Shown one piece after another: positions 1 to 64,000 of a stretch of DNA of 64,000 nucleotides. Numbering within the stretch: the stretch's first letter is position 1; every line of letters begins with the position of its first letter. Where the stretch lies: assembly GCA_026874595.1 (NCBI GenBank), contig CM049312.1:79151429-79215428 (forward strand), read 5' to 3'. The stretch comes from Sipunculus nudus (taxonomy: Eukaryota > Annelida > Sipuncula > Golfingiida > Sipunculidae). Under the pieces are notes generated by a model. The model was not told the origin of the DNA. It saw nothing but the letters and a program-made list of their open reading frames with translations, and did no database searches. Position numbers and translations under genes: made by a program.

Positions 1-674
1 TTATCTGAATCCATGTCTGAGTCCAGGCTACTCGAGTCTGAGTCCCATGTCTGAATCCAGGCTATCTGAATCCATGTCTGATTCCAGGTTATCTGAATCC
101 ATGTCTGAGTCCAGGCTACTCGAGTCTGAGTCCCATGTCTGAGTCCAGGCTACTCGAGTCTGAGTCCCATGTCTGAGTCCAGGCTACTCGAGTCTGAGTC
201 CCATGTCTGAGTCCAGGCTGCTCAAGTCTGAGTCCCATGTCTGAGTCCAGGTTATCTGAATCCATGTCTGAGTCCAGGCTACTCAAGCCCAAGTCTGAGT
301 CCAGGCTACTCGAGTCTGAGTCCCATGTCTGAGTCCAGGCTATCTGAATCCATGTCTGAGTCCAGGTTATCTTATCCATGTCTGAGTCCAGGCTACTCTA
401 GTCTGAGTCCCATGTCTGAGTCCAGGCTATCTGAATCCATGTCTGAGTCCAGGTTATCTGAATCCATGTCTGAGTCCAGGCTACTCGAGTCTGAGTCCCA
501 TGTCGGAGTCCAGGCTACTCCAGTCTGAGTCCCATGTCTGAGTCCAGGCTACTCAAGTCTGAGTCCCATGTCTGAGTCCAGGCTACTCGAGTCTGATTCC
601 CATGTCTGAGTCCAGGTTTTCTGAATCCATGTCTGAGTCCAGGCTACTCAAGCCCAAGTCTGAGTCCAGGCTAC
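1..674. repeat. Minisatellite of TCTGAGTCCAGG-type units
   Basis: Head-to-tail short units built on TCTGAGTCCAGGCTAC alternate with TCGAGTCTGAGTCCCATG (34-bp period) or ATCTGAATCCATG (27-bp period). The array starts before base 1, so its left edge is outside the window. Open frames such as 325-528 (+) and 116-379 (-) only translate the repeat (Ser/Glu/Arg or Asp/Ser-rich strings) and have no splice or domain support. Read as a tandem repeat, not a gene. Confidence 0.95.
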
Positions 675-1654
675 TTGAGTTAAGTGCAAGTCTGAGTCCA
701 GGCTACTTGAGTTAAGTGCAAGTCTGAGTCCAGGCTACTTATGTTAAGTGCAAGTCTGAGTCCAGGCTACTTGAGTTAAGTGCAAGTCTGAGTCCAGGCT
801 ACTTGAGTTAAGTGCAAGTCTGAGTCCAGGCTACTCGAGTCTGAGTCCCATGTCTGAGTCCAGGTTATCTGAATCCATGTCTGAGTCCAGGCTACTTGAG
901 TTAAGTGCAAGTCTGAGTCCAGGCTACTTGAGTTAAGTGCAAGTCTGAGTCCAGGCTACTTGAGTTAAGTGCAAGTCTGAGTCCAAAATACTTGAGTTAA
1001 GTGCAAGTCTGAGTCCAGGCTACTCGAGTCTGAGTCCCATGTCTGAGTCCAGGCTATCCTTAGGGTTCAAGTACTAGTCCACCTTCTTTGAGTCCAAGTC
1101 ATTTGGAACACAAGTCTGAGTTAAATATAAATCTCCTTATTAAAAGAAGTTTAATATAAACATTTTGAGTTAAGTGCAAGTCTGAGTCCAGGCTACTTGA
1201 GTTAAGTGCAAGTCTGAGTCCAGGCTACTTATGTTAAGTGCAAGTCTGAGTCCAGGCTACTTGAGTTAAGTGCAAGTCTGAGTCCAGGCTACTTGAGTTA
1301 AGTGCAAGTCTGAGTCCAGGCTACTCGAGTCTGAGTCCCATGTCTGAGTCCAGGTTATCTGAATCCATGTCTGAGTCCAGGCTACTTGAGTTAAGTGCAA
1401 GTCTGAGTCCAGGCTACTTGAGTTAAGTGCAAGTCTGAGTCCAGGCTACTTGAGTTAAGTGCAAGTCTGAGTCCAAAATACTTGAGTTAAGTGCAAGTCT
1501 GAGTCCAGGCTACTCGAGTCTGAGTCCCATGTCTGAGTCCAGGCTATCCTTAGGGTTCAAGTACTAGTCCACCTTCTTTGAGTCCAAGTCATTTGGAACA
1601 CAAGTCTGAGTTAAATATAAATCTCCTTATTAAAAGAAGTTTAATATAAACATT
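675..1654. repeat. Two tandem 490-bp higher-order repeat units
   Basis: Copy 1 (675-1164) and copy 2 (1165-1654) appear identical base for base by eye. Each contains several 32-bp subunits (TCTGAGTCCAGGCTACTTGA then GTTAAGTGCAAG), one TTATG variant, one CCAAAATAC variant, and a unique 3' part starting TAGGGTTCAAGTACTAGTCC (1061 and 1551, exactly 490 apart). The shared unique part shows that a composite block, not just the short unit, was duplicated. Near-identity implies a very recent duplication, ongoing homogenisation, or an assembly duplication. 1655-1813 is non-repetitive spacer. Confidence 0.93.
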
Positions 1655-1897
1655 TTAGATTATCATGTGTATTAAACAATAGTTTGCATTTACTTTTTAC
1701 TTAAAAGGTTAATTACATTTAGCTAAGGTGTGTTAGTATTTGGTACATCCATAAGTCTTATAGTATGTGACAGAGTGTTTTACTGGACTTGGGATGAACT
1801 CAGTCTGATTTTTAGCTCAGCTGACTGAAAGTCATCTGAGCTATAGCGATCACTCTTTGTCCGTCGTCCGTCTGTCCGTCTGTCCGTCCGTCCGTCC

Positions 1898-3870
1898 GTT
1901 AACCAGGCACAAATCGTAACCGCTGGACCTAGAACCTTGTAACTTGGGATTCTGAGAGGCCCATAAAAATTCCTTGGAAACCAGAAATTAGGTCTCTGTT
2001 ACCCATTTCCTTCGAGCTATGTGGCCCCAAAGTACCCCCCAGAAAAGTCAAAAATTTCATACAAAAACTTCAATATCTCATTAACTACTTGACTGATGGT
2101 CATGATTTTTGGCATACATATTGATCATGAGATGTTACATCACTTCCTGCAGACTGGTGGCGCCACCTGTATTTTTCGATTTTTTACGAATTTTTTTCTC
2201 TATTTTTGAGACCTTTAAAATAGTGAACATCTGTTAACAAGGCACAAATCATAAAGACTGGACTTAGAATCTTAATTCTTGACACACTGAGAGGTCCATA
2301 AAAAATCTCCTTGGAAACCAGAAATTAGGTCTCTGTTACCCATATCCTTCGAGCTATGGGGCCCCAAAGTACCCCCCAGAATAGTAAAAAATTTCATACA
2401 AAAACTTCAATATTTCAATAACTACATCACTGATGGTCTTAATTTTTGGCATACATATTGATCATGAGATGTTCGATCAGTTCCTGCAGACTGGTGGCGC
2501 CACCTGTACTGTTTGATTTTTTACGATTTTTTCCTCTATTTTTGAGACCTTTGAGGATGCTGTCATCTGTTAGCGTGGCACAAATCGTAACGACTGGACC
2601 TAGAATCTTCATTTTCGACACACTGAGAGACCTATGAAAAGTCTCCATGGAAACCAGAAATTAGGTCTCTGTTACCCATATCCTTCGAGCTATGGGGCCC
2701 AAAATAACCCCCCAGAATAGTCAAAAATTTCATACAAAAACTTCAATATCTCATTAACTACATCACTGCTGGTCATGATTTTCGACATACATATTGATCA
2801 TGAGATGTTTCATCAGTTTGTGCAGACTGGTGGCACCACCTGTATTTTTCAATGTTCACGAATTGTTTTCTCCATTTTTGAGACCTTTAAGGATGTAGTT
2901 ATCTGTCAACAGGGTACAAATCGTAACGACTGGACCTAGAATCTTTGTTCTTGACACACAGGGAGACCCATGATAAGTCTCCATGGAAACCTGAAATTTG
3001 GTCTCTGTTACCCATATCCTTTGAGCTATGGCACTCCAAAGTACAGCTCAGAATAATGGAAAATTTGATACAAAAGCTAAAGTATATGAACAACTAATGC
3101 AGAGATAACCATAATTGTTTGCATGGATATTGATTATGGAGTGTTTCATAAGTTTCTGCAGACTGGTGGCACCACCTGTATTTGTTCGTTTTTTTTTACG
3201 AAATTTTTCTGTATTTTTGAGACCTTTAAAGATATGAACATCTGTTAACAGGGCACAAATCATAAAAACTGGACCAAGAATCTTCATTCTTGACACACAG
3301 GGAGACCCATGAAAAGTCTCCATGGAAACTTGAAATTAGGTCTCTGTTACCCATATTCTTTAAGCTGTATGGGTCCAAAATACCCCCCCCCCCCCCCAGA
3401 ATAATGGAAAATTTGATACAAAAACTGCAGTATTTCAATAACTACAACACTGATGGTCATGATTTTCGGCATACATATTGATCATGAGCTGTTCCATCAG
3501 TTTCTGCAGACTGGATGTGCCACCTCTATTTTTTTTCAAATTTTTACGAATTTTTTTCTTTTTTTTGAGACCTTTAAAGATGTGGTTATCTGTCAACAGG
3601 GTACAAATCGCAACAACTGGACCTAGAATCTTCATTCTTGTCATGCAAGGAGGCCCATGAAAGGTGCCTGTGGAAACTTGAAATTAGGTCTCTGTTACCC
3701 ATATCCTTCAAGCTATAGGACTCCGAAGTATCCCTCAGAATAATGGACAATTTGATACAAAAACTGAAGTATCTGAACAACTAATGCAGAGATCACCATG
3801 ATTTTTTGCATGGATATTGACCATTAAGTGTTTTTATTACTTTCTGCAGACTGGTTGAGCCACCTGTATT
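1898..3870 (+). repeat. Tandem array, about six 338-bp units
   Basis: Units begin near GTTAACAGGGCACAAATCGT at about 1898, 2231, 2567, 2903, 3242 and 3590, giving periods of roughly 333-348 bp. Each unit carries, in order, an ACTGGACCTAGAATC segment, GGTCTCTGTTACCCATATCC, a CATACATATTGATCATGAG segment, and CTGCAGACTGGTGGCGCCACC or a diverged form. Units 1-3 keep the GGTGGCGCCACC palindrome best, and later copies vary (GGTGGCACCACC, GGATGTGCCACC). A poly-C tract lies at about 3383-3398. The array yields false ORFs on both strands. Confidence 0.9.
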
Positions 3871-3873
3871 TTT

Positions 3874-5045
3874 GTATCCGCCAAAACGAAGTTTTGCGGA
3901 TACTATGTTTTTGACCGAGTTCCTCCACCGCGGCGGCGTTCGTTTCCAGAGGGCTCCTCGGAGACTAATGGACCGATTTTTCCCAAACTTACACCTATTA
4001 TCGGGTCACATGTGAACTGGTGCCTAACCAATTTGCGTTGACCTCCGACCTTTCTTCTCTATCCAGTGTCCATTTGTGGGTCTGTTTCCACTCATAAACC
4101 CTCATATCTCGGGAACCGTTTGACCGATCAGGAAATAAAATTGATACAAACGTAGCCCTTGGATTGCTTTATAACATACACAAAAAATGGTTGCGCCACC
4201 TGTAACCATGTTTGCACAGTGTCCATCTGTTCATCTGCCTTGGGTTAAAATCACTCATATCTCTGCAGTGAATTGACTAATTCACCTGAAATTCGTCATG
4301 CGTATACATCTAGGATAGCTTTCTTGATTTTATGACAGGTGGCGCCACCTACGTTCACGTTCACGCTGATGACATCCAAGCTTATATCTTGGGAACCGTT
4401 TGACCGATCAGGAAATAAAATTTATACAAATGTAGCCCTTTGATAGCTCTGTAACATACACAAAAAATGGTGGCGCCACCTGTAACAATGTTTGCACAGC
4501 GTCTGTCTGTTAGTCTGCCTTGGCCTAAAATCACTCATTTCTCTGTAGTGGTTCGACATAACTGCCTAAAATTTTGCAGGTTTATACATCGTGGACAGCT
4601 TTCTTGATTTTATGACAGGTGGCGCCACCTACATTCTAGTTAACGCTGCACACATCCAAGCTCATATCTCAGGAACCATTTGACCGATTGGGCCAAAATT
4701 GTGCATGTGTGTAGATCTCACATAGGTCTTTATCATACACAAAACTGGAGGGGTTACCTGCAAAGATTTTTGCACAGTGTTTGTCTGTTTGTCTGCCATG
4801 GGCAAAAAACGCTCATATACATGTAGTGGTTTGACTTTTCTGCCTAAAATTTTGCAGGTGTATACAACTTGGACAGCTTTCTGGATTTGTGGTAGGTGGC
4901 ACAACCTACATACACATTTAGGCTGCAGACATCCATGCTAATATGCAACAAACCTCACTCTATTTCCCCTTGCCACTCAATCCATGCCTCACTATCCGAT
5001 TTTGGCAGATACATGTAGTCACTTGTCGGTTACCCGTATTCTAGT
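3874..5045 (+). mobile_element. Hairpin-headed repeat family, full copy 1
   Basis: It begins with a 30-bp near-perfect inverted repeat (3874-3903; arms GTATCCGC and GCGGATAC extended by AAAAC/GTTTT, 3-base loop), then a CpG-rich stretch (CCGCGGCGGCG). Next come internal units carrying CATATCTCGGGAACCGTTTG, TTTGCACAG and GACAGGTGGCGCCACCTAC. It ends near TTTTGGCAGATACATGTAG and TACCCGTATTCTAG. The same head and tail bound a second copy at 28818-30385, and the head alone occurs at 60200. No coding capacity is seen. It sits inside the larger AGCTCAGCTGACT-bounded element, indicating nesting or co-evolution. Confidence 0.8.
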
Positions 5046-5235
5046 TTTAAAAGTTTACACATTTTTCTCTATTTTTGAGATATATAAATACAGACTAAAT
5101 CTTGGCCTGTTGGTTAATCTGTTTGATGCTTCAGTTTAATGGGTATATACTACCATTCTAATGATAAAATTTCCTTTTGCGAATCTCTTCCCAGTCAGCT
5201 GAGCGTCATGACCCATGGGTCACTTGTTTAAAGTT

Positions 5236-5350
5236 CTAACCTCCAAGTTTTAGAACAAGTCCAAGAACCTTGAGTCCAAGTTAAAGTCTTAGTCCCTAAA
5301 AAAGTGGACTCAAGTCCAAACTGGAGTCTAAGTCTGGACTTGAGTTCTAC
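5236..5350. repeat. Degenerate GAGTCCAAGT minisatellite
   Basis: Irregular short units such as AAGTCCAAGAACCTTGAGTC and GGACTCAAGTCCAAACTGG resemble the GAGTCCAAGTC motif in the 3' part of the 490-bp units at 675-1654. The composite element at 1814-5205 is therefore flanked on both sides by related GAGTCC repeats, as if it inserted into, or split, an older minisatellite. Confidence 0.6.
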
Positions 5351-6870
5351 ATTACTGCCTTAGGGTACAAAATGTAGACCAGTCAGACCTTAAAATCTTT
5401 GCACCAAATATTAAGGAAGTTACTTCCCGACATTCCAATTATGAGAGGGATGTATTTGTAATCAAAAAGTTCCTGTATGTATCCTGCTGGTACAGCTATG
5501 GTAGTTATTTTGCATTTCTTTGTATTTTTAGGGTAGCATTATATTTCCCCCAAACATCATGAACTGTACCAAAGCCAAATTCTTAGGATAGGCGATATAT
5601 ATATAAGAAAGGGCAAACATGCACAATCAAGCAGTTGTTATACCTTATTTATGAAGGTTGTAATATAAACATGCATTGTTATTTTAATGGAGGAACCTTT
5701 ATATGGAATCATGGTTTCTTGTCAGTAGACAGGAAAGCTTGAAATTCCACAGCAATTCTATTTGCATCTTTTTTTACAGATCTACTCAACATCATCAGTC
5801 ACTACATATTACAATATTCTTTTGATTATACATATTTTCATAAATGGTTGTTTGCTCTATACAGCCAACTTTATCAATTTTGTTTCTTTTATAAATTAAC
5901 TAAAATAAATAAATAAACATATAAATAAAAATACATCAGATTATAAAATAACCTGCTTTTGTGGATACCACAAAAGTGCCTTTGATAAGTTTATTCAAGG
6001 TTTGTAACCTTTCTTATGTTGACACCATTATTACATTCAGAAAACCAGGCCGGTCCTGATGATGTCTGTAATTGAGAGGTGCCATTGTTTATATGATCTT
6101 TCATCATTTGATAAAAAAAGTTTGTTTTCTGCATTCATAAAACAATTTGATATTTTTCCCATGTCACATAATAGTGAAGAACATTTATTCCCAAGAGTCA
6201 AAAACTGGGATGAAATAAGTTAAGGATACTGCCAGAAAATGCTGTAGGACTACTGGTATATCCTTCATAAATAAAAAAAATCTAACTCGTCTCTGAAACA
6301 AGAAACTTGAGAAGATAGTGATCAGTTTGATCAAAAGGTGAGGATATCGGAGGTCAAATTCACTAATATATAGGTTGCACAGAACAGCATGAAGGATATA
6401 TTATTGTTAAAAAATGACATTCTGACCTACTTTGTAAAGCCTTCAGATTTGCTCAGTACCAAGGGTTAAGCTATTGTATCTGGCTTCTCATCCAGCCTTA
6501 GCAAGGCTTCAAGGTTAGCACTAAAATTGTGGAATGTAATAAGCAGCAGAATTAGGTGTACACAGGTTAAGATGGGTCCAGCATATAATGACACACACAG
6601 TATCTAGCTCTGCATTTTTTATTGTGAATACCATTATTTTAATGAGGATTTCAGTGATTTCCACAAAGCATTTGACATCTCTTGTTGATCCTTGTATAAC
6701 ATACATTAATTTTAGCATTTTACTTAAACAAACAAGCTGTCCATGCCTGAGACTATTATAATACATAGCTTGTTGATTAAAAATGCCCCATATACAAATA
6801 AGCGGCTAATAGTGATAATAAGATGCATATATATTATATAACAATATAATATTTATGGTGATCTAATATA
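5351..6870. other. Non-coding, AT-rich
   Basis: No domain-like ORF or convincing splice-flanked exon is visible on either strand. A short dispersed motif, GTCTGTAATTGAGAGGTG (about 6065), recurs with variation at 37669 and 42068. The minus-strand ORF at 6521-6766 has no recognisable features. Confidence 0.6.
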
Positions 6871-7192
6871 TACCCCATTCCCAGGGGAAACATTTTCAAA
6901 CCAATTTCTGGAAAGTGGTGTGGCCAAAATGTTTTAGTGTGTTCACACCTGTATAAGGCCAAATCATTTTCAAACTGTTTTGAAAACGTTTCAGAGTGTA
7001 CACATGACAGTTAAGCAAAGCGGATAAAATGATTCACTTTCAAAATGTCTTAAAACCACCTCCTGAGCTTGATCCAAAATGCTTTGGCCAAAATGGTTTG
7101 AAAAAAAAAAACGCTTTGGACTGCAGTGTGAACACTCAGATGTTTTCAAAACGGTTTTAAAACAGTATGCTTTTGCCATGTGAAAGGGGTAT
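6871..7192. mobile_element. Foldback (MITE-like) element
   Basis: The left half (TACCCCATTC, ACATTTTCAAACCA, TTTTGGCC, GTGTGTTCACAC) is mirrored on the right as the reverse complement (TGGCCAAAATGGTTTGAAAA, GTGTGAACACTC, ACATGTGAAAGGGGTA-like end). Both outer edges therefore read TACCCC inward. Internal copies of TTTTGAAAACGTTT and TTTTCAAAACGG add to the fold. It has no coding capacity. Arms are imperfect, so this is an old copy. Confidence 0.65.
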
Positions 7193-10100
7193 TTGAGATT
7201 TGGGGGTGTGACTAGCATATTCCCCAATTTGTTCTTATTTGCTTCCTGTTGCTTACCCAAAGGTCAGTGATCAAGATCAGGAGATCTGGAATGTGTATAT
7301 GTGTAACAGATGTTTAATTTATGATTGAGTTGCATGCTGCTACTTGGGGGTTGTTTGACTAATTGCTTCCTTGATTACAGGGCACAGTTAATACCATTCA
7401 TTCCCTTTTGTACAGTAAACATACCCAAGAATAGGACAATATGGTTTTACAGTATACTTGCAGAGCTGAAGGAACTGTTTGTTCTCACAGCCAGGATTCA
7501 TCATTCCTTTACTAATTATATACTAATAGGAGGGATCCGATTTAAATAAAAGGGAAAGTTCCATAGGGTCAGTAGGAGATATCCAAGCAGGCCAGACAAT
7601 AAGCTAGAGGTAAATAGATAGATCTACCCATGAGAACCAAAACTGGTATAATGACATGGTTTGGAGTGACAGGCAATGATATATCAAAAACTGAAGTAAA
7701 ATATTACAGTGAGAACAATTTTTTTCCTAAATTACTTGACGAGGCAGCCCACTTATTTACTAATAAGTAAAGACTATCCCATATAGTTAATCAAATGGCA
7801 GTATGAATGGTATTGATTGTTGTATCAGACTGCAGTACATATAAGTTAAAAACTATATGTGCTGACATTATAGGTAAATGCCTAATGCAGAATTATGTCA
7901 GTCTAGCATCTTCAAAGCAAAGCATCTTTTGGAATGTTTTGGTTTGAACTTAAAAATACCTTTGCTTAAATCAAGAAAGCTATATCATACAGTGCTACAT
8001 GCTCAGATATGTGGGTTTCATGCTCAAGACAACATATACAAGAAATGTGGAGCAGGTTCATCATGCTGTTGCACAGTGGTATAACACTGTACTATTTACT
8101 CCTTACAAACAGTGAAATACATGTCCCGTTATGGTTGTGTGTGTAAATGAGTTTGGCCTTTGACGTCGGACAAGGAGGAGAGAGTGGACAGATGGTATTT
8201 GTGGAATTTTATTGAAGCTTCTCTCAATATTACATGACGGAGATCAAAGAAGACAAATACGATTGACCCTATGAGGAATTTTTCCATTGTCAAGTGTACA
8301 AACATTGACCAAATGTTTCCTGTTTCATCTGAATATTTGGCATTAGTATATTGGTGCATTTCAAACTGTGTCTATATAGTGTAACAAAGACTGCACTTCA
8401 ATAATAGGATTGTATTACTCATTAGTCTTGAAATTATGCACAAAAATATTTTTATCAGAGAATCAGGAAAAAAACATGTAAAAAATTATATTGTTACTTA
8501 TTTGTGTTGTAGTTATTAGAAACTTTAAGTATCTTGATTTGTGGGTTTGATCTTGTATAATGAGAGGCCCATTAGTGATTGAGCAAAGAATGGATTTTTC
8601 AAGCCAAAATCCAAACAATTTTCCATTATATAACTGTAATACTAAGAATTAGAATCATATTTTACATTTGGTTACCTTGACGTTGATTATGGACCGATTC
8701 TTATCTGTTATCATGAGCAAATTGACCATTGTAGATAATAGATATAAACAACAGCTGTGCATTTGCCCATGCAGCTTGGAGATAGCTGATTTATGATCTT
8801 TTGTCTTTATGTAATTCAGAATTGTACCCTCATGTATGCTGTGCAAATAAAGTAATTAGTTATCCATCAAATTTTTGCAATCTAATATTATAACATTTCT
8901 AAAACTTTCACCTTTTTTATTCATTCATATTTTTTTCCCAAATTGAATGCACAAAATAATGATAATGTAAAATTTATGCATTCCTATAACTAGCTGTAAT
9001 TTTAATATCAATTCATATGACGTACTGAAATTGTTAATCAAATAAAGTTAGAGATTAAAATTTCATGTAATTGGACAAAGAATTTCTTCAAAAGAAGTCT
9101 TAGTCTTACCTGTTTATTCACATAAGATTACCATTTCTTTACACAACTTGAATTCTCTGATTTCTCATTATTTCTCAAATATTCTGGAATCAGGATAAAA
9201 TAGCAAAATAATAAATTTCAAAGAACAAAATACCCACTAATAAAATAGCTCTCCACTATAAAAGGAGATGATAAAAGCTGTGATTCAATTAAGTTGTTTT
9301 AAACTCTCTGATATATTAAATTTATCAGATCAAAATTCATATCGCCATAAAAAGCATATAATGAAATTGTTCCAACTCTGTTGGTGTAAAAACTGGATCA
9401 TCAGTAAAAAAAAGTACAGCATGACAGATATTAAGAACATACTGTCACCAGGCTTTCTTCAACATAAGTATCCATAATTTATGCAAATGTTCTTTTGCAG
9501 TATATTGTGACAGAAAGTCCATGCCAAGCATATGTGCAGATATGGCAGATGTACCAGATGGTTTATATGGTGTTACTCAGAAAAGGCAACATCGCACGCT
9601 GTAATTAATTAGAAAGCTTGAAGGAAATGTGATACACATAAAATCAATCGGAAACAGGTGGCAGACACACGACTCCATTCTGTTTGTCCATTTGGTCATC
9701 TAATTGCTGAATGCCTACTTAGCTTGGCAATCCTGAAGCCAGATCCCTGCATCGCTAGATGTTTGTGTGGCAATGACAGTTATAATTATGCTTGTGATTC
9801 CTGAATGAACAAAGGTATTAATTTCACCAAACCTCTTTTCAATACAAGCTTGGTTAATTATTCTCTGTGCAGTTGATGTTTATCAGTCAGCAAAAGACTA
9901 AAACTTCCTACAATTATACAAATGAATTGAACATCAGAGTTGTTATTAATCACACACAACCTCTGCCCGGAGGTCAGTATGCTAATATTGTTTTAACAAG
10001 GTTTATTGGTAATCTCTATTGATTGGCTATGCGTGGCACGCCCCTGCCACAAGCCACCAGCGCCCTATGGTGACTGAGTCAACAAAATAGCATGATATCT

Positions 10101-13100
10101 ATGTGATGGATCATCCAAATTACTCCCACATATTGACAAATCAACCGACAGCTTTTGTAGACCTAGAAATTTTAGTGCTGTAATCTTCTTTAAAAGTTAA
10201 GTCCATCAGATCGTGCCAGGGATTGCTTAGTATTTGCAAATGAACTTTTACTATTGCATTTACGATTATACCAGGCTATTGTTTATGGCATCAGTTGTGA
10301 ACTTCTTGTTTGATGCCAGATGGTCAGTGATATACGACTTTCTCATTGTGGGCATACAAGGTTGTGACCTTTATTTTAGAGCGAAATCACAAACATTACC
10401 ATATGCCATGGAAACCTTTGTTCATTTAGCAGTTATTCAAGAGACAAAAAGTGAAAGTTAATTTGTGAAAATAGCATTTGCATATATAAAAGTAGGTTTA
10501 ATAGGAAATAAATGTAATATAATACAAAATTTTGTTTAAAAAACATAAATATTTGTATAGAAAAGACTTAATTAACAATATGTCCAACAAGCAAATGATA
10601 CTTGCATGCTGTTTTATCTCTAAGATGCATTAAATTCTGTATCCTCTCTAAAGTAAATGCATGTGGTCACGACCAGTATCATACAGACATTGTTCATTTG
10701 ATTTGAATTGTTGTTTACAACATGTTGATAATAACATGTAGACCAAAGTCTATTTTTAATCACATCAAAGTGAGTCAGTGGTGTTATCAAGGACACAATA
10801 ATGAGTATATATATATGCTGCTGTGTAATTACATCGTAGAGTTATGCCTGCTTGTTATCAGGTGGTCCATCAAATCAATGACATGCATTTGCTCATAGTG
10901 TAATTGTCTAAATAGACATTTTCAAGAAAAAATAAAATTTGGTTATTTTCTAAACTGACTCTTTATGAGCCTAAACAAAATCAAGTGACACTTTGTGTGC
11001 ATAAACAACATCTAGTAAGATAGGAAATGAAAATTCAGTAATTTTCCCATTTTCATGAATGAAAATATATCAGAAAATAGAATTATTAGAATCGAAACTC
11101 TGTTAAGTGTAACAAATCAGATTTTGTGATCTGAATCAAAAGGTTTGCTGTTACTTTGTGTAAATACCCTCATTAAAAGGAAAAAGTGTTATTTTTAAGA
11201 ATTATCAACATATTAGCACACAAAAAATCATGTATAGGTGAAACAAATGTCCATTTCTTAGCATTATGTGCCTAATGAAAAATGATTCATGGACAATTGG
11301 ATCAAATGAAATGTGTATTTTGTAACATTAAATCTGTGAATCCCACACACATACAACAAAGTCACATCATGCGCACTGCATAGTATATCAAGTAATAGCA
11401 TCTCGTATTCCTGTGACAGAACTAAAGTTGGTAGTACTACAAACAAGCAAATTATAGGATCAATACTACCTTTTGTATACCTCAGCCCTATTGTTACCTG
11501 ATCTTTCATGTACAGAGGAGATATAATTAGTTCTGTCAACTCCTTTGCCCACAGGAGCAATTTGGGTTTGGCTGTTGTTTTTAACAATGGATCTTGTTGT
11601 AAGGTTTGGTCTGTTTGAGAGAGAATCTTATGGTTGGTATTATACTTGTTAAATCTGTAGAGACAGCAATCAGCAGGGGATGTATGTTCAGCAGTTGTTT
11701 GGAAATAATGAGATTTGAGTTGCTTCTCCTGCCAGCCAGGTCAATTGTAACATCAAAGAAAGTGATTCAATTATCATATTCTTATTACCCTAGATACCAT
11801 CTGGTGTCTACTGCATGACTTCTAGGGACAATTCAGTAAAATAGTTGCACTTTTTGCTAACCTAGATCTAAATACCCCATGGAGTTAAAAATTGAGTATA
11901 TTGTTGTAATTTTTAGTATTATTTTTGTTAAATAATCAGATGCATAGACAGTTTTCTAAATTAATCCTGTTTACAAAATATAACTTTATTTTGATGATTT
12001 TGAATCCTATAACAGTACATTATAACACTGATGGCAGGAATTGATTGTAGATTCATTGAAAATGATTGAAAGATAAAAAACAAATGATGATTAATTATTA
12101 ATCAGTTATTTTATGTAGCTTCTATATTACCGTGAAATCTGCTTGATAGAATTGTACCTAATGTATATATGTATTTTGTCTGAGTCAATTAAATGTAACT
12201 TGTATACCACTTGAACACTATTGAAATGTTAAGGTAAAGACCAGGAAAATGATACTTAATTGCTGCACAAGGTTCAGTTTTAATTCTGTTTGTTATTTTG
12301 TGGCCTGCCTTTCTGCTGTATATCTGACAGAATTAGAAAGTTTAGCAGGATAAATTGATTTCTTGGATGTGTATCCATAATCATTTGTGATCTATTATCA
12401 TGCAAAAGGAAACCAATTTAATTGATTATGAAAGAAAACAACCAATCATTGATAAAATTGATTAATTAGCACACCACTAATTAACATGGACGTATTTTAC
12501 AAGTGCCAAGCTCCAGCTTATAAAAACTTGAGTCTGCTTCTACTCAGACCAGCCGTCTGTAGTTTATTTTGGTGAAGCAGATCATGAAAATTTGGCATTT
12601 ATATACTGAAAACAAGTGTTAATTGGTTCAGTGAGTGTGTAAGCATAATGAGTATTACTTGAGGATCAACTGGCAGGGGATTAACTATGATTGAAACCAG
12701 TGCAGATTAATGGCTTAGATTTACAAGGCTCAGACCAGTGGTGCCTCCTTGCTGATTAATTAAATCTAACTCAGGGAGTGGTAATATATATACGAAAGTC
12801 TTAAATATATACTCAATGTCCAGTTAATGCTTGTGTGGTAATAATTTGGTAGTAATAGCATTGAGACTGAAGTTCTTCAGGGAATAAGTTAATTGGAAGA
12901 AAACTGAGGACATTGATATATTTAGAAAAAAATAGACATCATGTTCACCAGGATGCACAAGATTTGGTAAATTTATATTTGTTGAATCTGTATGTATACT
13001 AAAATACTTGATTCAGCATGAAGTTTTATATTGTTAATTAATATGCCCGGTGATGGACCTTGCATGGAACTTGTATGTTCAATCACTTGGGCAATGGATA

Positions 13101-14340
13101 ACACCTGGTAAATCGATCCAGAGCACAATAAAATAGCAGAGGCAAAATAGACAAAGTTAATTATATATTCTAGGTAGAAATGGCAACAGGCCCCTTGAAA
13201 TCCTTACTTCCTGTAATTATGGGTAATACCACCAAAATAATAGTAATAAGGTTTTGGTCTTTCATGCACTGTTATTTTAGAGGTATACTGTCTTTAGATG
13301 ATGGTTTTTGTTGTTAGAACAGCTGTGTTATCTGTTATTATATGCGGTAAAGGTGATTTAAAGGGCCTGTGAAATGGTAGAATATTGTTTAACAGGCAGC
13401 ACCAATATGTTCACATAATGAATTTATGCACAACATATGATTATATGATGAGGAATAGTACATAGAATCTTTTAAGCCCAGACCTTTGATTTTATATATA
13501 TAGCACCCAATACTATTAGTGGAGATAAATATCTGAGTAACTATCTATTTCATTGAAGCCTATAGCAAGCTATTATTTATATTTTATCCTTATCATGTGA
13601 AATTTTAAAATTAAATTCATAGTGAAAGATAAAAAAAGATCACACTGCATGGAGCATACAATTCATATAAAAAATGCCTAAGAAACCAACATTGTTTTGC
13701 TTATAATGGCCACAGTAAATTTGTTTATTAGTACCATCAGTTATGTATTGTAAGTATAGTTTTATATATTTGAATATATCCACATCTGTTCATTATCTTG
13801 TTGTACCACAGGAAATGGTCCCAGTAATTATCCATCATCATGTGTGGAATGTTATAAAGACAGGTTTAGTATATAACAACAAGCAGCTGCTCCATGTATT
13901 TTATGGCTCATTGGAATTATTATATCTGTCAGGTGTTATATTATCACAGAGACTGCCAAACATCCTTTTCAAACCTCCACAGATATATAGAAATAGTAAA
14001 TCAACTTTGATAGATGTATGTATATAAATATTATAATATGTAACAACTTTTTTCACCTGGATAGTTTTTATGGTCCTTTTTCACATTTTTACACCTGTTT
14101 GTATATATGTAATTTACATTCATCATTGATACAGTAATATAGACATAAAATATGGAATGCTGGAGGTTGGCCCAACATCTGCTCTGTGGGATGTACACTC
14201 TTACATTAACCTTACTAAAAACAGCGAGGTAATGTTTTATTGCTATCAGTCAGGGAATGCTTGCGTTCTTGCTGTTGTCAGCAGGGGTCACCAAATTCTT
14301 TTGAATCTGGGATCAGGTATTATGATAGTTATTTGAATAT
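7193..14340. other. Non-coding, AT-rich stretch
   Basis: About 7 kb without a supportable gene. Long AT tracts, scattered AATAAA and short ORFs (for example 11264-11587 on the minus strand, 107 codons, and 13743-14027 on the plus strand, 94 codons) show no domains, no signal peptide with continuation, and composition like the surroundings. The TRAF4 RING/start exon was looked for here (C-G-H-x-F-C type codon patterns) and not found. Confidence 0.55.
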
Positions 14341-14350
14341 ATATATCAAT

Positions 14351-14510
14351 GGTAATCTGGACTGGTCCCGATCAAAATTTAAATCTGGGCTGGTACAGTT
14401 TAAAACTGGGCTAGCTGGCCCATATTGCGATTGTAATCTGGACAGGACCATATCAATTTAGATCTGGGCTGGCACAGTTTAAAACTGGACCAGATTTTAG
14501 TTTTGGCCTT
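14351..14510 (+). repeat. Tandem duplication, 81-bp unit
   Basis: GTAATCTGGACTGGTCC starts at about 14352 and GTAATCTGGACAGGACC at 14433. Both are followed by ATCAATTTA/AAATCTGGGCTGG and ACAGTTTAAAACTGG. Two diverged copies; no coding role evident. Confidence 0.8.
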
Positions 14511-14937
14511 GACATATATGTCCTGTTGGCAGGTTAGAGTAGTTACATAAAGTACATATGTTGCAGCTTTTATTAATAAATTGAATAGTTAGGCAGCAAG
14601 GTCATTCTCAGTTTAGTTTTAAATGATAAAAATTAAAATACTGAAATTATAAACTAGAAATGAAGCAGAACATTTGGGTCATTTGGGTAACTCCTGGGAC
14701 TAACTGCCAAGTGCAGAATGAGAGCCATGCAGGTCTTGGCTTATAAGTAGCACCTATAAAAACTGAGTTAATAATTTTAGTAATTCAGAGACTAAATGAT
14801 TACTTTAGTAAGTTAATAAAATAACAAATTGTGAGCCATTAAAGATAGCATTTGGACATGCACACAAAGTTACTCATATTAAATAGATCAGCTGAATAGG
14901 AGATGATAGCTGTCAGAGGAATTTAGATCAAGATCAC

Positions 14938-14975
14938 TGAGAGAGAGAGAGAGAGAGAGATAGAGAGAGAGAGAG
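14938..14975. repeat. GA microsatellite
   Basis: A run of GA dinucleotides with one TA interruption. Confidence 0.95.
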
Positions 14976-15140
14976 ATGCTATTTCATAAAATGTATTGGG
15001 TTACAAGAAGAAGAGGCACCCATGAGAAATACATTAATATGAGGGTCATTTATACTTTCTAGATCTGGTCAACTCATTATCTGTCTTCCTTGCTGTTTTA
15101 AATGAAAGTCCTGTGTGTTCTTTAAGGCTTTAAACTCCAA

Positions 15141-15210
15141 TAACGCCCGCCAGGGCGCGCAGTTTGTCACGGGCCTGGTGTTCAAAAACGCCCGCCCGGG
15201 CGCGCTAAAG
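15141..15210 (+). repeat. GC-rich direct repeat AACGCCCGCC-GGGCGCGC
   Basis: AACGCCCGCCAGGGCGCGC and AACGCCCGCCCGGGCGCGC occur about 49 bases apart, the second containing the palindrome GCCCGGGC. A CCAAT lies just upstream. This is by far the most GC-rich spot in the left third of the window. Confidence 0.8.
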
Positions 15211-16216
15211 CCCATTTTACATACCCGTAATTGGGGCAAGTTTTGGGGGTGAAATGTTTATTGTCATCCATCATATTTGTACTTAAATGAAAGAGAAAAA
15301 CGTCAAGTGTTGTTCTAACATGTGACCAAGATCCAAACTGTCGCGAACGCAGACTTGTTGGAAAAAATATAAAAATGATTGACTTTCACTCACGTGGCCT
15401 TGTTACGTGGGCCCTGGTAACATGTCGGCTGCGAGAGTAAAATCAGACACCTACGCTAAATTCATCAGAAATCGGTAAATTACCAAATGTTGGCAATCAA
15501 TCCTGGTGACAAAATCAAGTGCAGTGTGTTTACAGATTTAACTTCCGTTAAACATTTCCAAGATCATATATTATCCCCTTTTTTATTGGTTTAACTTGTG
15601 ACCAATGATCGCCGTCCGACTGACTGACGCGTCTGACAGACACCACGCACGTGATCTGCGTGACCTCCTTACTGTGTCATGTACTGGCACTTGAAAACCA
15701 TTTTTAACCGATATCATATAATAAAATGAGTATTGATTTAAAATATATACATATTTTCTTAACTAAAAATCGAAGATACTGTCATATATCATGTCGTATA
15801 TATATGTGATGTCTGATTGTTTACTAGTGATCATTTCTGTGCCAAACATTATGTACAATCGTAATCGGGCTCAATCGGCCGTGCACAAGAACTGTCAATC
15901 ATTCTAAGAGGCTTTTTGGATTGAAAATAAAATTAATACCGTCTTAAATTAGAAACAGCCAGATATTATATGGATATAGTTAATTTTCCAGTGTAAAATA
16001 TAAAGATAACTTTATACTCCATGAAATATTGAAGTAATTATTTTACGACGTACGTGGATCGAACTGTACGCCTATACACCCAGATCCTTGAATATGTAAA
16101 ACAAGACAGTAAGTGACTTATACGCTTGAACAAATATGTATTAATACGGTTTTAACACATACTGAACAGATTTTACAAATTTTTATATGTGTAGTACTTC
16201 CTGTATATGTATAGGC

Positions 16217-16268
16217 TACATGTGTACGTGCACGTGTGCGCGCTTTTGTGTGTGTGTGTATATATATA
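16217..16268. other. Alternating purine-pyrimidine tract
   Basis: 16217-16243 alternates pyrimidine and purine without a break and includes GTACGTGCACGTGTGCGCGC. After a short T run, another alternating tract (TG)n(TA)n follows to about 16268. CG/CA alternation of this length is a classic Z-DNA-prone sequence (knowledge); formation in vivo is not shown. Confidence 0.7.
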
Positions 16269-18372
16269 GGCCTATGTGCGTATTATAATTTTCATTAGTG
16301 ATTGAAAAAAGCACCAGTAGTTGTCACTGCCAGTGAAACAGATTTTCGGCGGAGCTGCAAAACATCCTTAAATATATATGGCACATAGCAAACTAAATTT
16401 TAAAAATATAACCTATTATATTATGAATTGAAGTAAATAATTTTTTTTGTAATACGTTTGCCTATAACAGGCTATTCATTGTTGTAAGGAACAGTTATAA
16501 ATGTGTGTACCTTTTAAACATAAAATCTGATCACTAATACCAGAACTTATAACTCCTTTTTATATTTCATCCATGAAAGTTTCTCAAATCGGGTTCATTC
16601 GCCGCCTATATTCATAAAAAATACATAACGTATACCGCAGACTGCATATATATCGCATATACCGTACGTGCACCCGGTATAAACGCCGCTTTATATTGAT
16701 ATCGCTCTCAAAACCCAGTCAACGCTTGCATGCATGGCCCAGGGATTAAATATGGAAAATGTGTCGTGGTCATGATAATCCTTTAAAGTCATACGGCGGA
16801 GTCAGTCTCAGTCATGATACATGCAAGAAAATGAATAAAATGCATTCGCCAATCTTAAATTAGAAGCTATAGCGTATATATATATAGTGACGGTGACACA
16901 GTGAAAGTAAAATATTAAGACCAAAGATGCGGACTTTCGATATGCATGCGCATGGTGTATTCAAAATGACGATCGAGAAACCATGCAGGTGGACAAATTA
17001 GACTGAAATCTAATTGTACCTTTCCATTGCTGTAAAATAAGATTTAAAAGACGCAGGTATACAAATATATCTATATTGCAAAATGTTTGATGGCTTTGTC
17101 TCAAACTTGCCCCTTTCGAAGACCTAAAATACCACAGGGTGTCGGCTTCTATTTTTACCCACCGACCTTGTCATTTTCACGTGTGATTGACAGTTTTATT
17201 AGCACAAGGAAATTTTCCTATCACACAGAAGATTTTAGCGGAAAGACAGCACACAACATGTGGCCAACCAGACGGGGATTCGGAGTGAAAATTACTACTT
17301 TAAATTGGCATCTATAACATTAATCATCAAAGGATAATGACATCATTTACAATGTTCGGGAACCGAACGACATGTATAATTGCCAGGTGTAGGTCATGGT
17401 CCGCGTCTCTACAGCTGACGGGACTGGTGAATACAAAATAAATAAATAAACAAACACCCAAGAGATCATAACTTATTAGAAGTTTTTGGAACATTCCAGG
17501 TGCTTCTTAAGAATTATTGAATTGTTGCTGCATATTGTTTTATAATTAACTGGAACTCTGCCTCTCCGTGAAATCACCACCTTGCAGCCTGGGGAGACCG
17601 CATGCTTTCCTGCTGAAGCTGAAGTTTTATCAGCAGTGCATGATTTCTGACTATATGAGGGCTTAAATGTACAAAGTTGCATACGGAGGTTACCAGATTA
17701 GCTAAATGATTTGAAGTTAGGTCTCGTGTATACAGCTAGTTAACCAAGGAATTGCATGTGCATCTCAAAATTATTAAATAAATTTTCTACTTTTCTTCAA
17801 GTGAAGTTGAATTGAATAAATGTAATTATATATTATATTTCCATTTTATATTAATTTCATATGACGTTATTATGCTTCATTTAAATGTCACTGAAATAAA
17901 GTGCAAATTGAAGACCTGGATAAGTAAGTTCATGAAGATATGTAGGCCTACGTGCAATTGTCCTCTAAGATACCAGAATGTACTGCTATGAAATCATAGT
18001 AACTAGGCATGATTTTAATAAGCATTGTTGGACTTACGTAGGCCTATATATTTGAATAACATAACCTACATTAAAATGTACTGTGAAAACATGTTTCTTT
18101 GGTGTTACTTCACAGTTTAGTATCGTTTTCCAACGTTTATAAACTTTTGTATTATGTGCATTATCCCCAATAGCACATTTTAAAAACACCTTTCCAACAA
18201 TAAAAAATATTGATTTTCCGTTATTTTATATTCTTGTTAATAACGATTTGTTTACATTAATGTGCATAGGCCTATTTATTATATATGTAATAAATTATTG
18301 TTCCACTAGTACTACCAGTGTTCTCATTGTTTCTGATCCCTGCGGGAAAAAATCGATTCTAATGCATACATA

Positions 18373-18440
18373 TTGCATGACGTGAGAGGATGTTTCCAGG
18401 TAACTCTTGCATGACGTGAGAGGATGTTTCAAGGTAACTC
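18373..18440 (+). repeat. Tandem 34-bp repeat with TGACGTGA core
   Basis: Two copies (18373-18406 and 18407-18440) of TTGCATGACGTGAGAGGATG... ending GGTAACTC, differing at one base (TTTCCAGG versus TTTCAAGG). Each holds TGACGTGA, close to the CREB/ATF site TGACGTCA. The array runs directly into a poly-C tract of about 20 bases (18439-18459). Confidence 0.85.
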
Positions 18441-18540
18441 CCCCCCCCCCCCCCCCCCCACCACCAACCCCACAAAAAAAAAAAGAATAATATACGACCG
18501 CCAGTCGGCACAGCATCTCATGACGCTTCTTATAATAAAC

Positions 18541-18650
18541 ACGCCAGACTCAGTCACGTGAACCATGTCCATTTAAAAGACTTTACAAAATAAACACGCC
18601 AGACCCAGTCACGTGAACCTTGCCGATGTAAAAGTAGATACGATTGGGTG
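18541..18650 (+). repeat. Tandem 55-bp repeat with CACGTG E-box
   Basis: ACGCCAGACTCAGTCACGTG and ACGCCAGACCCAGTCACGTG start exactly 55 bases apart (18541 and 18596). Both are followed by AACC and a GTCC/GCCG-containing stretch. The CACGTG cores at 18555-18560 and 18610-18615 are bHLH(-Zip) type E-boxes. The second unit is diverged after position 30. Confidence 0.85.
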
Positions 18651-19079
18651 AGAAAAGTTTACAGCGTCAGTGCGTCACCGCTGGCTGAGGGATGACGCGG
18701 TAAAATTGGACCGTTCAGGAAAAAAACCCAAACAGACGTGTCGTCTTGCATCTTAATTGTCCAGTAAATGTTTTATTTATTTTTATTTTTCCGTTATATT
18801 GACTAGATAGGATAATTCTGCAACTAAAGTCTGGAAAACCGCCTCGTTAATGTACCTTGTGTGCTACATATTGCTAAATTCACTCATTATCGCTCAATCA
18901 CCGTCAGCCGCGGAGGGGCGGGTACTACAAAAGAAATTGCATGGATACCCTCAATTAAGAAAATAAAGAGTTTTCACAAGTGTAAGACATTTTGGTTTTG
19001 ATTTTCTATTTCAAATTTTAGTACCATCGCACTGTTTCGAATGGGAAAGATTTGGATATATCAACGTTTATTTAGGCTA

Positions 19080-20520
19080 ATCGTTGATCGAACCAAGTGC
19101 ACACCTGTTTACCTGTCGCACCTGGATTTTTACCTGTGCAGATAAACGCGACAGACCAACTAAACAGCAATTTTATTATTGCATGAAATGTTAACAAACA
19201 GGGTAGACACATTTTTCCAGATTTTATTTTAAAATCAGTCGGCGATTTGTTTTTGCCTGCACATGTAAAAATATATTAATTTGACATAAAAAGGTATATT
19301 ACAGGTAACCAGATAATTAGTGCATTTCACACCCATAAATTATATATTTTGCACATTGGAACAAAGTAAATAGTTTTTATTGCAATGTCCCTTATAACAA
19401 GTATAATATATAATTTAAATAAAAAAAATGAGAATTTACCTTTATTTACCTGATCTTACCTGTGCAGGTGAGTAAACTTTTACAGGTAGAAATTGGCAAA
19501 ATTGAAATCCACAAGTCTCGTCGCTGTGCAGTAAATTAAAAGATAGCTTCTGCATATTGTTTTAACTCCTTCAAAATTTTCCTCTCCACTTTTAAAATGA
19601 AAAGTTGTCTTTATATTCTGTACTTACAAAGGTAATTAAATCTGTTTAAGATCAAAGGTATCATTTCAGGTAACCCAATAAATAGTGCAGTTAGTACCTA
19701 TAATTCATAAATTTTACACATGGCACTCAAAATTAAGTTGTATGTTTTTTTTTCTCCCTTATTACATGTATAAAATATATACTTCATGAAAAAAATAATT
19801 TACCTGTATTTACCTGAACTCACCTGTACAGGTGAGTATGTTTTTATGTGTAACCGTAACCAAAATTATCAATTTATGTTTTACATGTCTGAAAAATCAA
19901 AATATAATGGTTTTACACAGTTGACACTTGTTTATCCATATTCTTCTCAGCCACTTTTCAGCATGATTTTGTCACTGCCACAGGTAATTAGATCAGTTGA
20001 AGAACAAAGGTACTATTCACATAGGTAACTTAATTACTGTATTAAAAGCACCTGTTCTTATATCAAAATGAATTATACAGTCCATAAATAGAGAAGGTAT
20101 TAATTTATAGTAACTATATTGATGAACAAGGTGTTTGCTAACATATTCAGAAAAAAAAAATAATTTACCTTTACTTACCTGTACAGGTAAACATATGTGT
20201 TATATGTTAATAATCATAGAATGTGCTCTTTGGGTCAGCAAGCTTTTCAGGTGAAAAATATTTGATTTCCACAGAAAAACCAATTTTACTTGCACATTCT
20301 GGTTCGTTGGTGGTTCCCTTTCCAGTATTAAACCAAATCATTTACCTTTTTCTTACCTTTAATTAATAATTACCTTAGAGTGAAAAAAAATCCTTAAATT
20401 TCCCTGTTTTTATCAAATGGTTAATGGGTTACCTGAACAGGATGAAAGGGGTCATTTTGGTGATATACCAGTGAGTGGAAATACAGTTAGTACAGATTTA
20501 CCTGTTTTTACCTGTATATA
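19080..20520 (+). repeat. Diverged tandem repeat, about 363-bp unit, palindromic CACCTG cores
   Basis: The landmark TTTACCT-n-TTTACCTG-n-ACCTGT(A/G)CAGGT recurs at about 19098 (diverged), 19436, 19799, 20163 and 20494 (diverged), spaced about 331-364 bases. Companion segments recur at the same offset, such as AAGGTATCATTTCAGGTAAC and AATAGTGCAGTTAGTACC with its relative at 19310-19330. The core is palindromic: CTCACCTGTACAGGTGAG at 19819-19836 and TTACCTGTACAGGTAA at 20175-20190. CACCTG/CAGGTG are E2-box sites for ZEB/Snail-type factors (knowledge). No coding potential. Confidence 0.8.
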
Positions 20521-20529
20521 CCTTAGCTA

Positions 20530-21295
20530 CATACATATCAAACCAGGTATGTAGAAAATAAATAAAATAACATGATGGATATATACCTGACAGTAAAAGC
20601 TGAAAATTTCACAAAGATACCTTTAACGGTTACTGAGTTAATGTCTCTTATATAGATTCATGTCAAAATGTGGAAAAAATGCAAAATAAATCTGAACAGT
20701 AGGAGTGTGACAATCCACAGGCTAATCTGAACAGTAAAGGGTTAATTTTGTCCAGTACCTAATAGGCATCTGTCACAGCAAATTTTCCCTTCTGCATGGA
20801 GCTATCAAATGATACTGGAAAATTGGCACTAATATCTTACCAAAGCAACTTTTATCTAATTAGCTCAGATGGCTGCTGTGAGAGACCCATGTTCAGTACA
20901 TGACAGATTGTAAATGAATAAACCAACAGGAGGAAATATGAGAAATATGAGTAACTGCACATGGACAGTGTCACATTTGTGTCCAGTCCTGTACATGCAG
21001 TAGCTGGCTTTTAATGCATCCAGTGCCATCCTCCTGCATGGATGCACTTAATGTGCATCTTCCTGGAGGAACATGCTGAGTGGGGAAACAGATGTCAATC
21101 ACCACAGAATCTGGGGGGAGATTTGATAAGGGCTGACATACAGTTAACCCCCATCTGTCAGCTGACCAGCACAATCAGTGCTAGGACAGTTTGGACATGA
21201 CATACATGTTTGACCAGTATGACATGCCAACAGCATGAATGAGGCACTGTGTAATGGTCATTGAATACATTTGTTGCATTGAACATAACACAAAC
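20530..21295. other. Non-coding
   Basis: No exon-like segment was recognised. Minus-strand ORFs at 20865-21174 show no domain. A GTGACAATCCACAGGCTAATC-like segment and AT-rich filler occupy the rest. Confidence 0.5.
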
Positions 21296-21298
21296 CAG

Positions 21299-21702
21299 TG
21301 TTAGGAATCGGTTGTATAATTTCATGATCGATTATCAGTAAAAATCCTTGGATCTCTACCAACCAATAATCAGAAATAATCGGTTGTTTAAAAGTATGAA
21401 TTTTCGGACAATATACAGACTGATACATCAACTGGTATGTAACATGGCCTACATTTAGGCTAATAATGTCATAATTGTATAGCCTACATGTCTATATAGT
21501 AACTTAAATAGTAGTTAAATTTTTTAAGAGAACACAGACTTTTCTCTAGTTTGCTTCCATAATGTATACAAAAGCATACATTTCCTCATTTTGGTGCAAA
21601 AGTAGCAATCAGTTATGGTACTGCACGATGGATCATCAGATCATTTGCATCAAAGCGACAGATCAACGATTATAATTGATCACCAGCCCATCACTAACAC
21701 AA
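21299..21702 (+). mobile_element. MITE-like dispersed repeat
   Basis: The left end GTGTTAGGAATCGG is mirrored by CCATCACTAACAC on the right (reverse complement GTGTTAGTGATGG). The internal block AATAATCGGTTGTTTAAAAG ... ACAATATACAGACTGATAC aligns in reverse complement with a segment inside the TRAF4 intron at about 44860-45045. Two copies in opposite orientations show a mobile family. The CAGTGTT-type end is reminiscent of hAT elements, but target-site duplications were not confirmed. Confidence 0.6.
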
Positions 21703-23999
21703 AGTCTTTCATTGCATCAAAAAGGGAGTGACTGGTTCTTTAACTTCCATATGGATAAATTTTACCTGTGTTCAATTAAGGATATAACTCATATGTATGT
21801 ACATGGATGTGGGATGCGAACTGTTTCTAAAGACATACATATCAAATGTCATTGTGTGTATCTTACCTTTTTTGTAAATGATACCTTCATTAGTCATCTA
21901 AACTATATAAATCATGACTTTTAAAGCCAGTTTCCATGAATATATTTTAGAACTTTTCTTTAAATAGCATCCATAGACTTTTTTTGAGAACTTATCATGA
22001 ATCATGATTTATATTAAATAAACGGGCTCGCATTTAGACATGTTTTGTGAAATTTCCATTGAAATTTAGATGGACAAAGTGTTTATTTTCACCTAGTACT
22101 GGTTGAATATGCATGCATATATGTTTTGTTTATCAGAATTATTTTTGTACATGTGTATGGGTAAAGAGTAAATTTTTACAGAATGAATATAATTAGTAAT
22201 TTTCACTGAACCATGCAGTCTTGCAGATATATGTACGACAACATTACTGGAGGGTCTGCATAAGTATTCCTTTATAGTAAAACCATTTTTTCCTTGCAGC
22301 AGTTTCCCCATTAACCAAGTAGTAACTACCTGTCAACATTCCAATGACAATAATAACACTGCTTGTCACCTGTCTGTGAAATATGGTTGACCTCGGTAGT
22401 AAAATATATGACCCATGACACAAAGAAGGGTGGCTGCATTTCTCTTCAGCTGACAATTCATTCACAATGCCTCCAGTATAATAAGAAGTACAATACACAA
22501 CTATTGTTAAGGGAGTTAGAGTGTGTAATTATATTGTGATACAAACTGATGATAAGTTTGTCTAGGTTTGATACATAAAATAATACTCAACACAATTACA
22601 ATATCTTCATTGTTTGGGACAAGACATTAAGGGGAATTATTGCACCATTACTGAATGTATCTTGATATTTTGGTAACTTATAGAGTCAACATATAGACAA
22701 ATGACCATGAGAAATATGCCAGTGGATAAAATTCAAATAGACACAATACCTAAAAGAGTGCATAATGTACACAATGCAAACATAACTAAATGCACATATG
22801 TCAGGGGTTCTTGCTTGCTAATTTTATTGGTGATCATTAAATTAAAGACAGTTTTCTATGAATCATAAAGCTTCTTTATTTCATGAATTATCATTTAATT
22901 ATTTTCCTCAAACAAATAATTGAAATAATATATGATATGATAAATTATGAAATGATATATATCTGTTAACATATCAGATCTCATAATGGGTCTCTTGCAG
23001 AACATCTCAAGAAAATATTTGTTTATTTAAGTAAATCCTTTTATTTGGTTAAAAAATGAGTGATTTAGCCACACTGCTGTTTATACTGTTGTTCAATTTG
23101 AAGAGAAAAGAAACACATTTGAACACATTTTTCTGATAACTCTGCATGAAAGAAACCCACTTGTGAAAACCCTGTATAATTCAAATTTCTTGGCACATAA
23201 AATAGGTTTGAAAGCCCATCCAAAAGAATGTAGATGAATTTGGTCATAAATGGGTGCCACAGCCTTCTGTAAATGTAACTTAACAGTGAACTGCAAGCAC
23301 AACTTGTTATGGAAACAAATGGGGAAAATGATGGAAACCATGGCATTAGAAAGAATATTGATTTATTGAGCTGCTGTGCACTGTGAACCATTCTTGTACA
23401 AGAGTTCCTGCATTTTTAGTTTGTCCCTCAGCCCCTGGGAAAATAGGAATATATGAATCCCTTTGCTTGGGTAAACATATCGATCCTTTGACAAGATGGA
23501 ATGTTTGTTGAGGTGGTGATGTCATATTAGGTCTATAGGTCCACGGAGCAGATACCATTATTCAGCTTTTCATTGGACCAGAAGTGCCTCTGTGGCACAC
23601 GCCAAGAACAACACTACAGACACAGAGTTCTCACTCTTGTAACTCATTAAAACACAACAAATGTCCTCAAGTCCAGATTGTCCACTGCCCCCAATCGATT
23701 ACCTGTGCTAACAAGCTGAACAGAGGTTACTTGTAACCCCACATCTGTTTGTCCTTGAGTCTTAAATTTACATTTGATTTTGTGGCCTTGCAAGCTATTT
23801 TAAAATATATTGACAAATTTAAACCATTTAAAGGAGAATTTGCACTCGTTTGTCTGTTTGTTAAAAAGTTTTGATTTGTGATTATTTGGGAAATTTTTAT
23901 TTTTTATTTCAGACTTGTTTCTGTGAACTATGATGTCATTATAATTTTTGTGCTTTCATCTTCAACATAAAACTGATTCAGTGTTTTCTCTTGTTTCAG
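21703..23999. other. Non-coding sequence upstream of the first visible TRAF4 exon
   Basis: Presumably TRAF4 intron, since the exon at 24000 starts inside a codon after a good acceptor (CTCTTGTTTCAG). Minus-strand ORFs of 70-108 codons (for example 23065-23391) have no recognisable domain or splice support. No RING-type cysteine/histidine pattern was seen. Confidence 0.5.
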
Positions 24000-24051
24000 T
24001 GAAGGCCTCTTCATCTGCCCTGAAGATCACCTCCCTTTGGACTATGCCACA
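24000..24051 (+). CDS. TRAF4: TRAF4 exon: end of RING finger
   Basis: An internal exon of a TRAF4 orthologue (TNF-receptor-associated factor 4), a cytoplasmic and junction-associated adaptor with an N-terminal RING of the ubiquitin-ligase class. It is preceded by polypyrimidine plus CAG and followed by GTGAGT. One base finishes a split codon, then 17 codons read EGLFICPEDHLPLDYAT. C-P-E-D supplies the last two RING zinc ligands (the Cys and the Asp used in TRAF4/TRAF6-type RINGs), and PLDYA leads into the IYPDPEL of the next exon, as in animal TRAF4. The exon carrying the start codon and the first six RING ligands was not found and should lie upstream. The next exon is 19.1 kb away, with matching phase 0. 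Confidence 0.88.
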
Positions 24052-25078
24052 GTGAGTACTCAACATGATTTATAATGCAGAGGACTTGCTGGTCTCTGAT
24101 ACCATCAACCCCACTTCTGACACCAATATAATATCAAACCCACTTCTGACACCAATTAAAAAAATCTTTATTTACAGTGAAATAAGCCCATATTATGAAT
24201 ATTTACATATATACAATGTTTGAAAAAATATGTAAATGATACCATAAGAGGAGGATCCACGCAGCTCACTTCCTTGTATGAGTGACCACAGATGACATCA
24301 ATTGTGATAAAGTTTCAAAATTTACTTTCATTGTTAATAATTCATTACAAGTGATAACTTCAATTTGTTTATGTGAAAGATTAAGAATCATAAAAATCTG
24401 AAAATAAAAAAAATAGACATGCTTGCTAGCAAAGAACAGAATGATGCGAGTGCCCAATCTTTTTTGATTAGGTGGCTAGTTAAGAAATAAAGCTGTATGA
24501 TCAGGCCAATATATGGTTAGGCTTCATCTTTCTTATGATTTTCTCTTAGTTTATAGAACTGTAAATATTTTTGTATTAAAAAAAAAGTCAGAAATTACTT
24601 ATGTAGGGGCAGACTGATCACTGGAAAACCAGAGTGTGATTCTTTTATTACAAACTTATGCAGATCAGTTTATCATTACTAAGGTGTCACACGCAAGAAA
24701 GAGCAGAATTAGTAGGAGGTGAACATTTGATACAGGTGCGAATATTATGGACAAACCAATTTCCATGCCATCCCTGTAATTCCTGTTCATTGTGTTCATT
24801 TGTCTGGAATAGTGGGTTGGACGTGATAATTACAAACCAGTCAAGCATTTAAACATCTGAAACCGTGGAAGGCATACTCTACAAATTTGACCTTATTTAG
24901 TTTTCAACACTGTCCATTGTGTACATGGATCAGACTGTATACTATACACAATACTTGTTTGATTTAAGGGAAGAATATAATCAGAAAGATCCAGAATCTG
25001 CATGTATTCAGTTTCATCAGGATACTTTAAAAATTGAATCTTTAATTTTATCGCAGTGGTGTATGGGAGAGTTTTTTT

Positions 25079-25290
25079 TTAGCTCAGCTGACTTTGTCAT
25101 CTGAGCTTTATTGTTAAGATCCATTAACCCACGTCTGTCATCCGTTAGCCTGGCACCTTTTGAAACCATAAGACCAATGAATCCAACATTCAACATGTAC
25201 AGCTAAGTAAATGTCCCTATACTCTCCAACAAAACCCAAAACTGGGTCACCCTGACTTCGTTCTTTGAGAAATTCAGGAAAAACTTTGAT
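25079..25290 (+). mobile_element. Truncated AGCTCAGCTGACT-family repeat
   Basis: AGCTCAGCTGACTTTGTCATCTGAGCT is the same head as at 1814. It is followed by CCATTAACCC, GTTAGCCTGGCACC (compare TTAACCAGGCACAA in the 338-bp units) and AAAACTGGGTCACCCTGACTTCG. The copy decays after about 200 bases and has no right end. Confidence 0.65.
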
Positions 25291-26699
25291 ATTATATTTT
25301 AAACCTATTATTATACTCAGGACTACCTAACACTTGCTGTGTTTGTTTATATATTTAGCATAAATATTCCTCTATATATTTCCTATTTACAAGCCAGAAA
25401 TTAGTTATATACCAGAACATTACTAATATTACTTACCTTTCCTTTGTTTTGTCATTCCTGACAAAAAAAATTACAATCCTGGAGACCAAATTAGAAGTGA
25501 ACAAAATGACCTGAAAAATATGGGGATCTGCATGGAAAATCTGAAGGTGTGCAGGCACTCTCTGGCCAGTCAGACTTGTAAATTTTTTGGCTGCATGAAA
25601 AATGTGGCCCCTAAAAATTGGTAGATGGGATATGCTAGCTTTAGGAGTAGGAGGTCCTTGTTTCAAAATATGTTGGTGCCTTGAGGCAGAATGGTGAATA
25701 TCTTGAGCAAATATTTCATTAATGACAGATTATATCAGCTGGAATATTTGCTGAGGCAGTTCTTATAATACTTGAATTACAGAAGGCATAACAATAAAAT
25801 TTTCATTCTTATCATATATGATACCACTCTTCCTCCCAAAAAAACGAATGCCTATAATCGGTGCTCTTAAAAAATACAATAAAAATATTGACTTAACATT
25901 TAAACAATAACAAAAAAAATAAGAATTGCAGTGGTTGAGCTGCATTTTTTAGTGGTCTTTGTCAAGGACATTTTATTCAGCACCATATTTTATGGTCATT
26001 TGTTAGGATTGACCAGAGTGGTCAAGTGTGGTAAAATAGTACAGGAGTGACTGCTTCAGGTAGGGTGTGTTAAATGAGTTCCTGCTCAGTTGGTCCGTGT
26101 GGATTTCCACACCTGGATCTCAGTGATCAGATACTGCACTGATCTTCAGGTGTTTACCCACTCATTATATGCAGAGAAGAGAGCCGGGTTCCTGTGGAGA
26201 CCACTGTATCAGGACGGTGGCACCACCACCCTCAGGCTGGGGATATTAACCACATTAACTGAGATGTGCATTCCCTTCGAATTCCTGTCAGGCATCTAAG
26301 GTCTTAATTGGTTTATATGAGGGAGGCTGCTGGCCGGTAGAGAAATGTTGTTCCGTCTTGTGGTTAGCTCGATATAATTGGCGAGCAGGGGGTGTGCATA
26401 GTTGCCCAGAGGCTCCAATGTGTGGCATGCGTTTAATGCACAGCTGATTTGCGGAGGTCTTCAAGTCTGACAGATCGAAGTGAATGCAGACTGAGATATC
26501 CCTATAGACCTTCATGTCACAACTTCTTATTGTGCCCTGATCCGTGTACCTCATTTTGAAAGAGATCGCTCGCCGTCTGACAGAAAGCAGAATGTTTTTC
26601 TTGCAGATTGGTGTAATGCTATGATCCATGTTATGTAATTTTTTACCCTTGCTGTTATCTTGAAAATTAAACATTTTTTTAGCGAACCTGTGAGCTTAT

Positions 26700-27720
26700 G
26701 CGATGGTGCGGCGTCGTCCGTCGTGTGTCGTGCGGTGTGCGTCGTGCGTCGTCTGTAGGTTAACCATACTTATCTCAAAAACGGCAGGAGCTAGCATCAC
26801 CAAAATTTTTTGCAAATAATCTGTCATCCAAAAAATTATATCGGATTTTGTTTATTGTTTTTTCTAACTGCATTTTCTTAGATTTTGTTGGGAAAAAGCT
26901 AAAAAAGCTTTAAAAATCTTCTTCTCTGAAACCGTCCAGCCAAATTGTCCAATATTTCACAGAAACGATCCCTAGAACAATCTTTCTCAAGTTTGTTCGA
27001 ATGGTTTCAGTTCGGAGATTTTTGGCTGAGTTACAGAAGGTTGAACTTTGTTAACTGTGCAAAAAAGCATATTAAAATTTAAATCTCAGAAACGACTGGA
27101 GCTATCATCACCAAATTTTAGGCCAATGTTGGTCACATAGGTCATATCTGAAATTGAGGTATTGGTGGCGCCACCTGCATCTGCCTTTGTTGTACAGGGT
27201 CATCAGTGCCTGTATCACTTTGAGGGCTACAAAAAACTTCTTCTCTGAAACCATATGGCAAAAATGTTTAATATCACACAGAAATAATCCTAGGGTAGTG
27301 CTTTCTGAAATTTGTTCAAATGGTCTCTTTTCAGTGACTTTTGGCTAAGTTATTGGAAGCTGAATTTAGTCATATGCCATAACAGCCCATTTTAGCTCAG
27401 TGGCTACAAAGGTCTTCTTCTCAAAAACCACTGGGCCAAATTCTTAAATCTCACACATAAATTATCCTCAGATGTTGATAATTCAAATTTGTTCAAATGG
27501 TTTTGGTTCATAGCTTTTTGGCTGAGTTACGGGAAGCTGAACTTAACCAGTTTGCTGTATCTTCCTATATGAGTTATTAACCTGCAAAACATTTTCAACT
27601 GATGCCACTGAAGCCAGTTTGTTAAATATTTTACGAGAATAATCCCTCTTATAATAATTGTCATTAATGGTTCCAGATGAATGATTTTTGGCTGAATTAT
27701 GGAGATTGAATTGAGTCATT
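26700..27720 (+). repeat. GTCGTCCGTC-headed repeat with about four internal units
   Basis: A GTC-rich simple stretch (about 26710-26758) is followed by CTTATCTCAAAAACGGCAGG. Diverged units with CTTCTTCTCTGAAACC ... TTTGTTCAAATGGT ... TTTTTGGCTGAGTTA then recur at about 26917-27057, 27231-27371, 27409-27549 and 27600-27717. A perfect GGTGGCGCCACC lies at 27164-27175. The CTTCTTCTCTGAAACCACTGGGCC wording is typical of a widespread lophotrochozoan repeat (knowledge). There is no coding capacity. Confidence 0.75.
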
Positions 27721-28280
27721 TTACCATATATGTTAGCTGTGTTATGCTGTTACATCTGGTTTGGCACCAGTTTATCAGCATCTATTACATCATGCCACTA
27801 GACATCTAGATTTCAGGTTATCTTTGGTTAATATTGACAAGAAAGATTTTTTAAAAGCTTTTAAAAAATTTAGATTTATGATTTTAATTATTCATCATAC
27901 CAGGCAATGTTACAATCATGAATGTTCAGCTCTCTGTGGCTATATAAAGACAACTGTATGTGGATTATAAATTATTGGTATCCCTACTCAACTTAATTCA
28001 AGAATTTGCCATCAGTGAGATATATCTGTATTTTAATTTTGCATTCAATATGCATCCATAATAATTTTACATATATTTTTATAAAAAGTCAGCTGAAAAG
28101 CATTTTGTTTTGGGAAAATTAATTTCAAAGTTATTTCAAGTAGGGACCACTTTTGTGTACAGATGGCACCCTTGGTTTACCATTGGCAGATTGCCAGTGC
28201 CTTGATGTTGGCCATTAGCCAAGAAAATGTCAGCTCTATAAATAGTTTTGGCACAGTGCCAGGATGGGAAGAAGTTCAGC

Positions 28281-28465
28281 CAGGTATAGGTCAAGAGTTC
28301 ACTCAGTGTAGTAGCTGCATTCTATTTATAGCTTTGGCAGACTGCCAACTGTGTCAGATTATGCAACAGGTCAAGAGTTCACTCAGTGCAACTAGGTACA
28401 GGTCAAAAGTTCACTCAGTCTAGCCAGGTACAGGTCAAGAGTTCACTCAGTGCAGTAGCTTGAGG
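28281..28465 (+). repeat. Short minisatellite GGTACAGGTCAAGAGTTCACTC
   Basis: TCAAGAGTTCACTCAGTG or close variants start at about 28291, 28371, 28403 and 28434. The last three are spaced 31-32 bases; the first pair is separated by 80 bases containing a second GGCAGACTGCC motif related to 28184-28200. Confidence 0.8.
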
Positions 28466-28549
28466 CTGCAATTTGTCACAGGTCACTCGGGGGTAACTGC
28501 CTTACTCACCTAAGCCTTGTCAGCCCAGTGCATCAAACTCAGGGGAAGA

Positions 28550-30385
28550 TTGACCTGTCTGTGCGTCTTTGATGGTATTCTCATTTACAAGACAGGTAGT
28601 GCCACCAACATTGACTTTTGCAGTGTATGCGCTTGCTTATTTCTACAGAGGAATTTGATACATCAGCCTAAAATTGGGCATGTTTATACATTTCGGGTAG
28701 CTTTATAGTGTACAAGACTGGTGGCGTCACCTACAATAATTTTTGCACAGTGTATGTCCCTGCTTATTTCATAGGAGGGGTTTGTTTGACATACTGGTGG
28801 TGCCAGCTTCAATCATTGTATCCGCCAAAACAGAGTTTTGCGGATACTATGTTTTCAGTTGGACGCCAAAGCTGCCGCCATCGCCGTATAGGTTTCTGGA
28901 GAACTCCTCCATAACCACTGGGCAGAATTTTTTAAAATTTGGAATTATGATCGGTCACATGTGAACTGCGCCCTCATTTTTGGTTGACCTCTGACCTTTC
29001 CTCTCTGCCCAGCGCCCATTTGTGTGTCTGTTTCCACACATAAACCCACATATCTCGGGAACCGTTTGACCGATAAGGCTAAAGATTTTGCACAAATGTA
29101 GCCCTTGGAAAGCTTTATAACATACACTAAAATGGTGGCACCACCTGCAACCATTTTTGCACAGCGTCCATCTGTTCATCAGCCTTGGGATAAAAACACT
29201 CATATCTCTGCATTGGTTGGACTTATATCCACCTGAAATTTTGCATGTGTATACATTCTGGCCAGCTTTCTTGATTTTATGACAGGTGGCGCCACCTACA
29301 TTCACGTTTAAGCTGCAGACATCCAAGCTCATATCTCGGGAACCATTTGACCAGTTGGGCCAAAATTTTGCATGTGTATAGATCTCCCATAGCTCTTTAT
29401 CATATGCAAAACTGGTGGTGCCACCTGCCACAATTTATGCACAGCGTTCATCTGCCTTGGGATAAAATCACTCATATCTCGGTAGTGGTTTGAGTTATCC
29501 ACCTGATATTTTGCGGGTTTATACATCCTTGACAGCTTTCTTGATTTTATGACAGGTGGCACCACCTACATTCACATTTAAGCTGCAGACATCTAAGGTC
29601 ATATCTCGGGAACTGTTTGACCAGTTGGACCAAAATTTTGCATGTGTATAGATCTCCCATAGCTCTTTATCAAATGCAAAACTGGTGGTGCCACCTGCCA
29701 CTATTTTTGCAGTGTCCATCTGTTCATCTCCCTTAGGATAAAATCACTCATACGTTTGACATACCCCCCTGCAATTTTGCATGTGTATAGATCTCACATA
29801 GCTCTTAATCATACACAAAATTGGTGGTGCCATCTGCCACCATTTTTGCACAGTGTCCGTCTGTTTGTCTGCCGTGAGCTAAAATCACTCATATCTCAGT
29901 AGTGGTTTGACTTATCCACCTGAAATTTTGCGTGTTTATACATCTTGGATAGCTTTCTGGATTTTTTGGAAGGTGGCGCCACCTACATTTATGTATATGC
30001 TGCAGACATTCAGGCTTATATTTCAGGACTGGTTTGACTTATCCACCTGAAATTTTGCATGTTTATACATCTTGGATAGCTTTCTGGATTTTTTGGAAGG
30101 TGGCGCCACCTACATTTATGTATATGCTGCAGACATTCAGGCTTATATTTCAGGACTGGTTTGACTTATCCACCTGAAATTTTGCATGTGAATACATCCT
30201 GGACAGCTTTCTTGATATTATGACAGGTGGCGCCACCTACATACACATTTCGGCTGCAGACATCCAGGCTATTATGCAACACACCTCACTCTATTTTCCC
30301 TTGCCACTCAATATATTCCTCACTTCACCTTTCCCACTCTGATTTTGGCAGATACAGGTAGATGCTTGTTGACTACCCATATTTT
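28550..30385 (+). mobile_element. Hairpin-headed repeat family, copy 2 with expanded internal units
   Basis: From 28818 this matches the element at 3874. It has the same 30-bp hairpin head (28818-28847), the same CATATCTCGGGAACCGTTTG / TTTGCACAGCG / GGTGGCGCCACC internal modules, and the same tail (TTTTGGCAGATACAGGTAG, ACTACCCATATTTTAG). It is longer because internal units are amplified: GCTGCAGACATCCAAG modules at 29311 and 29581 are 270 apart, and a 127-bp unit is tandemly repeated at about 29904-30155. 28550-28817 is a diverged unit of the same kind upstream of the hairpin. Minus-strand ORFs (for example 28955-29431, 158 codons) are read-through of these units, not genes. Confidence 0.82.
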
Positions 30386-33300
30386 AGTTTTTTGTGTTGT
30401 GTGCACCCATGCCAGAATTGCAGCAGTGATGTATGTTTAATTGTTTCTTGTTCTAAGTGTTTAGTACTTGCATTGTTCATATACATGTTACACATGTTCT
30501 TGAAAAGTAATGGTCCAGCATTGAAGCATTATACCTGGTGTAATCTCATTGCACAGGTTCGCATTAGACCTGTAGGCCTTGTTGATATATTACAGTATAA
30601 TTTATTTACTAGAAAAGTAGCTTTCCCAGTATGTTACATGGTTTGTTTTCATTAGAGTCTACTAGACATGTTGGCCTTCAATAAATTACAAGGTTCCAGG
30701 TTGGTAGTTTTAATGTGATGTCATGATCAAAGCTGTGATCGACCTCTCTTAGCTTAGTTTACGTGTATCCACAATGGGCTATCCACAAGTGTTAACTTTA
30801 CTTCCTTCTATAAGTGTTCACTAAGTCTCTCAGCCTTTTAACTCATGAAGTATGAACTCTTTTAGAAAACTGTGGCATGTGTTTCATTAAGTAGCATAAA
30901 GACTGACTGTTCCTGTGTTGAGGTCAGCAAACAATTACAAGTAGGTCTTAAATTTCTCACTCCTGCAGGGTCCATAGAAATCTTGGCTCATGTACTACAT
31001 CCTTAATGTTCAAGGGTCTACACATATTAGCCCAAGAGGGCAACTGTCAGACCCCATGGGTGTGCTCAACTCTCTTGAATGAAGTGTTTTAATTTTCTTA
31101 GACCTGTTGGTAATACCTGTTCAAACAGAGAATTAGGGAGGACTTTTACACATGTTGTGCCCCTCAGGGAAGTTATTTGTAATCATTTTGGTTTGTGGTG
31201 TTGTGATCTGAAAATCTGTGAGGTCAGCAAGGGGTCACTGTCAATATTGTGATAAATTACTTGACATACCTGTAAATTTTTATGAGCTTGTAATGTGTCT
31301 CTGTATATAGAAATGGACAAAAATAACAATTGAATGTTTTAATGTTAAATCATTTAATTAATTATTGTTATTTCAGAGAGGTTTTAAAATCATGAGTAAA
31401 AACATGAAAATGCTTTGATATATAAAAAAAAATATTTAGTATGAATCATCTGTAAAAATTATTTTGCAAAAATTAATTAAAATAAACAATATTTATACAG
31501 TTAATTATTATTAATTAATTAGCAGTACAAAGTCAATAAAGAAATGTCCGACATGCTGGATATATATTTGTAGTGATCAGATTCACCTTTGAAAGAAACT
31601 TAAGCCAATTGAATAAAACTTACTGTTTATATACTGTCTTTAAGTGTTATTGTGAACACATCAAGTGACCTTGTAGGGTTATCAGCAGTATACCAGTAGA
31701 TAATGATATCAGCACTGACATCTATTGAATGACTCTATAACTACATGTATTATCTTATCTCAATATATATTTATCCTTTCTGCCTGGACCTTGAACAAAT
31801 TACTATCCTGCAGTGTAATGTACATTATGTGTAACAATGGTCCAACTGAGGGAGTCTTTACACCACACATAAATAGCAGCTCTCTTAAAGAATATATATA
31901 TTTAATATATTAGAATTTGCAATTTTAAATATCTCATCATTTATATTATTTATCCTTTTAACCATATGTTTTGTAAGTTTAATTATGTTTAGCAGAGCAT
32001 TAAAGCTAACAGGTTTCAGTGAAAAAAATTCACAGTCAGCTTGTACCAGTGTTGATGCCTGTATACAAGACCATTATGATATAATAATTTACATATTGTT
32101 ATATATCTATTACATATGTTACAGTTTATTATGATATATATAATCTGTGTTTGTAATATGATACTTATTACTATACTCTGATATTGATGAACTGTATAAA
32201 TCTTGGGTCATCATTTTTATACGCCCATCTTAGACAGGACATATTACCGTTACCATGGTCCAATCGTCCATTAACTTTCAGTGTTGCTGCAATAACTTAC
32301 CAGGGCTTTGATAGATTTTCTAGAGATCACTGTAACCTCTTATCAATAGATTATCTCACCCACATTCAATTATTGGCAAAATCCACACATATTTTATGAG
32401 GTAAGAAGTCACCAGGTTAATTTGTGATGTTGCCATGATAACTTATCAGGAATGTGTTTGCTTTTCATGAAACTAAATATAAATATTAACAAATAGAATT
32501 TCTCACCTGAAATAAATTCTCAGGAAAATTTGTGCATATTTAATGAGGTCAAATGTCTGTAAAGACAAGATGGGCATATTTTGCACCCTTCCAGTGGTCT
32601 TGTTATTTATACTATATGAAACTCCCAGTTGTCATCAATTTTGCACATTTCTCAGACAATTTAAATAATTATCACAGTCTGTTCTGATTTTGGGTGGCGG
32701 TTGTGTAGAGGTTACTGATCTGTGACTCCTTTTTGTACTACAGTAGAACAGAAGTCTCCTGAGCTTAAATTTCCTCATTTTACAGCTAAGGATAAAGGGT
32801 AAACCTGTGAAAAGTCATAATTTCTGTGAAAATAGACAATTTCAATTATTATTTGCTCTTTAAGGGTGATATCATATATCTAATGATTGTTTAGAATATT
32901 AGAGAACACAGCATAAAGGAGTCTTAGTTACTGGTCAAGGCCATACTTGATTCTGATTGACATGACAGCTGGCTGTGATGTAACTTGAAACTTGAAAAAA
33001 AGGTTGTAGCCCCCATTATTCACAATCATTTGTTAATCCTACCAAAGTTTTACTATCCAAAAACAAATGTGAATCGGGTGTAGACAAAATAAACCCATGA
33101 TAGTGGGTGCTGGTTATGTAAAATCTTGAAAGCCTGAGTTAAATGTGTCCTGTAATACTTTGTACTGAGGTCAATATCCTAGCTCACATCTTGAAATCTG
33201 AGCTGTTGTACTACACAACATAGCCAAATTGAATTATTTGTACCAATATTTAGGCATTTTGTTGCGCAACTTTTCACATGTATGCAAGGTGTCAGATTTA

Positions 33301-33589
33301 AATACAATATCAAAGTGGAATAGTGTACTAATAACATTTCTTGTTAAATAAGCAACTGCAGGGATGTTGAGGTCATGTTAGGGGTTAGAGGTTCAGAAAG
33401 GTCAGGTATAGAAGTTGTACAAGGTTGAACCGTGGAAAATGTTTCAAGCAACTGCATATATATAGCCATAATTAACAAATTACTATATCAAATATTCACA
33501 AAGGGCTGATTATATGAAGCTGTTTGTGATTATGGTTCTTGTTTAGAACAGCTTAGCAAAAGGCAAGCAAAGGTAAAAAAAAGTTTTTT
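30386..33589 (+). other. TRAF4 intron, non-repetitive part
   Basis: AT-rich; nothing gene-like was recognised. An RFX-like motif GTTGCCATGATAAC is at 32429-32442. ORFs here (for example 30362-30655) lack domains. Confidence 0.5.
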
Positions 33590-33938
33590 TTGGTATTACA
33601 CTCTGATATCACCCCATGGCAGTATGTATGTCTCATCCGACTTGCTTTCCTGGTCAAGGGCCTGATCATTCATGTATATCTTTTATCAGCTCCCTGGGGA
33701 GCATGCACCCTAACACGTTTTGTAGACACAATATGTTTATCCATTCTACATTTTACCTACCGCCTTTGCATGACCAGTTCCCATTCACTCCTGGGTGGAG
33801 AGAGTGTACCGTTGTGGTTAAGACTTTTGCCAGGAGTCTAAGCGAGGATGGCTGTCTGACAGGGATATTATTATTCAAACCAACAGTCTTGTGGTCATAT
33901 GTCCAGTGCCCTAACCATTATGCCACCTTGCTCCACAA
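33590..33938 (-). mobile_element. tRNA-derived SINE, minus strand
   Basis: Read on the minus strand from 33938, the sequence starts GGAGCAAGGTGGCATAATGG, which fits a Pol III A box (TGGCATAATGGTTAG). It continues GGGCACTGGAC and then GTTGGTTTGAATAA, a degenerate B box (GGTTCGANTCC consensus) at the usual spacing. The body carries CACCCAGGAGTGAATGGG, a motif seen in several invertebrate SINE bodies, and the 3' end reads GTGTAATACCAAA. The plus-strand ORFs 33590-33841 and 33616-33951 merely translate it in reverse. The diverged boxes suggest a dead copy. Confidence 0.72.
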
Positions 33939-34853
33939 TAAACAGAAGTAAATAAATTTACCTGTTCTTTAGTGTCCTGGAAGCTTATAATAATGTATGA
34001 AGTATATGCTTCAGCTTAACATGGCATCATAGTTTATTATTGTTAGAGGTACCACAATTTAATTATATAAAATGTTTGAGAATTTTTGTCATCCTTTTAA
34101 TTTAGCTTCCACTTTATATATTGATTTTAAAAACTAATTTTACCATGCACACGTTTTTAAACTCCAACTTTTTTTAATACATTAAGAATACTCATTGAAT
34201 TTCAATGCATCAAGCTCTAAATACAAGTAATTAATTATTAAAGGTATTTTTAACAATAGATAACTATAATTATTTTGTATTAATTTAATTTTTAGCACTA
34301 AATAAGTCATAAATATACCTATTTTAGATAGATAAAAGAGAGGGGTTTCTTTTTACATAATTAAATAAGTTACATAATTAAATAAGTGTAAACCTTTGTT
34401 TGGGGTATATTTGTACAATGAAACAGTTATTTATGTTATTATATAGATATATATTGGAAAACCACATATTTTCAGAAGTTAATTTGTAAATATTATAAGA
34501 ATCTCATTTTAAGCTAAATAGAAAGTGAAAATAGCACATGATTCAAGCAAAACCACCATGCACAACTCATTTGATCAGCTGGTATACCAACTATCAGCAG
34601 TTGTTTAAATAAGAGTTAGACTGTTTTCTAAACAAATGCCTTCCACCAAATGTATAAAAACACATGCAAACATGGAAATATTTTTATCTAAGACAATTAT
34701 GACAGTTTATGATGTACGTTCATGAGAATCATACATCTGCCAACAATTTACAACCTATCACCCCAAAAACCTCCATAAGCTAAGTCTTTGTTTGTAAAAA
34801 TACCTAGAAATGACATACATATGTCACATGCCCTGGGGGGGGGGGGCACCTGG

Positions 34854-34877
34854 TGACCTCAGGGAGGTCAAAGATCA
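34854..34877 (+). promoter_or_regulatory. Nuclear-receptor-like half-site cluster
   Basis: TGACCT at 34854-34859 and AGGTCA at 34865-34870 form an everted pair. AGGTCA is also followed after one base by AGATCA, giving a DR1 arrangement (AGGTCAAAGATCA). These are consensus-type half-sites for RXR/HNF4-class receptors (knowledge). Occurrence by chance in an intron is quite possible. A poly-G run precedes it. Confidence 0.3.
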
Positions 34878-35605
34878 CATTGACAGCTGTATTGGCATGA
34901 GCCACAAAGAAAACAGGGAGCAGGCATATGGGGTAAGTAACTGCATGATTGGGGGTTGAGTGATAGTGGGGGCCCAGTGTGTGTCACCATTATAGGCTGC
35001 ACAGTGATAGGCAGGGGTAGGGTTTCAACCATTAGAGGGTGAATCCTATTTCCAGGAAGGGGTTATAACCAGCAGGGGGCCTTGCTTGTTCCAGAAGATG
35101 AGAATACAAGGACAGATGTTAAGTACAGAAATGGTAAGCAGGAAACAAGTCTAATTATATAGGTTAAGCCAAGTCTAATTATATATAGCTTAAAACTAGC
35201 TAAATCTGTTGCATGTCAATTTGTAATTTTATGTAGTTATTTGCAGCTGCCCGATAGCTTGTTCAATACCCTTTTGATAAATTCAATGGATTTTGGTCCA
35301 TGGTTGAAAATTGCACTTTGTGTTATCAATTGATCATCTCTTCTTAGCCATTACTTCTGTAAACATGAACAGCTTTATATATCTTATCAGAGTAGCAGAT
35401 ACATGATATATGTAATAAAGATGATATTTCAGTACAATTTCAATTTTAGTTACAATTTATTCTTATTTTTATTTATAAATGTGACACATTATATCTGATA
35501 AAGTAAGCCACTGGCATATGTATATTAATTAGTGATTATAATTAAAGGTTCCATGAGCCTTACAAAGATAACCATTTTTAGTTTTCTATCATATTCCAAG
35601 TTCTG

Positions 35606-35919
35606 TAAGGCCAAAAAAATAAAAAGGTATGGTTCTCAGGCACTTTTTTTCAGAAATCAATGCGGTCAGGCGGTATTTTATTTTTGACCCTTTTTTTGTA
35701 TGTTTTGATAAAATGTCATATGATCAGGGAAAAGCATGTAAATGACAGGTTTCCTCTTTCTAAGCAGGTAAAAGCACTAAATAACAAAGGAAATCGTATC
35801 GAAATTGTATAATTTTACCATCTTGAATGATGAAACCAAAATAAAAATGTTTGATGCGGGCGGTTGAAATTGACGCAGGCGGTGCCTGAGAACCATACCT
35901 TTTATTTTTTTTGGCCTTA
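35606..35919 (+). mobile_element. MITE, family A copy 1, with 5-bp TSD
   Basis: A 314-bp element with near-perfect terminal inverted repeats of about 37 bases (TAAGGCCAAAAAAATAAAAA... to GGTTCTCAGGCAC, mirrored as GTGCCTGAGAACC ... GGCCTTA). It is flanked by the direct repeat TTCTG (35601-35605 and 35920-35924). It encodes nothing; the minus-strand ORF 35760-35972 crosses its end. A second copy in the opposite orientation interrupts the lectin exon at 62246-62591. Confidence 0.93.
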
Positions 35920-36585
35920 TTCTGCTGGCTTATACTGATTGCACCTAATACTTTAAAATATACAATTCCCACTCTAATTTACTTGAATAAATTTAATTAA
36001 TTCAAGCTTTGACTTATTACACATAATTGCTACATTACTATTAATATTTCTGATATTGAACGCTCTCTGATATATTAGATTATTTTACAAGTATAGGTAA
36101 ACTTCATCAAACTATACTACAATTTATGTACCATCAAGGTTTTTAATTAACACAGCATTTAAATCAATATTTTATTCATACTTTTGATGCCTTTAATAAA
36201 CATAAGCATATATAAAATCTTTTAGCTGTAATAAATGTTTTCAGAATATAATTCCATATCACTTTTATTGAAACTTCAGTTCAAGATATTACAGTATATG
36301 TTACTGAATCTGCTGTTTTATCATTATTGTATATTAATTTAGTAGCAATTATGATGCATTATCAAACTTCATTAGGATATCATACAAACTCATAGAATAC
36401 ACATACATTTTTATGTAACAGAAAATATATTATTTTTCATTAAACAGAGAAGGCTAATCGTACATGATAATTTATTGGTGACCTTCTAATTAATATTCAA
36501 AAGGACATAGTCCAAATTGTCATGAATATTCATTTAAGACTGCAGTAATAGTTCTCAGGATGACAAACATTGCTGTACAAATATT

Positions 36586-36680
36586 GCCAGACATTATTCC
36601 ATGTATACAAGACATTATTCTTTGTATAAAGCCAGACATTATTCCATATGTAAAGCCAGACATTATTCCATGTATAAAAC
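36586..36680 (+). repeat. Tandem 24-bp repeat, four copies
   Basis: GCCAGACATTATTCCATGTA plus TAAA/TACA repeats head to tail four times with minor changes and no unique spacers. Frames through it give repetitive Ile/Pro/Asp peptides; not a gene and not CRISPR. Confidence 0.92.
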
Positions 36681-37835
36681 ATGTAGAAATAAAAATATGC
36701 TCCATTTATATCAGACATTTGAGTGCAGTCACTTCGGTTTTTGCAAGTTTTTGAAGATTTATTATATACGGTACCTCAAACTAATTATATGCTTGCTCAG
36801 ATCTCTTTTTATTAATAACACTTAATTCCTAGTGAAAAAATAGCTTTATATATGACATAATAAAAACTTACTGTTAACATTGAAAATAAAATACCAACAA
36901 AATAGGATTTATTTTAAATCCAGTGGTATCCATACAGTAATATTTGCTGTACAATTGCTTGAGTAAATATTTGAGTATTTCCAATAGTGCCCAGATAGCC
37001 ATATTGGATTTCATACCTAGCATTTGCATATGAATATGGGTAGATAATAACAAGTAGTCACTTTATCAGTTGATGCTGGCTTCCAGGGGGGGCCTATTAT
37101 GTATCATTAAAGCTTATCATGTAGTTAATAACTAGATCTTATTATGTAGGTCTCCCAACCTAGCCTTGTTAGTCTTTGTTCATATGAGGCAGTGTTATGT
37201 GTAGTTACAGCATCGATGGAGAATACACGTTATGGTTTTACCTAAGCTGTTGTGTTGTGGTTCTACAATGAACTCCAGGGACATGGAGGTGTCTAATGTA
37301 GACACTAATAGTGTAAGTACAAGTTGATATAGTGTAGTGTAGGCCATGTTATAATTTTTCATTTATAATTTCAACAAATACCATCCTGGTGATCTGGATA
37401 TAAGAATAAACTGTAACATAATGCATTTATCATGGCTGAACAGGCGAGATAAGTTTAACTTAAACATTTTACAGGTGATAACCAACACAGCCCTGAACAC
37501 ACAGAATTACCTTTATTAGAAAAAATCTTACTGTCTGTGATCTATGTTGTGAATAAAAGCAGTATTTTAAGTTATTGAAAAACAGGCACTTCCTAATGAA
37601 TGTTCTTCACTGTTAAACAAATACGATAGAATCTCTATATTATATACACTGCGGGTCCACCGTAATTGTCTGTAAATGAGAGGTGTTCATAATAGAAAGG
37701 CTTGCAAATGCACTTTAAAACATATTTGTTTGAGATATTTTATTGAATATGCACATATCTTATGGTACAGACATCAATGGGATTAAGTGCAAGCTACTTA
37801 AAGCTTATCTTGACTCTCTCCCTAATATTTCTAGT

Positions 37836-37862
37836 ATAAAATATAAAATATAAAATATAAAA
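37836..37862. repeat. TATAAAA-type short tandem repeat
   Basis: About three head-to-tail copies of AAATATAA. Confidence 0.8.
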
Positions 37863-40340
37863 CGATGGCATTATTCAGTGTTATGGTAGGGGTTGTGTTT
37901 GGTAGTGGATGTTTGGTAAGTGGAAGTGTTATAGTTGTATGTCTGTGTTTTGGAGGTGTTGTGGGAGATTTTTATGTTTTGAACCAGTTTGTGTTTTCTA
38001 TGTGTGAACATACAGATGTAAAGATTTCTTCATTTCTGGTGTTGTTTGCATATGTGCTACCATAGAGGAGTTCTTCTACAGATATATCTTGGGGGAGATA
38101 TTTATTTCTAGAATTGACATGGAGTTGGCATTGCAGCAGATAATGTTCAGCACTTTAAAACATATGACTGCTTCAGTCATTGGCAATAAATATTGCTTTT
38201 GTGTTCATAATGAAGATGTAATTGTAAAAGTTTAATTCCTGTTAATCCAAGGATTTTGCTTTCAGTAATGGAATAATTATCAGTATTAAGTTATGTGACT
38301 AATTATCTCAGAGAGCTAGCATTTTAAAATGCATATTGCTCAATATCATGACTCTGGAGAATATGCTTGCATTGTTGGTATGGTGTGTATTCTAGGGTTC
38401 TGCAGTACAACTACTATATGGATTTCATTGATGTGTATATACAGTGCACAGGTGAGTAATCCCGTTATGACAGCTAGTCACAGCGAACTACACTCCAGTT
38501 CAACATGAGTGCACTTAACGACTTCTTCCAGGGGCTGATCAAACTGTAGGACTCCTTAATACAGTATGAATGGCTGCGTTCTAGATTGAGCTTCAGGCCA
38601 AATATATGACTTGTGTGGTTGAAAATACAGGAGAATTGTTCTACATATACAGCTGTTATCATCTGCCATTCAGAAAATATAACAAAAATACATAATTAAT
38701 TTTCTACAATCATTTTTGTCTCTCTAAATTTCATATAATTTGTTCATTGAAAAGTCATTTGTCGAGAGACTTGATAAGAAGACAGCTAACATTAAAAAAA
38801 GGCTAGCCATATATCACATATCCATGAACTCATTTGTTATGACTCTTTACTTTGAAACCATAAATCAGTTGAAAGCAGAATGAAATTTATAAAAAATTGG
38901 GGGAAAAAACAAGTAGATCTAAATGCAGTGCTAGGCTGTCAGCTACTATAGAGTATATATACTATTTGAACCACCACTTCAGGGAATACACAGCTGGTCT
39001 GAGAGGTCTTCCATCTTATCAATCTTTAAATAAAGGACACATTTTTCCCTAAAGCAATGAGAAGTGATACAGAGGGGTGATCTTTTGGGAAAGGATCAAG
39101 GATTCTCACTTGAAATCTGCAACATACATATGTAATATTAAATAGATTAATTAGCAGTATACTCATAATTTCACTGCTCTGAGGACAACATCCAGGTGAG
39201 AATCTATCTACAGAGAGAGTTAGGTTGCAAGAGGATTTGTGTATCAACAAAGTTTAGAGCAGATTAACCTTTTTTTGGGACAACACCAAAATTATCAAAT
39301 TACAGTAGGCTTTTTTTTTTTTGCTGTGGAAAGACTAATCATCTTTCCATTAAATCATTTGAAAATCTAAATTGCATAATTCTTACTGATGAAAGAAATA
39401 AATATATTCCTTGCATTGACCTTATTAAAGTATATACAATTACTGGAATATATAAAATGATATTGAATGAATATTAGAGGATTGATCCTTAGAATGATTA
39501 TTACATCACTAATCTAGTATAAGTGTTGTTTTATTACAAAAATGCAAATGGTTAAATTGATAAATTTAGTAATTTCAGTTGATAACCATGTTAGCTGTAT
39601 ATAATTCTTATAACATTAAATTGTCTACTTGTTTTAGATGTGACAGCAGTTAACCCATACAGTAAGGGTTGATGAATGTTTTCCTATAAATTACAGAGAT
39701 AGAGGTATGGATTATCAATATATTATAATCTATAATTATGCCATCATTATCTGAGAGCTACAAATATACCCACATTGGAACACATGCACATATAATACAA
39801 CTAATTCGTGACTGGCATTGCAATTGACTTAGGTGCCTATAAAGTGCTGCTAAGCTGTTGTTATGAGTATTTGCCAGCTCTACAATAGGGGCTGACTTTG
39901 CCAGCATCATAATCATAATGCCAGCATTATCATGGATTAAACAGTAGTTATCTCTGGCAGATCATGACTTCCTTCTTTACATACAATTATATCAATTCTG
40001 TGTGCTCATTTTTTTCTGATAGTGCCAAAAAGGGAATTAAGTAATTCTAGTCCACTACAGGAGTGTGTAAAAATACTGTTATCTTGAGTTTAATTGTTGG
40101 CCTGAGCCCTAAGTGGTTTACAGACTTGTTGTATTTGTTAAGGTTTATAAATCAGGCTTATGTAAATTACTTTCAAGCAAAATTATATAAACAAGGTGTG
40201 TTTATTTTTTTTAATTATGCTACAGCATCTAGTCAAATATTAATGTAAATATATAACCATAATATTTAAATATGGTTCTGAAAAGAAAAGTCCTGTAAAT
40301 CCAATTGGTTGGTGCTTTTCTAAACATCCTGATGCAGAAT

Positions 40341-40369
40341 CTTACCATGGTAACAAGCTCCATGGTAAC
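40341..40369 (+). promoter_or_regulatory. RFX/X-box-like pair
   Basis: CTTACCATGGTAAC (40341-40354) and CTCCATGGTAAC (40358-40369) are adjacent. The first is a near-perfect inverted repeat of GTTACC, matching the RFX X-box consensus (GTTNCC-N-GGNAAC class, knowledge). Function is inferred from motif only. Confidence 0.3.
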
Positions 40370-41496
40370 ATATGTCTGAGTTTGGTATACCCAGTTCAAA
40401 TTTTGATGCCTCTTCCAGTTGTAATTTCTAGTGACATTCATGAAAATATCTTTGCCATATGCTTTTGATATCATTGATGGAAATCATTTAACCTGAGTAC
40501 TCGCCAATTCTTCAACTATTGACTTAATTGGACTTCATGTAAAATATTTATTATCTAGTAGTCTTTATGTGAGAAAAATAGATGTCACTCTCACCTATTA
40601 AGCATTTTGCACTGGTTGTTGTAATTTATATCTTATTTGCAATTTAATTGATATACTTATACTGTACAAATATATATTGTTGAAACAGCAGACTGAATGA
40701 AGTAAATTAACTCTATTCATTGTCTTAGCATTATTATATTCTATTGTTATACTGGAATATGCTTTAATACACCTTCATATTTAAGTTATAGTCTTCTTAT
40801 CTTCATAGTTAAATATATCAGTACATGACCGTTTGAATCAAAGGAAATACACGTTTAAGCACTCTGAAAAAGAAAGAGTGTTTCTTTGAAATTAAACACA
40901 TACATGGTTTTACTTAGTATTTCACATTAAGTTTATCTGATAGACATTTCATTTTATTGATATGAGTAAGGTTGTTTTGACATCATAATTTTACTGTTTT
41001 TGAATTGAATTACAGTAACATAACGCTATTAATGTGTGTAACCGGTTGATCATATTTTTAGTTAATCAAAGGAATTGTTCAGCAGAGGGTCATGGCCCAT
41101 GGGCCATAGGTCATCAAATAACCCTTTGTTACCAAATCATTATGTAAATATTTGATTATAGGGAAAAGAGATACAGCCATGAGAGGTTTTCTTTGATAAA
41201 TAATTCCAGAACCATTTAGGTCTGTAAGGCCCTCATACTCTAGAACTGTTTCTGCAAAGGTCTAGCTATGCCTGGCGGTAGGGCACTAATTGATCTACTG
41301 ATTGCCATCCTGTTAATTGTGTGCTGATATTGTACTTCCCAATACCTAGAGGTCACTGATAAGTCAGGCAGAAAATTACAGAATCAATAATGTCTGTTAC
41401 ATTCACTGGGAACACACTATGTTGATGAGAGCAGTTCTACACGCAGTGCATGCCAGACCTGAAGACTCAAGACTGATATAAGGTATTCAGAATAAT

Positions 41497-41640
41497 ATTT
41501 TTTGCTCAGCTGACTTTGGATCATGCTGAGCTGTAGAAATGGGTCTGTCATCATTTAATTTTATTGGAGGACTCTCCATCTGACAGCAGTTAAGGCTCAC
41601 AACCATGAGAAATAGACCTCACTCATGAGCAAACATGGAA
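41497..41640 (+). mobile_element. Degenerate AGCTCAGCTGACT-family fragment
   Basis: TGCTCAGCTGACTTTGGATC followed by CTGAGCTGTAG and GGGTCTGTCATC resembles the heads at 1814 and 25079. The similarity fades by about 41640. Confidence 0.5.
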
Positions 41641-43170
41641 ATCTCCATGGAACCCACATGGGGACATTTTCAATTTTGTTCACGTAACTTAAAGTCCAGC
41701 TATTCCTAGTGTTCACATTTGCTAAATTAATTCATATTTTTTAATTGGATATATATCATAAGCATTTGTGTTCAAGTAAATATATTTAACAAAAAAAATT
41801 TACCCAACTTGTTTTAATTGATAAAAGGACAGTTTGGAACAATTTTAACTCTTAGGTCTTGAGGTTGTAATAGCCAGGGATATATTTTGTAGGTTAATTT
41901 CTCCAAGCTGCCTCACTGCCTAAGTGTATTTTATAAGTTGACATGCACTCAGCTTGTATGGGTGGACAGGTACAACCTGGCTGTACGTATTCTCCAATAT
42001 ATTTTCTACATGTTGTACAGTTTATTTAGAATCTAAAATTACAGGCAGAGGTTGGTGCTTTGGATGTGTCTGTAATTAAGAGGTGTCCATAAAAGAGAGG
42101 CCTCTGTTAGAGAGGTGCTTGTAAATAGAGAATTTACTGTATGAACAGTATTCTCCAGTATTTATAGTGATTATGTAATGAAAAACCAAGCAGGCTGATA
42201 ATATAATTATTTATATTGTTTATATTATATTTTTTAATAGACAAACAAATAGCAGTCTCAATAATTTTATCCAGTTTCATTTAGCTTAAACAAGAAAATT
42301 GAAGCAGTTGGAAGTTAATATTCCTAAAATAAAATGATGTACAAGCTCCCTATATTCAAGCATGTTTATAGTATCCAGCTGAATATTAAACTTATAGCAA
42401 AACCTTAAATAAAAAATGCATCTTATGCTAATTTGTATATATCATACCTTATACTTAAAAAAGTATATCATGTAGTTAAGCTTTAAATATCAAATAAAAA
42501 GTAGTTTGGGTCAATGCAGTCTATACCAACATGAAATTGTCAGCTAACAGCACAATATATGTAATAGTTACACAGTGATTGACAAAGCCCTTGTACAGAA
42601 GGGAACATATTAGTGTGCAGGTATTTACTGAGCTGTTCTGATATTAAAATTGTGCAGTGAAATATAAAGTGCAGTCTCAGTCAGTGTAATACTACACCAC
42701 TGGATGTATTTACTTTACACCCAATGAGAGTTGTATTCCCATTTCTGCTAAAGTAGAAAACTTTACTACTTAGTACACCTTAAGCAAAAAGTTACTGACT
42801 TGAATAATGATAAAATAAAGATAAATAATGTTAGGGTGGCCTTTCTGAGCATAAGCCAATTGACTCTGGAGCTGACAATTCAAGGTTTAAATTTGTCTGT
42901 AAGCACACCAGACTAACTCTCATGCACAAATAATGTGTGCAAGATATTGTCCAATACCAGACTTTATGGATTATAGTATTTCTTCTTTTTGTAGCTGCAC
43001 TTCGAATACAAGCAGCAGCATAATTTATTATATCATTTTGATGAATCCAAATAAAAAATATATAGAAGGTTTACAGAGCAGTCAGCACTGAGCAATATTT
43101 CTTTTTCATACCATGCACTGTGTCCTGTGTGTTAAAAAATAATGTACTTTCTGAAATTTTGTTGTTACAG

Positions 43171-43275
43171 ATATATCCAGATCCTGAACTGCAGATGGAA
43201 ATCACTGAGGGGATGGTGCGATGTATGTTCTACACTGAGGGATGCACATGGAAAGACAGACTTCATCTGTTACAG
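43171..43275 (+). CDS. TRAF4: TRAF4 exon: first TRAF zinc finger
   Basis: A 105-base, 35-codon exon between TTGTTACAG and GTATAA, phase 0 on both sides. It begins IYPDPELQMEITEG, directly continuing PLDYA from the previous exon, and contains C-x6-C (CMFYTEGC). The His and Cys that complete this finger lie in the next exon (AHLEDC), giving C-x6-C-x11-H-x3-C. This is the first of the TRAF-type zinc fingers in the central region between RING and MATH, which in TRAF family members supports partner binding and ubiquitin-ligase activity. The donor is non-ideal at its last positions but in frame. Confidence 0.93.
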
Positions 43276-43914
43276 GTATAAAAACAGAGATAAGAGATAG
43301 CTAGCTGATAATGGATATATGTCTCCCTGAAATAAAACTGAAATAGTAATGCATGTAAAACATATACTAAGCATGTATAAAGGTGTGCAGCATCATGATT
43401 ATCAGCATTTGATTTCAGCATGCAGCATTTGATAAAAATATAAAAGGTAATATAAGTGATTCATACTAAAACTCATGATTATCATGTCTAATGGATATCA
43501 TTTTGGACTTCAATTGCAATCGTCAGAGCAAAACTCGGATTACTTCATTACTATGTTGCCTTAGTGCAACGCATTATTATAGGAAGTGGAATTTCAGGGA
43601 ATTTCTTCATGGGGCTAAAAATAGTTATGAATATATTTTATCTATTGAATAATAGTGAATTGATAGTTATAGTGGATTACTCTTTAAACCATAGTTTAAA
43701 AAAAAACAAGTGTAAAAATCCTGCTCATTCCATGGTTTTAATCAAGCAATTATCTAATTATCTATTTTCAGATCAGTTTCCAGGAAATTAGTGATCAGAA
43801 ATGACAAAACCAGATGTGTGACAAGCATTTTAAATATGACCAATTAATCACTTTTATAGCTAGTGCACCATAAAACACTCAAATCCCTGGGATGATTACT
43901 TTCTATACCCACAC

Positions 43915-44054
43915 TTTCTGGTATTATATTTACGTTTTTCGCATTATAGGCACACTTGGAGGACTGCCACTACAACAATGTCCTGTGCTCCAATGACTGT
44001 TCCACTCAGCTCTCTAGAATGGCCTTAGAAGATCATTTTCTAGTATTATGTTGA
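43915..44054 (+). pseudogene. Duplicated decoy copy of the next TRAF4 exon's 5' half
   Basis: About 122 bases including the acceptor tract (TTTTCGCATTATAG) and the first 29 codons of the zinc-finger exon are tandemly duplicated upstream of the real exon (43950 versus 44072). The copies differ at about six of the first 87 exon bases. The upstream copy has R to H and P to S changes, so CPNDC becomes CSNDC and a normally conserved Pro is lost. It has no donor and reaches an in-frame TGA at 44052-44054 after 34 codons. The acceptor looks as good as the real one. If used, it would truncate TRAF4 within the zinc fingers; otherwise it must be skipped every time. Confidence 0.9.
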
Positions 44055-44071
44055 GGTCTTTTGCATTATAG

Positions 44072-44233
44072 GCACACTTGGAGGACTGCCGCTACAACAA
44101 TGTCCTGTGCCCTAACGACTGTTCCACTCAGCTCTCTAGAATGGCATTAGAAGACCATCTTCACTACACATGCCCACGTCGTCAGGTCACGTGCGAGTTC
44201 TGTAGCCAGGAGTTCACTGGAGAACTCATGGAG
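44072..44233 (+). CDS. TRAF4: TRAF4 exon: zinc fingers 1-3 region
   Basis: A 162-base, 54-codon exon after TTGCATTATAG and before GTAGGT, phase 0. It completes finger 1 (AHLEDC), holds finger 2 as CPNDC-x11-H-x4-C, and opens finger 3 with CEFCSQEFTGELME, whose His and Cys (THQGNC) come from the next exon. Splitting fingers across phase-0 introns is a regular pattern in this gene. It is chosen over the similar upstream copy because it alone keeps the CPxxC motif, an open frame to a good donor, and a continuing finger. The foldback element at 44277 lies just downstream in the intron. Confidence 0.95.
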
Positions 44234-44276
44234 GTAGGTGTATATCAGTAAACATTCACATAATAATTAACAGTAT

Positions 44277-44669
44277 CAGGAGCCAATCCAGGATTAAGAA
44301 AAAAGAAGGGTCCAAGCCAGGAGGACTTAGGACAAAACCTGGACAAATGTCCCCAGGTCAGAAAAAAGGGGGTTCCTGGCCACAAAATTGGTCTGAAACC
44401 CTGGGGGAAAGGTTGTGGTGGCTGAAAAGAAGGGGGTCAGGGTTCATTTATGAAAATTATACAGAAGAGGATCCAGGGGAAGGGTCCAGGGGGTCCGGAC
44501 CCCCCCTTTTTCATCCACCACAACTTTTTTTAAAGAGTTTCAGACAATATTAAGCGGCCCGGACCCCCTTTTTCCTGACATGGGGACCTTTTTTTTTTAA
44601 GGTTTTCTTTAGTCCTCCTGGGTTGGACCCCCCCCCCCTTTTTCTAAATCCTGGATCGATCCGCCCCTG
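44277..44669. mobile_element. Foldback MITE in TRAF4 intron
   Basis: Its two halves are reverse complements over almost the whole length. The left half has CCAGGATTAAGAAAAAAGAA, CCAGGAGGACTTAGG, GGTCTGAAACCCTG and GTTGTGGTGG. The right half has CCACCACAAC, AGTTTCAGAC, AGTCCTCCTGGG and AATCCTGGATCGATCCGCCC. The centre is the perfect palindrome GGGGGTCCGGACCCCC (44489-44504). GGGGCGGATC-type ends and GGGGGGTCC arms are characteristic of a MITE family common in marine invertebrates (knowledge). The ORF 44347-44553 is spurious. Confidence 0.88.
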
Positions 44670-44859
44670 TTATATAATCATAACCTGGCCATCTATGGTT
44701 ATCTTTCATTTCATTATTCATTACCTTTCAAGTACAAAATGAATTTGATTTAAAATATCTTGGGCACTAAGGGTGCATCAGATCAGTTCCAGATTGCTTC
44801 ATTCATTCATATAAACAGAAAAGTCTGCATTTACTAAAAAACTGAATTCCTAAGTGACT

Positions 44860-45045
44860 ATATATAGACATGTAGGCTTTAGAATTATGATATTAGTAGC
44901 CTAAATGTAGGCCTACATATCAGTTGAGATGATGAACCAGTCTGTATACGGTCCAAAAGCTCATATTTATAAACAACCAATTATTAAAGGTAAACTGATT
45001 AATGATGATAAGTCTTGAAATTACAACAGATTCCAAACACTAGTG
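44860..45045 (-). mobile_element. Dispersed MITE-like fragment, minus strand
   Basis: The reverse complement reads AATAATTGGTTGTTTATAAA ... GTATACAGACTGG, aligning with 21378-21420, and GGCCTACATTTAGGCTA aligning with 21450-21465. It is an incomplete copy of the 21299 family lying in the TRAF4 intron. Confidence 0.6.
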
Positions 45046-45143
45046 GACAGTACTTAGCCACTGTCTAACAACCATTGTATTTATAATGATTTACATTGTA
45101 CCCATTCATATTTCAGTCTATGTGTATCCTTTATTCTCTTCAG

Positions 45144-45305
45144 ACCCACCAGGGTAACTGCCTGTATGAGACAATATGGTGTGAAAACAAATGTGGTGCG
45201 CGTCTACAGAGGCGTTTCCTTAGCAACCACATGAGAAACGAATGCCACAAAAGAACATTGCCATGCCAGTATTGTCAAAAAGAGTTTGTTTACGAAACAT
45301 TACAG
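45144..45305 (+). CDS. TRAF4: TRAF4 exon: zinc fingers 3-5 region
   Basis: A 162-base, 54-codon exon between CTCTTCAG and GTATGT, phase 0. It completes finger 3 (THQGNC), carries CENKCGARLQRRFLSNHMRNEC (C-x3-C-x11-H-x4-C), and opens another finger with CQYCQKEFVYETLQ, finished by DHYYRC in the next exon. ENKCGAR and the C-x-Y-C-x-K-E-F pattern are close to animal TRAF4, more than to TRAF2/3/6 (from knowledge of the family). Same length as the preceding exon, reflecting the repeated zinc-finger module. An in-frame ATG upstream (45096) belongs to the intron, not to a start. Confidence 0.95.
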
Positions 45306-45869
45306 GTATGTTCAATCATGTTTTTAAATAAATTTTACTTTAACTTTACATGTTTGCAATAAAAGATGAGAAAGAAAATTAATAAAATGTTGCAGAATGG
45401 AAACTGGATCCTGAATCGGTCATAATAAAATCAGTCTGTGTTATACATTCATAATAAAAAGTTATTCTGTATTCCTACCTTTTAATTTTTTTCTTGTGTC
45501 TATACACTAAGATGAGTAGCCCTTTTTAGTCAACATGTTGTGTAAGGTTTATATGATCAAAAATGTGATTAATTTTCTGAAATTATTATCATAAAAGGAA
45601 AAGAAGACAACGACATCTTTTGATCACTTTTCCCTTAAATTAGAAAGAGATATACATGTGTAGCATTCATAAGTCAAATTTTAAGAGCTTGGATCAGTGA
45701 TGTAAGAAAATTTCAAAGTATAAATTAGCATTTTGTATATTGGTCATGGTTGATAATGTTCTGCCAATAAGAATAATCCAGCTGTGCTGATCATTGTAGG
45801 ATAAATACATATCCTATTGAACATGTTACTTCAGTAAACCTCGATTTAACAAACACCGTTCTGTTTCAG

Positions 45870-46025
45870 GATCACTACTATCGCTGCCCTCGGTTCCCCA
45901 TGATGTGTCCTAACAGGTGCGATCCGATGAAGATTGCTCGTGAGGACATCGACAAACATGTCAATGAACAGTGTCCCTCGGCATCCATACCATGTCCTTT
46001 TAAAGAAGCAGGGTGCCAGGCTATG
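45870..46025 (+). CDS. TRAF4: TRAF4 exon: last TRAF zinc fingers
   Basis: A 156-base, 52-codon exon after CTGTTTCAG and before GTGAGT, phase 0. It contains DHYYRC (end of a finger), CPNRC-x12-H-x4-C, and CPFKEAGC (C-x6-C), the start of the last finger that continues in the final exon with CPRYQQDKH. The REDIDKH and CPFKxxGC segments are conserved in TRAF4. The ORF extending to 46214 is read-through into the intron. Confidence 0.95.
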
Positions 46026-49000
46026 GTGAGTAATCTCCCTCCAGCTATAAAAATCTGCTTTGATTATAATGATGTTGATTCTCTCTCTCTCTTTTATGTA
46101 TGCTGTTCATGCATTGTGTGTCAGGTCTACCTTGGTGACTTTAATGCTACTAAAGACTGTAGTATTGTTATTGAGTTTTTTCATTTTAAAACGAAATTTA
46201 TCGATACTGTTTAGAAATTAAAAAAATAATTTCCCCCTGTTTTCCATAGTTAAAGTCCAATCATTTTATCAGGAAGTTTGCAGCCTGGCTACCTTCCCCA
46301 TTCTTGTCCTGCATGGCAGTACCACCTACTGCCCCAAAACCCAATTGTTCACCGAAATTCTGGTAGCACCATTTTCCAAACCTGTTTATGGGCCCAAGTA
46401 AACTTTTCTTTCACAATTAGCAACATTCCCCTAGTTTTAAGTACTTGTTTGGGATAAAATGTACCAGTTTTATTTTTTCAAAAATTAAATTGAATATTTT
46501 CTCCCAGATTTATAACTATTTACTAAGACATGTTTTAGAGTTGATGTGACTGCAAATCACCTAAGAAATTAATATTTATAATAAGTATAGATTACCTTTT
46601 CTTTGTTTGATATATTTTTTTTATGCGTACAGGCCTGTTCAGTAATTTATTACAACCTCTTGTGCTTAGAGTTCTTGTCAGTAGTTACACAGATATAAAT
46701 CAGCACAAGTACCCACAATCCCCCTGTAATGTTATTATCCTCAGCATGTTATCACCTTCAGGAGTTATCTGGCCATAAACCTCACAGTCAGGGATCTTAC
46801 TGTAATCTGTTTATCACTGGTGGAGTGCCTGGTCTGATAGTGAGCAATTGATGTGAAGAACACATATAGACTGGTCCCTAATCTCTTTGTTATAGCCCAA
46901 AGTCATGATGTTTTATCTGTCTGCTTTATCTTCCCTGCAGGGATTCTTATGTCATCATTGCTGAGGAATCGTTGATTAAAATCCGCCCCCCCCCCCCTGA
47001 ATTGTGACAAGCAGTTGCAGCTTTATCTTTGTTTCAGAGTAGATTGTCCATGGTCTTAAGGAATCACAGTAAACTGACTAATAAATTAATATGTTACTCT
47101 TTATAAAGCAGTAATGACTGTTACAATGTTGATTCCATTGGTAAGTGGAACCTCCCAGGTAGCATATTCACAATGGGCCTCATCGACTTGCTCAGGAATG
47201 GCTCACTTGTCTTTATATTTAATGTGAGTTAAATAAGTGCACAAACATAGTAAACTATGGAACACATACATTTTGATGACGCAAATTTTTTCTGGTTCTG
47301 AAAGTTAAAACAGTTTATCCTATTGTAATAAAATATCATGTTAATTATTATTAGATGTAAATTTGAAGCTCAAATGTAACATGTACGCAATCAACAAAAT
47401 ACCTCCACAGTTCAAGCGAGAACAATTAGACCCTGTTTGTGAAATAAAGCTTGCATTCATGGAGAACCTGAGTCTTCAGACAAAAATGATTTTACCCGTT
47501 AATAAGTAATTGAATTTAAAAGCAGAACAACCATACTGTATGTAGAAGATAGCTAGTATTTTTGTAGAAGCCCAGAAGACAAAAAGGGTCTAGGTTTTAC
47601 ATTTATACAATGTAGTTTAGTTCAAAACAATATACCTGGCACTCGATATGCCATTTAAAATAATCACAGGAAGATTAAAAATTAATCTTTTCATGTTTTA
47701 ATTAACTGGAATAAACTGCTGGAGTGCATGCATGTATAGTTAGATCCTGATTCAAAACATAATATAAATCACAAACTTTTTCCTGATTTGGAATAACCAT
47801 TACCGTTCATGTCTTGTATATTTTAATTATAATTTTTCATTAAAAAAGTAATTTAATTTCTTTATAGAAGAAACTTTTCAACATTGACTACAGAAGTACA
47901 GATTTATTCATATGTTATTGAATCCCTGTTTGGTCATGAAACAAGATTTATCCTAAGACCTTGAGAACAGATAGATCAGTATTAGTAAAGCTTATGGAAT
48001 GTGTGTGGTCAGGCTGTATCCATGGTGATGTGACCACAAGTCCTTCCAATCTTGAGTCAGACAACCTCTGTAGACACCTGTATACCCCTCATTGTTATTT
48101 ATGGCTGACCTCTGACCTAACCTGACACTTGTCTATTTCCTGTTAGAGGAAGAGAGTTACTGAAGTATTCTGAGTGGGGTCAATAAGTGCAGGTTACTAT
48201 GACGCTATAGCAGACGACTTCTGTGCTTCCTGTTTTGTTAGTGAACTCTAGTTTGCTTGTGGAAGAAGGAACTTTTATCTTGATTCATTACTAATTTTTT
48301 TTCTACTTATAAAGTAACATTCAAACACAATCAGTATTTCAGTTTCGCATGTATTTAAATTTACCCATGTACTTTTGCTTATTAGCTTATTTGCTTCCCC
48401 CATTCACTTAAATTTCCCAACATACATTATAAGGTTTTTATCATATAATGATTCACCTATATGCAACCACTCGGGGATAATATAATCACACTTGGCTGGT
48501 AGAATTATATAAATATTCAATGTATGTTTTGTATTTTTTTTCTTCGTAGATTAATTTGTCAGAAAAATCTGCCAAAATAACATCTGGTTCCTTAATTAAT
48601 AATTAATAAAAAATAATGATTATATTTACAACAATAGATCCTTCTGGCCACCCTTTCCCTGCCACCTACCAAACAATTAGGATGCTCCTTTTGAACTGCG
48701 CTAGCACCCCCTGGTGGGCCCGTGTGATTTAATCACAGGGATGACTGGTACTTCTTGAAAGGGCTCAGGATGCGTGCCCATGAAAACAATTGATCATCAA
48801 TATTGATCACCCCTTTTTCCATTATGGTAATTATGTGCATGACACATGGCACACCCCCAGCTGACTGTAGTAACATGCACCATGCAGTAACGTAGGTTGA
48901 AACAGAATTGAACACAGTGGGAAGGCTACTCGCATAGAATTTGATAGAGAAAGAATATGGGAACAAGACATATGTGAAATTTACTTCACTATAGTTCTCT

Positions 49001-49390
49001 TGATTCAATTTTTTTCATATTTTGTACAGTATATACATGCATGACTCTGGAAATGCTATATATTATAAATATATGAATTTTTCACCAAGAATTTTCATTT
49101 GCTTGGTTATAGTGCAAAATTTTAGAAATTTCTATTCTTTGTAACTGATTTGAAACATATTTAAAAAGGACAGTTTTAAACTGTAGTTAACTTGAATTCC
49201 CAATTTTTAAACCATATTTAATATTGAAAATATTTGTTTACATGATCTACAGCTAAATTCAGAAAACTATAACATCATCATGGTTTATCTTTTGCACACT
49301 TGCACAGACATTAAATGTGGATGGTTAATTTGTTCAGTAAAATGAGAGTACCAGTAGATAAAAAAATCATGGTATGGAAATTGCATACAT

Positions 49391-49577
49391 TACAGTGTAG
49401 ATATGGAAATTATTTACAATAAATTAAAGTGGAATCCCACAATTATGACCACATTGGTCACAATTGTGAAATATAAAATCATATATTCAGGAGAAATAAG
49501 AAATAAGAAATTACAAGTGGTTGTAATTGTGGGGTGTTTGCAATTGTGGGGTGGTCACAAGTTGGGGTTCCACTGTA
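49391..49577. mobile_element. Small foldback element
   Basis: The right arm GTGGTCACAAGTTGGGGTTC then CACTGTA mirrors the left TGGAATCCCACAATTATGACCAC. The outer TACAGTG (49391) is separated from its arm by about 33 extra bases. Internal CACAATTGTG and GCAATTGTGGGG repeats strengthen the fold. Related CCCACAATTGTGACC units occur at 54851-54905. Confidence 0.7.
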
Positions 49578-50939
49578 TTTCATGCATATAGTTTTTATAG
49601 AACGTGCCAGTTTGAAATTAAGTTTACTGCTTAAATTTCGTATTATATTACATTATACTCCTTTTTCTGACTCTAGAAATTCTGTGTATATTTCCATTGA
49701 AACATAAAACCTGGGACTGTTAAGAAGGGCTGCTGATCCTAATCGATGTAGGTTAAGGCTGTGGTCTGACCTGATGAGAGCAAGGCAGCTTCTGTAAATG
49801 AAAAAGATTGATTCTACATGAGTCATGCATGTGTGTGTTGTAGAATCTTGAGGACTTGCCAAACAATGTGATGATAGTCAATAAATCTTTTGTCTTCTAA
49901 TTTGACTACTAGATACAGATATCTTCTTGCAAGTTAGATAATATGACTTTATTAAAATACAACCAATGTATCTTATATCAACAAAAGCAGTATAACTTTT
50001 AATGCATGCCTTTTTTGCTACAGAGCAATTTTCACATAATTTATCATTGATGTGGCTATTATTTTGCATGTTGATTATTTAAATCGTAAACTGTCATGCC
50101 ATTTTAGTGTATGTAAATATATTTTATAGGTCATGACCTTATTCTAGTCATTATGACCTTATGAAGTATCAAGTGCTGCATAACCATAAAATTGCATCCA
50201 TGGACCTAGATATTAACCATACCACCAGTTATTTAATGTATCCAGATTTCTATCAGATAATTAAGGTTCATTATATTAAAAAACCTCAATACATTTATAC
50301 CAATGTAACCTCACAAAACCACATTGCAATGATATTATCAGTATAATTGATGGTTTGCCGGTCAGTTACAGTCATTTGTAAGAACACTACACTGCTAAAG
50401 TACCAAATATAAAAGAAAATATTTCATTTAATATTTCATTAGGTAAATAGAGGCTACTTTTTAACTTATTTCTAGAGTTTAATATATTGCCCAAACGAGA
50501 AAAAATCAAATATGTTTTTATTGTTAATTGGATTATATAAATTGCACATTCAGGGGAGGAAAGAGGTTTTAAAATATAGGGGCTCATTTATGAAGCTGCA
50601 TGCAAAAGTGGGGACAAAAATAGGGCAGGATACAAAATCTTGCTATCTTTTACTGTATTAAGCATTTATTGGTCTATTTCCTAGATTTTTTTAAGGTAAA
50701 AAAAGTGCTCCCCATAGCTGCCTGTGATACCATCCAAGTCAGTCAGGAAGTAAGAGAATCAAAATTCAGAAGTAATATCTGTTAAAAGATAGATTTGTTG
50801 AATATGTTGATAATCCATTCCCTGTGAATTAAGAATTAGTCATGAGTGTACTGGTATCAATAGATTTCAACGCTCACTTGAGAGAATTTCCTGTTAAAAA
50901 AATGAGCAAGATGCACCTGTGTGAGAAACAAGGTGCATT

Positions 50940-50953
50940 GTTACCATGGTAAC
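50940..50953. promoter_or_regulatory. Perfect 14-bp palindrome GTTACCATGGTAAC (X-box-like)
   Basis: A perfect inverted repeat matching the RFX X-box architecture (GTTNCC and GGNAAC). Intronic; regulatory role inferred from motif only. Confidence 0.35.
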
Positions 50954-51716
50954 AGCAGCAGGGTACTTCTACCCTGAGGTTGTGGAGCACACTTTGTGTG
51001 AGGATGTCGTTCCAGAGATTTTGCCCTCTCAGTGTTTACCTGGTAGCATTAAACGACGGTGCTTCAACCGATCAGTGACATCACAGAATGATAAATGCCG
51101 CAGTGCCTTTTGTGTTTACCTGGCCTCTTGTATCGAACATGCTGCCATAGCGGTGACAGGAAATAGATGTCAAGGCTCTGAGTGGAAATGGCCAATATGT
51201 ACTTATGGATCCATCAATATTCAGGCATGTTCAGTGAGATATGTTATTTAAAAACCTCAGCTTTGCCTCCATTTGAATATTAATGCACATGCATCATATA
51301 TATCAGTGGCACATCAAGTTTTTCATCACCCTGTCAATATGCATTAGTTATTTCTTTGTTGAAGAACTCTGGATGAACAATAGAGAAATAACCCAATGAA
51401 TGAATGACTGGATATATATAATTTGCTCAAATTTTCATCATTAAGTCATTCTTTCTTTCTCTTCTCCTTTTTTGTCTCTTTCTGAATAAATTGTGATATT
51501 TTACACACATACAATATTCATGTACAAAAAAAAAACCTGGCTCCTTTAGAGATATACTGTTTCTTTTTGTCAGCACAGTTGTGCAGAAGTAAATTATACA
51601 AACCAACCTGGCTTTAAATTGTCCAACCTTTCAGAGTTAGGGACTTTTTTTTAAAAGGGGAAATATACTTGTATATTTTCAAACATACTCTCACACGAAA
51701 TAGTTGTAACCTTTCA

Positions 51717-52242
51717 CACCAGATGGCAGCTGCTTTCATAGTTCAAAATAATTTTGAAAAATCAATTTGTTGTGCAAGATTAGTCCACTAGATGGCAGCA
51801 ACTAGCAGTGTTTGGTGGAACAACAGAACATCATAAATTGTCAACAGATTGAATGAAACAAATGAGAAAACTCATTAAAAATTCCTCATAATCTAATCAA
51901 GCCTTGATTTTCAGCAAGCTGTTCTTATAGAAAGATGTCCAATTATACATGTGATTTACCTTATTTAAATCACAGTAGACTAACATTTAAAAGGTTTAAT
52001 TATTACCAAAGGCATTGCAATCAAGTCTGTCTTTAAATATGTTTGGAATTTAGCTATGTTTCTTTCTTGTCTGACCTGTAACTTTGAAACTTCTGCATAT
52101 GTCCACTTGAAAGCTTGACACAGGTAGCTCTGTACAGGAACTCAGTCATCATGGAAGATGATCCCAATCCATTATCCATATTTTAGAATGTACAGTGTAA
52201 AAAAAAAAAAAAATCATAGTTAATGCTACACTTCATAGATGG
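51717..52242 (+). promoter_or_regulatory. Cluster of three AGATGGCAGC (CTCF-like) motifs
   Basis: CACCAGATGGCAGCTG at about 51718, CCACTAGATGGCAGCA at about 51786 and CATAGATGGCAGCA at about 52229, all on the + strand. The middle one fits the conserved CTCF core CCASYAGRKGGCRS at every position; the others have one to three mismatches. CTCF is conserved in bilaterians (knowledge). Binding is not demonstrated. Confidence 0.4.
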
Positions 52243-52365
52243 CAGCACAATGAGGTCCTGCAAGTCTCTGTCTTGTTAAATGAAGAAAACAGTAAAATAT
52301 TTGTGGAACTGAGTGATGAAAATTTTAATGCTGTGACTCACTATGGCATTTGCTTTTGGTTGCAG

Positions 52366-52980
52366 TGTCCCAGATACCAGCAAGACAAGCATCTTGAGGA
52401 GAGCATGAAGGAACACCTGACATTAATGTGTAACCTCGTCAAAGACCAGAAAGAGACTATTTCATTCCTGAACAAGCGTCTGAAACTCCTATCTCAAGTC
52501 TCAGATGGCATTATGGTATGGAGGATAGATGACTTTAAGGCCAAAATGGCTGACGCCAAACTGAAAGTTGATCTTGAGATGAGAAGTGACACCTTTTACA
52601 CTAGTCGCTATGGTTACCACATGTGTGCATCAGCGTTTCTAAACGGAAATGGCACAGGAGAAGGAAAATACTTGTCATTGTATATTAAAGTTCTGCCCGG
52701 GGAGTACGATAATATTTTAGAGTGGCCATTTCAGCTTCCGATTTCATTCACAGTGCTGGATCAGTGTTCAGATCCTGAGAAGAGGTTGCCAGTGCGAGAA
52801 AGTTTCATCCCAAATCCATCATGGAAGCATTTTCAGAAACCTTTAGGTGACAGAGACTCAATGGGTTTTGGGTATCCAAAATTTGTTTCTCACGAGACAC
52901 TTCTGAATGGCACATATATAAAGGATGATTCTCTATTTCTTCGCATAAAAGTGGATACGCATAGTGTTATAATAAGGTGA
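52366..52980 (+). CDS. TRAF4: TRAF4 terminal exon: coiled coil and MATH/TRAF domain
   Basis: 204 codons plus TGA after TTTTGGTTGCAG, phase 0; the open frame extends upstream to 52273 but that part is intron. Residues 1-15 finish the last zinc finger. Residues 17-45 (CNLVKDQKETISFLNKRLK) are the short heptad-like coiled coil. Residues 48-200 are the MATH (TRAF-C) domain, with GIMVWRIDDF, FYTSRYGYHMCASAFLNGNG, LSLYIKVLPGEYDNILEWPF, SWKHFQKP and MGFGYPKFVSH. The domain forms the trimeric receptor/adaptor-binding head. The six visible exons sum to 416 residues; with a normal RING exon of about 50 the total would match the usual 470 of TRAF4. The domain shows no break. TRAF4 acts in JNK/NF-kB-linked and cell-junction signalling in other animals (knowledge). 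Confidence 0.97.
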   Translation, partial: CPRYQQDKHLEESMKEHLTLMCNLVKDQKETISFLNKRLKLLSQVSDGIMVWRIDDFKAKMADAKLKVDLEMRSDTFYTSRYGYHMCASAFLNGNGTGEGKYLSLYIKVLPGEYDNILEWPFQLPISFTVLDQCSDPEKRLPVRESFIPNPSWKHFQKPLGDRDSMGFGYPKFVSHETLLNGTYIKDDSLFLRIKVDTHSVIIR

Positions 52981-54850
52981 ACATTGGAAAACTCAGGATC
53001 ATGCATCTGGTATGTAGATTAGCATCTGAGTCACATGACTTGGTCACATGAACAGTGATTTTCACGAGTAACTGATTCAAAAGTACAGACCCCAGAAGTT
53101 CTATTTTGTACAGAAAGCAAACAAACTATATATCTCCAACAGGACATTAGCTAAAGCAAAACATATATATCTTCAAAGGAAAAGCAGCAGTACTATACCT
53201 GGAGATTTTTTGTTACCAAATTGTGAGATCCATGTTCTCGTGGTGATTTATTTACAGAATAATTGTTTTGTGATGTTCACTCTTCCCAAATATTGAAAGT
53301 TACTGTTGCATGGACAGGGGAAGTAGATGAATTCATAAACATGCTTAACTCTTTGATGAGTTCAATTCATAATTTTCACCGTCATGGATACAAGACCTAA
53401 GTATATGAAAGTTTTGGATGGATAGGCTTCGGCTATTATATAAGGAGGAAACAATCCTTATTTTCTCCTGGACAGAATTTTATTGACAGGTTATACATAA
53501 AATCATGATGTTATACTCAAAATGGTATCAGCATCATTCACCATCTTACGTCAGCCCCAGCTTGGTGTTCACCAGATATTTAACTCAAACACCCTATCCT
53601 GTTTTGCTTGTTGTCAGAAATGGTGTGTTTGATTATACGTAGTTTTTATGTGTTTGTCTAAAAGTTTACCCTCATTAAGATACAGAGTTTTTTCCATTTT
53701 GACAAGAATGCCAGGGCTGCAATATTGGCAGCAATAATGTCCATGGTCAAAAATGTCTTTCCTTTATGGACAAGTACAGCCCACATTGTTTCAAAAGTAA
53801 GCCAGATTTTTTTATGTTTTACATGCCTGTTATGGCTGTAATTATACACAACTCCACAAAAACTTTGATACACAAAATCCAATAGTTGTTTCTACATATA
53901 CAACATTACCCTGCCATAAGATGAGGGGTCATCCATCATATACAGTAACATCTTAGTACTTACATATTTCTTTGAAAGAAATTGACAGACTGTACAACAT
54001 TAAGTACAGTGTAGTGGTGATAACTAAGCAGCACCTTTTGAAAGACTTGACATGCAAGAAGCAATATACTGTTGCTAAAAACAGTAAATATTAAGTAAAA
54101 TTTAACCAGTTAATCACAGACCGACACAGACAGCCATATCTGCTTGTTATTTTTTCCTAGAATAAATAATGAATAAATAACAGATAGAATAAAAAATGCA
54201 TATTGTCTATATATGCAAGTTGAAATGCAGATTATTTAAGCCACTGAAAGTAGACAGTTTTGCTATACCATTAGCACCAGTATTCTGATTGGTCAGATCT
54301 CATAGAGCAGAATGTTGATTGGTTGGGAAATTCTGTAGGTGTGACAGCACCATTGTAATCATACCTTGGCCAGTTTCAACAAGTGTGACGTTGTTGATGT
54401 GCCTCAGTTACACATTGACTTTGCAGGATACACATGCCAGGTTTATGCCTTATTTTCATTTAATATACGTTATGTTTAACCCTAAAACTGCCATATTAAC
54501 AGGATGTTCGTATTCAGATTGTTAACATATTTCAGGTCTCTGGACTTTCAAGATAGAAACCAAGTGCAGGCAATGTCAGTTTCTCTTGATAATCTAATAT
54601 TTCCGAGAATGTGGTGATCTTTTCTACATGACATACTTTGTAACATATTGGAGTATAAATGTAGGAACAGGTGAACCTCATTTTGATATAACATGAGCTC
54701 AGTATTTTATTATTTAAGCAAGGCACACTGACATCGTAATTTATTCTGTAAACTTTACTAAGAGGGCGAATTAGTAAGAGGCCGGGAAATTTTTACAAGA
54801 TGCTTAACAACAATGTCCTTGGTCTATATTACATTGGAACAACGCCTAGC

Positions 54851-54905
54851 GACCATCCCACAATTGTGACCAGCCCCACAATTGCGACCATCCCATAATT
54901 ACGAA
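54851..54905 (+). repeat. Short tandem repeat CCCACAATTGTGACCA
   Basis: Three 17-18 base units: GACCATCCCACAATTGT, GACCAGCCCCACAATTGC, GACCATCCCATAATTAC. Same wording as the foldback arms at 49439-49560, so possibly a fragment of that family. Confidence 0.75.
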
Positions 54906-56235
54906 CATCTTTCTTGGTCCCGATTATATGATCCAGGTAACTTAGAATTTCACAAAAACACCATCCACAAAATACGATCACTTTGGTCAGGTCACAAGGG
55001 ATAAATCGTAAACTTAAGTAAGTTTATGAATGTAAGTACTTCAAGACAGGTTGAATACAGTGCCACAATGTTTTTAGGGATTTAAGTCTAGTCAAGAATG
55101 TCAGATAATTAGGTTTGCCTGAGGCGTCGTCGTAAGTGTTGTCAGGTAGTTAACAGAGAGACATTAAAACCTTGAATGGTACATAGCACTAAGAGATTTA
55201 TAGTAGTAGCAGTATCTTAGGGCTAACACGTATTCTTGATTGGAGGAGGGTGCATGTGTTTACTGTCCTCTGTTTAATATATTGTATTTACAAAGGATTA
55301 TCTTAAAGAAGATTAATCGATATGACAGATTTGATATAACTGTTATTTGAAGTACGGTGATCAGTTAAAAACAGGTTTTAAATTTAAAATTGTGTGGCAT
55401 ACTATATTTATGCATATAACACATGAGGAAAATGTTATATTTCTGGGAAAGTGATGTTTTGGGAAAAACCGATTATTTTTTTTTGAAAGACAGAGATTTT
55501 CTGTTCATGTTATTGTGAGAGTCTGTTTAGCTCCAGGTGTGTCAGTATACGTGTATATTTATAGGCCATGAAATACACATTGAAATGAAAAAGTAAGTGA
55601 TAAACTGATATATGCATATGTTTCACCTAAATTCATTTCTATATTCGGCAGCACGATATTGCTTCAGAATTTAAGTGTCCCAATATCTGTAGGATATCAC
55701 TTTCATCTTCATTACTGACATTTCCACCAACAGTTCGTTAACATATTTTTTTTCAAGAAAAAGCCAGAAAATTAAATGAAATTATGACCGATAAGCAATC
55801 TGTAATCACAACATATTTGCAAAGACACATTTAAAATCACTTCATGAGGAAATTTTTCTCAAGAGACTTACCCCGTTGTTGAAAATTCTGTTCGAAGGAA
55901 AAATAACCTAGGTGTTATGAAATGTTATGGTGCCGGTACCCTTCATATGAAAGTAAAAGTTAAAACTAGGGGGAAATGTACATTATGTAACGTTTGCATA
56001 TGCTAGCTTTTTGTCAGCATACACAGTACACTGTATATGGTGGTAATATACACGAAACATGTCTCATCTCGTTCAAATCAAAAGACAACATTGTATGATA
56101 CATGTATTTATATTATAATGCTGTAAGTGTTTGTACGAAGACATTGTATTCAGCATCTTTTCAAACTTTGTTTCAGCAAGGACACTTTGTTATTATGTAC
56201 AGTAGAATAGGTGTTTATTATATTGTAAGTTATTG

Positions 56236-56241
56236 AATAAA
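56236..56241 (+). terminator. Candidate polyadenylation signal AATAAA
   Basis: AATAAA in GTTATTGAATAAATTATTTT with a TGTGTT-rich stretch after it. It is the last such signal before sequence character changes at about 56270 (higher GC, less T-rich). Earlier alternatives are at 54162 and 54172. Confidence 0.4.
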
Positions 56242-56878
56242 TTATTTTATACTATATTGTGTTCTACATTGTATATTAGGTCTGCGAAGAGCATTCGGGT
56301 GTCATGTCAAATAACTCCTTCCAACCATGACTCAGGGAAACGAAGTTATAAGCAGAAGAGGCGGGGTGTATTTAGGTGTTCAACAGACCTTGGAAATTAA
56401 GCAAAAGCGGCCACATGTCATAAGAATGTTCAAAACTTCGGCCCACCGGTGTTAAGATTATATTTATACCATCGGGCCACAGGGATTAAGATTATTATAA
56501 TAAGTAATAACGATTTCGCCTTTACAAGGACTCTTTTGAATGGTTTGTCCCCTGCCTCGAGGTTACAGCAGGCGGTTGACAACTAGCTTCGTGTTACAGA
56601 ATAATACACGCTTAACCGCCTGTCCACCACTCATGTATATTTGTGATAAAATTAAGGCACTTTTGCACAGGGAGACGTAATAACTAACGTGTTGAATAGA
56701 TTGTGCAAAGGACCATTGTATATCTTGACAGTCGGTAAAAACTAGGTCAATATTCAGGAGAAAAGCTCAGTGTCCATGTAGCGTGCGAACAATAACCTGA
56801 CATGATAAAGAAGAGCAAATGGCCTGACCTACTGGTAATTTTTCAGGAGGTGCATTGTATTTGTAACTCAGGTTTCTT

Positions 56879-59096
56879 ACGTCCTGAAAAAGTTATGATT
56901 TTTAAGATTTAAAAAATCAGTACTTAAAAAAGTCATGATTTTTAAGAAAATTCTCAAAAGTCATGAAAAAGTCATGATTTTTCATTTTATGATTGTTTGA
57001 AAAGATTGTGGTGTTCGTAGGATACCAAGCGAACCAAATTCTAAGCTTTTCTGTAGTGTATTGATCACGGCAATGTCAAGTTCTGTGCAAATGCAGTTTG
57101 ACATCACAGGGGAGAAGCTAAAAATGGTACGTATATGAGACAAATAAAAATGGTAGGTATTCACGTTCGTTTGCAATACAAAATAATCACTTAAGCCTAT
57201 GAGTTCAAGTCATAAATAAAAATCCTTTTTAGATAATTTTAGTGATGAAAGACTTGTGTATTAAAAATTGCAATTTAAAAAATATTTTTTTTAAAATGAA
57301 AGAAAATTATAATATGCTACGATTTTCAGAAAGGTACAAATAACAAATTGTTGCTTTTATAGTCATTACGATGGCATCATCGTTATCCAGTCAGATTCCA
57401 ATACTCCCATTTACCGGGGGTCTATACCGATGTTTAATGCATAATCCCCTGCCCTCCTGGGCCTTCTGTTGCATATAGCGAATTTAAATGCCCATACTCC
57501 AAGCATTCGTGTCTCACTTAAAGTTTATAACTAAACAAAAACGGATTAATATTATATATACTTTCCTGAAGTTGTGAGAAAGTCTCATCCAAAATGCCAA
57601 TGAGGCCTCATGTATGCACATGTAACATTTCATAAACTGTGCATTCCAGATGGTTTGGCGGGAAACCGTTGCCGCCTACAAGTGTATTCATTGATTCGCC
57701 CCTAACTCCTGTTGGTAGAATTGACGGGACGTTATGACTACACATACCAGTCTGATCAACAAATCGCAAAAATGAAGAGTTTTAATAAAATATTTAATGT
57801 TTAAAAATGAAAAAAATGGAGGATTGACGAAGAAATTGTCCTGACAGATGTAGCAGATAAAAGATCCTCGGTCTATTTCAATGGAATGAATAAACGACAC
57901 CAAAGGCGCCACATTTTTCCCGCCTTATTACTCCCCGGTAACTTTGATGGTGTTTTCCGGTGCAACAAATAAAAATAAAAATGGTTGCATGCTTCTCAAT
58001 TATATGTATTATTTAAATAGCTGAAATATGTGTGGTTGTTAAAACTAACTGTAATATCCCATATTTTTCTCGAAAATAAATCTTCCTACCACTGGTCTTA
58101 TTTCAAAGCCATGTCCTGTACACAGCGAGCTAATGTGCGCGCCTGTGCAACCGTAAATGCCTCATGGCTGACAGCAAGGAATATTATGACAGGACTTGAC
58201 CGCTTTTGAACCGTCCAAACACTTATATAGGTGTAATTTTTCTGAATTTTATGAAACAATTATTGAGAACATAATATATTCCCTGATTATGTAGATAGGT
58301 TTATGGAAATTCAAAACATTTCTTTGGTAATAAGAAGCGTTTTATGAGCGATAATAGGGGAATTAAATGCATACGTGAGCTCGGATTAAAGTGACGGGTC
58401 CACAATCATACGGTATTAGTATCTAATGTCATTGGACCTCTAAGTAAGATGAATTAATAACCTTAATCAAGATCTTTCTTTTTCTTCCATATATCAAACT
58501 GATGACATTACATTGATTAATTTAAAATAGTAATACAGCAAAGTAAATAGTGCAGTTCTTGTGACCCCAATTAAACAGTGTTTGTTTTCTGATACTATTT
58601 ACCACCCTGACTGATTCTTTGGTTGTTGCATATCTTTGTTTGAAAGTAATTTTATTGACAGTTTGAAAGCTGTTTAGGTTTTATATTTCATTCTCAATAT
58701 GAAAAAGTTTTCATCAAACATTGAATCTTAAAATAAAAAAAAGAACACAGCAAGAATGAACTTTTAAACTGGATTGTTTTTACTTAATCATTCCATGTGT
58801 TCATTTTAATGGCTTAATGTCCTAATGGCCATGCAAATATTTTTTTAACAATGAGAGGAAAATAAAAAAAAATCCACATTTTTTAAATAGGTACTCTTAA
58901 ATATATTTAATATATATGTATTCTTTAAGCTATATTCTTCATATCTTAATGAGCAAGGATTAACTACATCAAGTTTCTTAAGTAACATTTGAGTGTCAAA
59001 GTGAAGAGAAAAAAGTCATGATTTTTTTGTCACAGGTCCTGAAAAAGTCATGAAAAAATCATGAAATTTTGATTTGCTGGAAGTGTATGAACCCTG
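56879..59096 (+). mobile_element. hAT-like non-autonomous element, 2.2 kb, TAACT flanks
   Basis: The left end CAGGTTTCTTACGTCCTGAA and the right end GGAAGTGTATGAACCCTG (reverse complement CAGGGTTCATACACTTCC) are inverted. Both ends then carry multiple AAAGTCATGATTTTT repeats (56885-56985; 59012-59070). The ends are flanked by TAACT at 56874-56878 and 59097-59101. CAGGGTTC-type termini are known from hAT elements, although those usually give 8-bp duplications. The interior (57360-58600) is unique, partly CpG-rich and has no transposase frame; the minus-strand ORF 57688-57912 is unrecognised. The right end lies only 158 bases before the lectin start codon. Confidence 0.6.
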
Positions 59097-59254
59097 TAAC
59101 TATAGTATGTGCCATAACAACCTATTCGTGATCGGTGGAACCAATCCTTCAGTAAAGAAGGGAGAGAAAGATTACAGGATGTCCAAGCTATAGTGTCCTA
59201 CGGAACCACTTCTATTAAAGAGATAATTTGCAAGGGATAAGGAATTTTTCAGAG

Positions 59255-59303
59255 ATGAACAAACTGGCGTACGCAATAATTTTCTTGCTAGTTATGGCTG
59301 CAG
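59255..59303 (+). CDS. Secreted lectin gene, signal-peptide exon
   Basis: ATG starts MNKLAYAIIFLLVMAA, a textbook signal peptide (Lys at position 3, hydrophobic core, small residues at the end). The exon then stops one base into the next codon before GTAAAA (phase 1). The next exon also starts in phase 1, with GA completing a Gly codon. The upstream 150 bases (59101-59254) are presumed 5' UTR/promoter; no TATA box is evident. It is assigned to the downstream PAN/C-type lectin exons from strand, spacing (2.2 kb) and phase. The AT and SINE-rich block lies in the intron between. An alternative is an unrelated small ORF. Confidence 0.7.
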
Positions 59304-59571
59304 GTAAAATGATTCGACCAGACTGCCCTCGACATTTGATTACATCTTGGCATGCTCACTTCGTTTGCGGACTTCAACATCATGTTTCTGCTTGACCGAT
59401 TGGTAGAACTTGGAATATATTATTGCATTCTGTGGAATCTTAATTATTCATGTACTTCAACAGGAGTATCCTTCTTCTATAAGAAATAGTTCTGTCAACT
59501 ACCCATAGCACTCTTCACCTTTAAACCTGTCAGAATATCAATGAACCAGTGGCGTCATTTCAGGGGGTTAT

Positions 59572-59574
<3 letters not shown>

Positions 59575-59646
<72 letters not shown>
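59575..59646. repeat. TA microsatellite
   Basis: (TA)n of about 70 bases with one TG interruption. It abuts the SINE array and generates Tyr/Ile dipeptide ORFs on both strands (59541-59822 and overlapping minus frames). Confidence 0.95.
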
Positions 59647-59647
<1 letters not shown>

Positions 59648-59650
<3 letters not shown>

Positions 59651-60148
59651 ACGGGGTGACATAAAAGCGGACCGAACTGTCTCGCTAGTGAAGCATGCTT
59701 TTCTAGCGAAGCGGTTGGAACGCCGGACGTGCGCCACCGATATGGGTTCGAATCCCGGATCGGCCCAAAATTTTCCCCTGCGCAATTCGCTTCGTAAAAG
59801 AATGGGGGCTCGTCCAACGTGACGGTTAACTTTGTGGCCCAGGGAATAAGCTCACCAAAGTGTGACTCCTGGAATAATTAGTGTTGTTCTGATATCAGAA
59901 CGCTCTTAAGAGGGGGTAGGTTACAGGGCGACATAAAAGCGGACCGAACTGTCTTGTTAGTGAAGCTTGCTTTTCTAGCGAAGCGGTTGGTACGCCTGAC
60001 TTGTGCTCCACCGACATGGGTTCGAATCCCGGATTTGCCCAGTAATTTCTCCTGAATAATTTGGTACGCCGGACTTGTGCGCCACCGACATGGGTTCGAA
60101 TCCCGGATCGGCCCAATAATTTCCCCTGAATAATTTGTCTTCGTAACA
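59648..60148 (+). mobile_element. tRNA-derived SINE copies in tandem
   Basis: Two head-to-tail copies start GTTACGGGGTGACATAAAAG (59648) and GTTACAGGGCGACATAAAAG (59920). Each has a good Pol III A box TAGCGAAGCGGTT (59704, 59976) and a perfect B box GGTTCGAATCC (59745-59755, 60019-60029) at tRNA-like spacing. In copy 2 the 74-bp segment holding the B box is duplicated, adding a third B box at 60093-60103. The acceptor and D/T stems do not pair well, so these are SINE heads, not tRNA genes. Copy 1 includes the palindrome GTTCTGATATCAGAAC (59886-59901). The outer flanks ATATTGTTACG and CGTAACAATAT are inverted. Confidence 0.85.
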
Positions 60149-60199
60149 ATATATATATCACCCCACACTTTTTAGCAAGGGGGGATGGTCAATATATTT

Positions 60200-60511
60200 G
60201 TATCCGCCAAAACGAAGTTTTGCGGATACAATGGTTTTTACCGGGTTCCGCCGCCGCCGCCGCCGCCGCGTTTGTTTCCGAAGAACTCCTCTGAGACTAC
60301 TGGACGGATTTTTCCGATACTTACACCAATTATCGGGTCACATATGAACTGGTGCCTAACCGAATGGCCTTGACCTCTGACCTTTCCTCTCTGCCCAGCG
60401 TCCATTTGTGCGTCTGTTTCCACACATACACCTACATATCTCAGGAACCGTTTGACCGATCAGGAAAAAAAATTTGTACATATGTAGCCCTTGGATAGCT
60501 TTATAACATAC

Positions 60512-60514
<3 letters not shown>
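60200..60514 (+). mobile_element. Hairpin-headed repeat family, 5' fragment
   Basis: The same 30-bp hairpin head (60200-60229) and following body as the copies at 3874 and 28818, including CTCCTCTGAGACTACTGG, TATCGGGTCACAT, CTGACCTTTCCTCTCTGCCC and CATATCTCAGGAACCGTTTG. A CCGCCGCCGCC run is at 60248-60270. It ends abruptly in a (TA)n tract, so the 3' three quarters is missing. Confidence 0.85.

Positions 60515-60574
<60 letters not shown>
60515..60574. repeat. TA microsatellite
   Basis: Pure (TA)n of about 60 bases joined to the truncated hairpin-headed element. Confidence 0.95.
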
Positions 60575-60577
<3 letters not shown>

Positions 60578-61512
60578 CACTTTGATTATCCTCCCATGCG
60601 AGTGATCCACCTCACCCCATCCTTGTGTTGTCAACGGACAATCCAATATACTGTGTACTGAGCACTGTCGATTCAGAGATTATAAAAACATCAAATATTT
60701 GCGACCCTAAAGGTGCTCTGTGTACCATGTGAAAGACATATTTGCTTCACACTCTGAATTCAAGAACACTTTTTTACGTTACATTTAAACGTTTTCAGGA
60801 TTCTGAGATAATTTTACAATATATTTCCATGTTCTACATGATACTCTTGTCGACAAATGTAAGCGTCTCTTAAATGGGACCTACTCGTACCAGGCATGTT
60901 AAATTTACATAAACTAAAAAACTTCCTTCTTAAAATAATATGGCATATGCCAATATTTCTTCTAAAGGCAATTGCTAACTTCTATTCCTGTAAACATGGA
61001 GCACACGCCTCCTTGTGGCCATACGGCGCAACACCTCAAGATTTTTTTTTTCAAGTTTCAAACTGGTGTTTTTTTCTGTTTTCTACTTTTTTCTGTTTCT
61101 TCTCCTTGATCAGGAGTTATCGCGCATGCTAAAACCTCCTGGTCAACTAGTCGTGTAAGGGTAAATTGACACGCGTGGAGTGTGTTTACTAACACACAGA
61201 ACCATAACAATGTATAGAACAGGTGAAATGGGGAGAATAAGTCGCGTTTTGGGATGATTTTGCTGGACAACCCATGTATTCAGCCAGAATGGAATATTAG
61301 CACGAGATAACACATAAATGTTTGTAAACGATTATAGCAATAAATAATACACGTTTGAAAATAATTATATACCTTTAATAAATTTACATCCAGATCTATA
61401 TACTGGAAGAGAAAAAAATTAGCCGATCAGACATTTGATAAATAAAACTACCAAGTGTTCGCAGATAACAGTTTTCCCAAGTGTAAATGCATGTTAAGCA
61501 CTTTTGTAACAG

Positions 61513-61704
61513 GATCAATGGATATATGTGGAACCCGAAGAGCGTATACACCGCTTCGCCAATCCAGAGCCGTTGCCTTGGTAACAGACCGGAACAGCCC
61601 GGCTCCCACCAGTCCGGCACAGGATACATCATTTCTGCAGTGTATTTCATCCTGCACCCGTCAGCCAACGTGTCAGGCGGTAAATGTTTTCGAAAACGGC
61701 ACCT
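61513..61704 (+). CDS. Secreted lectin gene, PAN/apple-like exon
   Basis: After TTTTGTAACAG the exon reads GSMDICGTRRAYTPLRQSRA and continues through SPAPTSPAQDTSFLQCISSC, TRQPTCQAVNVFENGT. The spacing FLQC-x3-C-x5-C and the ending NVFENGTC resemble PAN/apple-type Cys patterns (CxxxCxxxxxCxxxNV) found in front of C-type lectin domains in molluscan secreted proteins (knowledge). I place the donor at GTACGT (61705), which leaves phase 1, matching both the preceding exon and the lectin exon. A GTGATA donor four bases on would keep the last Cys but change phase. The frame is open throughout. Confidence 0.65.
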
Positions 61705-61993
61705 GTACGTGATAGAATACTTTTTCAATCATTCCATATCGTGCCAGATACGGTTTGCAAGCTGTACACAGGTCCCTATGGAAGGATATGTAAATCATAA
61801 ATGTAAAATGTATTTGTCTAAACTATATATATATATATTTGTAAAGTAAATTTCAATGTATTTAAAAGACGATAAATTTTAGTCTGCATCTTTATTTTAA
61901 TTATTTTTTTTTCATAGTCCATTTTTACGCAATCGCTTGCTTGTAATAATGTTGAAGAGCACATCACCGTGCATGGATTTTACGCGTTACAAA

Positions 61994-62030
<37 letters not shown>

Positions 62031-62171
62031 ATTATTATTATTTTATAAAAAAAATGTTGGTTGCCAGTCAATGCGGTAAGCTGAGAGTATATGACAAATT
62101 GAAGGTATTTTTAAACCAACAAAAAAAGTTTGTTACAAATTTTGTGAATATCTTATGCAATGTTATAATAG
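61705..62171 (+). other. Intron 2 of the lectin gene
   Basis: AT-rich, with a (TTA)n microsatellite at about 61996-62041. Ends ATGTTATAATAG. The ORF 61937-62248 merges the microsatellite (Tyr run) with the following lectin exon and is not a real start. Confidence 0.6.
61996..62041. repeat. TTA microsatellite
   Basis: (TTA)n with one TAA slip, about 46 bases. Confidence 0.95.
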
Positions 62172-62714
62172 CATGTCCCGAAGGGTTTAGAGACCTTCTC
62201 CAATATGGCTCCCCTGCAACTTCCGGTGTGAAGAAACCGTCTTGTTAGGCAAAAAAAAAAAAAATTAAATAAATAAAAGGTATGGTTCTCAGGCACCACC
62301 TGCATCAATTTAAACCCCCTGCATCAAAAATTTTTATTTTGATTTTCAATAAAAACTTACCAATTTTGAGCTGCAGCCGCTCGGACATTTCTATCAAGAA
62401 GATAAAATCATACAATTACCTTTGTTATCAAATGCTTTTACTTGTTTAGCAAATGTTATTATCATGTTTTCCCCTTATAATTTGACATTTAAATCGAAAC
62501 ATACCAAAAAAATTATAAAAAAAAGCCCGCCCGCATTGATTCCTGAAAAAAAGTGCCTGAGAGCCATACGTTTTTTTTAATTTTGGCCTTACCTCTACGT
62601 ACCGGCCAAGAGGAACTGGCAGAAAACACGTGACTTCTGTAAATCTCAAGGCGGTGATCTGATAGGCGTTGAATGAATGGCAGAGCAATGTCACGCTCAT
62701 CATATCGTCCAGCG
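62172..62714 (+). pseudogene. C-type lectin domain, N-terminal exon, disrupted by MITE and frameshift
   Basis: The left part (62172-62245) starts CPEGF and ends KKPSC, the opening cysteine segment of a C-type lectin domain. At 62246 a MITE begins and gives an immediate in-frame TAG. After the MITE (from 62592) the domain resumes as LYVPAKRNWQKTRDFCKSQG then GDLIGVE, matching the C-type lectin W-x3-R-x-FC-x3-GG-x-L core. The two parts are one base out of frame. A TGA follows at 62674, while the next reading frame continues NEWQSNVTLIISSS up to the donor GTAAAG at 62715, indicating a second frameshift. The exon ends in phase 1, matching the final exon. As sequenced it cannot make a full lectin domain. 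Confidence 0.85.
62246..62591 (-). mobile_element. MITE, family A copy 2, inside lectin exon
   Basis: A 346-bp element whose reverse complement aligns with the MITE at 35606-35919. It shares GGTATGGTTCTCAGGCAC and GTGCCTGAG(A/G)(A/G)CCATAC, the TCA(G/A)GAATCAATGCGG segment, and the AAAAGCA(C/T)T-n-ATAACAAAGG segment. Terminal inverted repeats are TTAGGCAAAA and GGCCTTA. No clear target-site duplication remains (TTGTC-side versus CCTCT-side), unlike copy 1. It has no GT...AG ends, so it is unlikely to be removed as an intron. Confidence 0.92.
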
Positions 62715-63572
62715 GTAAAGGAGGTGGGTTACTTGTATTAAAGCCTTATCAAATACTCATATTGGCGGAACCATACCACGATCAAACGGTCATATGATCT
62801 TGCAGTAGGTTATTTAATTTACAATAGGCCTGTTACGACTCTTATTGTAATAACGTCACCCATTGAAATGATTATACATTAAGTGTTACAAATGGGATAT
62901 TTCTCATTACTCCTAATGTAATAACGTGCACTGTTGTTATGATTATTACAGAATTTGCAAATTTGCAACCTCTATTGTAATAATTATATATTATCTACTC
63001 CAACTTTGTTCCCGCTCAGTCATGCAGGCTAACTAGGTAGCCGCCTCATGGCCAGGCATCAAAACTCGCGATTGAGGATGTCTCTTTAAAGTTAATATCA
63101 CTAGACAGAACAGTGAGAGTATTCTACTGGTATACAGTCACTGGTATCAGAGGATATTTTTTTTTTAATTTTGAACTGCACAGATTTGTATTTAGGAAAT
63201 AAACTAAGAAATTGTAGAATAAATATGTTCTACATGAGGAAAAATGGATACCATTTCTCCCTTGTATTGGGAGAAAAAGGCTTTAATTGTGATATGTTTT
63301 TCTTCTTCGTACCCAAACTACATATGCATTTGTGAATATACAGCTTAATGTGGTAGAATAATAGGAGTTATGTAATTATTGACAGACACCTTTTTTCTTA
63401 CATATCTCCTAGCAATCATAAGTAATTATGATGTAGATATTCATGTTATGTAATTTGTCATTATTGTAAAATGAAACACTACCTTTCTTTTTTTCTAAAA
63501 ATGTCGATGATGAAAAGAAAATCATTGAATAAAAAAAAATCGATATATATATGTCGGTTCAGATCTAAAAAT

Positions 63573-63631
<59 letters not shown>

Positions 63632-63792
63632 AACAAGTGATAGCTCGTGTCCATATATGTAACAAATATGCATGTATGGCGGATTACCTGGTGATCTCAG
63701 TGTTCAGACTTAAACAAATATTTGAAGGTTCACATTTTTTGACACATGTAAAAAATATACACTGTAATATTTTCTGTTAGGTTCCTGACAAG
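62715..63792 (+). other. Intron 3 of the lectin gene
   Basis: Runs from GTAAAGG to TTCCTGACAAG. It contains repeated ATTGTAATAACGT-like segments (62838, 62915), AT-rich filler and a (TA)n tract at 63570-63629. No exon-like segment is seen. Confidence 0.6.
63570..63629. repeat. TA microsatellite
   Basis: Mostly pure (TA)n, about 60 bases. Confidence 0.95.
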
Positions 63793-64000
63793 TTTGGACG
63801 TCAGGTATCGAAACTTCCGAGAGATATAAATGGAGATGGGCTGCAACCGGCGCTCGTTTCGGATTTACAAATTGGGGTCGTGGGCGACCGAATTCCCCCC
63901 ACGAGAAACGCATGACACTTTGGATCAGTCGGGGTTACAATTGTAACAACGCTGTGTGCTCTTTGCAAACCCATGCACTTTGTGAAACTTCGGCAATTTT
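63793..64000 (+). CDS. C-type lectin domain, C-terminal exon (runs off the window)
   Basis: After TTCCTGACAAG two bases complete a Val codon, then WTSGIETSERYKWRWAATG, FTNWGRGRPN, MTLWISRGYNCNNAVCSLQT and HALCE follow with no stop to base 64000. These correspond to the WIGL-like strand, the long-loop F-x-x-W-x-x-G-x-PN motif and the last three conserved cysteines of a C-type lectin domain. The sugar/calcium tripeptide position is RPN rather than EPN or QPD, and WND is absent, so classical calcium-dependent sugar binding is doubtful (inference). The open frame contrasts with the broken preceding exon. The 3' end of the gene lies beyond the window. Confidence 0.88.

What the first reader, a model, noticed from the sequence alone, without database searches (positions are those of the whole stretch)
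43915..44233. Tandem partial duplication of a TRAF4 zinc-finger exon creates a decoy exon with an intact acceptor and an in-frame stop
The sequence shows 122-bp-spaced copies of acceptor plus 29 codons (43950 and 44072). The upstream copy has lost the CPxxC proline, has no donor, and hits TGA at 44052. If the upstream acceptor is ever used, TRAF4 is truncated after the first finger region (a possible poison or regulatory splice product). If not, the spliceosome must skip an almost identical acceptor. Three of the five changed codons are synonymous, which hints that the copy diverged recently or was under constraint for a time.
Basis: partly seen in the sequence, partly recalled or inferred. 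Interest (0 to 1): 0.72.

Follow-up and report, generated by a model that had tools for sequence, protein, structure and literature searches.

The report
Decaying half-copy of a TRAF4 exon
In an animal TRAF4 gene, a 122-base stretch holding the end of an intron and the first half of the next exon is present twice in a row; the upstream copy can only give a truncated protein if it is spliced in, and it is most likely an ordinary decaying duplication that may leak some non-productive RNA.

Summary
Window 43912-44033 and 44034-44155 are head-to-tail 122-nt copies, 109/122 identical. They lie at an intron/exon border of an animal TRAF4 gene. The downstream copy leads into the complete 54-codon zf-TRAF exon 44072-44233. 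The upstream copy keeps the acceptor AG and 29 codons (two amino acids changed, three codons synonymous), has no convincing donor, and meets TGA at 44052. As 122 is not a multiple of 3, a second in-frame stop follows at 44148. Use of acceptor 43950 is therefore non-productive, with its stop well placed for NMD.

The stronger readings are not supported: the substitution pattern needs no constraint on the copy, and expression, conservation and regulation could not be tested. Some leakage into NMD is thus plausible. Best reading: a neutral partial exon duplication with two competing 3' splice sites; ordinary in kind.

The parts
43171..43275 (+). TRAF4 coding exon (35 codons, IYPDPEL...HLLQ), donor CAG|gtataa
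   Evidence: Splice signals and open phase-0 frame joining to the next exon. No Pfam match above cut-off; one weak match, LPD15, E 0.031, 14.6 bits against 27.
43912..44033 (+). Upstream copy of the 122-nt tandem duplication (38 nt intron end + 84 nt exon start; left edge 43912-43915)
43932..43932 (+). Branch-like A in TTTAC, 18 nt before the upstream exon start (yUnAy match)
   Evidence: motif match only, motif recalled
43948..43949 (+). Intact upstream acceptor AG; nearest upstream AG 86 nt away
43950..44051 (+). Truncated zf-TRAF reading frame (34 codons, 29 of them in register with the real exon; CSNDC instead of CPNDC)
   Evidence: Pfam zf-TRAF 26.5 bits, E 1.1e-5, just under the 27-bit cut-off
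44052..44054 (+). In-frame TGA if 43950 is used; second in-frame stop at 44148
44034..44155 (+). Downstream copy of the 122-nt duplication
44054..44055 (+). Extra AG 16 nt upstream of the productive acceptor AG; the upstream copy has none there
44070..44071 (+). Productive acceptor AG
   Evidence: phase-0 open frame with both neighbours
44072..44233 (+). Complete zf-TRAF exon, 54 codons, donor GAG|gtaggt
   Evidence: Pfam zf-TRAF 47.9 bits, E 2.2e-12
45144..45305 (+). Second zf-TRAF exon, 54 codons
   Evidence: Pfam zf-TRAF 41.8 bits
45870..46025 (+). Third zf-TRAF exon, 52 codons, donor ATG|gtgagt
   Evidence: Pfam zf-TRAF 61.9 bits
52366..52980 (+). Last coding exon: TRAF/MATH domain, with stop
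   Evidence: Pfam TRAF-mep_MATH 145.4 bits; best solved chains 7ypc (TRAF) and TRAF4 chains 4k8u, 3zjb

Best explanation
A 122-nt tandem duplication, probably made by slippage or template switching, copied the last ~38 nt of a TRAF4 intron and the first ~84 nt of the following zf-TRAF exon. The downstream copy stayed joined to the rest of the exon and its donor, so it serves the productive mRNA. The upstream copy was left inside the intron without a donor and is drifting. It still offers an acceptor at 43950 that competes with 44072 for the same upstream donor (43275) and the same exon donor (44233). When it loses, it is simply intron. When it wins, the exon is extended to 284 nt, the frame meets TGA at 44052, and the mRNA should be removed by NMD. 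Shown: anatomy, frames, stops, splice-signal matches. Inferred: mutational mechanism, neutrality, some leakage, NMD.
For: Direct repeat of 122 nt, 109/122 identical, with identity falling off at both ends. The complete exon with donor is the downstream one and matches zf-TRAF over nearly its whole length, 47.9 bits. No convincing donor in copy 1. Two in-frame stops and a unit length not divisible by 3. TGA lies 497 nt before the last exon junction, well beyond the recalled 50-55 nt NMD rule. The substitution pattern is compatible with a drifting copy 1 plus synonymous drift in copy 2. Duplicated exons are common: PMC9013439 (passages) cites a study with about 10% of animal genes. Competing 3' splice sites are a described class: PMC9225289 (abstract and passages) reports for human genes an overall preference for the upstream 3' site, strong under intron definition and significantly reduced for pairs of similar strength when both flanking introns exceed 250 nt; its abstract adds that under exon definition the sites closest across the exon are preferred, which here would be 44072. 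The introns here are 796 and 910 nt (arithmetic on the exon coordinates).
Against: No RNA, long-read or population data, so neither the duplication nor its splicing is verified outside the assembly. The exonic part differs less (6/87) than the intronic part (7/38), Fisher p = 0.063, and the model with all changes in copy 1 gives as few amino-acid changes in only 5.8% of runs; both lean weakly towards some constraint or gene conversion. The upstream acceptor has the better crude signals and in two of three folded stretches is predicted more open, so it is not obvious why the productive site should dominate.
Confidence: 0.78

Rival explanations
1. Regulated poison 3' splice site: use of 43950 is tuned by tissue or stage to lower TRAF4 through NMD, and selection keeps the upstream acceptor.
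For: Acceptor intact, nearest upstream AG 86 nt away, TTTAC at -18; stops and NMD geometry; slightly low divergence of the exonic part.
Against: No conservation or expression evidence; the divergence pattern needs no constraint; an acceptor can stay intact simply because the copy is young.
Confidence: 0.07
2. Assembly or haplotype artefact: two alleles or misplaced reads were laid in tandem.
For: Tandem short duplications can arise in assembly (general knowledge, no call); no reads were available.
Against: 11% divergence, with ends 122 nt apart and little similarity beyond. Other tandem arrays in the window fit a genome prone to tandem duplication.
Confidence: 0.08
3. Pair of mutually exclusive or cassette exons.
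For: Both copies carry acceptors and near-identical coding sequence.
Against: Copy 1 has no convincing donor; the GT sites near its end would leave introns of 29 or 16 nt; it ends in a stop.
Confidence: 0.01
4. Two-step removal: splicing first to 43950, then from the AG|GC at 43950 to 44072 as a 122-nt GC-AG intron, restoring the normal mRNA (akin to the proto-splice-site route of intron gain).
For: AG|GCACAC occurs at both acceptors. PMC2891723 (passages) describes duplications with AG/GY proto-splice sites as a source of introns.
Against: GCACAC fits the recalled GC-donor consensus poorly, and the same CAG|GCACAC junction stands in the normal mRNA, so it would not be told apart.
Confidence: 0.02

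Closest known systems
Tandem exon duplications (PMC9013439; passages seen)
   Same: Head-to-tail copy of coding exon sequence with its 3' splice site inside the same gene
   Different: Only the first 29 of 54 codons are copied, without a convincing donor; it is very unlikely to act as a separate exon
Competing (alternative) 3' splice sites, including the competing-site experiments of Reed and Maniatis as described in PMC9225289
   Same: Two nearly identical 3' splice sites compete for one 5' splice site
   Different: Natural and partly diverged; use of the upstream site is non-productive; usage not measured
Intron change by tandem duplication (PMC2891723; passages seen)
   Same: Partial tandem duplication at an AG/GY site, with exonic sequence left as intron
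   Different: No new intron is made; an existing intron is lengthened by 122 nt
Poison exons / AS-NMD (e.g. PMC11357089; search listing with start of abstract)
   Same: Inclusion brings in a premature stop
   Different: No donor of its own and no evidence of conservation or regulation

Membership tests
TRAF4 gene | zf-TRAF repeats followed by a C-terminal TRAF/MATH domain | tested here: met
   Three zf-TRAF exons and TRAF-mep_MATH above Pfam cut-offs
TRAF4 gene | C-terminal domain closer to TRAF4 than to other TRAFs | tested here: met
   Of 28 solved sequences at E up to 1e-10, the best is 7ypc (193.3 bits, named only TNF receptor-associated factor), the next six are TRAF4 (177.7-187.3 bits), then TRAF3 at 133.7
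TRAF4 gene | N-terminal RING finger | tested here: inconclusive
   Two regular expressions over six frames found no RING in the window; a RING split by an intron would be missed and the first exon may lie outside the window
Tandem exon duplication | Significant head-to-tail similarity | tested here: met
Tandem exon duplication | Complete duplicated exon with its own acceptor and donor | tested here: not met
   Acceptor present, no convincing donor, 29 of 54 codons; so a partial duplication
Poison exon / AS-NMD element | Inclusion creates a premature stop upstream of an exon junction | tested here: met
   TGA 44052, 497 nt before the last junction
Poison exon / AS-NMD element | Inclusion in RNA, rising when NMD is blocked | not testable with these tools
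   No RNA data
Poison exon / AS-NMD element | Conservation of the element | tested here: inconclusive
   Only the last exon was used as query; no confirmed relative in viral contigs or genome contigs, which are not animal collections; the genome search did not complete (8 attempts)

The most novel reading that the evidence does not exclude
The upstream, non-productive acceptor is the stronger of the two, so a sizeable share of TRAF4 transcripts is sent to NMD; the duplication is then a young cis-acting element that sets TRAF4 dosage, a natural version of a competition experiment between duplicated 3' splice sites.
Probability: 0.15. Interest if true: 0.45.

Novelty: new member of a known kind. 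Interest (0 to 1): 0.2.

Why it matters
If the two near-identical acceptors are both active, the locus is a ready-made natural experiment on how a spliceosome chooses between duplicated 3' splice sites, and on how partial exon duplications are tolerated with NMD as a safety net. Otherwise it is one of many decaying intragenic duplications.

Tried and rejected
Mutually exclusive exon: rejected, no convincing donor and an in-frame stop.

Constraint on copy 1 from the synonymous excess: not needed. P(two or fewer non-synonymous codons) is 0.058 with all six changes in copy 1, and 0.14, 0.30 and 0.60 with one, two or three of them synonymous in copy 2 (5000 runs each, copy 2 taken as ancestor, half of all mutations transitions, both chosen by me).

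RNA structure hiding the upstream acceptor: ViennaRNA in three stretches gave mean unpaired probability (-20..+4) of 0.44, 0.60, 0.58 for copy 1 and 0.44, 0.37, 0.42 for copy 2 (no shuffled control). No support for hiding copy 1; if anything copy 2 is less open.

Relatives: only the last exon (204 aa) was used as query. It found no confirmed relative in viral contigs (2 pattern matches, 0 confirmed) or genome contigs (28 pattern matches, 0 confirmed), as expected for an animal gene. The species was not identified.

Other genes: ten of the longer ORFs, picked by me, gave no Pfam match at E 0.01; ARAGORN found no tRNA.

Papers: a search for TRAF4 splicing gave 30 papers, 15 listed, none of these 15 on this feature by title; brought up the background papers cited; two searches gave nothing that I used. 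No claim is made that the feature is absent from print.

Full report
Observation. The stretch 43912-44155 consists of two head-to-tail copies of 122 nt, found also by TRF as period 122, 2.0 copies, 89% matches, from 43915, and by blastn of the window against itself (129 nt, 89.1%, E 1.6e-42). The identity at offset 122 falls from 7-10 of 10 inside to about chance outside, in 10-nt bins (one bin further upstream, 43860, also shows 7 of 10); the left edge is ambiguous between 43912 and 43915. In a scan of ungapped offsets 60-500 over the whole window for stretches with at least 90 of 122 matches, grouped in 500-nt bins, 14 bins came up. Nine lie in the arrays of 1-4944, three in the arrays of 29172-30270, one at 26912 (exactly 90/122), and one is this one (110/122). 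No shuffled control was run for this region; the blastn E-value and the scan are the grounds for saying that it is not chance.

Gene. On the + strand the window carries exons 43171-43275, 44072-44233, 45144-45305, 45870-46025 and 52366-52980. Their joined translation is open from end to end to the stop, with phase-0 junctions. Three exons score above the zf-TRAF cut-off (47.9, 41.8 and 61.9 bits against 27), and the last carries the TRAF/MATH domain (145.4 bits). Against solved structures the last exon's best chain is 7ypc (193.3 bits), named TNF receptor-associated factor, followed by six TRAF4 sequences at 177.7-187.3 bits, with TRAF3 next at 133.7. No RING motif was found by two regular expressions over six frames, so the first exon is probably outside the window, split, or too diverged for the patterns.

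Copies. The downstream copy runs into the complete exon with donor GAG|gtaggt. The upstream copy has the same TTATAG|GCACAC acceptor and 29 codons in register. There are 13 differences: 7 of 38 intronic nt and 6 of the 87 nt of these codons (Fisher p = 0.063). Five codons differ, three of them synonymously; the two replacements are R to H and the CPxxC proline to S (written from copy 2 to copy 1). From acceptor 43950 the frame reads 34 codons and stops at TGA 44052. The next in-frame stop is at 44148, in a shifted frame of the real exon, because 122 is not a multiple of three. GT dinucleotides in copy 1 were listed. The two near its end, CTA|GTATTA (44043) and GAG|GTCTTT (44056), are poor by the recalled consensus and would leave introns of 29 and 16 nt. 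Copy 1 is thus very unlikely to be an exon of its own; it can act as a 122-nt 5' extension of the real exon. No donor-scoring program was available.

What the acceptors look like. I compared six acceptors by crude features (motif definitions recalled). Copy 1: 12 of 17 pyrimidines at -20..-4, nearest upstream AG 86 nt away, one yUnAy (TTTAC) with its A at -18. Copy 2: 10 of 17, nearest upstream AG 16 nt away (the shortest of the six; the others are 27, 35, 52, 78 and 86), no yUnAy in the stretch examined. Exon 43171 also lacks a yUnAy and has 10 of 17, so these features do not disqualify copy 2. Predicted folding gives no sign that copy 1 is hidden. The upstream site is therefore not visibly weaker. 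PMC9225289 (abstract and passages) reports for human genes that the upstream 3' site is preferred overall among pairs at least 20 nt apart, that this preference is significantly reduced for pairs of similar strength when both flanking introns are longer than 250 nt, and, in its abstract, that under exon definition the sites closest across the exon are preferred. Here the introns are 796 and 910 nt, so exon definition would favour 44072. A mixed outcome with the productive site sufficiently used is the reasonable forecast; it is not a measurement.

Constraint. I placed six substitutions on the 29 codons at random, with copy 2 as ancestor. If all fell in an unconstrained copy 1, two or fewer non-synonymous codons arise in 5.8% of 5000 runs; if one, two or three are synonymous changes in the functional copy 2, in 14%, 30% and 60%. 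As copy 2 will also have drifted at synonymous sites, no constraint on copy 1 is required, though a little cannot be excluded.

Mechanism. Best reading: tandem duplication across the intron/exon border, the downstream copy kept by selection because it alone is joined to the rest of the exon, the upstream copy drifting in the intron and occasionally used, with the product removed by NMD (TGA 497 nt before the last exon junction). The anatomy is shown; origin, neutrality, leakage and NMD are inferred.

Known context. Tandem duplicated exons are common (PMC9013439, passages, cites a study reporting about 10% of animal genes). Partial tandem duplication at AG/GY sites is a described route to new introns, and a premature stop was found in all 18 individual sequences of such introns in that study (PMC2891723, passages). 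Competing 3' splice sites are a studied class (PMC9225289). The finding is a new instance of these kinds, not a new kind.

Limits. The species is unknown; no RNA, reads, polymorphism or animal relatives could be reached. The genome search did not answer in eight attempts, and the two collection scans, made with the last exon only, found no confirmed relative.

Noticed in passing
44286-44656: A 371-nt imperfect palindrome (68.6% identical to its own reverse complement), about 50 nt downstream of the donor at 44233, inside the next TRAF4 intron; looks like a foldback or MITE-like element.
   Followed up: no
1-1656: Dense tandem array of TCTGAGTCCAGG-type units; includes a 490-nt unit repeated twice with 100% matches (675-1656), which could be real or an assembly duplication.
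   Followed up: no
4104-4944, 29172-29752, 29891-30270: Related tandem arrays with different periods (280, 270 and 127 nt) that match each other across 25 kb.
   Followed up: no
26912-27545: Three direct repeats of about 140 nt, about 71-74% identical; coding content was not tested.
   Followed up: no
1-43170: No RING-finger motif was found by two regular expressions in six frames of the window, so the first TRAF4 exon is either more than 43 kb upstream, split, diverged or missing.
   Followed up: partly
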